Source: Ceratobasidium sp. AG-K (Eukaryota; Basidiomycota; Agaricomycetes; Cantharellales; Ceratobasidiaceae). From it: a stretch of DNA of 64,000 nucleotides. The position numbers and the translations under genes are program-made. Of this stretch, positions 1 through 64,000 are shown one piece after another. The DNA lies in the NCBI GenBank assembly GCA_037039685.1, contig JAWNGF010000011.1:496001-560000 (forward strand), read 5' to 3'. The notes below the pieces were generated by a model. It had not been told where the DNA came from, did not search any database, and worked only from the letters and a program-made list of their open reading frames with translations. The first letter of the stretch is position 1; the number at the start of each line of letters is the position of its first letter.

Positions 1-182
1 CCCTTGGCCGAGTGGGGTATCCGGAGATTTTACGCGCGGCTGGGCATCCTTATGTCTCCTCGTCTCCCATTAAGCTCAAATCGAGATCGGAAACCCCCGT
101 TGAGCTGACCGTTAGTGAGATCAAGCGGTACGTGAAGATGTTTGCCGAGGCGGCGCGGCGAGCAGTTCACGAGGCTGGGTTC
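1..182 (+). pseudogene. Old Yellow Enzyme (NADH:flavin oxidoreductase), 5' portion, cut by a transposon
   Basis: The open frame from position 3 matches the middle of an FMN-dependent Old Yellow Enzyme: a G-Y-P-E-I-L-R stretch, then GHPYVSSSPIKL, then LTVSEIKRYV and the helix AARRAVHEAGF. In this family that helix leads into the DGVE-H substrate/flavin loop. Here the frame breaks straight after GAG GCT GGG TTC (182), where the inverted repeat of a DNA transposon begins. The missing continuation, FDGVELHAC-N-G, resumes at 15252. The true N-terminus lies off the left edge. Family members reduce alpha,beta-unsaturated carbonyls with NAD(P)H. The copy must be non-functional while the insertion is present. 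The family match is clear; the substrate is unknown. Confidence 0.85.
179..182. repeat. Target-site duplication GTTC, left copy
   Basis: GTTC lies immediately left of the terminal repeat ATCAGCAAAAAA. The same four bases lie immediately right of its inverted copy at 15252-15255. With one copy removed the codons read GGG TTC GAC, exactly the expected OYE sequence. Confidence 0.85.
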
Positions 183-220
183 ATCAGCAAAAAACGCCCA
201 GCGAATTCAGGTTCCCCTGA
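183..220 (+). repeat. Plavaka left terminal inverted repeat
   Basis: It starts with ATCAGCAAAAAA, a perfect 12-bp match to the inverted right end. It then continues imperfectly with CAGCGAATTCAG and a GACTAATTTTCC motif that resembles the right-end CACTAATTTGACC. Confidence 0.8.
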
Positions 221-1080
221 CTAATTTTCCTGAAACAAGTGCCATATTCTCCAAATGGGACTAAATCAGGGGTCTTTAAGGCGGAGAGGTTGAAATTTGT
301 TGGTTCGAGCGCCAGCCCGTCGAACGCGTATGAAGTTAGCTTGATTTATTCTTCCTTAGGCTAGTTGAGCCCCATGGGTCAGTTAGTGGCGACCGACAAG
401 GTCCAATTAGTTACATTTAGTAGGCCTGGTGGTCTACAGGTGCATGTATGGTATTTACATTCAACGAATAGAAGTTAGCATAATCGAACGGAGCTCGTGA
501 GGACGAGCGTCAAAGCCAAAGATTGTGATAAAATGTACGTCTCGGTACGCAAGTAGTGAAATTTAGGATACGGACGCCACGCTAGGAGCCCAAGCTAGAG
601 TGCGAATAATGGGGGTGGGTCAGGAGCTGGTTGGCATCGCGAAACGACTGACTCCGTTGGTAGGCCCCGTATGTCTCTCCGGAATGCGCCCCCCTCCCTT
701 TGGCCTTTATTCAGCGCGGGACGGCCGTCCAGAAGCAATCCCTGCGTCCGTGTGCCATGACTCGAGTCAGGCCCGGGAGTACACGCACGAGGCGGAGTTG
801 ACAATGGAAGATCTTTCACGCTCGGCTTGGCCAAGGCAAAGAGAATGTGGCACTAAGGGATAATTTCGCAGCTGGTTTTTCGCTTGAGGCCCTTGTATAC
901 TTCCTCAGCGGCTGGGCTTGCCAGATCGTCCTATGTCTTGGGACCTCGCCTGCAATGTCACCGCACATAGAACACTAAGGCGCGTATATTATTATACGGA
1001 AGCGACTCGAACGAGTGCAGGTATCGCTCATGTGGGGCGGGGACGGGAGGGGTACAGCACTCGAAGAGGAAGAGGATGTG
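221..1080. other. Left part of the Plavaka element, no confident gene
   Basis: Scattered ACTAA/TTAGT motifs occur between about 210 and 420, like those near the right end, and are probably subterminal repeats. Between about 600 and 860 the composition is GC-richer and short open frames exist on both strands, but none has a recognisable domain or coherent splice structure. No gene is called. Confidence 0.4.
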
Positions 1081-1089
1081 GGAAAGGGG

Positions 1090-1935
1090 CCAAATGAGAC
1101 GCAACTCACGTCGGGGTGACAATGCGTCAAGGTAGCGCGAAGATGCATCTTGCCTGTCTTGGTTGGTGAATGTTGCGGGCTGAGTAGGAACATTTCAATC
1201 TGGGTAGACTGAAGCTCCTCGAAAGAGTGCGAGGGCATTGACAAAGACCGGGGGATATCGTAAGGCGTGAACTGCACTTACCTGTTGTCCATTGACGATG
1301 ACACAGTTGAGGAGGTCTTGCCATCCGCGCTCGCATTGGCGGCGATGACGGCCTGCTCCTCGTTCTTTTGGCGCTCTTCCTCTTTTCGGCGGCGCTCCTT
1401 GTCCAGGTGCTTGCGTTCCTCCTCGGATATTTTGGGGACGGCTGCGGCCTTGCGTCCTTTGCGGACCGCACGGACAGCCTGGAACTCACGGTACCTGACC
1501 CCTTCCAAGTGTCCATTTTGTTTGTGGATTTCCTCGGTGCGGCGGAAGACAGTAATGTTCTCCTGGGGTGCTGGGCGGTAGCGGCACGAAAATGAAAGAG
1601 TGCACTGAGGAGGGGGAGGATGGTGCTCTTCGTCTACGCCGCGGCGTTCTCATTCGAGTGCCTTCGGTCGGCAAGCTCGTGCAATGGGAGCGTCACTCGG
1701 GCGAGGCGTTGGGCACATGGAGGAGGGGGTCGGGGCCTAGGTTGGGTAGCGCCTTGAGATCCGCGCCTTCGACGATCGACAAGTTGACGAGGGCGAGGGC
1801 TGTGTCAGATTAGTCGGGAATCGGTGGCAGTGCGAACCGCTCGAGACGGGTAGCCCACACAAGCTCCTTTGGCCACCTATTACAAGGCCTTTAGTTGCCT
1901 GTGGACCGTAAGTTTACTCACTGAAAGAGCTTGGC
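1090..1935 (-). other. Exon-like blocks of an unidentified gene inside the Plavaka element
   Basis: On the minus strand several blocks look like spliced coding exons. The clearest (about 1584 to 1270) follows an acceptor, encodes about 100 residues starting near PQENITVFRRTEEIH and ends in a charged KERRRKEEERQKNEEQ helix, then meets a GTAAGT donor. A short block with a GTGAGT donor lies at about 1190-1110. Further blocks, including one with RFEVDDDTAKLFQ next to a GTGAGT donor, lie between about 1985 and 1700. The phases of the outer blocks do not join cleanly, so they may not form one intact gene. I do not recognise the protein. It may be a host gene fragment captured by the transposon, or a cargo gene whose exons I have not resolved. 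Confidence 0.4.
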
Positions 1936-2512
1936 AGTGTCGTCATCAACTTCAAACCGAATAATGCCCCTCAACCACAAGTGCGTTAGTCACTCTGGTA
2001 CCGTTGGTCGACCGGAACACGTCTTTACTGCCGCACGATGCGGCGTGGTTGCTTGAATAAACTGGTATGTATTTCGGTTGACCTGCAATAGAGGCAATGT
2101 GGGTTATAAATACCGAATACAAAAACGCGAGACCGCACTTACCATGACCAAGTGAACAAACACATTCAGCCAGTTGGGACGTTAGGCTTTCTTACCCGGG
2201 ACCTAGTAATATCGTATTGGTGAGCAAGGATAGGGAAACTCCTAAACCAATCTCTTACCTATCGTAAGTTGCACAATTAGGAGGGTGGTCGTCTGTGGTG
2301 TCGATCCTGTAGTAGTCACCTGACTACTATAGTGGCTCTGAACAATTGCACTCCGGCTACCCGCGTGTATACACACAGCCCATGGGATGAGCGGAGAACA
2401 AGCCTAATCTTGTGAAACATTACCGCGTGCAGATGAAAATAATAATAATAATAATAGGGAGACAATGCAGCAATACAGCGGATAGAAATACAGAAACACG
2501 ATCAAAGGCGAC
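1936..2512. other. Plavaka internal region downstream of the transposase
   Basis: No gene is recognised. A short AAT microsatellite lies at 2437-2456. The transposase stop is at its right edge, so this should include the transposase 3' untranslated region and terminator. Confidence 0.5.
2437..2456. repeat. (AAT)n microsatellite
   Basis: About six consecutive AAT units lie just beyond the transposase 3' end. Confidence 0.9.
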
Positions 2513-5500
2513 CTAACATTGAAAGAATATATGCGAATGCATGTCAAGGTAGTTGTTAATGTAGAACGAGTCAAAAATATCGAGAGCGGGGCGAGCTGCA
2601 CTGTAAAATGGATGTTTGTTCCGACCAAAGTCAGGGATGAGGTGGCAGGTGCGTCGCACGTCGGATAGGTAAAACACTTTTTCAATTGGGTGGTTTTGAT
2701 AAACTGCGGGATATCGGTCGCGTCGAGCCCGATACATCCCATTGAGTTGTGTGGGCGAGCCTGATGGGTCAAATGTGTAGACACAAACAAGTGGTTCGTG
2801 AATCCTGTAGTGCTTTGGCAGAGTGAAAATCATGCGGACTTGGCCGACAATAAAGTCTATGTATTAAGGAACCCCATCGTTGAGAATCAAAAAGCTGACA
2901 CCTCGACGCAGAGGTCATTAAAACGACCAAAGACTCACCATGAATGCCGTATGAAAGCTCCTCCGATCGAGTGCCGGGCTTTTGGATCAGGACCGTATCG
3001 AACCTGCTACCTTGTTCAAACGATAGTCGGGATGTCGGTGTGTGGGGGGAAGCGTGGATAATGTCGGTAAATCCGCCTCCGAGGGTCAAGTGGTCCCCGA
3101 GAAATTGGGTGGCCTTCGGGTAGACGAGGATCGGATCATTTGGGGCCAGTTGAATGCCCGGGTGCTCTTCCCTCTCCAAGAACTCTCCAATCGCCCAGTC
3201 AAACCAGCGAATACCGAAGATCTCATGGACGCGATCTTGTGTGACAGGTCGGAAAGGGCTTTTCATTGCAATATGCCAGCCCGGAACTCTATTCATGCAC
3301 AAATTAGCCTGGGCACCAACGCGAGCAAAAGTCGTGAAACGTACTTCTTTGCAGCCAATGCCTCATCTTTGGCCTTTTCAGCGGCAGCATATTCCGGAAT
3401 CGCCCACTTCAGATATGCGTCGAATTTGAACACTTGCTCACGACGCTCGAGATACTGAACCATCTGAACAATGAAGTCGTTTCGGTTTGTTGCCCTGTAC
3501 GCGCGCTTGGCAAAATTGATATGGAGGCGCTCCGGGCCTTCAGTGTTATATCCATCAAGAGCTCCGAGTTCGCGGATGGCTGTCGCGTAATGCATCATTG
3601 AATGCAGTTTGTTGATGTTGAAGTGTTGACGAACACCGAGAGTCTTGAAAATCTCCTTCGCATCGTGAAACCGCTGAAGTGCACGCTCAAGCCAGACTAT
3701 TGTAGTTTCCGTATGAGTCGGGAGCTGTGCATAATAAATGAAGTCGAGTAAAGCGTGGAGGGCTGGCATGACATTGTTGGGGACCAGGCCTGTCATCACA
3801 CCAAGAAATACCTTTTCCATTTCACGGTGTTCCTTTCCTGTGGTCTGAGCAAGGTCGGAAATGTTTTTATTGAAATGTCGAAGGGTTGAGTGCTCTGGCA
3901 TTGCCTTGTAGCGGTCGTTGAACTCGGTAACGTCAACATTTGCAAGCTCGAGACACCATTTCATGACGTGATCCTTGAAGACCCCCTTGTGGAGCTGGTG
4001 CAAGAGGTCAGGCGTAAGCGCGCAATAAATATTGCAGTGGGGGAGGTCGGCCCAGAATGGCTTCCCAAATGGTCGGAGGCCATTATCTTCGTAGTACTTG
4101 GTGGTGCGATCCTTCGACCTTGCGATGAGCGCGTTCGCACTATCCACATGATCTCGATCTGGGAATGTACCATACTCTCCCCGGTTCTTCTCCTTGACGG
4201 TACACCGATAACATAGATTCCTCTTGCAACATGCGACCTGGGTTTGTTCGGGATTGTCAGCTATGTAAGCGGCTAAGATCGGGAAGCATCTCCGAATCTT
4301 CCCATCACCACACGCCATGTCAACACCGTCTTGACCAGCCTTGACAAGCGGTTTTAACATCTCCGTCATGCACTGGTGGAAAAGTCGCTCTTTCTTTAAG
4401 GCGGATTTCAGCGGATAGCATGGCTTTATGCACTACCTAATCCCAACTTACCTGGTGAGTCTTTCCCGTTTTCGTGAAGCATTCAAGCTTCTCCGCTGGC
4501 AGGTACCCCAGCAACAAAGTCCCATATGAACTTGGCTTACGACGGATCGCCTTCGGGATGTTACCAAGAGTGATGTACACGGGGTATGCTTGTTTTCCGC
4601 CGCCGAAGTTTGTCAGTTGTGTCGCATCCGATGCAAGGATTATTGGGAGGATAGTTGCACCCGGAGGCAGCTTGCCCGAGGCCTGGGAAATTGTGTAAGC
4701 TTTTACCCTGTAATTGTACTAATATCACTGACCAGGAGGTTTCGCCACCAATCAGCAGTCCACATCTCGTCATATCTCCGCTCGGTTTGCTCGGCGTCTG
4801 CCCATTCCTCGCGTGGCGCAAATACCAACTTATCCCCATAGATGTGGTTCTCGAGCAGCTCCTGGATAACACCTAGGACATCTCTGTGCCAGAGCTCTAC
4901 GGTTTCGGTCAAAGGTTTGCCATCTGGTCCTTTCTTATCACCGACAATTTTGACTGCTTTAACATCCCACTTTGGACCAGTGGTTGGCAGCTGGTTGAGG
5001 AGCGTATTCAAAGTATAGTTGCTCCCAAATGACAGGCATGCTCGGTTTGCGATCTAACTTTTGGTGAGCTCCAAAGTTATGAAGTGCATATATACTTACA
5101 ATTGGTAACTTCAGAAGCATCTCCCGACTCCCTTGGCTAATATCATGCTCAATCATCCACTTCACAAACTCAAACTCCAACCAGTCCGCAAATGGATGAG
5201 CCGGTGTAAGGCCGGCATTGAGCTTCTCGTTGTGTAAGCGGTGAAGTTGCGGCAAGCACTTGCCGATTGGAGCACCCCACTGGGGGCCAGGCTCGGGTAA
5301 GTTGGGAGTGTTCATATCGTTGAGGCGCTGGTTGCTCAAATTTTCGGACGACATGTCGATGCTACCAGATGTATCTATGGAACGATCTCCGACTGGTATG
5401 TGCATGGGAGCCAGTTGCGAGTGATGCTTGAGCAATTGCGATTCTATGTTGACCAAGGAAGTCAGGTTTGCGCATAAGGTGGCAGATTTTTGTACTTACC

Positions 5501-6519
5501 GTTTGCCGAATCTAAATCAATCATGGAAGGCTCAATAAATGTGTTAGGCGGTGTTGTCGTGCCATCACTACTGGCTGGCGAAGCGTGGAGAAAGGAGTAA
5601 TCTCCTGTGGGCTCCAAAATGTCTTCTCCTGGTGAGAACGGCTCACTCATGTCCCGAATTGACATATCGGCCAGGTTCAGACTCAATTCGGCAAGAGAAT
5701 CGGCCATACTGGAGTCCAGGGCACCAATGTCTATGCTTGACTGGGTAAGTTCTCCATCTTCAACAACGGGCTCAAAGACTAATGGATTATTTACTACTCC
5801 CTCCATGTCGTCAATCAAATTGGTGTCGGGTGGACATTCGGAGGTGTCGGAGTTGGAATCGCCATTGCCAAACACTCGCCCAATATCACTGTCACTCGCA
5901 ACCGAGTCTGAATCCGAGTCATTGAGTAGGTTTTCTTCATCCTTGTCTAATAGCGACTTAATACTAGTTTCCAAATTTGTTAAATGAATTTGAACTGAAT
6001 TACCCCCAGTAACGTACAATTTGCCCAGAATACCATCAACTTCTGCCACATCGGGGGGTGCAGTTGAGACTGAAGGGACTGGGTCATTGACGGGTAGGTC
6101 AACAACTGTAGGGCCTTGTCTGACACTACAGGGGAGGCCAAGAACGGTTTCAAGGCCACGCTCCTCGATTAGTTTCAGAACTCTGAGCATTTAAAAGGTG
6201 AGCTCTCTTTTGCGGCCATGAAGACATTTACTCACATTTCCTTGATCTGGAGGTACTGTGCCTCACGACGCTGTCGCTGCCGCTCTTTCTTTGCACGTTT
6301 CTTTGCCGCCAATGCTGCATCATTCCAGGAATTGGGATTCGGTTGGGATTCGGGTGGAGGATTGGAAGTTGTCCTTGGTGGATGCGGCAAACTGGCTACC
6401 CAATGACCAAGCTGTCGCTGATGGCTCTTTCGAGCCTGAGGGTCAGCAAAAACTCGGGAGCATACTGGACATTCAACGCGGTTTTGAAAAGGTACGTTGT
6501 TGCCTCTCCGTCGAGGCAT
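2513..6519 (-). CDS. Plavaka transposase
   Basis: This multi-exon gene reads from ATG at 6519 to a stop at 2513. Exon 1 gives MPRRRGNN, a C2H2-like C-P-V-C...H...H finger and a basic helix. Exon 2 is acidic and disordered. The next exons give the family N-terminal helical region and [18 protein letters not shown], then [20 protein letters not shown]. The large exon (about 4369-3340) has the [22 protein letters not shown] core, a C-YRC zinc-binding pair and [14 protein letters not shown]. The last exons end with [19 protein letters not shown]. Every junction inspected keeps frame, for example GTGAGT at 6236, GTAAGT at 5500 and GTACGT at 3343. I therefore read it as intact, with about 1,100 or more residues. 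It should cut and paste elements bearing the terminal repeats seen at 183 and 15251. Its promoter region is now separated from the partner gene by Copia. Confidence 0.88.
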
Positions 6520-6595
6520 TGGTTCTTGCAGTGGTAGTCGACAACCTGCCCGCTCACCCGAGAGTACGTATTTCTATGCTAGTGTGCGTGTACCT

Positions 6596-6866
6596 TGTTA
6601 GAATTCAACTGACATAGATGTATGTATGTACATTGTGGCTGTTGTACTTGTTTACCTGGACCCTGAGTCCATTTCTAGGGCGCTTTGCCCATTTCCTTTT
6701 TCCTCAGTCTCTTTCATTATAGACTGAGGTAAATTTTCTTTTCTCTCTATTCTATCTACATATGTACTGATTTCTTCATGTATCAGTGTCGCATTTTTAG
6801 GTAGATACTCATTTCAATATCAGTCTCTTTCATTATAGACTGAGTGTCGCATTTTTAGCTCCAACA
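6596..6866 (+). repeat. Copia 5' LTR
   Basis: 271 bp, TGTTAG...CCAACA. It contains two copies of a hairpin with arms CAGTCT/AGACTG around a CTTTCATTAT loop (6703-6728 and 6821-6842). It also has two copies of GTGTCGCATTTTTAG (about 6786-6800 and 6845-6859). These paired motifs are the best candidates for promoter, packaging or termination signals. Confidence 0.95.
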
Positions 6867-6880
6867 GGTTATGAGCCCTG
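6867..6880 (+). promoter_or_regulatory. Primer-binding site matching the initiator-tRNA-Met anticodon arm
   Basis: GGTTATGAGCCCTG follows the 5' LTR with no gap. Its reverse complement CAGGGCTCATAACC is the anticodon stem-loop of eukaryotic initiator tRNA-Met as I recall the yeast sequence, not the tRNA 3' end. This is the half-tRNA priming arrangement known for Drosophila copia and yeast Ty5. Confidence 0.75.
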
Positions 6881-6900
6881 TCGCCTATTAGCAACATTCT

Positions 6901-9900
6901 ATGAGCAGCACCAGCCAGCAAGAGCAATCTGATTCAGAAGATCTTAGCCAAGACACCATGTCAACAAATCCCGACCCGTACATGAGCCGGCGTCGTTTTG
7001 AAATCGAAAATCTCAAAGAGGATGGATCAAATTACATGGGCTGGAAGACTCGGACAATGCAAGTCTTGCGAATGCAAGGGCTCGATGGAGTCGTCACTGG
7101 CACGGACAAGGAGCCAGATGCCTCAGGCTCGAAGCCGACAGATGTCACGAGCTGGAAGGCCCGAGACCAAGAGGCCCTTACCCAAATCATGATGAGTATC
7201 ACGGACGGCGCGCTGAAGCTTATCAGTCATCACACGTCTTCCAAACCCGCCTGGGATGCTCTTCAAGCACGATGGGAAGGTGCCGGGGTCCAGAGTCTAG
7301 TCTTCCTTGTCGAAAAACTTTTTTCCGACAAGGCATCCGACGACGAGCCTATGGCCGATTTTATTGCCAAACAACGGGCAATTGCTACAAACATCCATAA
7401 CCTAGGTCTTGCACTACCCGAAGCACTCCTAGCACTCATTCTCCTCCATACACTTCCTCCATCTTACGACACCCTTCGTACCGTGGTTGCTGGTAGCACC
7501 ACTCTCGAGAAGTTGACCTTCGACGCGGTTGCCGGGCAGGTCCTCAACGAGGAGCAACGGCTCAACTCGGGCTCCGGTCTACACGCGCTCTATAGCAAGA
7601 AGGCTCCCTCGAAAGGGAAGAACTCGAGGCCAAAGTCTAACCGGCCAGCCTGCAAAAATTGCGGCAAGGGCGGGCATACAAAGGACCAATGCTGGGCAAA
7701 AGGGGGTGATAAAGAGGGTCAGGGGCCAAAGGGAAAGAAAACGGAGTCAAAAAACTCACCGGGAACCAACAATCCTCCATCCGCATCCAACTCCACTCCC
7801 CAAGCTCGTATCGCACACGTCGAAGCTCGATCTGACTCGAACTCGTGGGTTCACAATGGCATCGGCAACATCCACGCTTTTATGGCACGCACGGCTCGCA
7901 GCACAACAGGCTTGAACAACTGGGTCACTGACTCGGGCGCGTCAGAACATATGACACCGAATCAAGCGAATTTTGAAACTTACCGTGCATTCGAACCCCC
8001 GATTTCCGTCAAGACCGCCGATAACTCTCTCATCGAGGTCCTAGGGACCGGTCGCGTCCGCATCGAGCTCCGCGAGGGCCACCAAGCCACACTCTCCAAC
8101 ACCCTTCACGTTCCCGCACTCGGCTGCAACCTCCTGTCCGTTACCGCGCTCCAAAAGGCCGGTAAACGTGTTGTATTTGGCGATCTGGGGGTGTGTCGTA
8201 TTGAGTCGAGGGATGGGGAAATGATTGGCGAGGCCAAGTTGAGGCACGGCCTTTATATCCTACAAGGCCGGACCATCATTCCAAATCCCCGCGCGCTACT
8301 CTCCTACGTTGCTGAGTCAGAATCCGATGAGGAGGAGGAGGCTGAATCCGAGCAGATGATGGCACTTACCGCCAGCGCCGTTGCACGAGCCGACTTATCC
8401 ACCTGGCACCGCCGTCTTGGTCATACGAACACCGAATATATCTTGTCTATGAACCGTGATGAGCGTGTAGAAGGGATGGAAATCATTGGTTCACATACCA
8501 AGCTGAAAACCCCGTGCGAGCCGTGCCTTCGAGGCAAGCAAACCCGCGCCGCATTCCCAAAAACCTCGACCGAACGCAATCGAAAGCCACTCGAACTCAT
8601 TGTATCCGACGTGCACGGCAAAATGGCTGTGGCTACGCATAACGGGCGTGAGTATTTCGCCCCATTTATCGATGCCAAGACCCGATACCTTTGGGTGGCG
8701 GTTATCACTCGAAAGAGCGATGTGCGCGAACATTTCCGCGCGATTCGAGCCCGTGCCGAGCTACAAACCGGCTACAAGGTCCAAATTTTGCGGACTGACG
8801 GGGGTGGCGAGTACATGTCGAACGAGTTCGAGGCCGAGCTGAAAACCGCCGGGATTGAACACCAAGTGACCGAGGCGGATTCGTCTGCGAGTAACGGGAT
8901 CGCCGAGCGAGCGATTCGCTACCTAAACGATATGGAGCGCACGATGCGCGACGAGGCCGAGCTCCCGCCGCAATTCTGGGGGTATGCCGTACTCCACGCG
9001 GCCGAAATCTGGAATTCGACACCGAAAAAGGCACTCGACGGCATGACACCGCACGAGGCGCTTTTTGGCACGAAACCAAACATTGCACGCCTACGCGTAT
9101 TCGGCTGCAAGGCTTTCGCGCGAATCCCTGATAAGGAACGTCAAAAACTCGGCTCACGATCGCTCGAATGCACTTACCTCGGCGTGGCTCCAGGCCGTAA
9201 GGCCCATCTCCTGGTCGATCGAAAAGCGCGCCGCTTTTTCACCTCCCGAGACGTCGTCTTCGATGAGGGGGGTAAATCGCGCCAGCGCGTCGTCATCGAA
9301 GACGCGGACAAGCCTGAAGATGAGGAAATCGTTAGTAGCGAGCCAAACGAGCCGAAAACCGAGAAAACGAACGTACCTGCGCCTCCCAAGGCTGCCACAC
9401 GTCCCGCTGAAGCCGAGGCGATCGAGTCGATCGAGCCCGAGCCTACAGAGCCCGCAGGGCGTCCCAAACGCAACACGCGTCCGCCTACACGCGACGACGA
9501 CCCCCGCTATGCCGTTTCCTCGTACCAACCGGGGACATTCGACCGCTCGAAGCTCCCTGGAGCGAAATCCAAGGTCAGCGCGAAAGGACGGAAGCGAGGG
9601 GGCGACGAGGACGTACCCGATGACGATGCACCCGATCTGCTACACGCGAAGGTCGCGAACCTATTTGTCGACCCGAATTCGTACAACGAGGCGATGAGAC
9701 GCGAAGACGCGCCCGCATGGCTCGAGGCGATGGCCAAGGAAATCGGCATGATCGAGAAAATGCGCACTTGGCGCTTGGTTCCTCGACCAGCCGGGGCGAA
9801 CGTGATTCGCGGACGTTGGGTGTACAAGATAAAACGGGATGCGGACGGGGCAATCGAATCGCACAAGGCCCGCTTCGTCGGCAAGGGATTCGGTCAGATG

Positions 9901-11211
9901 CACGGCGTCGATTACAACGAAACTTACTCAGCGGTCGCCGCGATGCACGCAATCCATCTCCTCCTAGCGCTCGTGGCTCAGTACGACCTCGAACTCCACC
10001 AACTCGACGTTACATCCGCTTTCCTTAACGCGGAGATCGACGAGATCGTTTATATGGAGCAGCCGGAAGGTTTTGTCGTGCCCGGACGCGAGGACGAGGT
10101 CTGCCTTGTCGAAAAAGGGCTTTACGGCCTCAAGCAGTCGCCGCTGATGTGGTATCGACGCCTACGGGACGCATTCAAGTCGATCGGGCTCGTCCGTTGC
10201 AAGTCGGACCCGTGTGTCTTCAAGATTCGCGAGGGCGAGGACTACGCGATCGTCGTGGTTCATGTTGACGACTCGCTCGTGGCTGCCAACTCGGCTCGCT
10301 TTGTCAGCGAGATTAAGCGCCGTATGATGGGTTGTTTCGAAATGCGAGACCTAGGCGAGGCTCGAATGTTTTTGGGCATCGAAATCAATCGAAATCGAGA
10401 CGCGCGTGAGCTCAAAATCAGCCAGAGTCGATATATCAAGGACGTACTGGCTCGATTCGACATGACGGACGTAAATTCCGCCGCCACGCCCATGGAGGAG
10501 CGACTCGAGCTCCCAAAACTCGAGGAAGCGACCGTAGATCGCACGCTATACCAATGCGGCGTCGGATCGCTCATGTACGCAATGCTCGCGACACGTCCCG
10601 AGCTCGCGTTCGTCGTCGGCCAGCTTAGTCAGCATAACGCGGCACCCGGGACCGACCACTGGCTCGCTCTCAAGCGAGCGCTTCGCTATTTGCGGGGCAC
10701 AATCGACCACGGCATCGTATACCGAGGCTCTACAAACGAGCCGGGCGTTCTTTTTGGCTGCGCCGATGCCGATTTCGCGGGGGATAAGCTCACGAGCCGC
10801 TCGACTGGCGGCTGGGCGTTCACACTGGCCGACGGAGCCGTCGCTTGGTCATCCCGTAAGCAGCCGACCATCGCTCTTTCGAGCACCGAGGCCGAGTACA
10901 TCGCCGAATGCGCCGCCATGCGTCACGTGGCTTGGGCGCGCTCGTTCCTCGACGAGCTCGGATTCACGCAATCCGAGCCAACCATCATTCACGTCGATAA
11001 CCAACCGAGCATGGCGATCGCTGAGAAACCGACCCATCACGCGCACACGAAGCACATTCGCGTTCAGTATCATTACACGCGTGAGATGATCGAACTCGGT
11101 GAAGCCAAATTGGTTCACGTGACCACGGACGAGCAAGCCGCCGACATATTCACGAAGTCTCTGGGCCGTGTCAAGTTTCTACGGTTCCGGGAAATGTTGG
11201 GACTCGCTTAG
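6901..11211 (+). CDS. Copia gag-pol polyprotein
   Basis: A single frame of 1,436 residues starts at ATG 6901, 35 nt after the LTR. The domain order is that of Copia. Gag has the CCHC knuckle CKNCGKGGHTKDQC (about residue 250). Aspartic protease follows with WVTDSGASEHM (about 345). Integrase has the H-H-C-C finger HRRLGHTN...CEPC (about 500-540) and acidic residues in SDVHGK, RTDGGGEY and NGIAERA. Reverse transcriptase has VVHVDDSLV (about 1120). RNase H has ADADFAGD, LSSTEAEYIA and ADIFTKSL. There is no frameshift or stop between gag and pol, so a single polyprotein is expected. The reading frame is GC-richer than its AT-rich LTRs. It encodes everything needed for copying through RNA and integrating into DNA. 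Confidence 0.97.
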   Translation: MSSTSQQEQSDSEDLSQDTMSTNPDPYMSRRRFEIENLKEDGSNYMGWKTRTMQVLRMQGLDGVVTGTDKEPDASGSKPTDVTSWKARDQEALTQIMMSITDGALKLISHHTSSKPAWDALQARWEGAGVQSLVFLVEKLFSDKASDDEPMADFIAKQRAIATNIHNLGLALPEALLALILLHTLPPSYDTLRTVVAGSTTLEKLTFDAVAGQVLNEEQRLNSGSGLHALYSKKAPSKGKNSRPKSNRPACKNCGKGGHTKDQCWAKGGDKEGQGPKGKKTESKNSPGTNNPPSASNSTPQARIAHVEARSDSNSWVHNGIGNIHAFMARTARSTTGLNNWVTDSGASEHMTPNQANFETYRAFEPPISVKTADNSLIEVLGTGRVRIELREGHQATLSNTLHVPALGCNLLSVTALQKAGKRVVFGDLGVCRIESRDGEMIGEAKLRHGLYILQGRTIIPNPRALLSYVAESESDEEEEAESEQMMALTASAVARADLSTWHRRLGHTNTEYILSMNRDERVEGMEIIGSHTKLKTPCEPCLRGKQTRAAFPKTSTERNRKPLELIVSDVHGKMAVATHNGREYFAPFIDAKTRYLWVAVITRKSDVREHFRAIRARAELQTGYKVQILRTDGGGEYMSNEFEAELKTAGIEHQVTEADSSASNGIAERAIRYLNDMERTMRDEAELPPQFWGYAVLHAAEIWNSTPKKALDGMTPHEALFGTKPNIARLRVFGCKAFARIPDKERQKLGSRSLECTYLGVAPGRKAHLLVDRKARRFFTSRDVVFDEGGKSRQRVVIEDADKPEDEEIVSSEPNEPKTEKTNVPAPPKAATRPAEAEAIESIEPEPTEPAGRPKRNTRPPTRDDDPRYAVSSYQPGTFDRSKLPGAKSKVSAKGRKRGGDEDVPDDDAPDLLHAKVANLFVDPNSYNEAMRREDAPAWLEAMAKEIGMIEKMRTWRLVPRPAGANVIRGRWVYKIKRDADGAIESHKARFVGKGFGQMHGVDYNETYSAVAAMHAIHLLLALVAQYDLELHQLDVTSAFLNAEIDEIVYMEQPEGFVVPGREDEVCLVEKGLYGLKQSPLMWYRRLRDAFKSIGLVRCKSDPCVFKIREGEDYAIVVVHVDDSLVAANSARFVSEIKRRMMGCFEMRDLGEARMFLGIEINRNRDARELKISQSRYIKDVLARFDMTDVNSAATPMEERLELPKLEEATVDRTLYQCGVGSLMYAMLATRPELAFVVGQLSQHNAAPGTDHWLALKRALRYLRGTIDHGIVYRGSTNEPGVLFGCADADFAGDKLTSRSTGGWAFTLADGAVAWSSRKQPTIALSSTEAEYIAECAAMRHVAWARSFLDELGFTQSEPTIIHVDNQPSMAIAEKPTHHAHTKHIRVQYHYTREMIELGEAKLVHVTTDEQAADIFTKSLGRVKFLRFREMLGLA

Positions 11212-11264
11212 TTTCGTATTTTCTTTTCTTTTCTTTTAGCTTTTCTTATCACTCTACATCATTT

Positions 11265-11273
11265 GAGGGGGTG
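11265..11273 (+). promoter_or_regulatory. Copia polypurine tract
   Basis: The purine-rich run GAGGGGGTG abuts the first base of the 3' LTR, where plus-strand DNA synthesis is primed in LTR elements. Confidence 0.8.
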
Positions 11274-11544
11274 TGTTAGAATTCAACTGACATAGATGTA
11301 TGTATGTACATTGTGGCTGTTGTACTTGTTTACCTGGACCCTGAGTCCATTTCTAGGGCGCTTTGCCCATTTCCTTTTTCCTCAGTCTCTTTCATTATAG
11401 ACTGAGGTAAATTTTCTTTTCTCTCTATTCTATCTACATATGTACTGATTTCTTCATGTATCAGTGTCGCATTTTTAGGTAGATACTCATTTCAATATCA
11501 GTCTCTTTCATTATAGACTGAGTGTCGCATTTTTAGCTCCAACA
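11274..11544 (+). repeat. Copia 3' LTR
   Basis: Same 271-bp sequence as the 5' LTR, with no difference seen by eye. It is followed directly by the target duplication TACCT. Confidence 0.95.
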
Positions 11545-11656
11545 TACCTATCACGTATTGTACCATAAATGGATTTTTACAGATCTCAGCACAGCCACCA
11601 CGTCTTGGCACTAGTTGAACTGTGTTCGACTTGTCCACCACATCCGTTACTCCTCT

Positions 11657-14600
11657 ATGCCTCCTAAAACTATTCGCGTTCTTGGGCTAACCATACCCGA
11701 AGAGTCCATCAATATTAGTGCACCACGAGCATCACGTCATAGACGCATAACTGGCGAAGGCTCCAACTCTGAAGAGCCGTACACAGTTCAACCCAGCCCG
11801 CATCCAAGCAAGGCCAGAAAGGGGTCTTCCGGTACCACAGCCGACCCTTGCATGCGTACCAGTCCAACAGACCAGCCGGAATCCATGGTGGCTAAGGAGG
11901 TGGCTCCAAAAAAGCAGACCCAAGGGAAACGAAAGGTAGCTCTCAGTTCTACGACAAGAGTGATTGCTGACAATGCACACTAGAAACCCATCGATACCCC
12001 CACGGTTGAGCCTGAACCTGTTTTAGATGCTCCTATTAAGAAACGGAAGACAAAGAAAGGTGCACCGCTTGGTCCCGAGCTTGAGACTGTCTCAGCTGCG
12101 CCCGTTCAGACGGTTGTCACCAATGTGGGATCTATTTCCATTGGTGACTCAATTGTGCCTACCAAGCCGGTACAAAAGAGTCGTAAGAAAAAAGGTACGC
12201 AGAACTACTTCCAACAATCATACACTAGCACCAAGACTATTATTGACTTACGAAACCCCAGGCAACAATAAAGGCAAGCAGACGGAGGGTGGTCCTTTGG
12301 CAGCAAACCCCCTCGTGCACCAGGAAATCGACGAATCCCAGTCCGCTGTTCCGCCTGAGGATATCCAACATGATGGGCAGGGAACCGGCCGCGTCAAGAC
12401 TCTGTCTCTAGTGGCTCAACAAGGTATATATTGTTTTGATCTATGTGCACGGGCTGTTTTTATTAATCCGGGCACTTTACAGCCTTGAAGCAAGCAAATG
12501 AGAGTAAGTAATACCGTTTACTCCGGAAGGCTACGCTAACATGCAATAAGCAGAGCAGCTGGAGAAGGAGCTGAAAGCTCAGCGCAGGAAGGACAAGGCC
12601 AAGCGTGCTGTGATAGATGAGTCCCCTGCGCAGACCGCGGCCTCCATAGCAGCGGCCAGGGAATCAGAGACTGCGGGAACAACAAAAAATAACGTCGAGG
12701 TTAGTTCGCCAATCACACCACTAAATAACACAAATATCTTATATTCTACAGATTCGGCCTGTCAATGCTCCCAAAAAGAACACAGGCCTGCAACGTGTTC
12801 AACAAGCCGAAGCCAACAGATTCCTTGCCCAGCGTGTCGTGCTTAACTTGACTTCCGCAGCCTCAGCCTCGCCCCCCAGCTCAGTAACTGGTTCGGAGTC
12901 AGCTACCATTCACTCTGGCACCAGCAGCATGCCACCGTCTCATCTGTCTTCTGGCGCTCCTTCGACCAATGTTGCATCGTCGCGTGCCATGTCTGTTTCA
13001 GCATCTGTCCGCTCTGCCTCCCATTCCATTGCATACTCAAATGCGTCCGCTATGGTGTCGTCCCAGCCTCCTACTCGCCCAGCTTCCCCCGGCATGGAGG
13101 TCCCATTCGATCCTACGCCGACCAACTCCCAGAGCCTTACTCTGGCTCAATATTATCAGGGTATTGCTGAGGAATTTGCCCCCCGACTCCCTGACTTCAA
13201 GCCACTTCCACCTCCACTTCGGGAACCCGAACGAACCCGCCCAGTCCCCTATCAGGATATCACTAAGTTGCATGGCCAGGCTCGGAAGAACTACAAAAAT
13301 GCGTGCAAACTGGGTGTGAGGGACCTGACGCCGCATGATCAAATTATCGTCTCGTCAGTTCTCTCCCGACTCGAGGCGCTGATTAATACGATCGACATAT
13401 TCCCGAATGAAGAGACCGCCTGGCATTTGATGTTAGTAGCTAATGCATGGGGGTGTCGTAAGCACAACCTTGGTAACTTGCGCCTTGTGAAGGGTAGCGA
13501 CTACGAAGAGCTGGTACGTACAGTTTCATGGTCCCACGACATAGCGACACCTGATACCTACGATTCACAGCTTTCGGCTCGTGTGTCCCAGACAAAGTCA
13601 ACCATTCAGGAGGTTGCAACTGCCGCTGTGTCCGATGCCTATGATCTCAAGAAGTTCCAGGCTGACTCGCCCGAAATGGTTGACTATCGCAGGGCCACAA
13701 CGAAGTACTGGATTCATGAGGCTAATTTTACATGCCCGGTACGAGCACCATCTAATTAAACCACGTAACCTGATTATTCGAGTATCTAGCCAAATGATTT
13801 TGGTGCTATGTATGAGCGTAGTACCATCGAGGATGTCCTACGGAATGCATACTTCCTAAAGTCCAACAGTCTCGGTGTTGTGCACCGTGATCTCTACAGT
13901 ACTATCACCGTTCAAACTCTGGCCGGGGCAGCGACAGCAGTACGCCCCCTCCTATCATTTGTGTATTCTTTTCACCAAATGACGCACAATTTTGCAGCTC
14001 GAAAAGGGCTTACTCGAGTTCGACACGGGGGTACACATCAAACATCTTTTTAATCGCCCGGTGTATGGTCCCAAATGGGCCTCACATGTCGGAGCACTTT
14101 GTGGCATACTCAAGAGCCCACAAGGTGGTCGCTTGGCTAACCATTTGAGGGACCTTTCAGCAAGGCTTCTGTAAGTTAAAATACTTTTGTTCCCTAGCCG
14201 ATACTGATTTGACTTAGTGCGCCCTTTCCAGACGCAACAGACAACTCGGTTGTGACAGTAGCGCCGAGGGTAACTACCATCGCCAATCGATACGGCCAAG
14301 CAATCCCCGCACCTCCTCCCCCCTCACTCCTGATTGCTCCTGCTCAGCGCTCGTCCCAGACCCTTCCCTCGACTCCAATCCCGCCCATGGATAATATCTC
14401 GTCGAGCAATGTCAAACGCAAGGCCAAGCCAAAGGCACTCGCTCAAGTCGCTGCTTCCAACCCTCCACAACATTTGGTGCCCGTCGCAGCTCCGAAAATT
14501 TTCCAGGCTCCAATTAATACGACTGCTGGAGCCATATCCAAACCAGTTCCAGACTCGTCCTCGTCCTCGGAATCCGACTCGGCAGATGAAAACACTCCAG

Positions 14601-14893
14601 CAGACGCAGGTGACCCTGCCGCATGGACACGGTCACTCCAGACTCCAAGCGGCTCTGACGCACAGTTTGACGCATTGCACGCGTTGGTGAGCGGCGAGAG
14701 TTCCCCGGATGGGACCCCAGCCAAGAAGGAGAACGGCGACGATGAAGGCAGCAGCGACAATGAAGGATCGGAGGGAAGCGACGGCGAGGGTAATGGTGGT
14801 TCGATTCATCCGAAGGCAATGGTGTTACCCCAGCAAGATACCACAATGCGTGGACCTGAGGACGAATCCAGTGGCAGTGAGGACGAGGAATAG
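11657..14893 (+). CDS. DUF6532-type protein carried by the Plavaka element
   Basis: ATG at 11657 (MPPKTIRVLGL) starts a gene of about ten exons ending with TAG at 14893. The first half is lysine-, serine- and proline-rich and disordered. The conserved part begins near LTLAQYYQGIAEEFAPRLP (about 13138) and continues across introns through EEL/LSARVSQTKSTIQEVA, NDFGAMYERSTIEDVLRNAYF, SLGVVHRDLYSTITVQTLA and LEKGLLEFDTGVHIKHLFNRPVYG, the style of the basidiomycete DUF6532 family. The tail is very acidic (SGSEDEE). The junctions I checked keep frame. It diverges from the transposase; before the Copia insertion the two start codons were about 185 bp apart. The position implies a transposon accessory role such as DNA binding or regulation, which is inference. 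The family assignment is from memory. Confidence 0.75.
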
Positions 14894-15251
14894 AGCTGGA
14901 ATGCGAACTGTTATGCGGCCTAATTAGATCGTGTGGCTTCATCTTGCCTTTTTTGCACTAATTGTATCTTAATCTAAAATGATTAATCTCCCTTTTTCTC
15001 CATAATTCGTGCTCAGAAACCGATATGAGTAGCTCTCCGAACCCGGCTATCGGTACGAATAAAGCGGCCTAAATCAATAATACACTAACCTGTAATTCAC
15101 TAACTCGCTAATTTAGCCCCCCATTGTGAGACCGCTGAGGGTTTACCCCCCATCATAATTTTGACTAATTTACCCCGAAATAGTCATGTACTCTCGTAAT
15201 GGACTAATTCGAGTTTTTCGGGTCAAATTAGTGCTGAAATTTTTTGCTGAT
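14894..15251. repeat. Plavaka right subterminal region and right terminal inverted repeat
   Basis: AT-rich DNA after the DUF6532 gene. It has repeated motifs of the form (T)TTAGCCCCCCAT, TTTACCCCCCAT and TTTACCCCGAAA, and several ACTAAC/ACTAATT units. The left end has related motifs. The last 12 bp, TTTTTTGCTGAT, are the inverted copy of the left tip. The repeats are candidate transposase-binding sites. Confidence 0.7.
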
Positions 15252-16110
15252 GTTCGACGGTGTAGAGCTGCATGCCTGCAAGTGTGTGCCTCCTTTGGTA
15301 TCCTTTATTACTGACAATTAATAATAATCGATAGCGGAAGCCTAACTGAACAATTCCTTCAAGACGTTGCTAATAAGAGAACAGACCAGTACGGTGGCTC
15401 CGTGGAAAACCGGTCTCGTTTTGTATTGGAGATTATCGATGCAATTGTTAGGGAGGTTGGGACTGAGAACGTGGGTATAAGGTTCTCGCCTTGGAGCAAA
15501 GGGCAGGGTATGTGTCGTTCCCTCGACACTATTAATCATACTTAGACTCACTATTATATACAGACATGGGAATGAGGAACCCCGTTCCGACGTACTCCTA
15601 CATCGTCTCTGAGCTGGCTACACGTTATTCGGAGCTTGCGTATCTCCATCTGGTGGAACCCGGGATCAGTGGAGCTGAAAATGGTTTGGCCCAGGCCTTG
15701 GATGAGGGCGTAACGGCACGTCGCCACATTCCATTAAAATACTTTATGCTTCTGACTTAACATGCGTCGAGATTAGCCATCGAACGAGTTCATACATCAA
15801 CTGTGGACGCCGCGCCGATATCTAACTGCTGGGGGTTACGATATTACATCTGCTTCACAGGCCATCCAAAGGCTACAAAACACTGGAGTAGTTTTTGGCC
15901 GTCTTTTCGTTTCGAACGTGAGCAAACAATGCGATTGATAGCTTGTTTTGCTGACCGGGGTATGCCTGACGGTAGCCCGATCTTCCCTTAAGAATTCGCA
16001 ACGGCACCGAACTTGTGATCTCCGACAAAGCTACCCATTACGGCCTTGGCCCTGAATCAACCAAGGGATATATTGATTATCCTATGGAGTTGGCAGCCGT
16101 ACCCGCCTAG
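15252..16110 (+). pseudogene. Old Yellow Enzyme, 3' portion, continuing from 182
   Basis: The frame resumes at TTC GAC GGT with FDGVELHAC-N, then introns at 15282-15334, 15508-15563, 15710-15776 and 15918-15975. The exons give GSLTEQFLQDVANKRTDQYGG, ENVGIRFSPWSKGQG, DMGMRNPVPTYSYIVSEL, LAYLHLVEPG, TAGGYDITSASQAIQ, GVVFGRLFVSN, PDLPLRIRNGTELV and GYIDYPMELAAVPA, stopping at TAG 16110. The NKRTDQYGGS signature, the AGGY segment and the terminal GYIDYP are typical of the family. All exons keep frame with each other and with the 5' fragment, so only the transposon breaks the gene. Confidence 0.85.
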
Positions 16111-16912
16111 GAAGCAATTCATGAAACCTCAGAAACGTGAACAAAAATGTGGAGATATTAGATTTAGGGACTCGGAGTGTCAATCATAACGTGTTGTTTT
16201 CCGCCCCGTTTATTGCAAAAGACCTCGAGGAGTGATTTGACGAAACCAAATTCTATAGATCCACTTATATAAACCACAACTTGAATCACACAGTGTTCAA
16301 CCTCATTTCACTACTACTAAGATCTGCCTCGTTGGGCTGGTGAAATCTCCACGATCAAAGATACTGGACTCACTATTAAATGATATTTGTGGCACACATT
16401 CGCGTGCATGCACTTCACGAACACCAGATCAGACTAAGCGGGAAGGTACCTCCACTGGTGTTGTGTGCATCGACACTAGCGCTGGCCACTTGTATTCCCC
16501 TTACCAATGTGGACAAACCAGGAAGCTAAACCAACGAAAGGAGATATGTCGATATCTGTGCGTGAAACTAGACGGAGGAACTCCTGGTCCTGGTACATCC
16601 CTGGGGGGCGACAGGATCGGCGTCATGAATCATCGCACCCGCTTCAAGTGAGAACTGCCTGATATTACACAATAGAGTATTCACGAGCTACATATATGAA
16701 GCGTTACAATAGTGCAACGGTCAATCCTAGTGTATTCTTGATACAGGACGTCAGCTGCATGCCGCCCCGTGGTCACCACGCGACCTCGTGGTTATTTGTG
16801 ATCTGGCACTGCGTGAGAGGCATGCCTTGATCTCTCCCTATCCTCTCTTGCTACACGTTCCCCTATTGCGCAACCGTTCTCCGTTTGCTCTAATTCCCAA
16901 GGCCGTCCTGGA
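16111..16912. other. Intergenic region
   Basis: No convincing gene. One open frame of about 100 codons (16340-16651) lacks recognisable motifs or splice context. The right part must hold the promoter of the gene starting at 16913. Confidence 0.5.
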
Positions 16913-19206
16913 ATGACTAACTACCGCCCCACGCACAGAGCACTATGTACTGCAGTCGCATGCTTAGCCCCTGCTAGTCGCCCATTGGCACCTTCCGCCA
17001 ATAAGCTTATCACGTCCAGCGGTCGTCGTATTCAACCTCGTTTTCTGCTCAATCTCGCCACAGAGGAAGGTAGAATGGCTGCGCAAGAGTGGTACGCACA
17101 TCAAGGATCAAACACTCGATTTACGTCTCTCGAGTATCGAAAGGACCAAGAGGGACAGTTCAAGCACGAATTCATCGTCGTCCGACTCAACCAAACAACC
17201 CTCTGTCGATTCGACCGCCGTGCGCAATATGAACTCCGCGGACATGCCCTGAGACACGAGGGAACAACCGCGGAAGATAGTGCACACGTGCTATACTCCT
17301 TTGAAACGGAGTATCATGACCTTGTCCAACAGTCCGAGCTGCTGCTAAGGATTAACTTCCCCGATGGGGAAGACCTCCAGCTCATATTCGCTATATGCTT
17401 TGGGATCCAGACTCACCCACACGCTAGTTCGTATACCCTGCTGATCTACAACTGTTACTTCTTCGCTTGGACTATAGTTGCTGCGGTTACACGCCGTGCT
17501 CTCAAGTGGGAGGACGTGGATGAGAACACCGTTATCTGGAATGAGGTTGCCGCCGTTCTTGATATCCAGACCGCCTCCCCTTCCTCTCGTCCCGCAAAGC
17601 GAGATTCAGTGCGTAACCGGGTCATGAGTTGGCTTAAAGGGCCTCTGCCCTTGTCGCATATGGCCACCTTGACCAAGTGGGAAGCTAGGGATTTCTGGAA
17701 GAAAACCGGCACACGTTTACTTAGGGATCCATCATTTAAGCTCAACGATGCCCTCCGGAAGGTCCTGCTACGGTCTCAATTATCGCACACACTAGCGCAG
17801 GCGATGGCAGGGCACGTGGGCTCTGCTTGTATTAATGAGGTTGCTTCTCGGGCGTGGCCTCTGGTTAGAGCGATGTGTGACCCTCGTAGCCTGTGTTCTT
17901 ACCCTATACAGGATCCTTATCCTGATGGTCGTGGAACACGCCGGTTCAGAAATTCGACTTACATGGACTGGACTCTTATTCAACAGATATGTTCCGGGGC
18001 CATGAAAATCTTTCTATCTGAGCGTAGCAAGTGGGAGACTAGTATGCACAAGTCCAATGGGATGTACAATCACTTGCGCAACTGCTTGAATAATTCGTGG
18101 AATGAGGCGTGGAATGCCGAAAAAGAGAGCTATGTTGCCAGGTGCGCCAGCTTACAGAAGGGACCATTATCCTCGAACACCATCCAGCCTGGTACAACGT
18201 TGTAAGTGCCTAATCTACCATACGAAAACATGACTAAAAATAAGCACAATATCACGCAAATTGAACTACTTGGGTATGAATGGTTGAAACCGGTCGACTT
18301 TCAAATATTGCTCACCATCACCAGTGACCACGATATATACGAATCTCGGGTTATACATTTACAGGAGGGCGATCAAAAAGGCCAGGAGATTTGGCAAGAA
18401 ACCTGGGATAAGTACTACCTCAAAGGGGGAGAGGAATGCTGTGCCTTTATTACCGATATTATCTCAAAGGTCCTAATGAAGTGTCTCACTGACGTCAACC
18501 CCAAAAGACTAGAGTTTGGCGAGGGGGCTAAGGTAAGCACCCATCTCGTCCGTCTCTCTCTACACCTCTCCGTAGTATCCATTATATCCACCGGCGCTCA
18601 AAGGGTGCCCGTTTGAGGGAGAGTTAGTCCATTCTATCTTTGGACACTCACGGGCACTCAGGAGCGCTCGAGCCCCCTACAGCACTTCCTTTGAGCATTC
18701 ATAACCTCAGGTGCTTCCAACTACTGGAGCGGCCGAGGAGTTAACGCCCTTCAAGTGAGCACTCCTGCGCGCCAACAGATTTTGCGGACCCGTGTTCAAA
18801 ATGTTGCATTCGCGCTGCTAATGAGTCGTCTATGATACAGCGTGCCTGGCTTGCCCGTGGCAAAAAAATATTCCGCGACGCAACAGGTTTATCTGCTGGC
18901 CCGCCCTTACAGGAGTATATCCGAGGACGTATGCAGGACCATTTCAACCTAGTTGACCGTTTTGGATTTGGAACCTTTGATGAGCTTATTACAAGAGCGG
19001 AAACAGCTATGTGTGAGATTTGGGCAGCTACTCTTGAGTGCGATATTTCAAGTTGGATAGCCCCCCCGTCATGCCCAGTACAAAACCATACACCTTCCCT
19101 CGAACTCGAACTTGTGTCCATACCTCTCTTTACTCCAATACCTCCTCTAGAACCCATAGCTCCCCTCGACCTTTTGCCTTTGCTCGGCAATGTTGAGCGG
19201 AGTTGA
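16913..19206 (+). CDS. Unknown protein, N-C-Y family, copy A
   Basis: Three exons: 16913-18201, 18245-18532 and 18841-19206. I do not recognise a named family. The protein starts MTNYRPTHRAL and has a conserved LEYR-D-EG-FKHEFIV segment, DRRAQYELRGHAL and SFETEY. A hydrophobic stretch follows, ICFGIQTHPHASSYTLLIYNCYFF then WTIV-AVTRRAL. It ends with long helical regions (RSQLS, WQETWDKYYL, RVDRFGFGTF-like, AETAMCEIW) and a proline-rich tail. The YxLLxxNCYFF motif, with a histidine upstream, resembles the N-C motif of LRAT/PPPDE-type papain-like folds; this is a weak analogy. It is a tandem paralogue of the gene at 20507. Its second intron is 308 nt against 93 nt in copy B. Confidence 0.7.
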
Positions 19207-19919
19207 GATTGCCGTATCGCAATGGATTCTAGTCATGGACGGGGAATAAAAATACAATAAGATGATTTTCAGAGGAAGCGTCCTGGGGGATTGGAACACG
19301 GTCGTAACACTACGATGCAGGATAATTGTTCCGTAGTATCATCATTCAGGATCTAGCGTGGACGTGCCACGACATGACATTGCACACACCCAAATATACC
19401 ATTTTCAGCAATGATAATCGTTGCCAAGTCGCTTTTAATTGTTTATTAATATGACATTCACACTACTGTAGACATGCAATCCTAGCGGTAGAACCAGGCT
19501 ACTCCATGTAACAGCAATATGATAACCCTATGTAGCCCATTAAATAATGTCCAAATGGTGCATGTATCACGTCATGTCAACAAGGAACGTTGCTGTATGC
19601 ACGGTAGGTCTAGAGATCTGCGAATGGATTCGGAGTAACGGTGTGGGAGTTAGAAAGTGGATCTAACATACGTGATTCTGGTTATTACTAGGACATTGCT
19701 GGGGCGTGGCGCGCTGCCGCAGCCTTCCGGACTGGTGCCATGAACTCCGCCTCACCTACTATCGGGTTTACAGTATCAGAGGAATAGGGAGAAAAATGAC
19801 CGAATGACCACGACAGGGACTAAAATAATCGCTGTTACAGGGTGCGTAGTTCCTTGGTCCAGCTGGGAGGGGCTCTGGACTCAGTCAGTGTGGGAGACTC
19901 AGTGGGAGTGACTCAGGTC
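19207..19919. other. Intergenic region
   Basis: AT-rich with no coherent coding structure. No gene, tRNA or repeat recognised. Confidence 0.5.
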
Positions 19920-20478
19920 ACGACGACGACAGAGTTGGCAACAAAGTTATCGAGAGTGCTGGGCACCAGCAAATACCACAACGGCCAAGATGATCGCGGC
20001 CATGAGCAGGGTGTTTTCTTGAACCGGATTGGTGGGTCGAGTTTGGTGGCGGTGGCCGACGATCATACGGCCGGCGAGAATTGAACCAAGTAGATAAAGC
20101 TGTGTTGCCCTGGGCTACGTCGGTGACAATCATCATTGCGCTGGTACAGATCAAGCGACATACAGACAAATACGATAAGTGATGAAGGTCGGTGACGCAA
20201 TGCTGTCTCTCCACACTGCCTCGTAACCACTGAATAGCCAAAGGCGAATGTTCGGATACTTGCTATAGAGCGGGTATCGTCATGCACTACTCAAAGTGGG
20301 GCACCACCTCGAAAGGTGCTGTGGAGTCTATGCCCCTCTCACCAATCTCAAATTGGGTAGTAGTGATTGGCGCGCTGCCACCAAGATCCGCTCGTTGGCT
20401 ATCCCCAGCGACTATAAGCAACACAGCTGCCCCTCTCCCCTCCAATAATTTCTTCATTCGCCAATAAAACCCATTCAA
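19920..20478 (-). pseudogene. Possible exon remnants of a membrane protein
   Basis: The minus strand carries three coding-like blocks between the two N-C-Y genes. Block 1 (20478-20287) ends FEIGERGIDSTAPFEVVPHFE and a stop. Block 2 (about 20265-20160) reads YPNIRLWLFSGYEAVWRDS then ASPTFITYRICLY. Block 3 (about 20108-19950) reads QLYLLGSILAGRMIVGHRH then a hydrophobic LLMAAIILAVVVFAGAQ and a stop. Blocks 2 and 3 can be joined only with a doubtful donor, and block 1 already ends in a stop. I read this as broken remnants of one or two genes with transmembrane segments. Family unknown. Confidence 0.3.
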
Positions 20479-20506
20479 CGCTCTTGGTTATTTCAGCTCC
20501 AGCCTA

Positions 20507-22579
20507 ATGACTAAGTACCACCTCACTCGCCGAGCACTACGCAAAGCGGTCGACATTTTGGCACCAGTTAGCCGTGTTCTTGCCCCTACTAGTAACAAGC
20601 TTATCACTTCCGGAGGGCGGCGAACTCAGTCTCGCTTCGTACTCGAACTCGTCACAGAGGAAGGTAGAAGAGCTGCACAGGGGTGGTATGAATTCCAGGG
20701 ATCAAACACCCGAATCACGTCGCTCGAGTACAGGAGAGACAAAGAGGGGCGGTTCAAGCACGAATTCATTGTTGCCCGAATGAACGAAACTACTATCTGT
20801 CGATTCGACCGACGCGCTCAGTACGAGCTGCGTGGACATGCGCTAAAATCCGAGGGGACCATAGCGGAGGACAGCGCACATGTTCTTTCCTCTTTTGAAA
20901 CAGAATACAACGACCTCATCGAGCAATCTGAGGTGCTATTGAAGATCAGCTTCCAGGATAAGGAAGACCTAGAGCTCATACTTGCCATCTGCTTTGGAAT
21001 TCAAGCGCATCCACGCGCTCGGTCCTATAGCCTCCTAGAATACAACTGCTACTTCTTCTCTTGGACCATAGTCACTGCAGTTACACGTCGTGCTCTTCAA
21101 TGGGAGGTAATTGGTCAAAGCAGCGAGATCCAAAATGAAGTTGTTGCTCTTCTCAATCACCAAACCCTCTTTCACGTTCCCCGGCCCATAAAGCAATCAA
21201 CGCGTACACGAGTTATAGGCTGGTTTAAGGACCTATTATCGCCTCAACCTGAAGTCGACGACCATGGCCCTGACTCGGAAGTTGGGGATTTCTGGAGAGA
21301 GTCTGCTACTCGCCTGATTCGAGACCCATGGTCTGGGCTCGGGGATTATTTGCGGAGGTCTTTACTACGATCTCAGCTCTCATCTGGACTAGTGGGGGAA
21401 ATAGCGCAACTCTTGGGATCCATTTGCGCTAACGAGGTCGCTCTGCTGGTAGCACCTCTCGTCAAGGCGTCCTGTGATCCTCGGAGCCGGCGTTCTTTCC
21501 CGCTCCAGCTACCCGATCCAATACAGTAAGCTGCTCGCCATTGCCTCTACCATGCACTCATGTTCGCCACAGATCCTCGCCCTCCACAAACGAAACCTTG
21601 CACGACATACCCGTGGGCAGGACTCTCATTGAACATATATGTTCAGAGGCTACCAGAACCTTTCTATCCGAGCGCAATAAGCGTGAAATCAATGGCAGAT
21701 ACGGATACAGCCACAGATACGGTGACTTACGTCGCTCCGTGAATGATTCCTGGGATGCTGCATGGGGTGCTGTCAGACAGGGCTACATTGATAGGTATCA
21801 AGACTCCAAGTCACAGCAACTGTTATTGTCACAGGAAATGGTCTCCTCCGATGCATACCCGTAAGTGTTTAATCCGCTGACCAGTGTCCTAGCTAACAAC
21901 GAGAACGATATCATACTCATTGGACTCTGTGAATGTGGGTTGGGGGGATCAACTGCTTTGCAAACGCCGATATAGCACTGATGATGGCAATATATATCAA
22001 GGCCAGCTTTTGCATCTGCTTGCGGGCGACCTAAAAGCCAAGCGAGTCTGGCAGGAGACCTGGAATAGGCACTATATTAGTGGAGAGGAGTCTGGTGTAT
22101 TCATGAGGATAGCCGGCCGAATCTCAGAGATCCTTATAAAACATCTCGCGGACACAAACCCCGAGAGGTTGACGTACGGGGATGGTGCTAAGGTACGCAT
22201 ACATGCATTTCTCTACCTTGTTCCCTTCCCAGCGTACTACAATTAGTTAATCACGTTGAATCCGCTAACAAATCATCTCTGATAGCGTGCATGGCTAGCT
22301 CGAAGAGTCCTTAGAGGTGTAGCAAACCTGTCTGCGGATCCTCCTCTGCAAGAGTACATTCGAGACCGCATGAATATCCATTTTGACAGGGTAGACCGAT
22401 ATGGGTTTGGAACTTTCAGCGAGCTCCTCACGGCGGCCGAACGTGCCATGTGCGATGTATGGGTGGCTACTCTAAACGCACTGGACGACCACATCCTAAT
22501 CCCGACAACGGACACTCCCACGTGCCCGGGGTCTGAGCGTGAATCCATGCCTGGTGGCTGGGACGTCTCGTTTCACTGA
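20507..22579 (+). CDS. Unknown protein, N-C-Y family, copy B
   Basis: Four exons: 20507-21525, 21573-21860, 21893-22192 and 22286-22579. It is colinear with copy A along its whole length: MTKYHLTRRALRKAV, ITSLEYRRDKEGRFKHEFIV, DRRAQYELRGHALK, ICFGIQAHPRARSY and LLEYNCYFFSWTIV are shared. The third exon has VWQETWNRHYISGEES, matching IWQETWDKYYL in copy A. Copy B has an extra intron at 21526-21572 where copy A reads through, so an intron was gained or lost after duplication. All phases check. No signal peptide is seen. The function is unknown; a papain-like fold is only a guess from the YxLLxYNCYFF motif. Confidence 0.7.
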
Positions 22580-23801
22580 TCATGCCCAAATGGGCCGAGG
22601 TGAGCCTACTGCAGCCATGAAACCCTCATTGATACTCAATAGCGCCCAATAGCACTCGGCCGTCCCTAAGATAATGACTGGGACGCATACACCTGCTCCT
22701 CCACGCTGATAATCTAAACCTCATTGTAAATCCATTTGATTTAATCTGATAAATTATAACACGACAACAACACGGCTACCTTCGTACATGCATAATGGGT
22801 TTATAAATGTGTTATATCCATACCATCAAATCAGTACTCTTGATCCACATATTTGTGTGATTAAACATAGGAGAATCGGCGAGCTTAAAGCTCCTCTTAA
22901 TGCCATCGTGAGGAGGTTGACCATCCCAGCGAAGTTCCTGGACTCAGTCGGTACGAGGTGGAGTCGAATACCGTTAAAATAGAACCTTAGAAATGCTAGC
23001 TAGCGTTCATTGGTACACCGACTGCTTTACATCAATGGCCCAGGCGTATACACCGATTGTTACGGCTAGACGATCCGGCACAAACGCCTCAAATCAAGTT
23101 TATCCAACAAATAACAAATACAAGTGATTTACGAACCTGCACATCAAACAAGTTCTCGATCACGAACAAGTCCTAGAACCACATAGGACAAGCCAACAGA
23201 CAAATCTGTGATATTCCGGGCCTCGGAAAATGTACAAGCGAAGCTCGGCGCGTTCTTGCAGGTCGTCGCCAGTCACTTCGGCGATCTGGTGCACGCGACA
23301 TCTATCAATATAATATCCAGCATCTCGTCGCACCGTCATTCCAAACGTGGTTTCACATGTAGCTATCAAAACGTCCACATGCACACTCGCATCTCTCGCA
23401 AAGAACCAATTTCGCACCGCAGCGGCCAGAAGCACCGCCACCCGGCCCATTCGGTAGAAGCACAATCCAGACATTCCGAGCAGAAAAAGGAACTAGCACT
23501 CGCGTGGGATGTTGGATACCAAAAACACGAAAAAATATTCAATGCTACAACTACAGCGTTCGAAAAAAAGGGCTTCCAGTGTCCGAGGGGCATAGAGAGT
23601 AGCGAGTGAAATAAACGAGTGAGATAGCGAGCGTGGGCCCCATAGTGGAACGACAAAAAAGGTATGGACACGAAGAAAGGACTAGCGCACAGGCTCGGCG
23701 GTGCGAGGAGGTATGAAGAACCAAAGAAAAATAGCAACTGGGGTGGGTAGAGGTTAGCGTTGACCCGATATAGAAAACAATAGACTCACAAAAGATACAG
23801 A
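22580..23801. other. Intergenic region, about 1.2 kb
   Basis: AT-rich. Short open frames on both strands have no domain motif. The part near 23550-23800 should be the 3' untranslated region of the minus-strand gene that ends at 23802. Confidence 0.5.
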
Positions 23802-24596
23802 TCATCGTACCAACGCCGCCTTGAACAGCTCCACAGGAGGCAAGCTCTTCCGATCCCGGCCTTCGACCTGGGCCTGTCGGTCCTTTTGGTCGAGCGCCCG
23901 GACGAGGTTGTTGAGGGCCGACATGTCACGTTTTCGGGCCTCCTCCATTTCACGCTTCCGGGCTTTGCTGGACGCACTCGATCCTGTCGAGGCGGACGGA
24001 GCATGTGTAAATGGAGCGCGGGGGTTGCCCATGTTCAAGAACGAATCAGAACCTGATCTTGTGTGATGGGGCGTGGGATCTGCGAATGGATCCGAGGGAG
24101 GGGCGGCGTGTGCATCTGAGAATGGGTCTGCGGATTTTTCGTAGTTGGTTCCAAGTTTGCGCAGGACGTCGGTAGCCGGAGGAGCACTGCCATACTCTTC
24201 CGAGCCGGCGCGGCCATGACCGTGGCCTCTTCTGCGAGCACGTTTGCGGTACCAGAGGAAGAGGCAGAAAGCTAATAGGGCAGCTACTGCGACGAGTGAA
24301 AGGATAATGGCGGCGATGGGAAGAGTGGTTTTCTTCGATTGGTTAGAGGGGGCAGCTGCGGATTCGGTAGGTGTAGAGGCTGAGGTGGGGGTGGCCGAGG
24401 TTACGACGACGACAGATTTGGCATTGCTGGGGACAGCGCCGGCGGCTGTAGTGTCGAACACGAGCTGGGTAGGTAACGCCGTCGTAGCCACGTCCGATGC
24501 AGTCCCAACATCATTTCCCTGGTAGAAGCTAAACGATGTGGGAGCGGGCGCGGGGACGGCGAGAGTAAAGGTGGGCGGTACAACGAGTGTCGTCAT
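23802..24596 (-). CDS. Single-pass membrane protein with Ser/Thr/Ala-rich ectodomain
   Basis: One uninterrupted exon of 264 residues from ATG 24596 to the stop at 23802. Residues 1-90 are rich in Thr, Ser, Pro and Ala and could be O-glycosylated. Residues about 92-115 form one transmembrane helix (PIAAIILSLVAVAALLAF then CLFLWY), followed by the basic stop-transfer KRARRR. The cytosolic part has D-P-F motifs (SADPFSDAH, SDPFADPT), which suit endocytic adaptor binding, and a charged coiled-coil-like segment (KARKREMEEARKRD). No clear cleaved signal peptide is seen. The layout is like fungal wall-stress sensors or SKG6/AXL2-type proteins, but no specific family can be named. Confidence 0.75.
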   Translation of the reverse strand: MTTLVVPPTFTLAVPAPAPTSFSFYQGNDVGTASDVATTALPTQLVFDTTAAGAVPSNAKSVVVVTSATPTSASTPTESAAAPSNQSKKTTLPIAAIILSLVAVAALLAFCLFLWYRKRARRRGHGHGRAGSEEYGSAPPATDVLRKLGTNYEKSADPFSDAHAAPPSDPFADPTPHHTRSGSDSFLNMGNPRAPFTHAPSASTGSSASSKARKREMEEARKRDMSALNNLVRALDQKDRQAQVEGRDRKSLPPVELFKAALVR

Positions 24597-25358
24597 TGCG
24601 AAAGAGGAATTCAGAGTAATGCTACAGCCCCAGGCCGCAGATATTGCATTGCACGCTCCAGTCGGCGACTATGAGGGTACAGAGGAGAGACGTAGTGAGG
24701 CGCTTCGTGTTTGTCAGTAGCAACCGCAACAGGGTCTCAGGGTCTGCCTTCTTCGGGTATCCCCCATTTGGATTCCGACCTACGGGTAACAAGCATAAGA
24801 TCCAAGCCGTCGACGCGACTACATCCGCTTGATTAAAACTGTTGCTGCAACAGCCATGTGTGTTGGGTGGCTCATAAAACGCCTTGTGTGCTGGCGACGG
24901 TGGGACTTGGGCCGCAACGATTCCGACTGCGCTGCTGCCAGCGCCAAGATTCGAAATCTCTGCGCAGCGCCAGTGTCATTTCGCCCACAGCCTATATATT
25001 ATCTCTTGTTCAATTACTGTCCCTTATCTTTCATTTCGTCCATTGAGTTGTCAACACTCATTCGGCGGCTCAGGAACTGCTCAGTTCGGCCGACACAGGA
25101 AGGCCGTGCGGCGCTTAAAGTGCAAGGCCCGAGGTCGGACATTCTCAAAGGATGCCGGTACACTGAAACTCGCTCGGCTGAGATATCTTCAACGAATAAT
25201 AGGTATTATCTTTAATAGCTCAAGGCGCAAATCAGACACGTCGTGGGTTGGATTACAATTACAATGGTTTGCGTGGGTAATGTCAAATACTATATGGAGG
25301 ATATCTTGACGCGTATCCCGAGTTACCGAGTAACCGCGCGCATGATCTCGTAAATGCC
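24597..25358. other. Intergenic region
   Basis: Holds the promoter of the minus-strand membrane protein gene on its left and the 3' region of the hydrolase gene on its right. No other gene was seen. Confidence 0.5.
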
Positions 25359-26570
25359 TCAGACAAATGCTTCTCTCAAAGCTTGAACTTGTTCTTGCCG
25401 GCCCGCGCGAGCTTCTTCGCAGACCTAGAACAATCAAATAACACTGGGTTCACGCTAATAATATTGAAATATTCGCTTACCCTCTCGGCAACGAAGCCTG
25501 GGTGTGTAAGGCCTACAAACCGCGTCAGCCAATATCTAAAAACACAGCAAGTAACCAACCTTTGAGTATCCTCAAAGTCACTGGAACCCCATGCTCTCTC
25601 AACAAATCCGCATACGCCTCTCCCGCGCTCCTCATAATATCCAACTCTGAAACCCCAATCCACGCGGGCGCCATACCCTCAAACGCCCTCTTGTCACGCT
25701 GAAGCAGCGGCGACGCCTCGGGATTCGTCCGGTCCTCGACGTTGGGGAGGTACAAGTCCCGGAGCCAGAATAGATCTGGAACAGACAAGCTAAAGTTGTG
25801 TTCGTTTTCGATCATGGACGGTCGCCAGTGGGTTCGGTCAGAGGTAAAGGATTGTTCGAGTACAGGTATGATTAGGATTTGGAGGACGAGTGGGATTTTG
25901 GGGGTTGCGAGTGCGGCGCGTTGGGCTAGGACGGCGGCGAGGTTTCCACCACTATGGAGCCCTTGGAATTAGGGATATAGTATATTGTTGGTCGGGATGG
26001 GTGGACTTACGCCGAGGTGCCCATCACCGCAATTCGATTAGGGTCAATCCGAAGTTGTTGCTTTCCCTGGGTATGTACCCAAACCAAAGCGTTCCAGCAA
26101 TCTTCCAGACCAGCAGGGAATGGATGTTCAGGCGCCAACCGATATTCGACGGACACAACCACGCATTCAAGGTCTAAACTTGGAGTTCAATATCTATAAT
26201 TAGAAAGTGAAATCTGAAACCTACCAACGCAAATCCGACTCATCAATCCATCTTCTTCACTCGCATGACCAAATACGAATCCGCCCCAATGCGCAAAGAG
26301 TAGCGCTGGCCAGCCTCGGGTAGGCGGGTCTCCTGGGGGTGTCATGACTTGTACCGAGTACGTTCCTAGGTCGATGGTGCGCTGGGAGCCGACTGGAACG
26401 GGGTTGTTCATGCCCGTTATGGCCGAAGGAGCTGGGGGTGGTCTGAGCGCGGGAGACCATTCAAGTCCAGCGAGCGCAGTAGGTTTAGCTCCTATCGAGA
26501 GGATGAAGTCGCGGTAGTCTGGTGCGAGACGGTCGAGGACGTCCTGGGGTACATTTGTAGTTTCAGGCAT
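25359..26570 (-). CDS. Alpha/beta hydrolase fold esterase (HSL-like)
   Basis: Five exons (26570-26225, 26173-26011, 25951-25560, 25512-25481, 25424-25359) sum to 999 nt, 332 residues, with all phases consistent. The oxyanion motif region reads [13 protein letters not shown], where most of this family have HGGG. Then come [20 protein letters not shown] and the nucleophile elbow GTSAGGN (Ser, split by an intron). A probable catalytic Asp sits in [12 protein letters not shown] and the His in GLTHPGF. These are hallmarks of hormone-sensitive-lipase-type carboxylesterases, which hydrolyse short-chain esters. No signal peptide, so it is probably cytosolic. The last exon gives [20 protein letters not shown]. 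Confidence 0.88.
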
Positions 26571-27348
26571 GATTCAGAAAGCTGGATAGTTAATGGTTTG
26601 AGTTGGGAGGTCATGCGTCCCTTTTAACCCCGAGATGCGTTGTGGAAAGCACATGTTAGAAAGCACAATGCTGAAGGTATTCCGCGCGTCTAGGAGTCAT
26701 GTATCCGTGAGTCGGTCGTGGGAATCTGGGCGCGCGTATTTGGCCAATCAGGTTGATGCGTTAATGCTGATGTAATGACCCCGTTCTTACCCGCGCGGGT
26801 GCGTGTAGCGGCTCTCACTGTCATTCAGCTTGTTTGAGCGGGTTTACAATACTTTTCACGACTAGAAGGCTCTGTTGAAGGGGAATCGAATATTTGAGCA
26901 TTAGATGGCGTCGTGAGGATAAGGATCTGAGGAGCTGGTGCACGCATTATTGAGACTTTTGTGCAGCTCGCTCCTGCACACGTTTTTCCCAAGTGAACCA
27001 GGATTTGGGGTCAAGGATCCCTAAGTAGAAGGTTGATTGGAATGGTCCCTTGGGGTATTACTGACGGGAAGAACCAAGCACTGCATTCCACCGCTCAACG
27101 ATTTGGACGTGGTTAGATTAGTTTCTAAACCCCACAATTGGGCATTCTGCTGGGATGTACTTGGAGACGTGGGATTTTGGCCTTGGATGTGACGCATATA
27201 GTCGGAGGTTGAGTTGATCGCAGATTTAAAATTGATGATTTTTCGTATACCCTGTGCCAAATATGGTGCTGGGGGTGCCAGTTTGGAGTAGCATTAGGAC
27301 AGGTAATGATAGGGAATTACAAAGTTGCACAAGATAAGGACCTATCCA
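26571..27348. other. Intergenic region
   Basis: Contains the hydrolase promoter on its left. No gene is recognised in the rest. Confidence 0.5.
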
Positions 27349-27383
27349 TGAGGCCGTGGATATTTTTCCGCCACCAGACCTCA

Positions 27384-28980
27384 TGGACCAAACTATAGCA
27401 ACTGGTGCGCCCAGCTCCCCCGGACTTAGACTATTCTGTACTCCGGAGCTCGCGTCCTTACTCTCTGGACACCTACGGCACGCAGAATTCGCTCGACTTG
27501 CTCAAACCTGTCGTGGAGCTTTTTACAGTGTTTGTCCCACGATTTGGCAACATGTGGACGGCGCAGGGAATCTATTAGGCCTGGTCAAATCAGCATCCCT
27601 TTACTATGTAGTCAATAAGATGAGCCTATCAGATATTCTTCTCGGTGCAAAGAGTCAATGTGGTCAATTGAAGAAAGGGGTATGTTTTGATTAGTGAGAG
27701 TGGTTGAGAGTATATACTAATCATCTATTATGTGCTTTCTTAATGGCGCTTAGTGGAGAATCCAATTCTAATCAGTTCGAGCGGTTCAACTATTATGCCC
27801 CTTTTGTACAGTCCTTGAAGATATACCCTCAGGACAATTTTTTTTTTAGCGTCTCGGGCTGGCAGCTGCTGATGACATATGCCCACAACCGGCCACTTCT
27901 TCCCAACCTGAGGAAGCTATCCATCGCCGCCGTGGACATTTGTGTAGGGCTTGTCCAACGTCCCTCTAGGATTAAGCTCCTGGGCAAGCAGAACCTTACC
28001 GATGTCTCGTGGTGCATCGATAGCTACGCCTGACCTGATTGGGATTGGCCATTTACCCAGTCCTCCACTTGCGAAATCTTGGATCACCTAGTGGACTCGT
28101 CTCCGAATATTCAACAGCTATGCCTGGGCCCACGTGGTCCCAAAGAAAATGATGATTACCAATATTGGATCTCAGGCGAGTCTCCGCCCCCTGAGCTGTG
28201 GCATCAGGACTTCAAGAGCTGCCGCGCCTTCGTCGCATGTCCATTACTCACGGGTGGATTTCCCGCTCGTCCATGGTCACGTTGGGTAATCTCCCAGCAC
28301 TGGAAAGCCCCGAATTATACGTCGATGACCTCGGCTGTCACATGTATGCCCGACAGCTCAACGAAGAGTGTTCTCCCGCCTCATTTCCCGCTCTCCGTCA
28401 TTTATCCCTTCGGCATACCCCCCCTTATGATCACAATGATATTTTTGAGTTTCGGCGCCTTTTTGAACGTATTACCGAACTCGAGGTTCATCTCCTGGAT
28501 GAAGATTGTGATGATATATGGATAGCGGATGAAGAAGAACCGGTCGAGTGGAGCATAGTTCCTTCGCTCTCCACCGCTCCGCGTCTAGGGATCCTGCTGA
28601 TCACGCATTCGAGCAAAGAAACTCCGAATACGCCCTTGGGGGATCAGGGATCTTTGGATGCGATGGCGCGACTCCCTTTACAGAAAATTGACATAGCTGG
28701 GCTATCTCTCGGCAAAGCTCCATTCGCAGTTGATTTGGGTGTCATCTGGTCTACTGTCAACGAGCTCATCCTACCGCGCCAGACCGCCTCGTTACGGGAG
28801 CTTGCATACTTTGCGGCCATGCCTCTTTTGATGCGTCTAGTGGTTGCGCTCGATCTTACAACTGCATTCACTCCAGCAAATATCCCTGCCACTAATTACG
28901 CCCGTTTGACAACCCTATAGAGCGCTCGAGGCGGAAAGCTAAAGTCAGCACAAGAGATAATTGAGCACCATGTGAGGTAG
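27384..28980 (+). pseudogene. F-box/LRR-like gene, decayed copy 1
   Basis: The N-terminus (LFCTPELASLLSGHLRHAEF then ARLAQTCRGAF and IWQHVDG) is an F-box-like fold. After an intron come leucine-rich segments such as FVQSLKIYPQDN, LLPNLRKLSIAAVD and SSPNIQQLCLG. An in-frame TGA lies at 28031-28033. A one-base frame change near 28205 shifts to GLQELPRLRRMSI...LPALES. An in-frame TAG at 28918-28920 is followed by sequence still alignable to the neighbouring copy. Three lesions make a single functional product unlikely. Family members usually act as SCF ubiquitin-ligase substrate adaptors. Confidence 0.7.
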
Positions 28981-29539
28981 GTGACTATTCACTCTTGCAG
29001 ATTACGTTGGTGACGAACCTTTGTTACTATTGAATTTTGCGTTTACTCTGGCCTCGCCTTTGCAAGGTGGAATGGGCAGACCACTACTGAGCTGACCCCG
29101 TTGTAGCTTCGATTCTCCGTCAAATTCTCGCACAGAAAGTTACAATCGCTTGCGCTGTTGCGAGACTAAATCAAATGTTGATGCGTTACTCGGCGTGTGG
29201 GAGGATAGCGGCCATCAAAGAGGGTGAAAGCGTGAATAGAAGAACTTCCCCGTGCTGGAGACCTGTCACTCCTATTCGAAGTAGTGCCGACATGTCTTAA
29301 TCACCTCTATCTTCAGTTTCATGATGGAACTGGTAAACTTTCGTATCCCGTGACGAAATAGGGAGTCATTGGGCGGAGAAACACAATGGGGCAATTAGTC
29401 ATGAACTTGCCAATAAGTTCGACCAGTTCAGGCCTGGAGCCAATCCATTGATCCGTCGAACATGTTCTTTGCGTCGAAGGTTGAGCCCTTTCACTCTCCG
29501 TTGACCAGACTCTCTATATACGACGCATATAATCGCCTT
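28981..29539. other. Degraded region between F-box copies
   Basis: Probably contains the decayed 3' end of copy 1 and the decayed 5' end of copy 2. No continuous coding signal. Confidence 0.4.
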
Positions 29540-31039
29540 TCTTATGTCTTCCGACTCATTCGTAGAGACTCTGAAGGTCTATCCGAAGAACCGACATTAC
29601 TACCAAGTATCCGGCTGGCCAGTGTTGTTTGATACCTCAACAGTCGAACCCTCCTTCCCAACTCGAGAAATCTGTCTATTGCGGCAACTAATGATTGCGT
29701 TATGTTGTCGGATATTCCGAAGTGGATAAGAATATTTGCCGGTCCGTCTCTCGTGGATCTATCATAGTGCATTGAAAACTATTATTGGCCCGATGAGATC
29801 TGGGCACTTACACACACGGCCATCACTAAGATCATGGGACACGTTATCACACTATCCCCAAACATCCAACAAATCACGCTCGCACCCCATCATCCTCGCG
29901 ATCCTCTCGGTCATGACCGTCTATTTTTTGAGCATTATCAACCACCCAAAGTCTAGTACGAATATTTTCAAGACCTTCTCTCAATTCGCCATCTATCAAT
30001 CACTAGGGGGTGGTTATCTCGTTTGTCCAGTGTTGGACTTAGCAAACTTCCGAATTTGGAGAGCCTCGAGTTATATGTAGATGGGTTTAGCCGCTTTGCC
30101 GTCGATCATGACACTGACTCGGACCTACATAACGATCCCTTCCCCTCCGCTGCCTTACCATCAGTCGCACGGAAGACGAGATTTACTTGGGGGCCCATAA
30201 TCTTTTCCCCTAGCTCGAAAAACTCAAGTTCTCTCCCAAGAAAGTCGACGCCGATGGCAAATGGGAACCATGCTCGCCTGCCGAGCTAGTGAAACCTAGC
30301 ATATTCCCCTTGCTTACCAACACCCCACGTCTAAAAAGCTTATGCGTTGGTTTTGAACGTGAAAGGCCCACTCCAGTGATTGGAAACTTGGAATGCTTGA
30401 ACGCATGATGCAGCTCCCTCTGGAGAGGATTGACATACCTGGAATACCCTTGGGAAAGAGTCCGTTCGAGGTGTACCTTGATGTCATCTGGTCAAACGTC
30501 ACTGAACTCACCCTACCTCGTAAGTCTACTTCGTTGCAAGAGCTAGCATACTTCGCAGTCATGCCAGCCCTGGTACGCCTAGTAGTCTAGCTCAAACTAA
30601 CGAATATCGTTGCACCAACAAATATTCTGGCCACCAGTCATTCCCCAATGTCCACTCTTGAAGGTGCTCTCGGTGGAAGACTCGCGCAAACGTCGGAAGG
30701 GATCCAACACCAGGCTCGGTAAGCGGGTATTCTCATGTATTCAGCATATATCTGAGTCCTTGACGTACATGTGACGCAGCATCCTGAATTCCCTGTGGCC
30801 CAACCTCCGAGGTGTGGACTCGGGGGGATTCTGGAAGAGGGTCGATTTGACCACAGCCTTGATCCTTAACCGGCTTCTCGCAGACTGCATCGTAGACCCT
30901 GCTGCTCTGGCAAGTAACGGTCACGAATCAGGCCCTAGTTCGCCGGCTCTCCACGATAGACTGCGCCGGAATAGGAGACAGACCTAATAATGATTCCGAT
31001 GATTCCGATGAAGGGAGCGAAATCGGAGACCATGAATAA
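29540..31039 (+). pseudogene. F-box/LRR-like gene, decayed copy 2
   Basis: Fragments in different frames match copy 1: SFVETLKVYPKNRHYYQVSG (29544), LSKLPNLESLELYVDG (30023) and LPLERIDIPGIPLGKSPFEV then VIWSNVTELTLPRKS (30393 on). After an intron near 30720-30780 there is a final exon (LNSLWPNLRGVDSGGFWKRV, then an acidic DSDDSDEGSEIGDHE tail) ending at TAA 31037-31039. Copy 2 therefore keeps a 3' end that copy 1 has lost, but its 5' half is shattered by stops and frame changes. No intact product is expected. Confidence 0.65.
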
Positions 31040-31308
31040 ACCTTGTAGCTACCTGACCTGGCAAATTCTATCAGATACACTAAATTTTGTATTTTATAAA
31101 TAGTGACAGGGTTAGTAATAATCTAGCGAGATTCAACGCTGGGGGATCGGTATATTGTGGCCAAAAGTGACATGGTAGAAGGGCTTGAGGCGTTACGTCA
31201 CTCGGCCGCCTATTTGTTACCATCGCTCACCAACACCCAAACCTCAGGCCCAGTTTAACCCAGTTGTCTCAACAGCTCTGTTAAAAAAGTCAAATCCTAG
31301 TTCCGCCA

Positions 31309-33374
31309 ATGTCGCAATCACCCCGCTTTCAGCGATCTAGGAATGGATGTTTGACTTGTCGGAGAAAGTTGGGCTGTTCCATTCTGACAAGTCTCGGTCA
31401 ACCGCTGACAATTTCACAGACGCAAAAAATGTGACGAAAAACGACCGTCCTGCTCACGATGTGAGCGAACCGATTCTGACTGCACTTGGGCGCTTCCGCT
31501 TGCATCAGGCCCTGATTCGCGTATCAGCTCCCTAGACTCAGACGGAACTGCGTACAACTGGCTTGGATTATTATATACGCCCGAGGCAGACTTGACAACC
31601 GCCCGTGCTTCTGGGTCGAATCTTGGGGCTCCTTCAACTCAAAACCTGTCCCGGTTTCTATTGTCACTTGCTGGTAATTCCGACAAGAGAACTTCAAGTT
31701 GGCATGAACTACAGCCTCATGTCACACAGCATGTACCGCAATTTTCTGAAGGGCCTAGGTCACAGTTCCCCCATTCAGTAACCTCGGGACCTACTCCTGC
31801 TGTGCCCGCACCTGCGTCGATTCCTCCAGCCGATGCAACGTCTGATGTGCTTGCTAACCCCAAACCCTCGCATGTGATTGATTGGGACCATGCTCGAGAC
31901 TATGCGGCTCTGATAATTTGGCCCCCTCACGATGCAGAAAATGACGAGATGTTCGACCCAGAAGGGGTTATGCCCGTGGTGCGACTGTCGGTTTCTGTGC
32001 TCAACACACCGAACGACTCCCTTTTCCAGGAGCTCCATAAATTCTGTGTGTAATTTGCATTTCATCTAGCGCTCACAGTCATTTTAATTGATATCGTTGT
32101 AGTCGAATCCTTTTTACCTCGGTATTTCTACGATTACGCTATGTTTGATGATAGTCTCATGATTCGAAATCCGTCGGCGATTCGAAGCGTCAGACTCTAT
32201 CAAGCGTGGAATGCTTGGTACCGCGGTATTGTTTCGATCAAATTACGAGAGATCCGTACTCACGGTCTCATTGCGCAATTACGCAAAGGAGTTGCATCTC
32301 CTCGCAATGAGCTCGCTTAAGCTTGAATTGGAGAGCACTGGGATACCGATACAAGCAAAACTAGCAAGTATGATGGAGTTAACCAACCATGAAGTAAGTG
32401 TTCCATTCGTTAACTCAGCTTTGTTCTAACAAGATTTAGTATTATGCTGGAAATCTTGTCACTTACTACCACCACCTAAGCCAAGCTGCTTCGCTTATCC
32501 GAATTATAATGGGCGGTCGCTCTATAAACTTATTAACCCTCAGCGGAGAACAGTCTTTTGACATTCGCTGGTTTTGTTGGGGTGACATATTGAGCAGCAT
32601 GGCTCTGTCTCGCCCAACTCTACTCGACTACGAGCTCGATGTTCAATATCCATCGCAACTCCGCAACTTAAAAAGTCAGAACTACGTGGATCCGGACAAA
32701 GGCATTGAATGGATATTTGGCTGCCCTGATATTCTGGCCGTCTTGCTGGCTCGTACCACCGCTTTGAGGCATAAGCACGTGCCAGTCAAGGAGAAGGTAT
32801 CTGAGGGGAACAAAATAGAGCAACTTATCCGATACTGTCAATTTGCTCCTGTAAGAGCTAAGCAGTCAACGCTCAGAGTCGCCCGACTGGGGGCACAGGA
32901 GGTGTGGCGTCAAATTGCAATATTATATGTACATGAAGTAAGCGGCTCGATTCGACCATGACAATTGTGCTGATTCACTTTCAAGGCAATCTTCCAATCC
33001 AATTCTGGCCATCCTGCAGTGAAGGACTCCGTGAAAAGCATCATAAGAATTGCGTCCACGCTTCGTCCAGGTTACAATCCGGATTGTTTCTTAGCCGTAC
33101 CATACTTCATTGTGGGTTGCGTGTTTCTCACCATGCATATTATCATTGGTGGTACTTATTTTTGGTGACTTACTCGCGTTCGTTGCAGGCAGGGTTCTTT
33201 GCAACGTCGGAAAAAGATAGATATTTCCTACGAAGCCGGATTCTTACCTGTGGCAACGAACATTATCTTCGACATTTAGCAGCTTCACTGGACGATTTAT
33301 GGCAGGAGACGGACACCACACCCGGAGGCCTGGCTAGTTGGGCCAGGAAGCAGCCACCTAGGTTCATGTTCTAG
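31309..33374 (+). pseudogene. Zn2Cys6 transcription factor, copy 1 of 3, frameshifted
   Basis: Exons 31309-31367, 31420-32045, 32103-32393, 32440-32937, 32986-33111 and 33189-33374 match copies 2 and 3 one for one. The zinc cluster is split by intron 1 and reads CLTCRRKRKKC then CSRCERTDSDC, with the correct C-x2-C-x6-C-x6-C-x2-C-x6-C spacing. Exon 3 is 291 nt, against 290 nt in both other copies. The extra base lies near 32170-32175, between the MIR-equivalent and RRFEASD-equivalent codons, and throws the remaining protein out of frame. All other exons keep frame and splice signals, so the lesion is recent or an assembly error. If expressed, the product would keep the DNA-binding domain but lose most of the regulatory domain. 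Confidence 0.75.
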
Positions 33375-33935
33375 CCACGTATTTCAATACGCCTTGTATA
33401 CCTATCTGAGCCTCGTACCATGTCCGATTTCTATTTATTATTATAGCTCTTTATTCGCTGGCGGAATTATAAACAGTTTCCATGAACTTCTGAGTTGCGT
33501 ATATGCGTATAACAACTTCGAATTCGATGCATTGTAAGCACTTATAGGTTGTTTAACAATGAGAAGAATTGATATACCCCTTGCCCTAGCATTAGTTAGA
33601 CCCTCCCAGAGAATGTCCAGTTGTTTAGTAATATATCGTCTCTACAGCATGACACGGGTGACGCATGGCTGGACGGACTCACAAAAATTGTTGGAAGTTG
33701 TAGAAATGTATGAAGCGGACACAAGTTGCCTGATAAATGCACCCCGCAAGAACAAGCCGTACAATAGGTTTGGATAACAACAAAGACATTGCCTTCTGCA
33801 CGTAAGCGCCCGACCATAAGCAAGTCACGTGCTGATATTTGGTGTCACATTACGCCATGGTCGCTTGTATTTCGATGACCAACTCGTTATACAACTGCAA
33901 GCACGACTTGCCCCGGGACACCTAGAATCACCCCG
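33375..33935. other. Spacer between transcription factor copies 1 and 2
   Basis: AT-rich 3' region of copy 1 and promoter of copy 2. No other gene seen. Confidence 0.5.
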
Positions 33936-36000
33936 ATGTCGCAAAGAACAACGTCATTTCAACGATCTAGGAATGGCTGCTTGACTTGTAGGAAAAAGTG
34001 AGCACAGCTTCCCTAATTTGTTGCTCTGCGCCAACGAACAACTCGCGGTTCCACAGACGCAAGAAGTGTGACGAGAAGCGGCCACATTGTTTGCGATGCG
34101 AGCGGACTGATTCTCACTGTACTTGGGAAATACTGCCTACCACAGGCCTTGACTCGAATAACAACTCGCCACCGGACCTACAGCGAGATATTGACGATTT
34201 ATTCCTTGCACTGCCACACCTGCCAGGCGTCGACCCGATGATCGCGGCCGCTTTCATTTCTGATCTGACCTCGAGATCTCCTTCACTTCGCAATATACCC
34301 TTTTCGCACGCGACGCTTGTTGGCGGGAGCGACAGAAGCTGGTCTAAGGCCCAGAAGCATACTACGCAAAATGATCTCGCGGAGTTTGAGCTTCAATTCT
34401 CGGATTCTACCGCCTCGTCAGCCAGTCCTCCCGCTCACTCTATACCAACACCCCCTTCCGATATCGATACTGAACCTAGCGCCACACGAAATCCCCCTTC
34501 CTCGGTGGTCAGGTGGGAGTATGCTCAAGACTACGCACCATTGGTAGTATGGCCTCCTGTAGATTCAGCAAACTACGGGAAATTTGACCCAGAAGGAATC
34601 ATGCCAACAGTGCAACAATCGATCGCTGCACTGAAAATACCTGGAGACCCGATTTTTCAAGAGATTCATAATTTCTGTGAGTGACCAAAGCCCTGTTGTG
34701 ATGGACAGTTCCAATTGACTCCAACGCAGTTGCGTCTTTTTTGCCTCGGTACATATATGATTACTCCGTGGCTAGCAATATCCTCATGGCCAGAGTCTGG
34801 AGACGGCTTCATGCCTCAGATTCGCTGAAACACGGGATGCTCAGCCTTGCGATCTTATTTCGGTCCCATTACGAAAGGTCTACTCTTACACCGTCTTTGC
34901 GGAACCATGCCAAAGAACTGCGCCTTCTTGCAATTAGCAACCTTGAACGTGAATTACAGGACAGTCACATACCGGTATGGGTGAAACTAGCGAGTTTGAT
35001 GGAGTTGGTAAATCATGAGGTGAGTCGGGTACGAATCACCTCACCATTATTCTAACACATGCTTCAGTATTACACCAGCAACCTAGTAGCATATTATCGT
35101 CATCTCAGTCAAGCCGCGTCGATCGCTCGAAGAATCATGGGCGGCCGCGCTATCGACTTGCTGAACCTCGGCGGAGAAGCAACTTTTGACGTCCGATGCT
35201 TCGCTTGGTGCGATATATTGAGTAGTATGGCGCTATCTCGTCCAACGTTACTGGAATACCAATCGGAGATCCCGGATTCGTGGCAGCCCAATACTACAGG
35301 ACAAGAATTTATCGATCCGGACAAGGGAATCGAATGGATATTCGGTTGTCCAGATATCCTTGCCGTCCTCCTGGCTCGCACGACCACACTTAGACACACT
35401 CATATTTCAGTCGAGGAAAAAACATTCAGCGGCAGGAAAATTGAGCGTCTCATTCGCCAATGGGAATTCCGCCCTGTGCGAGCGAAGCAGTCTATGCTCA
35501 GAGTGGCTCGGCTCGGTGCGCAAGAGATTTGGCGCCATGCAGCGATTTTGTATTTGCACCAGGTGAGCGTCTTTCTGTTGTCGGCGCGTTCAAGTCCCAT
35601 AAATCTGCATAAAGGCTATCTTCAAGTCTGATTCTGGTAACCCAGAGGTGAAAAACTCCGTCAAGAGCATCATCAAACTTGCATCCACACTCAGCCCAGG
35701 CATTAACCCAGACTGTTTCCTCCCTGTACCGTATTTCATCGTGAGTTCCAGCCGTTTGGCAGCAATTTGTGCTTGGTGGCGCTTGCGTTTTGGCATCTAA
35801 CCCATAACTTGCTACAGGCAGGGTTCTTCGCAACATCAGAAAGTGATAGATATTTCCTACGGGGCCGGGTGCTAAGCTGCGGCAACGAGCGTCTCCTTCG
35901 TGATCTGGCAGTTTCTCTGGAGGACCTGTGGAGAGAAAAAGATGCCACAGGGACCTTGATGGACTGGTCAAGGAAACAGTCGCCATCATTCATATTTTGA
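33936..36000 (+). CDS. Zn2Cys6 fungal transcription factor, copy 2 of 3
   Basis: Six exons: 33936-33997, 34057-34676, 34730-35019, 35068-35562, 35615-35740 and 35818-36000. They total 1,776 nt, 591 residues, with phases consistent throughout. The N-terminal binuclear cluster is CLTCRKKRKKC...CLRCERTDSHC, encoded across intron 1. A variable Ser/Pro-rich linker follows. The helical regulatory domain includes DYAPLVVWPP, FLPRYIYDY, ILFRSHYERS, SLMELVNHE, WCDILSSMALSRPTLLEY, DPDKGIEWIFGCPDILAVLL and ARLGAQEIWRHAAILYLHQ. It ends FIF. It should be a nuclear DNA-binding regulator of the Gal4-like class. The intact tandem array suggests recent duplication. Target genes are unknown. Confidence 0.88.
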
Positions 36001-36661
36001 ATCACGTTATTGCAAGATCCTCAACCATGTTATGCACTCTGAATCAACGGGCGAGAGTTACGGCATCATATATGCGTGCGCTATGCTTTGACTCGAAGTC
36101 GCTTGCATGGATCTTATCACGTCCTAAGATATTTTACCGGGCCCTAGATCTAGCACAATCCAACGTTTTGAGCCTGCTCACTTAATTCACCCTGCCGCTG
36201 GCATAAAACTTCGTTGATGTGCTATTAAAGCATTTTAGCGCCCATAAATTATATTGGATTCCTAATAAAGAAAACAGCGATCGCCAGCCAGACTCGCCCG
36301 AGTCAGCGCGCGTATGAGCCGGCGTCAGGGATGGAGCGTAGTTACGTGGCGCTAGCGTTTTTTCTATCTGAGTTCACGTGTTGCTTCGTACATGTAACGG
36401 GGCAAACCGTAGTAGGAACACGGCACGAACATATAAGACTAAAACGGCAGGCCAACGTAGTGAATATATGAGAACGCAGAAGTCCGAGAAGAGAATAGAA
36501 GGGTTAGTATCACGTGGTGGTGGCTTGGCAGCAGGTGCTAAGTTATATCAGGCCTAAACCACCCGTCATGACTCCTAGCTTACCACGTCAATCTCAAAAT
36601 TGAGGGCCAGTCTGACTTCTGCAGTACTTCAAAGCCAAATAACCTTGGTGGAATTGCGTCA
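36001..36661. other. Spacer between transcription factor copies 2 and 3
   Basis: 3' region of copy 2 and promoter region of copy 3. No other gene seen. Confidence 0.5.
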
Positions 36662-38727
36662 ATGTCGCAGCGAGCAGCGCGTTTCCAGCGGTCTAGGAAC
36701 GGTTGCTTAACGTGCAAGAAAAAGTGCGGGTGATCCGTTTCGTGGGAGCTAATATAATACTAATGCCATGCCAATAACAAAAACTTTTCTCTAGCCGCAA
36801 AAAATGTGACGAAAGAGAGCCATTGTGCTCGCGATGTGAGCGAACCCGGGCTGAATGTACTTGGCCACAACCGCTCGACCCGGGATTTGGTTCTCATATC
36901 GAAGTTCATCCGGAATCACAAGGAATGAACGACCCGCTTCATGCACCAGTGCGCCTCTCTTACGAAAGCATGGCAAATGTGCGTGACTTTGGATCACCGT
37001 CAATCAGAGCTATGCCTTCTGTATACCAGTCTCTTGCTGGTACTGGTAATATTATCAACCCTGGAGGTCGGAAGCACCTTGCGGTACAAAGTAACATGGA
37101 ACGCTTCAAATGCTCCGAGCATTCTCCCGCAGAATTGAGGACTGTACCCGCCGATCCTCCGGCTCAATCTACGTTGGTAATCGCTACTAATGTCGATTCC
37201 AGGCGTAACGCGGCACCCAACGCTCTCGCCAATGATAGGCCTTCTCGAGCAGCGATGTGGGCATACGCTCAAGACTACACGCCTGTTGTAGTGTGGCCGC
37301 CCGAAGATCCGGACAATCACTTAGAGTTTGATCCAGAGGGAGCGATGCCCATGGTCCGACAATCCATTATCACACTTCGCATACCCAGCGACCTCCTTTA
37401 CCAAGAAGTACATCAGTTCTGTAAGCAGATTTTCAATGTGCTGAAACTTTTCGCTAATGCAATATCTAGTTTCGATGTTTCTTCCCCGGTATATATATGA
37501 CTATGGAAGATTTGACGATACGTTTATGCTCCAAATGCGCCGGCGTTTCGAGGCTTCGATTACTCTTAGACATGCGATGCTAGGCACCGCAGTGTTATTT
37601 CGGTCGAATTATGAAAGGTCCGAGCTAACGCCAGCTTTGCGTAGTCACGCAAAAGAGCTCCATCTTCTTGCCATGGATGCTTTGCAGGCCGAATTGGAGA
37701 ATAAACGAATTCCTCCGTGGATAAAACTCGCGGGTTTGATGGAGTTGTCTAGCCAAGAAGTAAGTAGCAAACGTATTAGTTTTGGACACTCGTTGATAAA
37801 AGTTAGTACTTTGCTGGAAACTTCGTTGCATATTATCACTATCTTAGCCAAGGCGCATCAATCGTTCGAAAAGCTACGGGTAACCGCCCCATAGACTTGT
37901 TGAAGCTGAGTGGGGCAGGAATGTTCGACGTTCTTTGGTTTGCCTGGTGTGACATAATGAGCAGTATGGCTCTATCTCGGCCCACCCTTCTCAGTTATGA
38001 GTCAGATATCCTGAGCGCGCCACCAATGGGCGCTACACTACCCGCTTACCTTGATCCCAACAAGGGCATAGAAGCTATTTTTAGTTGCCCTGATGTCTTG
38101 GCTATCCTTTTGGCCCGGACTACCGCATTGAGGCATGCTCGCCTCGATACCAGAGAAAAAGTGTCTCGCGGCGAGGAAATACAGCATCTTGTGCGCCATT
38201 GGCAATTTCGTCCTGTGGGTGGTAAACAATCCACCCTCAGGATTGCCCGATTGGGCACACAGGAGATTTGGCGCCACACAACGATCTTGTATATTCACCA
38301 GGTAAGTGTGTCCCTGGCCTTGCCTACCCAATTCGACAACTATTTCTTCAAGGCAATCTTCAAATCGAACCCCAGCAACCCTGATGTGAAGGACTCGGTC
38401 AAAACTATTATTCGGATAGCTTCCACTCTTACCTCTGGTGTCAACCCAGACTGCTTTCTTCCCGTACCGTACTTCATAGTGAGTGTCCCATTCCTTCAAA
38501 TATTTGTATACTTCGGTGGTTTGACTCATGGCCAACTGCAGGCGGGGTATTTTGCTGTTTCGGAAAGGGATAGGAACACCTTGCGAGGCCGAGTACTGGG
38601 ATGTGGCAACGAACGTCTTCAGCGAGATTTAGTTGCTGCCTTGGAGGAGTTATGGAAGGAGATGGACGCCAGGGGGAATTGGGCTAACTGGTCAAAGGAC
38701 TCGCAGCCGCCAACATTCATATTTTAA
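36662..38727 (+). CDS. Zn2Cys6 fungal transcription factor, copy 3 of 3
   Basis: Six exons: 36662-36723, 36795-37420, 37470-37759, 37807-38301, 38353-38478 and 38542-38727. They total 1,785 nt, 594 residues, with consistent phases. The cluster reads CLTCKKNRKKC...CSRCERTRAEC. The regulatory domain matches copy 2 segment by segment (YTPVVVWPP, FLPRYIYDY, VLFRSNYERS, LMELSSQE, WCDIMSSMALSRPTLLSY, LDPNKGIEAIFSCPDVLAILL, CFLPVPYFI, AGYFAVSERDRNTLRG). The linker after the cluster (residues about 45-200) has diverged most. Its 3' end faces the dehydrogenase gene at 38954-40247, about 230 bp away and convergent. Copies 2 and 3 may have separate targets. Confidence 0.88.
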
Positions 38728-38953
38728 GAATCGATATTGGCACGTTAATGCATGTTTACTTGGGTATTGTACACTAGAGTTAATCTCGTGCTTCCATAAC
38801 TTTGAATTTATTTCCCGGTTCATCAAGTGTGAAGATTGGTGGCTCCACCCTTTTAGTGACATGTATGCGCCTATGCCCCATGAGTACAAAACGACATTGA
38901 TTATTTCAAACTATCAATTATTTTTAATACCTATTCTTGCTCTACTTTCAGCC

Positions 38954-40247
38954 TCAGGATGTTGCGGGATGAATAGCCACAAATCCTCCATCCACAGTAA
39001 TGATCTGGCCGTGCACATAATATGATGCGGGCGATGAGAGGAATAACGCCAAACCGCCGATATCAACGTCACTGTTCAAGTGATGAGCCATGGAATCTAG
39101 GAGCGGCCCGATGCGGGTAAACTGGGGAGCAACTTACGTTCCACCACGCTGGAAGGGAATATCGCTTAGTGCCTTTCCGATGGAGCTTGCCTTGTCGCCA
39201 GAAAGAGTTTCTCCCTGGCTATGAGTCATTTCACTGGGGGTAACGCCTACGTTATGAGGGTATTCAGGCCGGGCTGATAACAGATTCGCAAGAAAGAGAC
39301 TTGCCTGGTGCAATCGAGTTGACTCGAACGGAAAAGTTCTTTCGGGCAAATTCAGTTGCAAATATCCTCGTTAGGTGAATAGCTCCAGCTTTACAAATGT
39401 TGTATGCCACCTACAATTACACCAATGTTAGGCAGGGGCGTTGAATGCCTCGTCAATATGTCATACGTACATGGTTCTGCGGGATTCTCAGTTGACCCGA
39501 CAAACTGCTGATGTTGATTATACTCGCGCTCCAAGCTCCACGTGCTTTCGAGCCCTTATTCAGAAGGCCAAGAAACGCTGATGTGACAAAGAATATCGAT
39601 GCGACATCGAGGCCAAATACTCCAGTCCAATCTATAAATCTCAACGAGTAAGCTCAGCAATGGAGGGGATTTTTGCTTTGAAAAAGTACCATTGAATTCT
39701 TCGTTGAAGAGCCCATTTCCGTATGCTTCAGGATCCTTGTTCTCGGGAGCCGAGTCGTCATGAAGGAAGTTTGAATGGGGACCACTACTTCCAGCGCTAC
39801 ATCAATAAGCGTAAGCTGGAGCACTACACTTGGTTCGATTCAACTTGCTTATTGACCAAGATATCCAACTTTCCCTCGTTATCTGAGATAACCTTGACGG
39901 CGTTTTTGATACTTTGTTTGTCAGTCACGTCGAGCTCGATTCTGAATCCTAGTGTAAAAAGAGGGAAGTTACTGATTCACCTGCTACCCACGGGACGATT
40001 TCTCCGGCAGTTTTGGCCGTGTTATCCTTGGCCGAGCTTTCAACCTTTTCGCCCCGACGGCTCCCTATATACACCTTGGCGCCGTTTGCGGCTAGAGCTT
40101 GGGTTATCATCAAACCACTAGTATGCAAATTAGTCTGCATCGCATATAGTATAGATCTAGAGGCGCGTACATGCCTGTCCCACCGCCGGTGACCAGTGCA
40201 ACCCGACCGCTAACATCATATAAGTTCTTTGCAAGTAAGTGGTCCAT
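38954..40247 (-). CDS. Short-chain dehydrogenase/reductase, paralogue A
   Basis: Eight exons from ATG 40247 to the stop at 38954-38956 sum to 915 nt, 304 residues. It starts [26 protein letters not shown], carrying the TGGGTGxG nucleotide-binding loop, then [15 protein letters not shown], the ELDVTD acidic motif and the structural [11 protein letters not shown] carries the catalytic Ser, YNICKAG the catalytic Tyr and Lys, and the end is [13 protein letters not shown]. All key residues of a classical NAD(P)-dependent SDR are present. Two donor sites are GC rather than GT (after exon 3 near 39848 and after exon 6 near 39304); paralogue B has GT at both. Splicing still keeps frame. The substrate is unknown. 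Confidence 0.9.
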
Positions 40248-40288
40248 GATAGAGATATTGAATAACTCGGGTTAGTAGCGTTAGAGGG

Positions 40289-40302
40289 AGTATATATACT
40301 CT
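40289..40302 (-). promoter_or_regulatory. TATA element of dehydrogenase A
   Basis: GAGTATATATACTC, a palindromic TATA-like box, lies about 45-55 bp upstream of the ATG at 40247. Paralogues B and C have A/T boxes at similar distances. Confidence 0.5.
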
Positions 40303-40741
40303 GCATGCTGTAAAATGCCTCGAGTCACAATCAAGGCTATGACATGAATGACGCCAATGATGCATGTCATAGACTCTTGTGACCGGGGTAGCTATATCTA
40401 GTGCACTCCAAGGGCGTCCATCAGGTTCACACACAGCGAATCTATCCTGTTCCGACTGAATCCCGGTTGGTTGAGTGCGAGATCTTGGTTTACGGCTTAG
40501 CATAACATGAACGCGGGCGCACAAGTGCCTTCCAACTCGGTCACAAATATCCAATCCCGATATACAAAATACACCTCACTACCCCTCCTAAACACCCAAC
40601 AGTCCTCCCACAATCCTCCACTCCGAGCTAACCGCCGGGCGTCTACCACGCCCCAATAATCATCGCACCATCACCTGACTGGACAATTATGACACATTCC
40701 TTTTCTCCCCCACCTTGGCCCGACCCACCAACCCTACCATC
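40303..40741. promoter_or_regulatory. Divergent intergenic region between dehydrogenase A and the pyruvate carrier
   Basis: Must contain upstream sequences for both divergent genes. C-rich patches (CTCCTAAACACC, CCACCTTGGCCCG) precede the carrier ATG. No other gene seen. Confidence 0.45.
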
Positions 40742-41377
40742 ATGGCCTCGACGTTTGTAAACTGGCTCAGGAGTCCTGCCGGGCGCGACTATTTCTTTAG
40801 TAAGTCCCTGGACAACGATGGCAAGGATAGGGTAATTTAACTATCTCACAGGCACGCATTTCTGGGGACCGGTACGTCGATTTCTGTACGACTTGTGCGC
40901 GCGCGATGCTTATAGGTGCCTAGGTAGCAAACTGGGGTCTTCCCCTCGCGGCCATTTCGGACTTGAGTAAAGACGAAGAGATGATTTCGGGTTCGATGAC
41001 TTCGGCGTTGGCGAGTTACTCGTAAGTCCTCGCGCACAATTGCCAAGCACCTGACTCATATTGAACAGTCTCGTATTCATGCGTTTCGGTACGTCCACCG
41101 CTTGTTATCCTGTTCGAAGGCTAATTACCCCCCAGCATGGCGCGTCCAACCCCGAAACTACCTGCTCTTTGCCTGCCACGCGACCAATGCGACGGCTCAA
41201 CTCACACAAGCCGCCCGATTCGTGAATTACTGGCACATGGGCGGACGGGAAGCCAAACTCGGCAAGTCGGGCATCGCGCTCGAAGAGGGCAAGGATAAAT
41301 TGGTCAAGGCGATCGACGCGACCAAGGCCGAGGGGGGTGGGGTTTTGGATGCGGTTAAAAAGAGTGTTGGCAAGTAG
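40742..41377 (+). CDS. MPC1: Mitochondrial pyruvate carrier subunit (MPC1-like)
   Basis: Five short exons from ATG 40742. The protein starts [19 protein letters not shown], then [20 protein letters not shown] and SKDEEMISG, then [17 protein letters not shown] and [32 protein letters not shown] and the R-W.V.P.N..L..CH..N segment are signatures of the MPC family. The predicted helices fit a small inner-membrane protein of the MPC1 type. MPC1 pairs with MPC2 or MPC3 to import pyruvate into mitochondria. The C-terminal tail ([20 protein letters not shown]) is longer and more charged than in the yeast protein. Stop at 41375-41377. Confidence 0.93.
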
Positions 41378-41560
41378 GGTATCTTATTGGGGTTATGCAA
41401 CTTGTCATTTGAACAAACCAAACGTGAATGCGTGTGGGGTGATCGGCGGAAGTTATGGTTTACCAAGGTTGCAGGGTTGTGACTAACGCGACAATACCGA
41501 CGAATCGTAACTGCAGTGAATTGATATATATTATGTACGTGAACCCAACCAATCTCATCT

Positions 41561-42907
41561 CTACTTGGAACGCTTGTAGATCTTGCTCAAGAAGCTACAA
41601 GCCAATCAGCGGGGTAACAATAGGAATTTGGTTTACGCACCTCCTAAACACGTCCCGCTTGAGTCCCCCCTCGGTCTCGGGAATCGCGTCGATGAGCCCG
41701 TTGAGTTTCTCGTACGTCGCCTGCTCGTACTCGGAGTATTTCTTCGCGAGCTCGAGGTCGGCATAGACTTGCTTGACTCTGGCCTCGGCCTCTGGGTCTT
41801 TGCGTCCATAGTTATCCTGCGCGGGGTCAGTGAAGAACGACAGGAAGAAGAGGGCACTCACATCGAGAATCTTTCGCTGCTCAGGATTCGCAACGCTCAA
41901 CGCAACATTGATCAACCACGAACACTTGTTATCCACAATGTCCGTTCCAATCTTTCCAATCTGCTCATGCGTGCCAAAGCAGTCGAGGTAATCATCTGCG
42001 GGCAAGTTAATTTACGTACACCTACAGAAAGAGTACGCACCCTGGATCTGGAAATACTCTCCGAGCGGGATCAAGATATCCTTGGCCTGCTGGAACAGCG
42101 CCTGGTCCTTGATCCCGACAAACAACATGGCCAACGCGACAGGGAGATAAAACGAATAATACGCCGTCTTCCAAATCACGATCAACTGGTGCCTGTACCG
42201 GGTCAGCATACACCCGACCCCAGCCGACGCGCCGACTCACTTTTTGAGCGAGAACCGGTTGAGATTAACGTCGTGTTCGGGAGCGGTGAGCAAGTCGACG
42301 ATCTGCCCGAGTTCGGTCTGGAACGTGGTTTCGAGGAAGAGTTCGACATAGTCAATGTACGCGGGGTCGGAGCGGAGGTGTTTCTTGATCAGGTAGTAGA
42401 TGGAGGATTCGAGCATGAACGAGTCGTTGATGGCAATGTTTCCGACCTCGGGAACGCGGTACCTACGCGAATTAGCCAAATAATAACTCGGACGCGTCAC
42501 TTACCAGCACGGATGTCCACGTCGCGTAATGCTTCCGTCCATCATGTCGTCCGAGACGAGGAAATAAGCCTGCAAGAGCTCAATTCCCCATCCCAAAATC
42601 GCCGCACGGTAAAATTCCGATGTGCCCGAGCTCGCATCCTCGGACAACGGACGGCCAAGCAGGATTTCCGCCGTGTCGATAACAGAGATCCCGCGGTTGA
42701 GTTTACCCCCGGCGGTATTATATTCCAAGCTCTACGCTATTAGACACGCCCTAAATCGCGGGGAAAACTCACCCTGTCGAACCACTGGCACGCGTCTTGG
42801 GGCATTCCATTGCTCTCCATATGCGCGACGAGCTCGGCCTTGATCGTCGGCCATACAGACAGAAAACGTTTCTTTTGGGCGGCGGCTTGGGCTTTGAAAT
42901 CGGACAT
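41561..42907 (-). CDS. ERG20: Farnesyl diphosphate synthase
   Basis: Multi-exon gene from ATG 42907 ([20 protein letters not shown]) to the stop at 41561 ([10 protein letters not shown]). The first aspartate-rich motif is in [21 protein letters not shown] and the second in [31 protein letters not shown] and the [15 protein letters not shown] segment are also family hallmarks. It makes geranyl and then farnesyl diphosphate from IPP and DMAPP for sterols, dolichol, ubiquinone and protein prenylation, and acts in the cytosol. Length is about 350 residues, normal for the family. No lesion seen. Confidence 0.95.
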
Positions 42908-43604
42908 GGCGAGATGGATGCAGACGAGACGCGGGACCGCGCTTATGTGGGTTTGCGTTCAGGGTCTTGGTATTGTCGTCTCATTCGGCGTGGTCTGAGA
43001 TTGAATTATTGTTCGAGCGTGCTATTGAGGTATTTTCGGGCTATAGTGCCACGGACGGATAGGGTGATGAAGAAGGGCAGCCCCTATACTCATATACCGC
43101 ATCCGTTCAATTCATTTGGACAACACACATTTGTCCTAATCGGGTATAAACCTGCAACCGGTGGCAAAACAATGGACGCCTAACCCCGGCCCCGACCGAA
43201 TAACAAACCCATTACACACGACTCCTGCTGCTGGAACAAGTCTCACAATTTCACACCCATTCTCATGGCAGCAAATCCAAATTCGCTACATACTAGGCGT
43301 ATCTAAGTTAATAACATGCCAGGAACCAACGTGGCACGAACAATAAACAAGCTTCCAGTCACAAAGGGGAGGGCGGGGAGAAAGCAAAAAAAAAAAGAAC
43401 CCGGTCGACAGGCAGAACGAGCGAAGTTCATGTCAGACATGCGTGCAAAATGATGGTAGGTATAATGAGATGGAGTAGTGCACAGCGGACAGACAATCGA
43501 ATGATATATATCCTGATAGCAAAAAACAAAGAGATTAACCCCCGCCAGCCCAGCAAGAAAAAAACAGCCGTCGTGGCATCAGATCAAGCGGTCATGAGCG
43601 TGAG
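42908..43604. other. Intergenic region between FPP synthase and casein kinase 1
   Basis: Promoter of the FPP synthase gene on the left and 3' region of the kinase gene on the right, with an A-rich run near 43387-43397. No extra gene seen. Confidence 0.5.
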
Positions 43605-45447
43605 TTAGACAGCGCGACACAATAGCACGTCCAAAAACTTGGCGAATCCGCCCTTTTTCCTCTCGGGCTCGAGGTCCCCGTTCATCTGCTGATGCCGCAT
43701 CACCTGCTGCTCCACCGTCGGACCTTGCACCTGTATACTCGATTCGGGTCGGGACTGTCCGCCGGGCGGGGCCTGGAGACCACCGGCCAGGTTCGTGGGC
43801 TGGGATACGACGGCTGGGCGTACGGGTGCGGTGACGTGGACGAGTAACCCTGGGCAGGAGACACGGGGGCATTGGCTCCAAGCCCAGCCATACCAACACC
43901 ACCCTGGACAACCGAGGTGCGGCCAAAGTTACCGCCCGCACCCGGGGGATGGAAAGCGTCTGCGGGTGGAGCTGCACGCGGGGTCCGACCGCTGCCGGCA
44001 CCGTCCAGCGCAGTCGAGTTGCGCTCTACCGAGGCGTATGGGTGGTTAACCTGCGGCGACCCTGCGCGCTCGACGACCTGCATCACCCCGCCCGTCGTAC
44101 GGCGGGTGGGCGTAGCGCCGGGAGGTGCAATGCCGACACCAGCGGCGGTGCTGCTGAGCGGCGTCTGGGCTCCGCCTTGTATCTGGGACAACCGGTTGTT
44201 GGTACGGGCAGCCTGGGGTTGCGAAGGAGTGGCAGGAGTGGAGCCAGGCTGGGCTCGGCTGCGGTGGTGGTTGCGATGGCCACCGCCCCCTTGGCGCTGA
44301 GCAGACGAGTGCTTGTGTCCAGCCTAGAACGAAATGAGACGAGAATGCAAACTGGGTCAAGAGACATACGCTCGCTTCCCAGCCCTTGCCTCCGTTGAGG
44401 AGCATCCAGTCCAACACGCCGTCGTCGACCTCGCCGGCGTCCTTGAGCATCTTGGTAAACAACTCGCGCAAAAAGTCATAGTCGGGCGTCTCCTCGAATC
44501 CGAGCTTGCGGACATAGTTCATGTAGATGGCCGTCTCTTCGGGGAAGCCAGCACCTGTTCCCACGTTAGTCATCGTTTGGCCCCACCCAGGGACAGTACG
44601 TACAGAGCTCAGCGACCGGGGTCGTCTGCTTCTTCTCGCCAATCTTCTCGTACTTTTGCTTGTTCGTGGCAGCCTTGAGGCCCTGCCAGGGGAGGCCTCC
44701 ACGCAAAAAGTAGAGAAACACGTGTCCGAGACCCTCGAGGTCGTCTCGCCGAGATTGCTCTGCGCCAACATGAGCACGTGGTAATTAAATAGACCATGCA
44801 CATACCTCGACCGAGATGGGTGTTGATGCTCATGTAGCGGGCAGTACCCGAGAGGGACTTGCGCTCGCGGTAGGGAATGTGCTGTTTTGTCTTGGGGTCG
44901 CGCCAGAGCTTGGCCATGCCAAAGTCGATCATGTGGATGACATTGGCGGTGCGTGTCCCAGGCAGGCCAATCAGAAAGTTGTCGGGCTTGATGTCGCGGT
45001 AAATAAGGTTCTTTTCGTGGATCGTCTGCACCCGCGTAATCATCTGGCGCGCAGCCAGGCAGACCGTCTTGAGCGTAAACCGCCGGCCGCACATGTCGAA
45101 CAAATCCTCCAGGTTCGGCCCAAACAAGTCGATCACCAGTACATTGTGCAGTCCCTCGGCGCCAAAGTGGTACACCTGCGGAATGCCGGCTGCGGGACAG
45201 TTAGCGACGCGAAAATAAATAACGAAAAAAAAAACGCACGAGAGCCAGCGAGCATGCGGTACGAGCGCCACTCGTCGCGCAGCTGGGGCGCATCGCTCTT
45301 GCGGGGCTCAAACTTGATGGCGACGGTCTGGTTGTTGAGCATGTTGGTGCCTTCGAAAACAACGCCAAACGAGCCCTCGCCGATTTTCTTGCCGACCTGG
45401 TAGTATTGCCCCACCACCGCCGGGCTCTGGTTCACATTGGCCGACAT
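43605..45447 (-). CDS. Casein kinase 1 family Ser/Thr kinase
   Basis: ATG 45447 starts [21 protein letters not shown]. The glycine loop is [13 protein letters not shown] and the lysine is in TVAIKFEPR. Then come [15 protein letters not shown], catalytic [51 protein letters not shown] and a [13 protein letters not shown] segment, all CK1 hallmarks. The C-terminal extension is Gln/Pro/Gly-rich. A further intron of 65 nt (43800-43864, GTGTCT...CCCAG) would join it to a conserved-looking end, [15 protein letters not shown], stopping at 43605. Without that intron the frame ends at about 43700 in KVRRWSSR. The kinase phosphorylates acidic/primed substrates. A Cys near the end suggests lipid anchoring, as in Yck-type CK1. 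Confidence 0.92.
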
Positions 45448-45746
45448 CGTAGCTAGGTGGGGGACGGGGGGAGGAGGAGGAGTGCAAGCGTTACACCGCA
45501 CGGCTGTTTGATCCCGTCGGAACTGCTCGGCGCTTGACAGCCGCTGCCACGTGATGGACTTCTTTCAATTTGGGAAACGGGCTTCTTGTTACGTTACATC
45601 TTGCTGGAATGTGGTGGGTGTGCCTTGCATCATTTGCATCATACTGTGTCATTCGTAGCTTCAAACGACATCGGCTCTCGACTCGACACAGAGTATAAAA
45701 GTCGGAATGGAGTGCCGTCGAGGCTCACAACTCTCCAGCACTCACT
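45448..45746. promoter_or_regulatory. Divergent promoter of casein kinase 1 and dehydrogenase B
   Basis: A clear TATA box, TATAAAA at 45694-45700, lies about 47 bp before the dehydrogenase ATG at 45747. On the kinase side the region is GC-rich with no evident TATA box. Confidence 0.6.
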
Positions 45747-46943
45747 ATGACTGACCACCTTAAAGCTCAAAACCTCTACGACGTCAAGGGCCGCGTCGCC
45801 CTTGTTTCTGGCGGTGGTACCGGCATGTATGCTGCTTCACTCCAGTCCCAAAGCTTCCACACTAACTCCATTCATAGTGGCAAAATGATTGCCAGTGCCC
45901 TCGCTACCAATGGCGCCAAAGTCTACATTGGCAGCCGCAGGGGAGAAAAGGTCGAGAGCACCGCCGAAACCCTTTCCAGTCAGACCGGCGGAAAGGTGGT
46001 CTCGTACGTCACCTCGATCCATATCTCCTAATAAAAAATAATAATTGTCGTGGCCAGCATCGAACTCGATGTGACCGACAAGCAGAGCATCAAAAACGCC
46101 GTAAAGACCATCTCGGACAACGACGGCAAACTCGACATTCTCATCAACAAGTAAGTCCCTCAAACTTGACCTTCAGTCATATTCATCTCTTCTAGCGCGG
46201 CAATCACCGGTCCCGTCTCATCCTTCTTCAACGACGACTCGGCAGCGGAGAACAAGAACCCGGAAACACTCGGCAACGCCCTATTCGACAACGAGAGCTT
46301 TGAAGAATGGGGAGGTCTATACGGCAATAACGTTGCTTCGATCTTCTTCATGACTACCGCGTTCATGGGATTGTTGAACAAGGCCTCGGAAGCGCGCGGG
46401 GCGTGGAGCGCGTCGGTGATTAACATTAGCAGTATTTCCGGCAAGTTGAAGATTTCCCAGAACAAGGTACGTCGCGGTTGGGCCGATCTTAGAATATAGA
46501 TTGAACTAGTTGGTAGTTTGCGTACAACTCTGTCAAGGCTTCCAATATCCATCTCACAAGGATGTTTGCGACCGAGTTTGCGCTCAAGGGCATCAAGGTT
46601 CGCGTCAACTCGATTGCGCCAGGTACGCCACCGCTCTACCCATGACACCAACTAAACAAAATTACAGGTGTCTACCCGAGTGAAATGACTGGTGCCGAAA
46701 ATGAGACTCTCGGCGGCGAAAAGTCGAGTGCAATAGGACAGGGTCTCAAGGGTATTCCATTCGAGCGCGGCGGAACGTAAGTCTCATTTGTCTTTCCGCG
46801 GCCGCTTACTGACTTGAATTCAAAGCGACACCGACGTTGGCGGTCTTGCGGTATTCCTCTCGTCGCCCGCTTCGTACTATATTCACGGACAAGTGATCGA
46901 CATCGATGGTGGATTCCTTGCCGTTCACCCTGCGACTGTGTAA
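45747..46943 (+). CDS. Short-chain dehydrogenase/reductase, paralogue B
   Basis: Exons in the same order as paralogue A. It starts [20 protein letters not shown] followed by SGGGTGM-GKM, where the nucleotide loop has Ser in place of the usual Thr. Then [47 protein letters not shown] (Ser), AYNSVKAS (Tyr, Lys), [17 protein letters not shown] and [13 protein letters not shown], stopping at TAA 46941-46943. Length is about 305 residues. The donors seen are canonical GT. It is an NAD(P)-dependent oxidoreductase, cytosolic by lack of targeting signals; the substrate is not known. Its promoter has a strong TATA box, suggesting regulated expression. Confidence 0.92.
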
Positions 46944-47402
46944 GCTGGGAAGCTAGGCCGGTTATTAGATGTATTCATGTGAAGCTACAAAAAAATGTAT
47001 TGATAATTCAACTTGACTGCGACAGTGCGTATCTAAATCGGTCGGCTATCGTCGCGAGGGTACCCGCTTGCGATGCATGGAGCACGCTATCCACGGCTCC
47101 ATCATAATGACGCGCATACACTCGACATTCCTTCTATCCTACCCGTGAAATTCGACCTAAACTCGATGGATGATGCTAGAACGTAATGCTCGTTCGAGCC
47201 GACAAGCCGCTTGATCTAACTACATCGGTGCGACACGGTGATCGATATTCGGGCAATTCACATTCATTTCAGGCCAGTTCCAGACTCGATAAGGTTCTCG
47301 TGAATCAACACGTAATGCTTCTCGTGACGCATCCACCTTACTCCATGACATCATCGCTATTTATAATGGACCGGGCTTGTCTCATTCCACTGTAGCCTCG
47401 AA
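46944..47402. other. Spacer between dehydrogenases B and C
   Basis: Tandem-gene spacer. An A/T-rich box (TTTATAAT, about 47360-47367) lies about 36-42 bp before the ATG of paralogue C. No other gene seen. Confidence 0.5.
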
Positions 47403-48694
47403 ATGAATCACCTCCTTGCCAAGTCTGTTTACGATGTCGCTGGGCGTGTCGCGCTCGTAACGGGTGGTGGAACTGGAATGTGAGCTCTATCTTGAAAGTT
47501 GGGTTGATATTGACCGGGACGCATTTGAGGTAGCGGTCTTATGATTTCTCGCGCACTTGCCGCTAATGGTGCCAAGGTATATGTCGGGAGTCGAAGGAAC
47601 GAGGTTATTGAGGGCACCGCAGAAGAACACGGTCCTAAGGCAGAGGGCCACCTCATCCCGTGAGCACTTCTAATTTACACACGACTAATACAAGTTGGCT
47701 GACCTGGTCCAGCCTCGAGCTCGACGTAACTGACAAGAAGAGCATCAAAGCTGCTGTTCAAACTATCCAAAAAAATGATGGAAAGTTAGATTTACTATTC
47801 AACAAGTGGGTTAGCTGGCGTAATCTCATCCTACCCCGGTTTCATCTCAACCATTGCTCCAGCGCTGGTCAAAGTGGCCCAAAGTCACCGTTTTTCACCG
47901 ACGAATCTGCACCAGAGAACAAGGACCCGCATACGCTTGGTAATTCGATGTTTGATGCTGAGGATTTCGAAGGTCGGGCCACACGACCCAGCTCTAATTA
48001 TAAGCTGATTCAATATCTACAGAGTGGAAGGACCTTTATACGATCAACACTGCGTCCATCTTTTTCGTTTCGACCGCGTTCCTTGGACTTTTGCATAAGG
48101 CATCGGAGGAGCGTGGTCACTGGAGCGCTGGAATTATCAACACGAGCAGTATTTCTGGGCAGATGAAACGATCTCAGAACCACGTACGTACTCCATGTTC
48201 TCACCCAGCCTTTTCTACGCTGCGGTGGCCTTACTGACCACGGGCCAATAACAGTTCGCATACAACTCGGCGAAAGCCGCAACGATACACCTGACGAAAA
48301 TGTTTTCAACCGAGCTTGCCCTAAAAGGCATTCCGGTTCGAGTCAACTCAATATCTCCAGGTTTGCTATGCCTATTTACCGCCTTTTCTGCACTTATACA
48401 AGCTCAGGAATGTTCCCGAGTGAGATGACCGACCACCAAGGGAAGCACCTGAGTGCTGAAAAGACGGATTCCATTGGTAAAGGCGTCACGGGGGTCCCGA
48501 TGAGACGCGGTGGAACGTAAGTCTCCCTTGGCATCCTACTCGCATGAGGTATATTTATGCATGCCCTTGCTACTAGAGAGACCGATATTGCCGGCGCGGC
48601 TCTTTTCTTAGCCTCACCGGCGTCTTACTATGTTACTGGTCAGACTTTGACTGTAGATGGTGGATACATTGCTACCAATCCTGCGACGGTGTAG
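47403..48694 (+). CDS. Short-chain dehydrogenase/reductase, paralogue C
   Basis: ATG 47403 starts [20 protein letters not shown] followed by [14 protein letters not shown]. It continues [30 protein letters not shown], then [11 protein letters not shown] after an intron. INTSSISG carries Ser and AYNSAKAA carries Tyr and Lys. Then [17 protein letters not shown] and [14 protein letters not shown], stopping at TAG 48692-48694. Same exon layout as A and B, with about 300 residues and all catalytic residues present. Each paralogue is diverged enough to have its own substrate. Tandem with B at a 459-bp spacing. Confidence 0.9.
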
Positions 48695-49381
48695 GCCGCC
48701 AATTGTATTTCAACCCCGATAACGCCATTGAAATAGTACTAGAATGGACTATTCCTTCCGCGTGCAAGTGTCAGCCATAACTGACGACAAATCTGGAAAC
48801 AAATAAAGGCGAATCCGGCGGCACCTTGGGGGAAAAACTGAGTCACGCAAACTGAGCATGGATGTGTTGGTATATAACGACTAGGTTCGACACCTCGAAA
48901 GAACGGGGTATGCCGCGCTTTACAGCGGAAGGCGCGCAAACGCAGAACATAACGAGAATATATTGACCAGGTCGACGTGGCTCCCACACCCAGAACAAGT
49001 GTGATAAATGGAGTACGATCACATACCACATGCCACTACGACATGAGAATCGATCATCAACGGTCCCTGGAGTGTATAAAAGACAAGAACTATGACATGG
49101 CGGCCCATCTCCAACATCTCCTCAATGAAGCTATTGTAGAGACAGAAAGTCATTTGAAGCGGGATGCTGTGTAGCTCTGGGAGTGGGGGAGGAGGGCCAA
49201 GATTGGATTTAGCAATATTTTGAGAGTTGTCTCAGCAGCATTGGATGTTGGATTTGCTTCCCGCTTGCCTGACGAGGTTTTAAAGGCATCGTAATACCAC
49301 AAGTGCGCCAATGTCGTTGGCGATTGGGATGAGGTAACTGCGCATCAGGGATGAGACGAATTAATGACCAGGCGCGGTCGA
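48695..49381. other. Intergenic region left of the DUF6589/helicase element
   Basis: No confident gene. Ends at the outer limit of the left inverted repeat. Confidence 0.5.
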
Positions 49382-49530
49382 GGTTGAGGCTAATTCCTTG
49401 CCTAGAACGTAAGCTCCTTCCAAATGCGGCGGCCTTATGTCATCAGCGGTTGGTCGGCCGCCACGGAGCTTAGTGGAATTGTCCTAGTGAGTACAGGGGG
49501 GTCGGGAACTCACCGTCACACTTGTAAATA
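49382..49530 (+). repeat. Left inverted repeat of the DUF6589/helicase element
   Basis: Matches the reverse complement of 55341-55489. It is strongest over 49461-49529 (about 80 percent by eye, with over 20 consecutive matches around 49480-49500) and weaker towards 49382. Confidence 0.8.
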
Positions 49531-49660
49531 CGTATCGTCGCAATAGTAAATCTTTTTCCCCTTGTCGATTTACTTCGGTCCGCACTTGAGGATAAATGAA
49601 AATGTCGAAGTACGTGGCCAGAAGGGGAGGCTAAATTCCCACAGGAAATTAAAGCCGATG

Positions 49661-52584
49661 CCTAACGCCGACAGCGATTGCCCGCATCAATCCCCCCGTT
49701 GCTCCTCAGCCCGCCACAAGACCACTAACTATATGCTAGGACAAACTCGTTCTAAGACCTCTTCTCTTCGACGCGCGCAATCCGCTCCTCGAAATTCGCA
49801 TTTCCGGGCGAGATCTTCGTCGCCGTCGCCCGAATCGCCACCTCCCGCGCTCTCTCCGGAAGAAACGGTCCGCGACAGCTGCGAGCGTGCACTCGAGTTG
49901 CTGGAGACACTAGGGACGACGTTTGGAGACTGTTTGGTGGCAATCTGCTATGGGGACTCGGCCTTACGGGGTTCCAATCGGGCGATGCGAGCGCGAGCCA
50001 GCATCTACGAGACCGACAACCTTCGAGCTTTCCTCAACAACGCCTATCGACCGTCGTGACCTCCGAGCGGCCACGGAAAACGCCCAGTAGCGGGCTCAAA
50101 GGCAATCCAGCGATTCGCTTCCGCAACCGTCCAGGAAACCTTCAAGAACGAGCTCAGCAAGTTTTCCGAGGGGTAAACTATTGACCAGAGCCAGTTAGCT
50201 AACACAGACTATATGGCGACGATTACATCGACATCCCTGCACGACCAGATCAAGATGACCTGCCCCGAGCTCTACGACATGCTGAGCGGACTGACGGGAA
50301 GCGCGATGGACGAGGATGACGAGGAGGAGGATGAAGACGAGGACGTGGATGAGGCACTAATTACTTATAAGAAACCAAAGAAAAAGCATCCGCATTTTGT
50401 ATGTAGCAGACACTTGAGCCAGTGCGATAGTTAATCGACAGTTAGAACATTGTTTTCCAAGTCACATCCATGGCATTTCGCTTAAATCGTCAGCGAAATG
50501 TTTTACAAAAGTATCTATCGGTCTATGTACAGGCCAAACACACCAACAAGGACATTGTCGACCTCCTTCAGCAGGCTGGAATCACGATGAGCTACTCGTG
50601 GATGCGCCGGACAATATCGAATCTTTCTGTCGACATTCGTAACCAGGCACGCCTCGCTGTACGAGAAAAACCCTATGGTGCTTCACACGATAACATCCGG
50701 GTTACTTATCCCGTAGCGTCTCAGCATGGCGACAACCAGTCGGTTTCAGACAACGGGACGGCAACAACAGTCTACATTTATCCTGACTTGGCCCGAGCAC
50801 TGATGAACCCCGATGATTTTCAGCCGTTTAATCGAACACTCAAGGCACAGCGAATTGCCGGAACAGCCTCACGCCTTGCCTGGAGCGATTTGTTGAATCC
50901 GGTGCACAAGAAGTACAATCGGATCAGCTCCATTCACGACGTCCTCGACCTTTTCCGCATGATCCCCGAGCTTTCATTGTCCGACATATGGAAGTCGGAC
51001 AAGCTTAAACGTCCAACTGGTCCCCAACAACTCCCTCACGGCCCAGAGCATCGGTTGCGTCAATATATGCTCCCGACAACTAACATTGATGAATCTAGCT
51101 ACTCGGGCAACTCGCAGGTTATTCCTTTCGCCCTAAAGTACTTGGGGCTCAACACCGAACCCGAGCGTTCACGCTTGGCACTGGAGCGACTCGTCATCTG
51201 GGTTGGTGATCAAATGACCGCCCAGCATTGCCGACAAGTTAAATCATATCGGCAGGAGAGCATTAATAGTATAAATCACTGTGACCCATTCCTTTTCATC
51301 TATGGAGGCTTTCACGCTCAGATGACACTCGGGCATTCGATTCTTGAAGCATTCCGAGGCGCTAACACAGGGCCAACCTTTGGCGGCAATATTATTCTAC
51401 TCTCACGCACTGGTTTACAAAAAGTCGCCGGCAAGAAGCGCCTGGATTTCCACACTGTTGATGAATTCTTGCTGCACAAAGCCGAGGCTCACTTTCGAGG
51501 ATTGTTTATGCATCTGACTGGCTGCAAAACTGGCGACGACATCAGCGCTTGGATAAAGGGTCATACAGCTAATGATGTCTATCAACTTGCTTCCGATGCT
51601 CTCTGCGGCCATGCTTCATCTGGGGCTCTCGAACTCGAAAAGTCCGATGACGAAATGCGACAGGTAATTATTCAGCGTCAGCGGGACCTATTGCTATATT
51701 ATTCAGTCCGACATGCATACAAGCATGGCGATATTGATCGTATCGAGGCGCTCCTACCGGAGCTGCTATTTTACTTCATTGGTGCAGGCAACAGCAACTA
51801 TGCCAAGGAAGTATTTGAGTTGCTACAACTCCTGATACACGAAACAACGCCAGCTGTCTGGTAAGTGAAAATACCTTTGGTGATTTGGACTATCCTGATG
51901 CATACATCCAAGCAATGTCATCTTGAAGCATGGGCTTGTTGTGAATAAGCTTGGGCATGCTGACAGTTTTTACCCAGTGGACCAGCGCCAGGAGTTCAAT
52001 AATGGTGGCATTCGGGTAAGTAACTTATTGCAGCAATTGTACATACAGAATTGAAGATTTACATGCTAGGATTATGGGTCGCCACCACAGAATGCGTCTT
52101 GGCAACGGTACGGCAAGATCTCAGGCGTTATTCCATTCTTTATGGATGTGGTTGAGCACGTCGAAGGCAATGTAAGAACTGCATATATGCTAGTTACCAT
52201 GCCATTATTGATTGTTCCTAGATTACTGGTATTTGCCACTCACGGATTCACAAGAACCCAAAGCGCAAGAAGGATGTTCAGGCACTGATTGCAGCACATA
52301 CAAAGCATCAATTACATGAAGTGGTCCCTGGTTGAGTGGTCCCAAGGTCCGACAAGCCCAAGGATGCACGCAAGTTTGGTGTCCAAGCTGTTCGCGATTG
52401 TGGTGCATTTGAAAAATACCACAACAAACGCGAAATATATTTCAAGGCAACAACAAACAGGCCAATGTATGAGGATATTGAATCTCCACCCCCATCTCCA
52501 ACCATTCCGCCAACCCATACATCCCGACCTCCTACTCCTGTTTCTTTTGCCCCCGTTTCTTCTTCTCACTCGGGCCTGGATTGA
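49661..52584 (+). pseudogene. DUF6589-type protein with three in-frame stops
   Basis: The clearest exon (50446-51866) gives FRLNRQRNVLQKYLSVYVQA then LVIWVGDQMTAQHCRQVKSY, FIYGGFHAQMTLGHSILEAF, LLSRTGLQKVAGK, FHTVDEFLLHKAEAHFRGLF and LLPELLFYFIGAGNSNYAKE. The GDQ-T...GGFH...GLQK pattern is that of the fungal DUF6589 family, from memory. Upstream coding starts perhaps at 49661 and is acidic before an intron at 50399-50445. Downstream exons follow introns near 51865, 52015 and 52170. Stops interrupt the frame at 50057 (TGA), 50174 (TAA) and 52333 (TGA), yet coding-like sequence continues in the same frame each time. The start is uncertain. Family function is unproven; an RNase-H-like transposase role is inference. 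Confidence 0.7.
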
Positions 52585-55072
52585 ACACCATCCATGTGTA
52601 GTTAGTTGTTGTGCTTGGTCGGCTCGGCGTTTGGTCCTTGGGAGGGGGAAGGGGCATTGACGATGAAGTAGGCGTTGCGTTTGGTGTGATAGGAATAAAT
52701 GTATTGTTAAACTGAGTTGACATGCATGAAGATGATGCAGTTGGCTGTGCTTCTATTGCCCATGGGATTGGGGGAGGTAAACCAGCTGTCGGCGTCGTCG
52801 GGGAAGGCAGGCCAGCGGCAACAGACACAAGCATACAACCAACAGGTCGTGCGCGCATGGGCTGATCAGGTGTCTGGACCAAAAACATATTGAGAGAGCT
52901 TCCAGATGGAAGCACAAAAGAACTCCCTGCAGGGACTGAAGAAGATCCCGCATGATTGACAGGGTGCAACTGCGTCAGCAAGTCTGACTGGATGATCCTC
53001 CTGGCTAGCCTTTGCATTTCCTGTGCTTGGCTTTCTGCTTGCTTTTCTCGAGTGGTCGCTTCAGCTTGAACCTGCTGTTCCTCCTGTGCACGCTGGGTCT
53101 CCTCGGCTTTGACTCGGGCCCTTTCCACTGCTTCAGCAATTCTTTCATCCTCGACACGCTGTAGCTCTGCTAAAAGCGACACAACCTCTAAGCGCCAGTC
53201 ATGCAAGCCCGGCCACTTGATCTCGGGCTTGTCGAAATCACTCAGACTGTCAATTCCCCGGCCCTTGGCGATCCGATCGAGCTCTTTCTGGGTCATGATG
53301 CTGTCCAGGTCGATGTCATACTCCTTGAGTGTCGCCCGGAGCTTTTGCTCTCGCCAAGCTGTCAGCCCTTCGACAAATCGTTTCCTCTCGGCTCCTACCC
53401 GCCCTCTGGCCTGAGCGACAGGTACCTTGTGCTTGAGCTCGTGGTATTCAACATCTTCAACTCGCTCCCGCTGCTGGCTGCTGGCTTCCTGGCGCTGGTC
53501 TTGGTATCTATCTGGCTCGGCCTCCGTACGGCGCTTAAGGCAGTTCTCGCAGCCTTCAACCTCGTAACACGACTCGTGTGCGGGGTTTTGGAATACGTCA
53601 TCAATAACCTTGGTGAGACATCCACCCAAGTATCCAGTAGCAATGTAGAGGGCCATTTCGATTGACAATCCCCGCTTCTTCTGGCCAACGGGCTCTGATT
53701 CCTCTGGCACGCTTGGTTCCACTGCGATTGTCTCGTCTTCGGCATCCTCCTCGACTTTCATCGCTAATAACACCAGGTCGACCTCAATTCCTGCTTCCTT
53801 GCACATGGCTGCCGCTTTCTGGACCATACGCCTGGTAACCATAAGGATGCAGATGCAGACCAGGAAGAAAGCACGCGCTCCACAGCCGGCGCGCTGTAAC
53901 CACGTCTCCAACAACGACGGCGGCAGGAATCCGATTACCTGCATGACTCCAGAAAAGTCGGCACCCTATATGCGATGTAATATAGCAGATATGTCCAATA
54001 TACTTTCGTTTTTCACTCACCATTGTCATAGCCTCCGTGCAAATCATGATCCGGCATTTTCTCTGCTTAAAGCGACGCTCCATGCGCTGCTTGCTGACAT
54101 TGTCTATGAGCGAATGATAGATTGTAATGAGATTGCTGGCTTCCTCGCCAGATAACCCGTAATGCTCCCTCAACTCGTGAGCGATTGCATGTGCGGCATC
54201 GTAACTTTCGACAAAGATGAGTGCTTGCGGCATATCCATAAAGTTTGGTGCGTGAGGGGTGAAGAAACGCCGTATTTCCGAGTAAGATTGTTGACCACCT
54301 TGCATAACGTGTAAGCCATAGCGAAGATTGCGTCGCCAATTGCCGATATTGATAGAAAAATGGTTGCGGTTGATGTGGAGTGAACGAATAACACCCTGTC
54401 GAAGTTTTGGGGTCAAAGTCGCCGTTGCAGCACACATAGGCGAATTTTTGGGATCCGGCATGAACACTCGCATGTCGCCAATTCGCTCATACTCCTTGCG
54501 AAAGCCGGACGCGCCCCACGTCGAAATGCAGTGCGCCTCGTCGACAATCGTGGCGTGCTTCTTGTGAGCGAGCTCAGGCGATGTAATGACCAAACGCAAC
54601 TTATTTGCATCTTTATAGGCTTCTGGAGATGATATAACAACCTTGTACTTTCCCGCTTTGATTTCCTTTGCACCCCAGTAAGTTTTTGCGAATGTATGCG
54701 CTGTAAACGTACTGCGATCAATTCCGGTGTGCATGTCGAAGCATTCACGGCCACGGCAGGGAATCCGGCGTTGGTGTATACCCTGGCCATCTGGTTCTCT
54801 ATCACGTTGAGCGGGGAAACGATCCAGGTAATGGCGTCCTCGCAGAGAACGTGAATAATGATGAAGGCAACCGACTTGCCCGACCCAGTACCCGCCACGC
54901 AGATAACGTCCTGACCCGCGTCGACGGCCAAGCCAAAGTCCACTTGGAAACGGCGTGGAACTATCCCCATACGCCGGTAAGTCTCGAGTCCAACCCAATC
55001 CACACGAGTGAGAGGACGGTTTCGTGCGACCCTGTCGATCTCCTCGGGCGTCGAGCCGAAAACGAACTCCAT
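52532..55072 (-). CDS. RecQ-like SF2 DNA helicase of the putative transposon
   Basis: Three exons: 55072-54713, 54665-54021 and 53965-52532. They total 2,439 nt, 812 residues, with consistent phases and introns of 47 and 55 nt. Motifs in order: Walker A AGTGSGKS, motif Ia IVSPLNVIENQ, DEAH box IVDEAHCISTWG, motif III AATATL, QALIFVESYDAAHAIAHELR, motif V MICTEAMTMGADF and motif VI WLQRAGCGAR. A C-x-C zinc-type segment (CYEVEGCENC) and a long coiled-coil follow, then a Pro/Ser/Thr-rich tail ending KKRGQKKQE. Motif VI has Cys where RecQ enzymes usually have Arg, which could impair ATPase coupling. The 3' end overlaps the convergent DUF6589 gene by 53 bp. Confidence 0.87.
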
Positions 55073-55340
55073 GGCGCGATTCGAGGGCTAATTTTTTTTC
55101 TGTAGCCTTCCACCATCCCCAAGCCCCTTCCCACCAACTTTCAGATGACTAGCTCAATATTTCGAGGAATGACACGGCGACGCAGGTGGGGAAAGAGACA
55201 GAGGTACGTATTTGAAATTACCGTTGTCCTAGGCTCACGCTCGACTCTCCCGCTCTAGATACAGGTCGAGTTTCTTCGTTCTTTTTGCGCGATCCAGTGT
55301 ATATAGTAGATTCAACTAGTTTTTATTATCACTCCGTATT

Positions 55341-55489
55341 CTAATTACAAGTGCGTTGGGCGGTTTCCGACCCCCCCTGTACTCACTAGGACAAGTACAC
55401 CAAGCTCCATGGAAGCGCCGAGCTGACGGATGCAGCCGGTCGTCCCAAAATGGAGCTTGGTTCCAGGCAAGCTAATTCCAACCAGGGTT
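55341..55489 (-). repeat. Right inverted repeat of the DUF6589/helicase element
   Basis: Reverse complement of the left repeat. It lies about 270 bp upstream of the helicase start. Confidence 0.8.
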
Positions 55490-57489
55490 GGGTAGGATCC
55501 GCCCCTAAGCCCCGGACGTGGAATTGGGATAATTGGTCCGAGCATAGGCCGGCGCATACAACTTAGGCTTTGCTCGGCTCAGAAGCTCCTCACCCTGAAG
55601 ATGTTCCTCCTCCGTGCTTCTTACCGGTGGGATACGGACTGACAGATCATCCTTGCAAAGATCTAGGCGCGCGTTTTACGAACGGGGCTAGCTATTCCCT
55701 ACAGAGCTGATTCTGAAGCACATGGCCAGCTCGGCAGAATAGGCGTGCCACCCCTCACTTTGCATCAAGCTATAGACCCTCATAAACTCTTATATTTCAG
55801 CTTTTCTCCTCCACGCCGCGACGCCCCACTGCTGCTCTGCCTTTCTTCTAGTTCCACTCATAACGGTGGCCTCACTGTGTTCGAATACTTGTCCCTACTA
55901 GACCTACCCAAGCAAAGCACCCGTGACGCACGACATGGCTGTTATGGCTCGTACAGTCATAAACGTATCCCCAATTCCAATGCCATTTCCTCAGGTTGTT
56001 GCGCATGAGCCTCCGGTGCCCGTCATAACTGTTCAGCAAACTCCACCTGCACACGACTTGAATGGACGCCCACAGGTACAACAGCTACAATACATCTATG
56101 ATGATAACCGTAGCTTATTGGTTATTCCTAGCCTTCCCCCCTCCTCGGAGCCCTGTATGGGCGTCCATAAGTTGTCTTCGCCATGAACTAGACCTCCTTT
56201 ACGACGCAGAAATTTAAAGTCGGCTGTGAATATTCTAGCTTTCCCGCAACCCAGGTTTTCAGTTCTATGCCGCTCAGCTCCCCGATATTATAACCGCTTG
56301 TTATATTCTATCTCCGTGCTGAAATGACTCGAGTGTCCCGTGTAATTTGCTCCTGATTCATGCATATATGCCACATAGTTAACAATCGTGAGCGATTCCT
56401 CAGATCCATAGCCTCGGATTCGTGCGTTAGTTCTCAATATTGATGGCACGAGATGTGAGAGTAACCAGCTGTGCTACAACCCCCCCCCCCATCCCCTTAT
56501 CTGCTGACCGTATCGGCTCCTTCGGCCATGGGAAATTTCATACATCAGTCAGGCTTTTCACCCGGACCATCGAGCGGTGTTATCCAAGCTTCCTCGACTT
56601 CGGTCCGTGTTAGCTCAGCAAAAACCGCACGAGCTAGTTGAGACACGCAAGAGCTTGTTTATGCAAACGAGCCTCAAGTAGCGCGCAGTCCTGGATTTTA
56701 CTGGGAATTAGAGCATGCAGCAACTTTTTACAGATGAATACAGCGGCTAATCAAATTCCCTGCCAGGTGCCATTCCAGATCTACCGTAAGCTTTGCGTCG
56801 CCCCAAATTCGACATACCCATGGCCTGCACGCCGATCTAATCGCTTCGAACAAGTACCACCGGGCGGATCTTGAGACACACCAACTGGGTCGATGTACGA
56901 TATTCAGCAGAACGCCCGTTCTTCAAGCCTGGGAACCTTATCAACTTGACCGAAAATATCATCCACATTTCCACCCGACACTGCTATTGGGTACTAGTTT
57001 GTCCGCAGAACACGTTCCACCTCATTCGCCATGTTGTTTGAGCCCCTTCATTTCTCTTATAGCCCAAAGTAACACCTTGACGTGGTTAGGCCAAACTAAG
57101 GATATATAAGCGCTCGTCGAATGCTATCACTCTGTTTGACCGAACCTGCTTGAATCGAGGAGTCTTGTCGCTCCGATGGGCCCCAGTAGCAATCTCATGC
57201 GGTAAATTCCGTGGGCAAACAACCAAACAACGGCATGAAGTGTGAAATTGGAGTCTACAGGATTTTCTGAAGGTGGTAAATTATAAGAGAGGGAATACCC
57301 CAGTTGAGTGAAGCAATTTCGTGGTTACATCCCGCCATTGGAAGCCTCTGATTTGAGCTCCCAGCGGCGACGTAAGAAATCTTGGTCTCTGTATGCGCTC
57401 GGGTTAAATAACAACCCTTGCTAAACCCGGTCCACAACGTGTATCAGTCCATATGTTGTGTATCTTGGGACACTACAGTATCTCGGGTA
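55490..57489. other. Intergenic region with a coding-like fragment
   Basis: A proline-rich open frame at 55923-56186 (VSPIPMPFPQVVAHEPPVPV then QQTPPAHDLNGRPQ) could be a first exon ending at GTACAA near 56076. A similar exon-like block is at 63197-63315. A 55-bp stretch near 56552-56606 matches 63749-63803 at about 80 percent by eye. A C-run lies near 56481-56489. The rest shows nothing recognisable. Confidence 0.35.
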
Positions 57490-58695
57490 TTATTTTTTAA
57501 GCCTCGAAAGCCTAGACGAATGAACTCCCAAGTGCCCTGGCGTCAGCCAGGCCATCCATTCTATGTTCTCGAGTGTTGGAATACATCCTTCCAGAATCCC
57601 ATTTGCAGTCATCTCGGCAATCCTAGTTGTTTCAGCGGTTTTGTCAACACAGTCGTGACAATCAAATGGCGCTCCTAGTTCCGAGTCTTGCTGGTGTAAA
57701 ATGGAAATGAACTGATCCGCGGTTGCGGGCACTATGTTCTCGGGCGTGACAGACGTGTTTGCTGGGAGCTTGGAGATCGGAATGGCTGTTCGCCAGTCGA
57801 TTGATTCTGGGGCTGTGCGACCATGTCGATGGTATAGTCGATGTGCGAGAACAATATTAGAGGGCGTAAGGTACCGACCCAGTCGAAGCGAGTGAAGGTT
57901 CTTCAATGGGGATAACTCTCTGCCAAAGAAATTCTGGAACTGTATGATGAGCTCCGGTGTCAAATGGTAGGTCACACTTGAGACCCACCGCGTAGGTTTC
58001 GATATCAGCACTGGATAGATATACGTTATATGCGTGACTGTATGTGAGCCAAAACTCGCAGAGCGGCATGCGATTGAACATTGTGCAACGCCCGAGCCTT
58101 AGCTCCTCAATCCTGGGGCAACATCTTTTTGCAACGGCGATTACCTGAACGTCGGACCCGTGGGTATTCAGCGCTTCTAATCGCCGAAGTGAAGGGGGGA
58201 GATCGACGATCACATCTTGGTACGTAAATGTACCAGTTTGGTCGCGCGATATGTCGCTGTGTGCGTCGATACTCGCAGCGTAGAGGTTCGGAAGTTGTGC
58301 CAGAGCGTGTTGGTTGGTAGTGCCGCTGAGAGTATGGTCCAAGCACTGTATTTCTCTGCATAGGCGGATGCAGATGACATATAATGTTAGGTGCAAGCTC
58401 AAACCCTCCGCGCACGGGACAAAGAATCACTTCACCTAACAAATCGCGAGTATTTCAGAATGACCTCCCAGTCACCAACGTCTATGACCCTGATTATACG
58501 TAGCCACCGTATAAAACCGATGCTATGAAAGCTCATGTTGGCCTTCATAAAGCCTTGAACGTTGATCCAACTTGGTTTTGAGCAAATTATCGATGTGATG
58601 CCGGTACAGTCAGGGGCTGATTTGAGCTGAAACAGATGGTCGGCAACGCGCTCGATTAGTTCAACCGGTAATAAGGCGTGACTAGGTCGATCCAT
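57490..58695 (-). CDS. F-box/LRR-like protein
   Basis: Three exons starting at ATG 58695 (MDRPSHALLPVELIERVADHLFQ, an F-box-like helix). The first intron lies between FVR and EIQCLDH, the second before FQNFFGRELSPL. Leucine-rich segments include ALAQLPNLYAASIDAHSD, LPPSLRRLEALNTHGSDV, RIEELRLGRCTMFNRMP, NLHSLRLGRYL and IPTLENIEWMAWL. The stop is at 57490-57492. I see no lesion. F-box proteins link SCF ubiquitin ligases to substrates; the target is unknown. It is the intact relative of the rearranged pseudogene at 61650-62955 and differs from the F-box copies near 27-31 kb. Confidence 0.8.
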
Positions 58696-59221
58696 TTAGA
58701 ATTCAAGGATAACGAGATTGTGCGACCGTCGTGAATGAGTTCAAACCTACGATGTGGTAGGGTTCACCTATGTTTCCCGTCGACGGAAAGTGAGATTCGT
58801 CCTTTTTAAACGATGGTTGTGGGAAAGCAATAAGATGCGCGACACGTTGGCTACTCGGATACGCCAGTAGAATGATAGACGCTCGCGAACACAATATGCT
58901 TACATATTATATCAAGATATCATTATTGCACCGCCCTTTGCTTTGGCGGCCAGAAGCAATCAGGGCCTCCGAAGTTAATATATTTCACAGCCACCGCGAA
59001 GAAACGCCATTGCGAGATTAAAGGATATTGGCTCAGAGAATTTACTATACTCAGCCAGAGCCCATCCACGGCACCTGATCGCCATTTTCTCATGATCCTA
59101 AAGCAAGCAGCTCATAAACGCATTCGTTTTATTCGAATAGTTCACCTACATACTGCACACAGGTCATATAAATGCATCCGCCCAATCGCTATTTCCGGAA
59201 ATAAGTGCACACCTTTAAGTG
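58696..59221. other. Intergenic region
   Basis: Promoter of the minus-strand F-box gene on the left and 3' end of the reductase gene on the right. No other gene seen. Confidence 0.5.
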
Positions 59222-60576
59222 CTACTCCTTCGTCCAGTCCACAACCACCTTCCCTCTGGCCCGTCCGCTCTCCAGTTGACCGTACGCCTCTCCGAGTTGC
59301 GTCCACCCCCATGGCTCCCCGTCAATCACAGGCTTGACCCGCTCGTCCCTGACCCATTCAGAGAGTGCTCGCATCTCCTCCTCGCCTGTGGTCAGGTTCA
59401 CGCAACAGTACTTCGGTCCAACTCCAACGTGTCCCTTAATAGAGCGGAACAACATCGACGGAGAGGTGAAGTATGTGATGCTCCCACCCATGAGTGTACG
59501 CGAGGTCTTATCCCCGACGATGGTAACGCATGTACCTGGATCTGAGGACGAATAATGTGGCTCGGTAGAGTTGAGTGTAGGTGCGAGGAGGGCAGAAAGG
59601 TGGGGGATGAGCTGAGTCCCGCCAACACAATCGTACATCACTTTGTACGGCCCATGCGAGAGCGCAGTCGATGGGACATCCTGGGTAGTGTAATCAATGA
59701 CCTACAGCGAGCGTAAACACTTAATTAGCACCCGAAAGCGAATATATCCCTTACCTCGTCAGCACCATAATTCTTCACAAACTCGGCGTTCTTTCCGCTA
59801 CATACTGCAACTACTTTTGTGCCAAGTGATTTTGCAATCTGAACGCCAACGATACCCGTCCCTCCACTGGCACCAACGATCAGAACCTTGGTCCCCTGGA
59901 TCATTGCCCAAAGGTCAAGTTGAGTATCGTGATCGAAAACGTGAGTGCTACGTAGCCTACGTACTCGTCTCGCGTTCACTTCTGAGTGTCGATCCAATCC
60001 CCCACGCATCACTAGGCTCATATACGATGTCAAAAACACGAGCGGAAGACTAGCCGCCTCAACGTGGCTCAGGTATGAAGGTTTAAAGACAAGTGGAGCA
60101 TGGGCGGGCAGCGTGATGTACTCTTGATTTGTACCGTTTCCACTCTACATTCGGATACATCGTTAACCAGTTTGCTCAGCGAGAGATTAACCAAAGGAAC
60201 GTACCGGTGATAGCCAAACCCCAAACACTTCGTCTCCCACTTTCCACATGTTACTAATTCCTTCTCCCACGGCGGCCACAATGCCAGAAACATCCGCACC
60301 CGGCACTTTATCAGCCAGTTCGACATCCCCGCCCTTGCGATCGCCGCGTCCACCGAACCAGTTGAGGATCGTTTTATTGACTCCTGTCACACCGGCGAGC
60401 TGAACATCAACTGGATTTAGGGAAGCAGCACAGACCCGGACGACAATCTCCCCCTGTTTGGGCGCGTGATGGATGACCTCGGTATGGGTGATGTTCGCGA
60501 GCGTGTTGGTTGTCGTGGTGTAGGCGTAGGCCGTGTATGTACCGGTCAGTTCAGACATGGTAGGCGGGTCAGACAT
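59222..60576 (-). CDS. Medium-chain dehydrogenase/reductase (quinone oxidoreductase / RTN4IP1-like)
   Basis: The likely start is ATG 60576 (MSDPPTMSELTGTYTAYAYT); an in-frame ATG at 60558 is an alternative, and the frame is also open upstream to 60660. The GroES-like part has VVRVCAASLNPVDVQLAG, GADVSGIVAAVGEGISNMWKVGDEVFG and AASLPLVFLTSYMSL. After an intron comes the Rossmann motif VLIVGASGGTGIVGVQIAKSLG, then VKNYGADEVIDYT, VMYDCVGG, a family-typical VGVGPKYCC segment and GRARGKVVVDW. There are no zinc-ligand cysteines of classical alcohol dehydrogenases, so it belongs to the zinc-free, NADPH-using enone/quinone reductase side. Stop at 59222-59224. Substrate not predictable. Confidence 0.88.
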
Positions 60577-61649
60577 AGTGGGCCACGGGCTGTAGAGACA
60601 GAGATAATCGAGCCGTTGAAAAGTGAGGGCATCTCCGCGAGACTGTCCGCTAGTCGTCACAAGTGGATGCGGATGATGGCTGGCTACGTAAGCTACGACC
60701 AGCGCTTAGCACTTGCGCCACCTGGTATCAACCTCCACGGAGACCGCCATCGCATTCAACCAACCAAAACTGCTACAACCATCATCAACTTGTACTCAAC
60801 CTCACCATTTTCACTCACATCTTGATACCTTGGTTTCCTTGCATCGAAAGTTCAAACACTCATTGTTTGAGCTCGCCTTCGAGAGTTGCTCTTGCCCCCT
60901 ATTGCCGAGGAATATCATAAGGTAACCTCAAGTTTCGTGTATTTTTCCAACCCTACGCTCATCTTCTACCCTAGTCGGGCGATTTTAAGGTTCCCGAGTA
61001 GGCAGTGCCGCTCTTGATCACTCCAACTCCGAATGGCAGATCGATCCTATGTTGGCCCAAATCATTCCGTACGTGAGTTCATAATTTAAATCCCCGTAGT
61101 GTAAATTTATCGAACTTAGATACAAATAGCACTCGTCGGGTCACCTCAAACAATTACTGCACCACGTGCACCCTGGTGTCGACTAGCGCGACACGTGCGG
61201 GTCCCACCCACGACCGGATACCCTTTTAACTCTCATGAATAAAGTAAATAAGGAGCCCACGTTACACACGTGGTGCCAACGTAAACACTGCGGCGCGTAC
61301 GCATTCCACCTCTCGCAGCCACCATCAACATGGCGGTATTCACGCCTGGAGTAGGTAATGGACGGGTTGGTTTGCACCTTTGCTCTCCGTTGGGATTGTC
61401 CCGTTCGCCATTGGCAACCGTGATTGCTCTCTGTAAAACCATGATCATCTTTGGTGTTGCCATAGTCACTATATACCACCACCAAGGGCTCAGCGCCGTT
61501 GATCGGAAATGTTGCAGGAGTTTCTTTAGGTGAGCTGCCGCACATTATATTTCGGCCATAATAAGGGAACGTGGGCTCAGAATTCTTAGGACTATGCCAT
61601 CTAAAATCAGGCTCTCCAAACAAGCAAGCTACAACCTATATAACTACCA
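60577..61649. other. Intergenic region, about 1.1 kb
   Basis: Contains the promoter of the reductase gene on its left. Short open frames on both strands lack motifs. No gene called. Confidence 0.5.
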
Positions 61650-62118
61650 GCTGAGCTTATCCAGTGTATTGCCGACCACCTGTTCCAACTCAAGCCGCCG
61701 ATCCTTTACTGTACTGGCAACGCGCCGATGATCTCCTCAAAGCCTGTTTGGGCTGGTATCGAAGGTTTCATGTAGGCCAGTGTCGACCTCCACAACATCG
61801 GGTTTGTACGCTGACTACGCATAATTACTGTCATAAACAGCGATGACCGGCGAGTTATTCTACAATACCCGCAGTTTGTTAGGTACAGCTCTGCTCACTC
61901 CTCACCTTGTGTGTGGCGATCTCAAACCAGTGGCTTACCCTATGGATTATTTACGCTTACTTAAATAGAGAAATTCAATACTTGGATGGCGCGCTCAGTG
62001 CTGTTGCACATCAACATACTGTAGCACAGCTCCCGAACCTACGCGCCGCGATAATCGACCCACACAGTGACGTGTCCCGCGCCAGACAAAACAGGTTTAC
62101 TTACCGGGACGTCGTTGT
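61650..62118 (+). pseudogene. F-box pseudogene, N-terminal half
   Basis: The plus strand reads LPAELIQCIADHLFQLKPP, matching the intact F-box gene (LLPVELIERVADHLFQLKSA). It continues SSKPVWAGIEGFM, an in-frame TAG, VDLHNIGFVR, an in-frame TGA, LRIITVI and ILQYPQFVR. After an intron (about 61883-61968) comes REIQYLDGALSAVAHQH then TVAQLPNLRAAIIDPHSDVS, ending at YRDVVV near 62116. Homology on this strand stops there; the next segment of the protein lies inverted at 62955-62234. Two stops and the rearrangement show the gene is dead. Confidence 0.8.
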
Positions 62119-62233
62119 TGCGCACGCGCATGCACCTATCAATGGGCGCTGCCCTCTTGTACATGTGCATATATAGTCCGCTTCTTCGCAAAGGAAATCC
62201 ATCATATTTGCAAAAACGCTACTCGGCCCATAT

Positions 62234-62955
62234 TTACATTAGCCACCTGGAACAGTCTAAAGAATGCACCGGCGTTAGCCATCCCATCCATTCCACGTTT
62301 TCCAGCGACGGAATATATCCCCGCAGTATTCCGTTTGCAGTCATCTCGGTTATCTTATTCATATCCGCGGTTGTGTCAACGCACAGTTGACAGTCGAATG
62401 GTGTTCCGGGCTCTGAGTCTTGCTGGTGCAAGATCAATGTGAGTTGTTCCGTCGTTACAGGCTCTATGTTTCCGGTTTGATAAACGGATTCACCGGGAGC
62501 TCTGAGAGCGGAATGGCTGTTTGCCAGTCGATTAATTCTGTAGCTACTCTACTGCGTCGATGGTAAAGGCGATGCGCAAGAACAATATTGGAAGGTACAA
62601 GCTAGAGTCCCATCTGCAGAGAGTGAAGGTTCTTCAACCGGGATAGCTCGCCGCCGAGTGAATGCTAATAGATTTCATGTCAGACACCAAACTCAAGTAT
62701 TTGTGCATAGTGATTACTTACTGTGTAGAAACTTGCTCCTGCCGCCGAGATATATGCGTCGTGGTCGTGCGGAAATGCAGACCAGAAGTCGGATGCTGGC
62801 ATCCGGTTGAACATTGTGCATCTTCCGAGCCTTAGTTCTTCGATCATTGGGCAATACTTCTTCACGGTAGCGATGATTTTGATATCCGGTCCATGAGCGT
62901 TGATAACTTCTAGTCGCCGAAGTGAAGGAAAGAGCGCTGAATACTTACCCCTCAT
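62234..62955 (-). pseudogene. F-box pseudogene, C-terminal half, inverted
   Basis: On the minus strand, from about 62940, SLRRLEVINAHGPDIKIIAT then MIEELRLGRCTMFNRMPASDF match SLRRLEALNTHGSDVQVIAV and RIEELRLGRCTMFNRMPLCEF of the intact gene. The 3' end gives ILHQQDSEPGTPFDCQLCVD and GYIPSLENVEWMGWL. This is exactly the part missing after YRDVVV on the plus strand near 62116. The middle (62440-62680) is degraded. Confidence 0.8.
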
Positions 62956-64000
62956 TTGTCAGATTTCCGTGCGGTGTATCCCGATACCAGCTAACGAGTT
63001 TGGAACCTGAACTAAGCCCCTATTATAAGTCCAATTGGAATATCAAACAACCGACTGGCACACGATAGCTATATAAAAGCGCTCTGACCACACAACCCAG
63101 GCAACCTCCCTCTCCATATCGTACATTCATCTTGGATTAAATCCAAGTCATCCGTTTAGACTGAGAATTTACAACATATAATACGGCTCTCACGAACGAA
63201 TCACCACCACAAGCCGCATTAGTACCGTTTCCCCCCCTTGCGCCCGACCCTCCACCGCCGGCTGTACCAAATCAAAACATCCTTCCTACACATAGCGAAG
63301 CTCAATCCTCACAGGTAAAGCATGCACGTTGGTACCACGATGCTCCCAGCTAACGGATCGCTTCGAGCCCTCTTCACTACATCAATCTTTGAATGGGCTT
63401 CCAGGACTCGGAGTAGGCTCTCCTCGGGGCTAAGTCAATGCCAAGGGCGGCGAAGGAGACCCGGATCGTTTACAGAAACTATCCTCTTTCTACTAAGCCA
63501 GTTTTCCGTTCAATTTTATTCATTCAGCAAGCTTCGTGTTGATTGATGCCATTGCTGCCCTGAAGGTTTTTTGCCACGCAAATACTACTTGAGAACCCTG
63601 TGTATGGTAGCCTGTGGTCTATCCTAATCCTATATGTTCACTGTACTGCCTTGAGGACCGTGACCTTTCACGAAGCGGGGTCATCTTTGTTTCTCGGCCT
63701 CGTCGAGGCTCATACGGGCCATAAGACAGCTTCGACCCCTAAATCGAGCTTTTCACCCGGACCACAGAGCCGTGCTATCCGAATTTCCTCGGCTCCGAGC
63801 CGTTTCAATGGAAAACCATGACGACGTTTGTCAGTTGGGCGCCGGGGTCGATCAATATCGATTAGCCCACCACTACAAATTTACTGATTTACTGTCATGT
63901 TCCTTGACATGCATACGCTCGGAGTTTATTTAATTGCTTAGACCCAAATACCCTACGGAGTTCATTGACTCCTAGCGCGAAACGTCCAGCATCGCGTATG
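62956..64000. other. Right-edge region with coding-like fragment
   Basis: A plus-strand exon-like block at 63197-63315 (ESPPQAALVPFPPLAPDPPP then PTHSEAQSSQ before GTAAAG) resembles the proline-rich block at 55923-56076. The stretch 63749-63803 matches 56552-56606. No complete gene is resolved before the window ends. Confidence 0.35.

Follow-up and report, generated by a model that had tools for sequence, protein, structure and literature searches.

The interval 49398-55470 of the window, by which we mean the whole stretch of 64,000 nucleotides analyzed here (C11:496001-560000), is a mobile element: its tips are exact, a 9-bp target-site duplication flanks it, and a diverged paralogous site lacks it. 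We give a probability of roughly 80% to the reading that it is a DNA transposon, ended by inverted repeats and set in a 9-bp duplication, in which a DUF6589 protein is likely the DDE transposase, likely helped by a RecQ-family helicase, and that it likely belongs to the AcademH lineage. The features of the element are collected in Table 1.

Table 1. Features of the element, in window positions.
Feature	Position	Strand	Remarks
Left target-site duplication, GCTAATTCC	49389..49397	.	Near-identical single copy, TCTAATTCC, at the empty paralogous site
Left terminal inverted repeat, tip TTGCCTAGAAC	49398..49530	+	Match of the C9 copy starts at 49398
DUF6589 gene (predicted DDE transposase), spliced	49814..52585, both limits approximate	+	In-frame stops at 50057, 50174 and one near 52333
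Main DUF6589 exon, 472-aa open frame	50446..51864	+	HDNIRV from 50686 and WVGDQMT from 51199 (a predicted catalytic D in each); YGGFH block from 51301
Following DUF6589 exon (tblastn limits)	51917..52018	+	QRQEFNN from 51983 holds the predicted catalytic E
RecQ-family helicase gene, 812 aa, long C-terminal extension	52534..55072	-	Introns 54666-54712 (47 nt) and 53966-54020 (55 nt)
Right terminal inverted repeat, tip TTGCCTGGAAC (- strand)	55342..55470	-	Match of the C9 copy stops at 55471, one base beyond the tip
Right target-site duplication, GCTAATTCC	55471..55479	.	From the tip alignment

Alignment of the tips gave an element of 6,073 bases ending in TTGCC...GGCAA, with the exact 9-bp duplication directly outside both tips. 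The chance of a 9-bp match at a given place is about 4e-6 if base frequencies are taken as equal. Two pairs of inverted arms, 49461-49508/55365-55412 (48 nt, 85%) and 49496-49530/55342-55376 (35 nt, 77%), were the top two among the 14 inverted pairs in an 8-kb scan. The inverted repeats that an earlier note on this DNA had described at 49382-49530 and 55341-55489 were thus recovered, but their outer ends had been drawn 16 and 19 bases too wide. The genome (53.6 Mb, 17 contigs) was searched for copies, as that note had proposed. One copy on C9 (2.5 kb) has the same tips, lacks the middle of the element and carries a different 9-bp duplication, GGGGGTCCG, which likewise starts with G, the extra base matched at 55471.

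The left flank of the element is similar to C11:667.4k up to the last base of the flank. When the two flanks were joined with one copy of the target, they aligned across the junction to C11:667.4k at 76-78% identity, and this locus holds TCTAATTCC once, without the element. On its right side the empty site offers only a short alignment of about 39 bases, interrupted next to the junction by a gap of 6 bases, and the right flank alone had no match at C11:667.4k. The junction-anchored score of the right flank was matched or exceeded by 2 of 5000 random stretches drawn from the retrieved loci, among which are copies of the flank itself. C11:667.4k is a diverged paralogous site, not an allele.

A sister copy at C11:283-304k shares flanks and target with the window element. 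It was considered as an independent insertion and rejected, because the flanks match too; it is the same insertion, present in a segmental duplication, and was left out of the insertion count. The window lies inside a large inverted duplication on the same contig; comparison of window 40000-40400, 48001-57000 and 63000-63400 gave matches at C11:312.8k (100%), around C11:283-304k (flanks >99%) and at C11:276.9k (88%). The sister copy holds a 14.5-kb insert (C11:286656-301118), possibly a retrotransposon, with a 6-bp border repeat at window 52074-52079. Elsewhere in the window, 6892-11211 is a 1439-aa open frame with the gag, integrase and reverse transcriptase domains of a Copia-type retrotransposon, and a 379-aa frame at 3293-4432 matches the C-terminal part of a Plavaka transposase model (PF18759, 179-325 of 325, E 7.5e-56).

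The window copy is probably inactive, judging from the stops in its transposase gene. The stop at 50174 is present in the sister copy and the one at 50057 is absent from it; the third is premature relative to P0033, but falls where the relative P0003 ends. The element, aligned with its sister over 6,079 bases, differed from it by 71 transitions and 6 transversions, with 62 of the 71 transitions at CpG, whereas 2,927 bases of flank differed from the sister's flanks by 8 transitions, of which 1 was at CpG. This concentration of CpG changes in the element suggests methylation-linked deamination of a silenced transposon. The CpG observed/expected ratio of the element (1.00, against 1.01 for the window) shows no overall depletion, and therefore any such decay would be recent.

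Independent insertions were found elsewhere in the genome. A relative on C17 with both genes, its DUF6589 being 49% identical, shares the TTGCC...GGCAA tips and is flanked by an 8-bp duplication, AGCATGAG. A more distant relative at C2:6749046-6754856, with DUF6589 24% identical, retains an open DUF6589 frame of 667 aa; its inverted repeats are 207 bp long and match each other at 100% (tips TAGACT...AGTCTA), and it has a 9-bp duplication, GGTCGTTCA. Because its inverted repeats are perfectly identical, it is probably the most recently moved among the elements of this type found here. On C7, an element of 2.3 kb has 90-bp ends that are 90-91% like those of the C2 element, and GTCTCGACC flanks it on both sides. 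Target duplications at the five independent insertions, window included, were thus 9, 9, 9, 9 and 8 bp. A gene pair on C1 lies between 67-bp inverted repeats (85%), and no target duplication was seen there. Sites with one tip located (C3, C5, C10, C2:4158k, C8, C2:1796k and C1) were left out of the duplication counts, as were the damaged pairs at C7:519k and C7:168k and the locus C7:1222k, where no pair of ends was established. Some single ends were themselves paired (C10:152130-152302 with C2:4158358-4158529, C8:2379565 with C2:1796456, and C1:331332 with C1:6642695), their 25 outer flank bases being the same or differing at one base, which points to more duplicated segments.

The plus-strand gene of the element matches DUF6589 (PF20231, E 2.8e-60), in keeping with the motifs reported before, and the protein is likely the transposase of the element, of DDE type, as judged from modeled structures. 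Structures predicted for two divergent DUF6589 clades matched the DDE transposases Hermes, P element, ISCth4, RAG and Transib. Three acidic residues are conserved in DUF6589 in the places expected for a DDE enzyme: the D of the GDQ motif, a D that precedes it and an E that follows it. Both the fold prediction and the role of recombinase had been put forward in the earlier note, and the predicted fold favors that role. Glutamate 557, one candidate for the third catalytic residue, is present in 30 of 31 rows in the window's clade but not conserved in the divergent clades, and E716 was preferred. A histidine after the second D was invariant (16/16 rows). The residue three positions before it was G in 11 rows, S in 3, C in 1 and Q in 1, and a GxxH motif, found in only those 11 of the 16 rows, was dropped as a mark of the family in favor of the histidine alone. 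All 16 DUF6589 members scanned against Pfam matched DUF6589, and the sole other match was a marginal one to DUF4271 (E 0.033). The closest named proteins are from Ceratobasidium and Rhizoctonia, which makes a host within Ceratobasidiaceae probable, and DUF6589 occurs in at least ten further named genera of Agaricomycetes. Such proteins are annotated mainly as hypothetical or DUF6589 domain-containing protein, and no paper found by our literature search names DUF6589.

The minus-strand gene encodes a RecQ-family helicase. With the two introns removed, its frame has exactly the 812 residues reported earlier and includes the motifs GTGSGKS and DEAH. TIGR00614, a model of the RecQ family, is matched by parts of the protein (E 3.1e-23 and 2.1e-6, under the curated full-length cut-off), and one piece matches PDB chains of RECQ5, WRN, BLM and bacterial RecQ. 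A frameshift near 54740, where two frames overlap, was considered and rejected: the frames of the C17 relative suggested the 47-nt intron, and the spliced frame is open for 812 codons. Motif VI reads QRAGCGAR in the window copy and QRAGRAGR in the C17 relative, and because of this departure the helicase of the window copy may be impaired.

Only these two genes, converging on each other, are enclosed by the repeats, as first described; all other open frames in the element are of 170 aa or less. Convergent pairing was also looked for elsewhere, as had been proposed. The family search of the genome gave nine distinct DUF6589 loci (ten rows, two of them in the window element), and RecQ-like sequence adjoined DUF6589 convergently at seven of the nine (C11 twice, C17, C2, C1, C7:519k and C7:168k). 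C7:519k is damaged, with the second half of the helicase alone adjoining and a match to the first half about 13 kb upstream, and the pair at C7:168k is a fragment. No helicase was found within 9.9 kb at C7:1222k and C8:738k, nor at four further stretches with DUF6589 fragments or single ends that came from protein or DNA searches alone. Among 40 candidates scored genome-wide, 39 stretches matched the RecQ model, and exons or other helicases made up many of these, so that close pairing at seven loci would not be expected by chance. Neither a lack of such repeats around other pairs nor a pair of host genes conserved in synteny, the two outcomes named in advance as telling against an element, was found.

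AcademH is reportedly the subject of Kojima 2020. In extracts of the published accounts, AcademH duplications are 9 or 10 bp and those of AcademX 3 or 4 bp, a difference tied to helicase versus nuclease (PMC10045372), and AcademH is placed in Basidiomycota, Ascomycota and Mucoromycota at low copy number (PMC10799480). Similar extracts cite Academ with a RecQ helicase (PMC3627910) and describe KolobokH as found in fungi only, with RecQ downstream of the transposase domain, TTAA duplications being those of Kolobok (PMC9587614). The suggestion of a candidate undescribed transposon class is accordingly not supported: AcademH, a lineage that encodes a helicase and makes 9-10-bp duplications, has already been described and occurs in Basidiomycota, and KolobokH and Academ have been cited with RecQ as well. 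Compared by description, the transposase clade aside, the window element likely belongs to AcademH. It and its relatives resemble AcademH, so far as the extracts describe it, in the helicase gene beside the transposase, in the 9-bp duplications at four of five insertions (the fifth has 8 bp, and the sixth element, on C1, none), in a DDD/E transposase, here predicted from the fold and the conserved D, D and E, and in being fungal, from Basidiomycota by its closest named proteins, and of low copy number. On the features described in those extracts no difference was established, one duplication of the five being 8 bp. AcademX would be of the same superfamily if AcademH applies, but differs, as excerpted, in its 3-4-bp duplications and nuclease, where the window element has 8-9 bp and a RecQ helicase.

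Other known systems agreed in part. Hermes (hAT) and the P element are the closest solved folds to the predicted DUF6589 structure, but the 16 members had no Pfam match to either; hAT duplications are usually 8 bp (5-, 6- and 7-bp families are known), a length seen here at one insertion of five, with 9 bp at the other four. Helitrons also carry a helicase, encoded with an HUH nuclease, but the window element has inverted-repeat ends, target duplications and a helicase of the RecQ family. For MuDR/MULE, the 9-bp duplications and long inverted repeats would fit and ISCth4 is among the fold matches; there was no Pfam MULE match. The transposase domains of Plavaka and KDZ likewise had no Pfam match in the 16 members; Plavaka duplications are 2-3 bp and those of Zisupton 8 bp.

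It is unlikely, though worth stating in full, that DUF6589 instead forms a separate undescribed DDE superfamily, marked by the invariant histidine that follows the second D and by a long helical insertion ahead of the final catalytic residue, which captured a convergent RecQ gene independently of AcademH, is kin to Academ through the general DDE fold only, and spread through mushroom-forming fungi as an unrecognized helicase-assisted cut-and-paste class. Such a history would accommodate a likeness to AcademH drawn from written descriptions, with Academ transposase sequences outside the comparison, together with a family that the literature search found in no paper and that Pfam placed, bar the marginal DUF4271 match, in DUF6589 only. 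Against it, the helicase type, the duplication length and the host phylum all agree with the extracts on AcademH. We regard as very improbable the idea that DUF6589 and the helicase are cargo or host genes of a non-autonomous element whose transposase lies elsewhere. Fold similarity is no proof of function and the window copy is broken, but five further loci, apart from the window and its sister, have the pair as well: those on C17 and C2 possess both ends and duplications, the one on C1 has inverted repeats only, and two on C7 are damaged. The element, moreover, offers no third frame above 170 aa. A KolobokH element, fungal and RecQ-encoding, is scarcely credible: the invariant histidine recalls the C/DxxH that extracts of PMC9587614 describe as common to Kolobok and four other superfamilies, with C at the third position before it in 1 of 16 rows, but none of the five duplications (8-9 bp) is the TTAA given there, and the helicase has a gene of its own on the other strand instead of lying downstream of the transposase domain.

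For an AcademH-like transposon, the DUF6589 protein would bind the inverted repeats and pair both ends, then excise the element and join it to the target with cuts staggered by 9 bp. Repair of the gaps would leave the 9-bp duplication. The RecQ-family helicase would act on DNA at the element's ends or where the gap is repaired, by melting or resolving it.

DUF6589 is listed in Pfam as a family of unknown function, and its likely role as a transposase is the main value of the finding. Once the family is linked to the ends and target duplications of transposons and to a predicted DDE fold, annotators could treat such genes as transposon genes. A single duplicated segment that combines CpG decay within the element with almost unaltered flanks would preserve a natural trace of targeted silencing. 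The C2 element, with its identical ends and paired helicase, makes the role of a RecQ helicase in cut-and-paste transposition testable.
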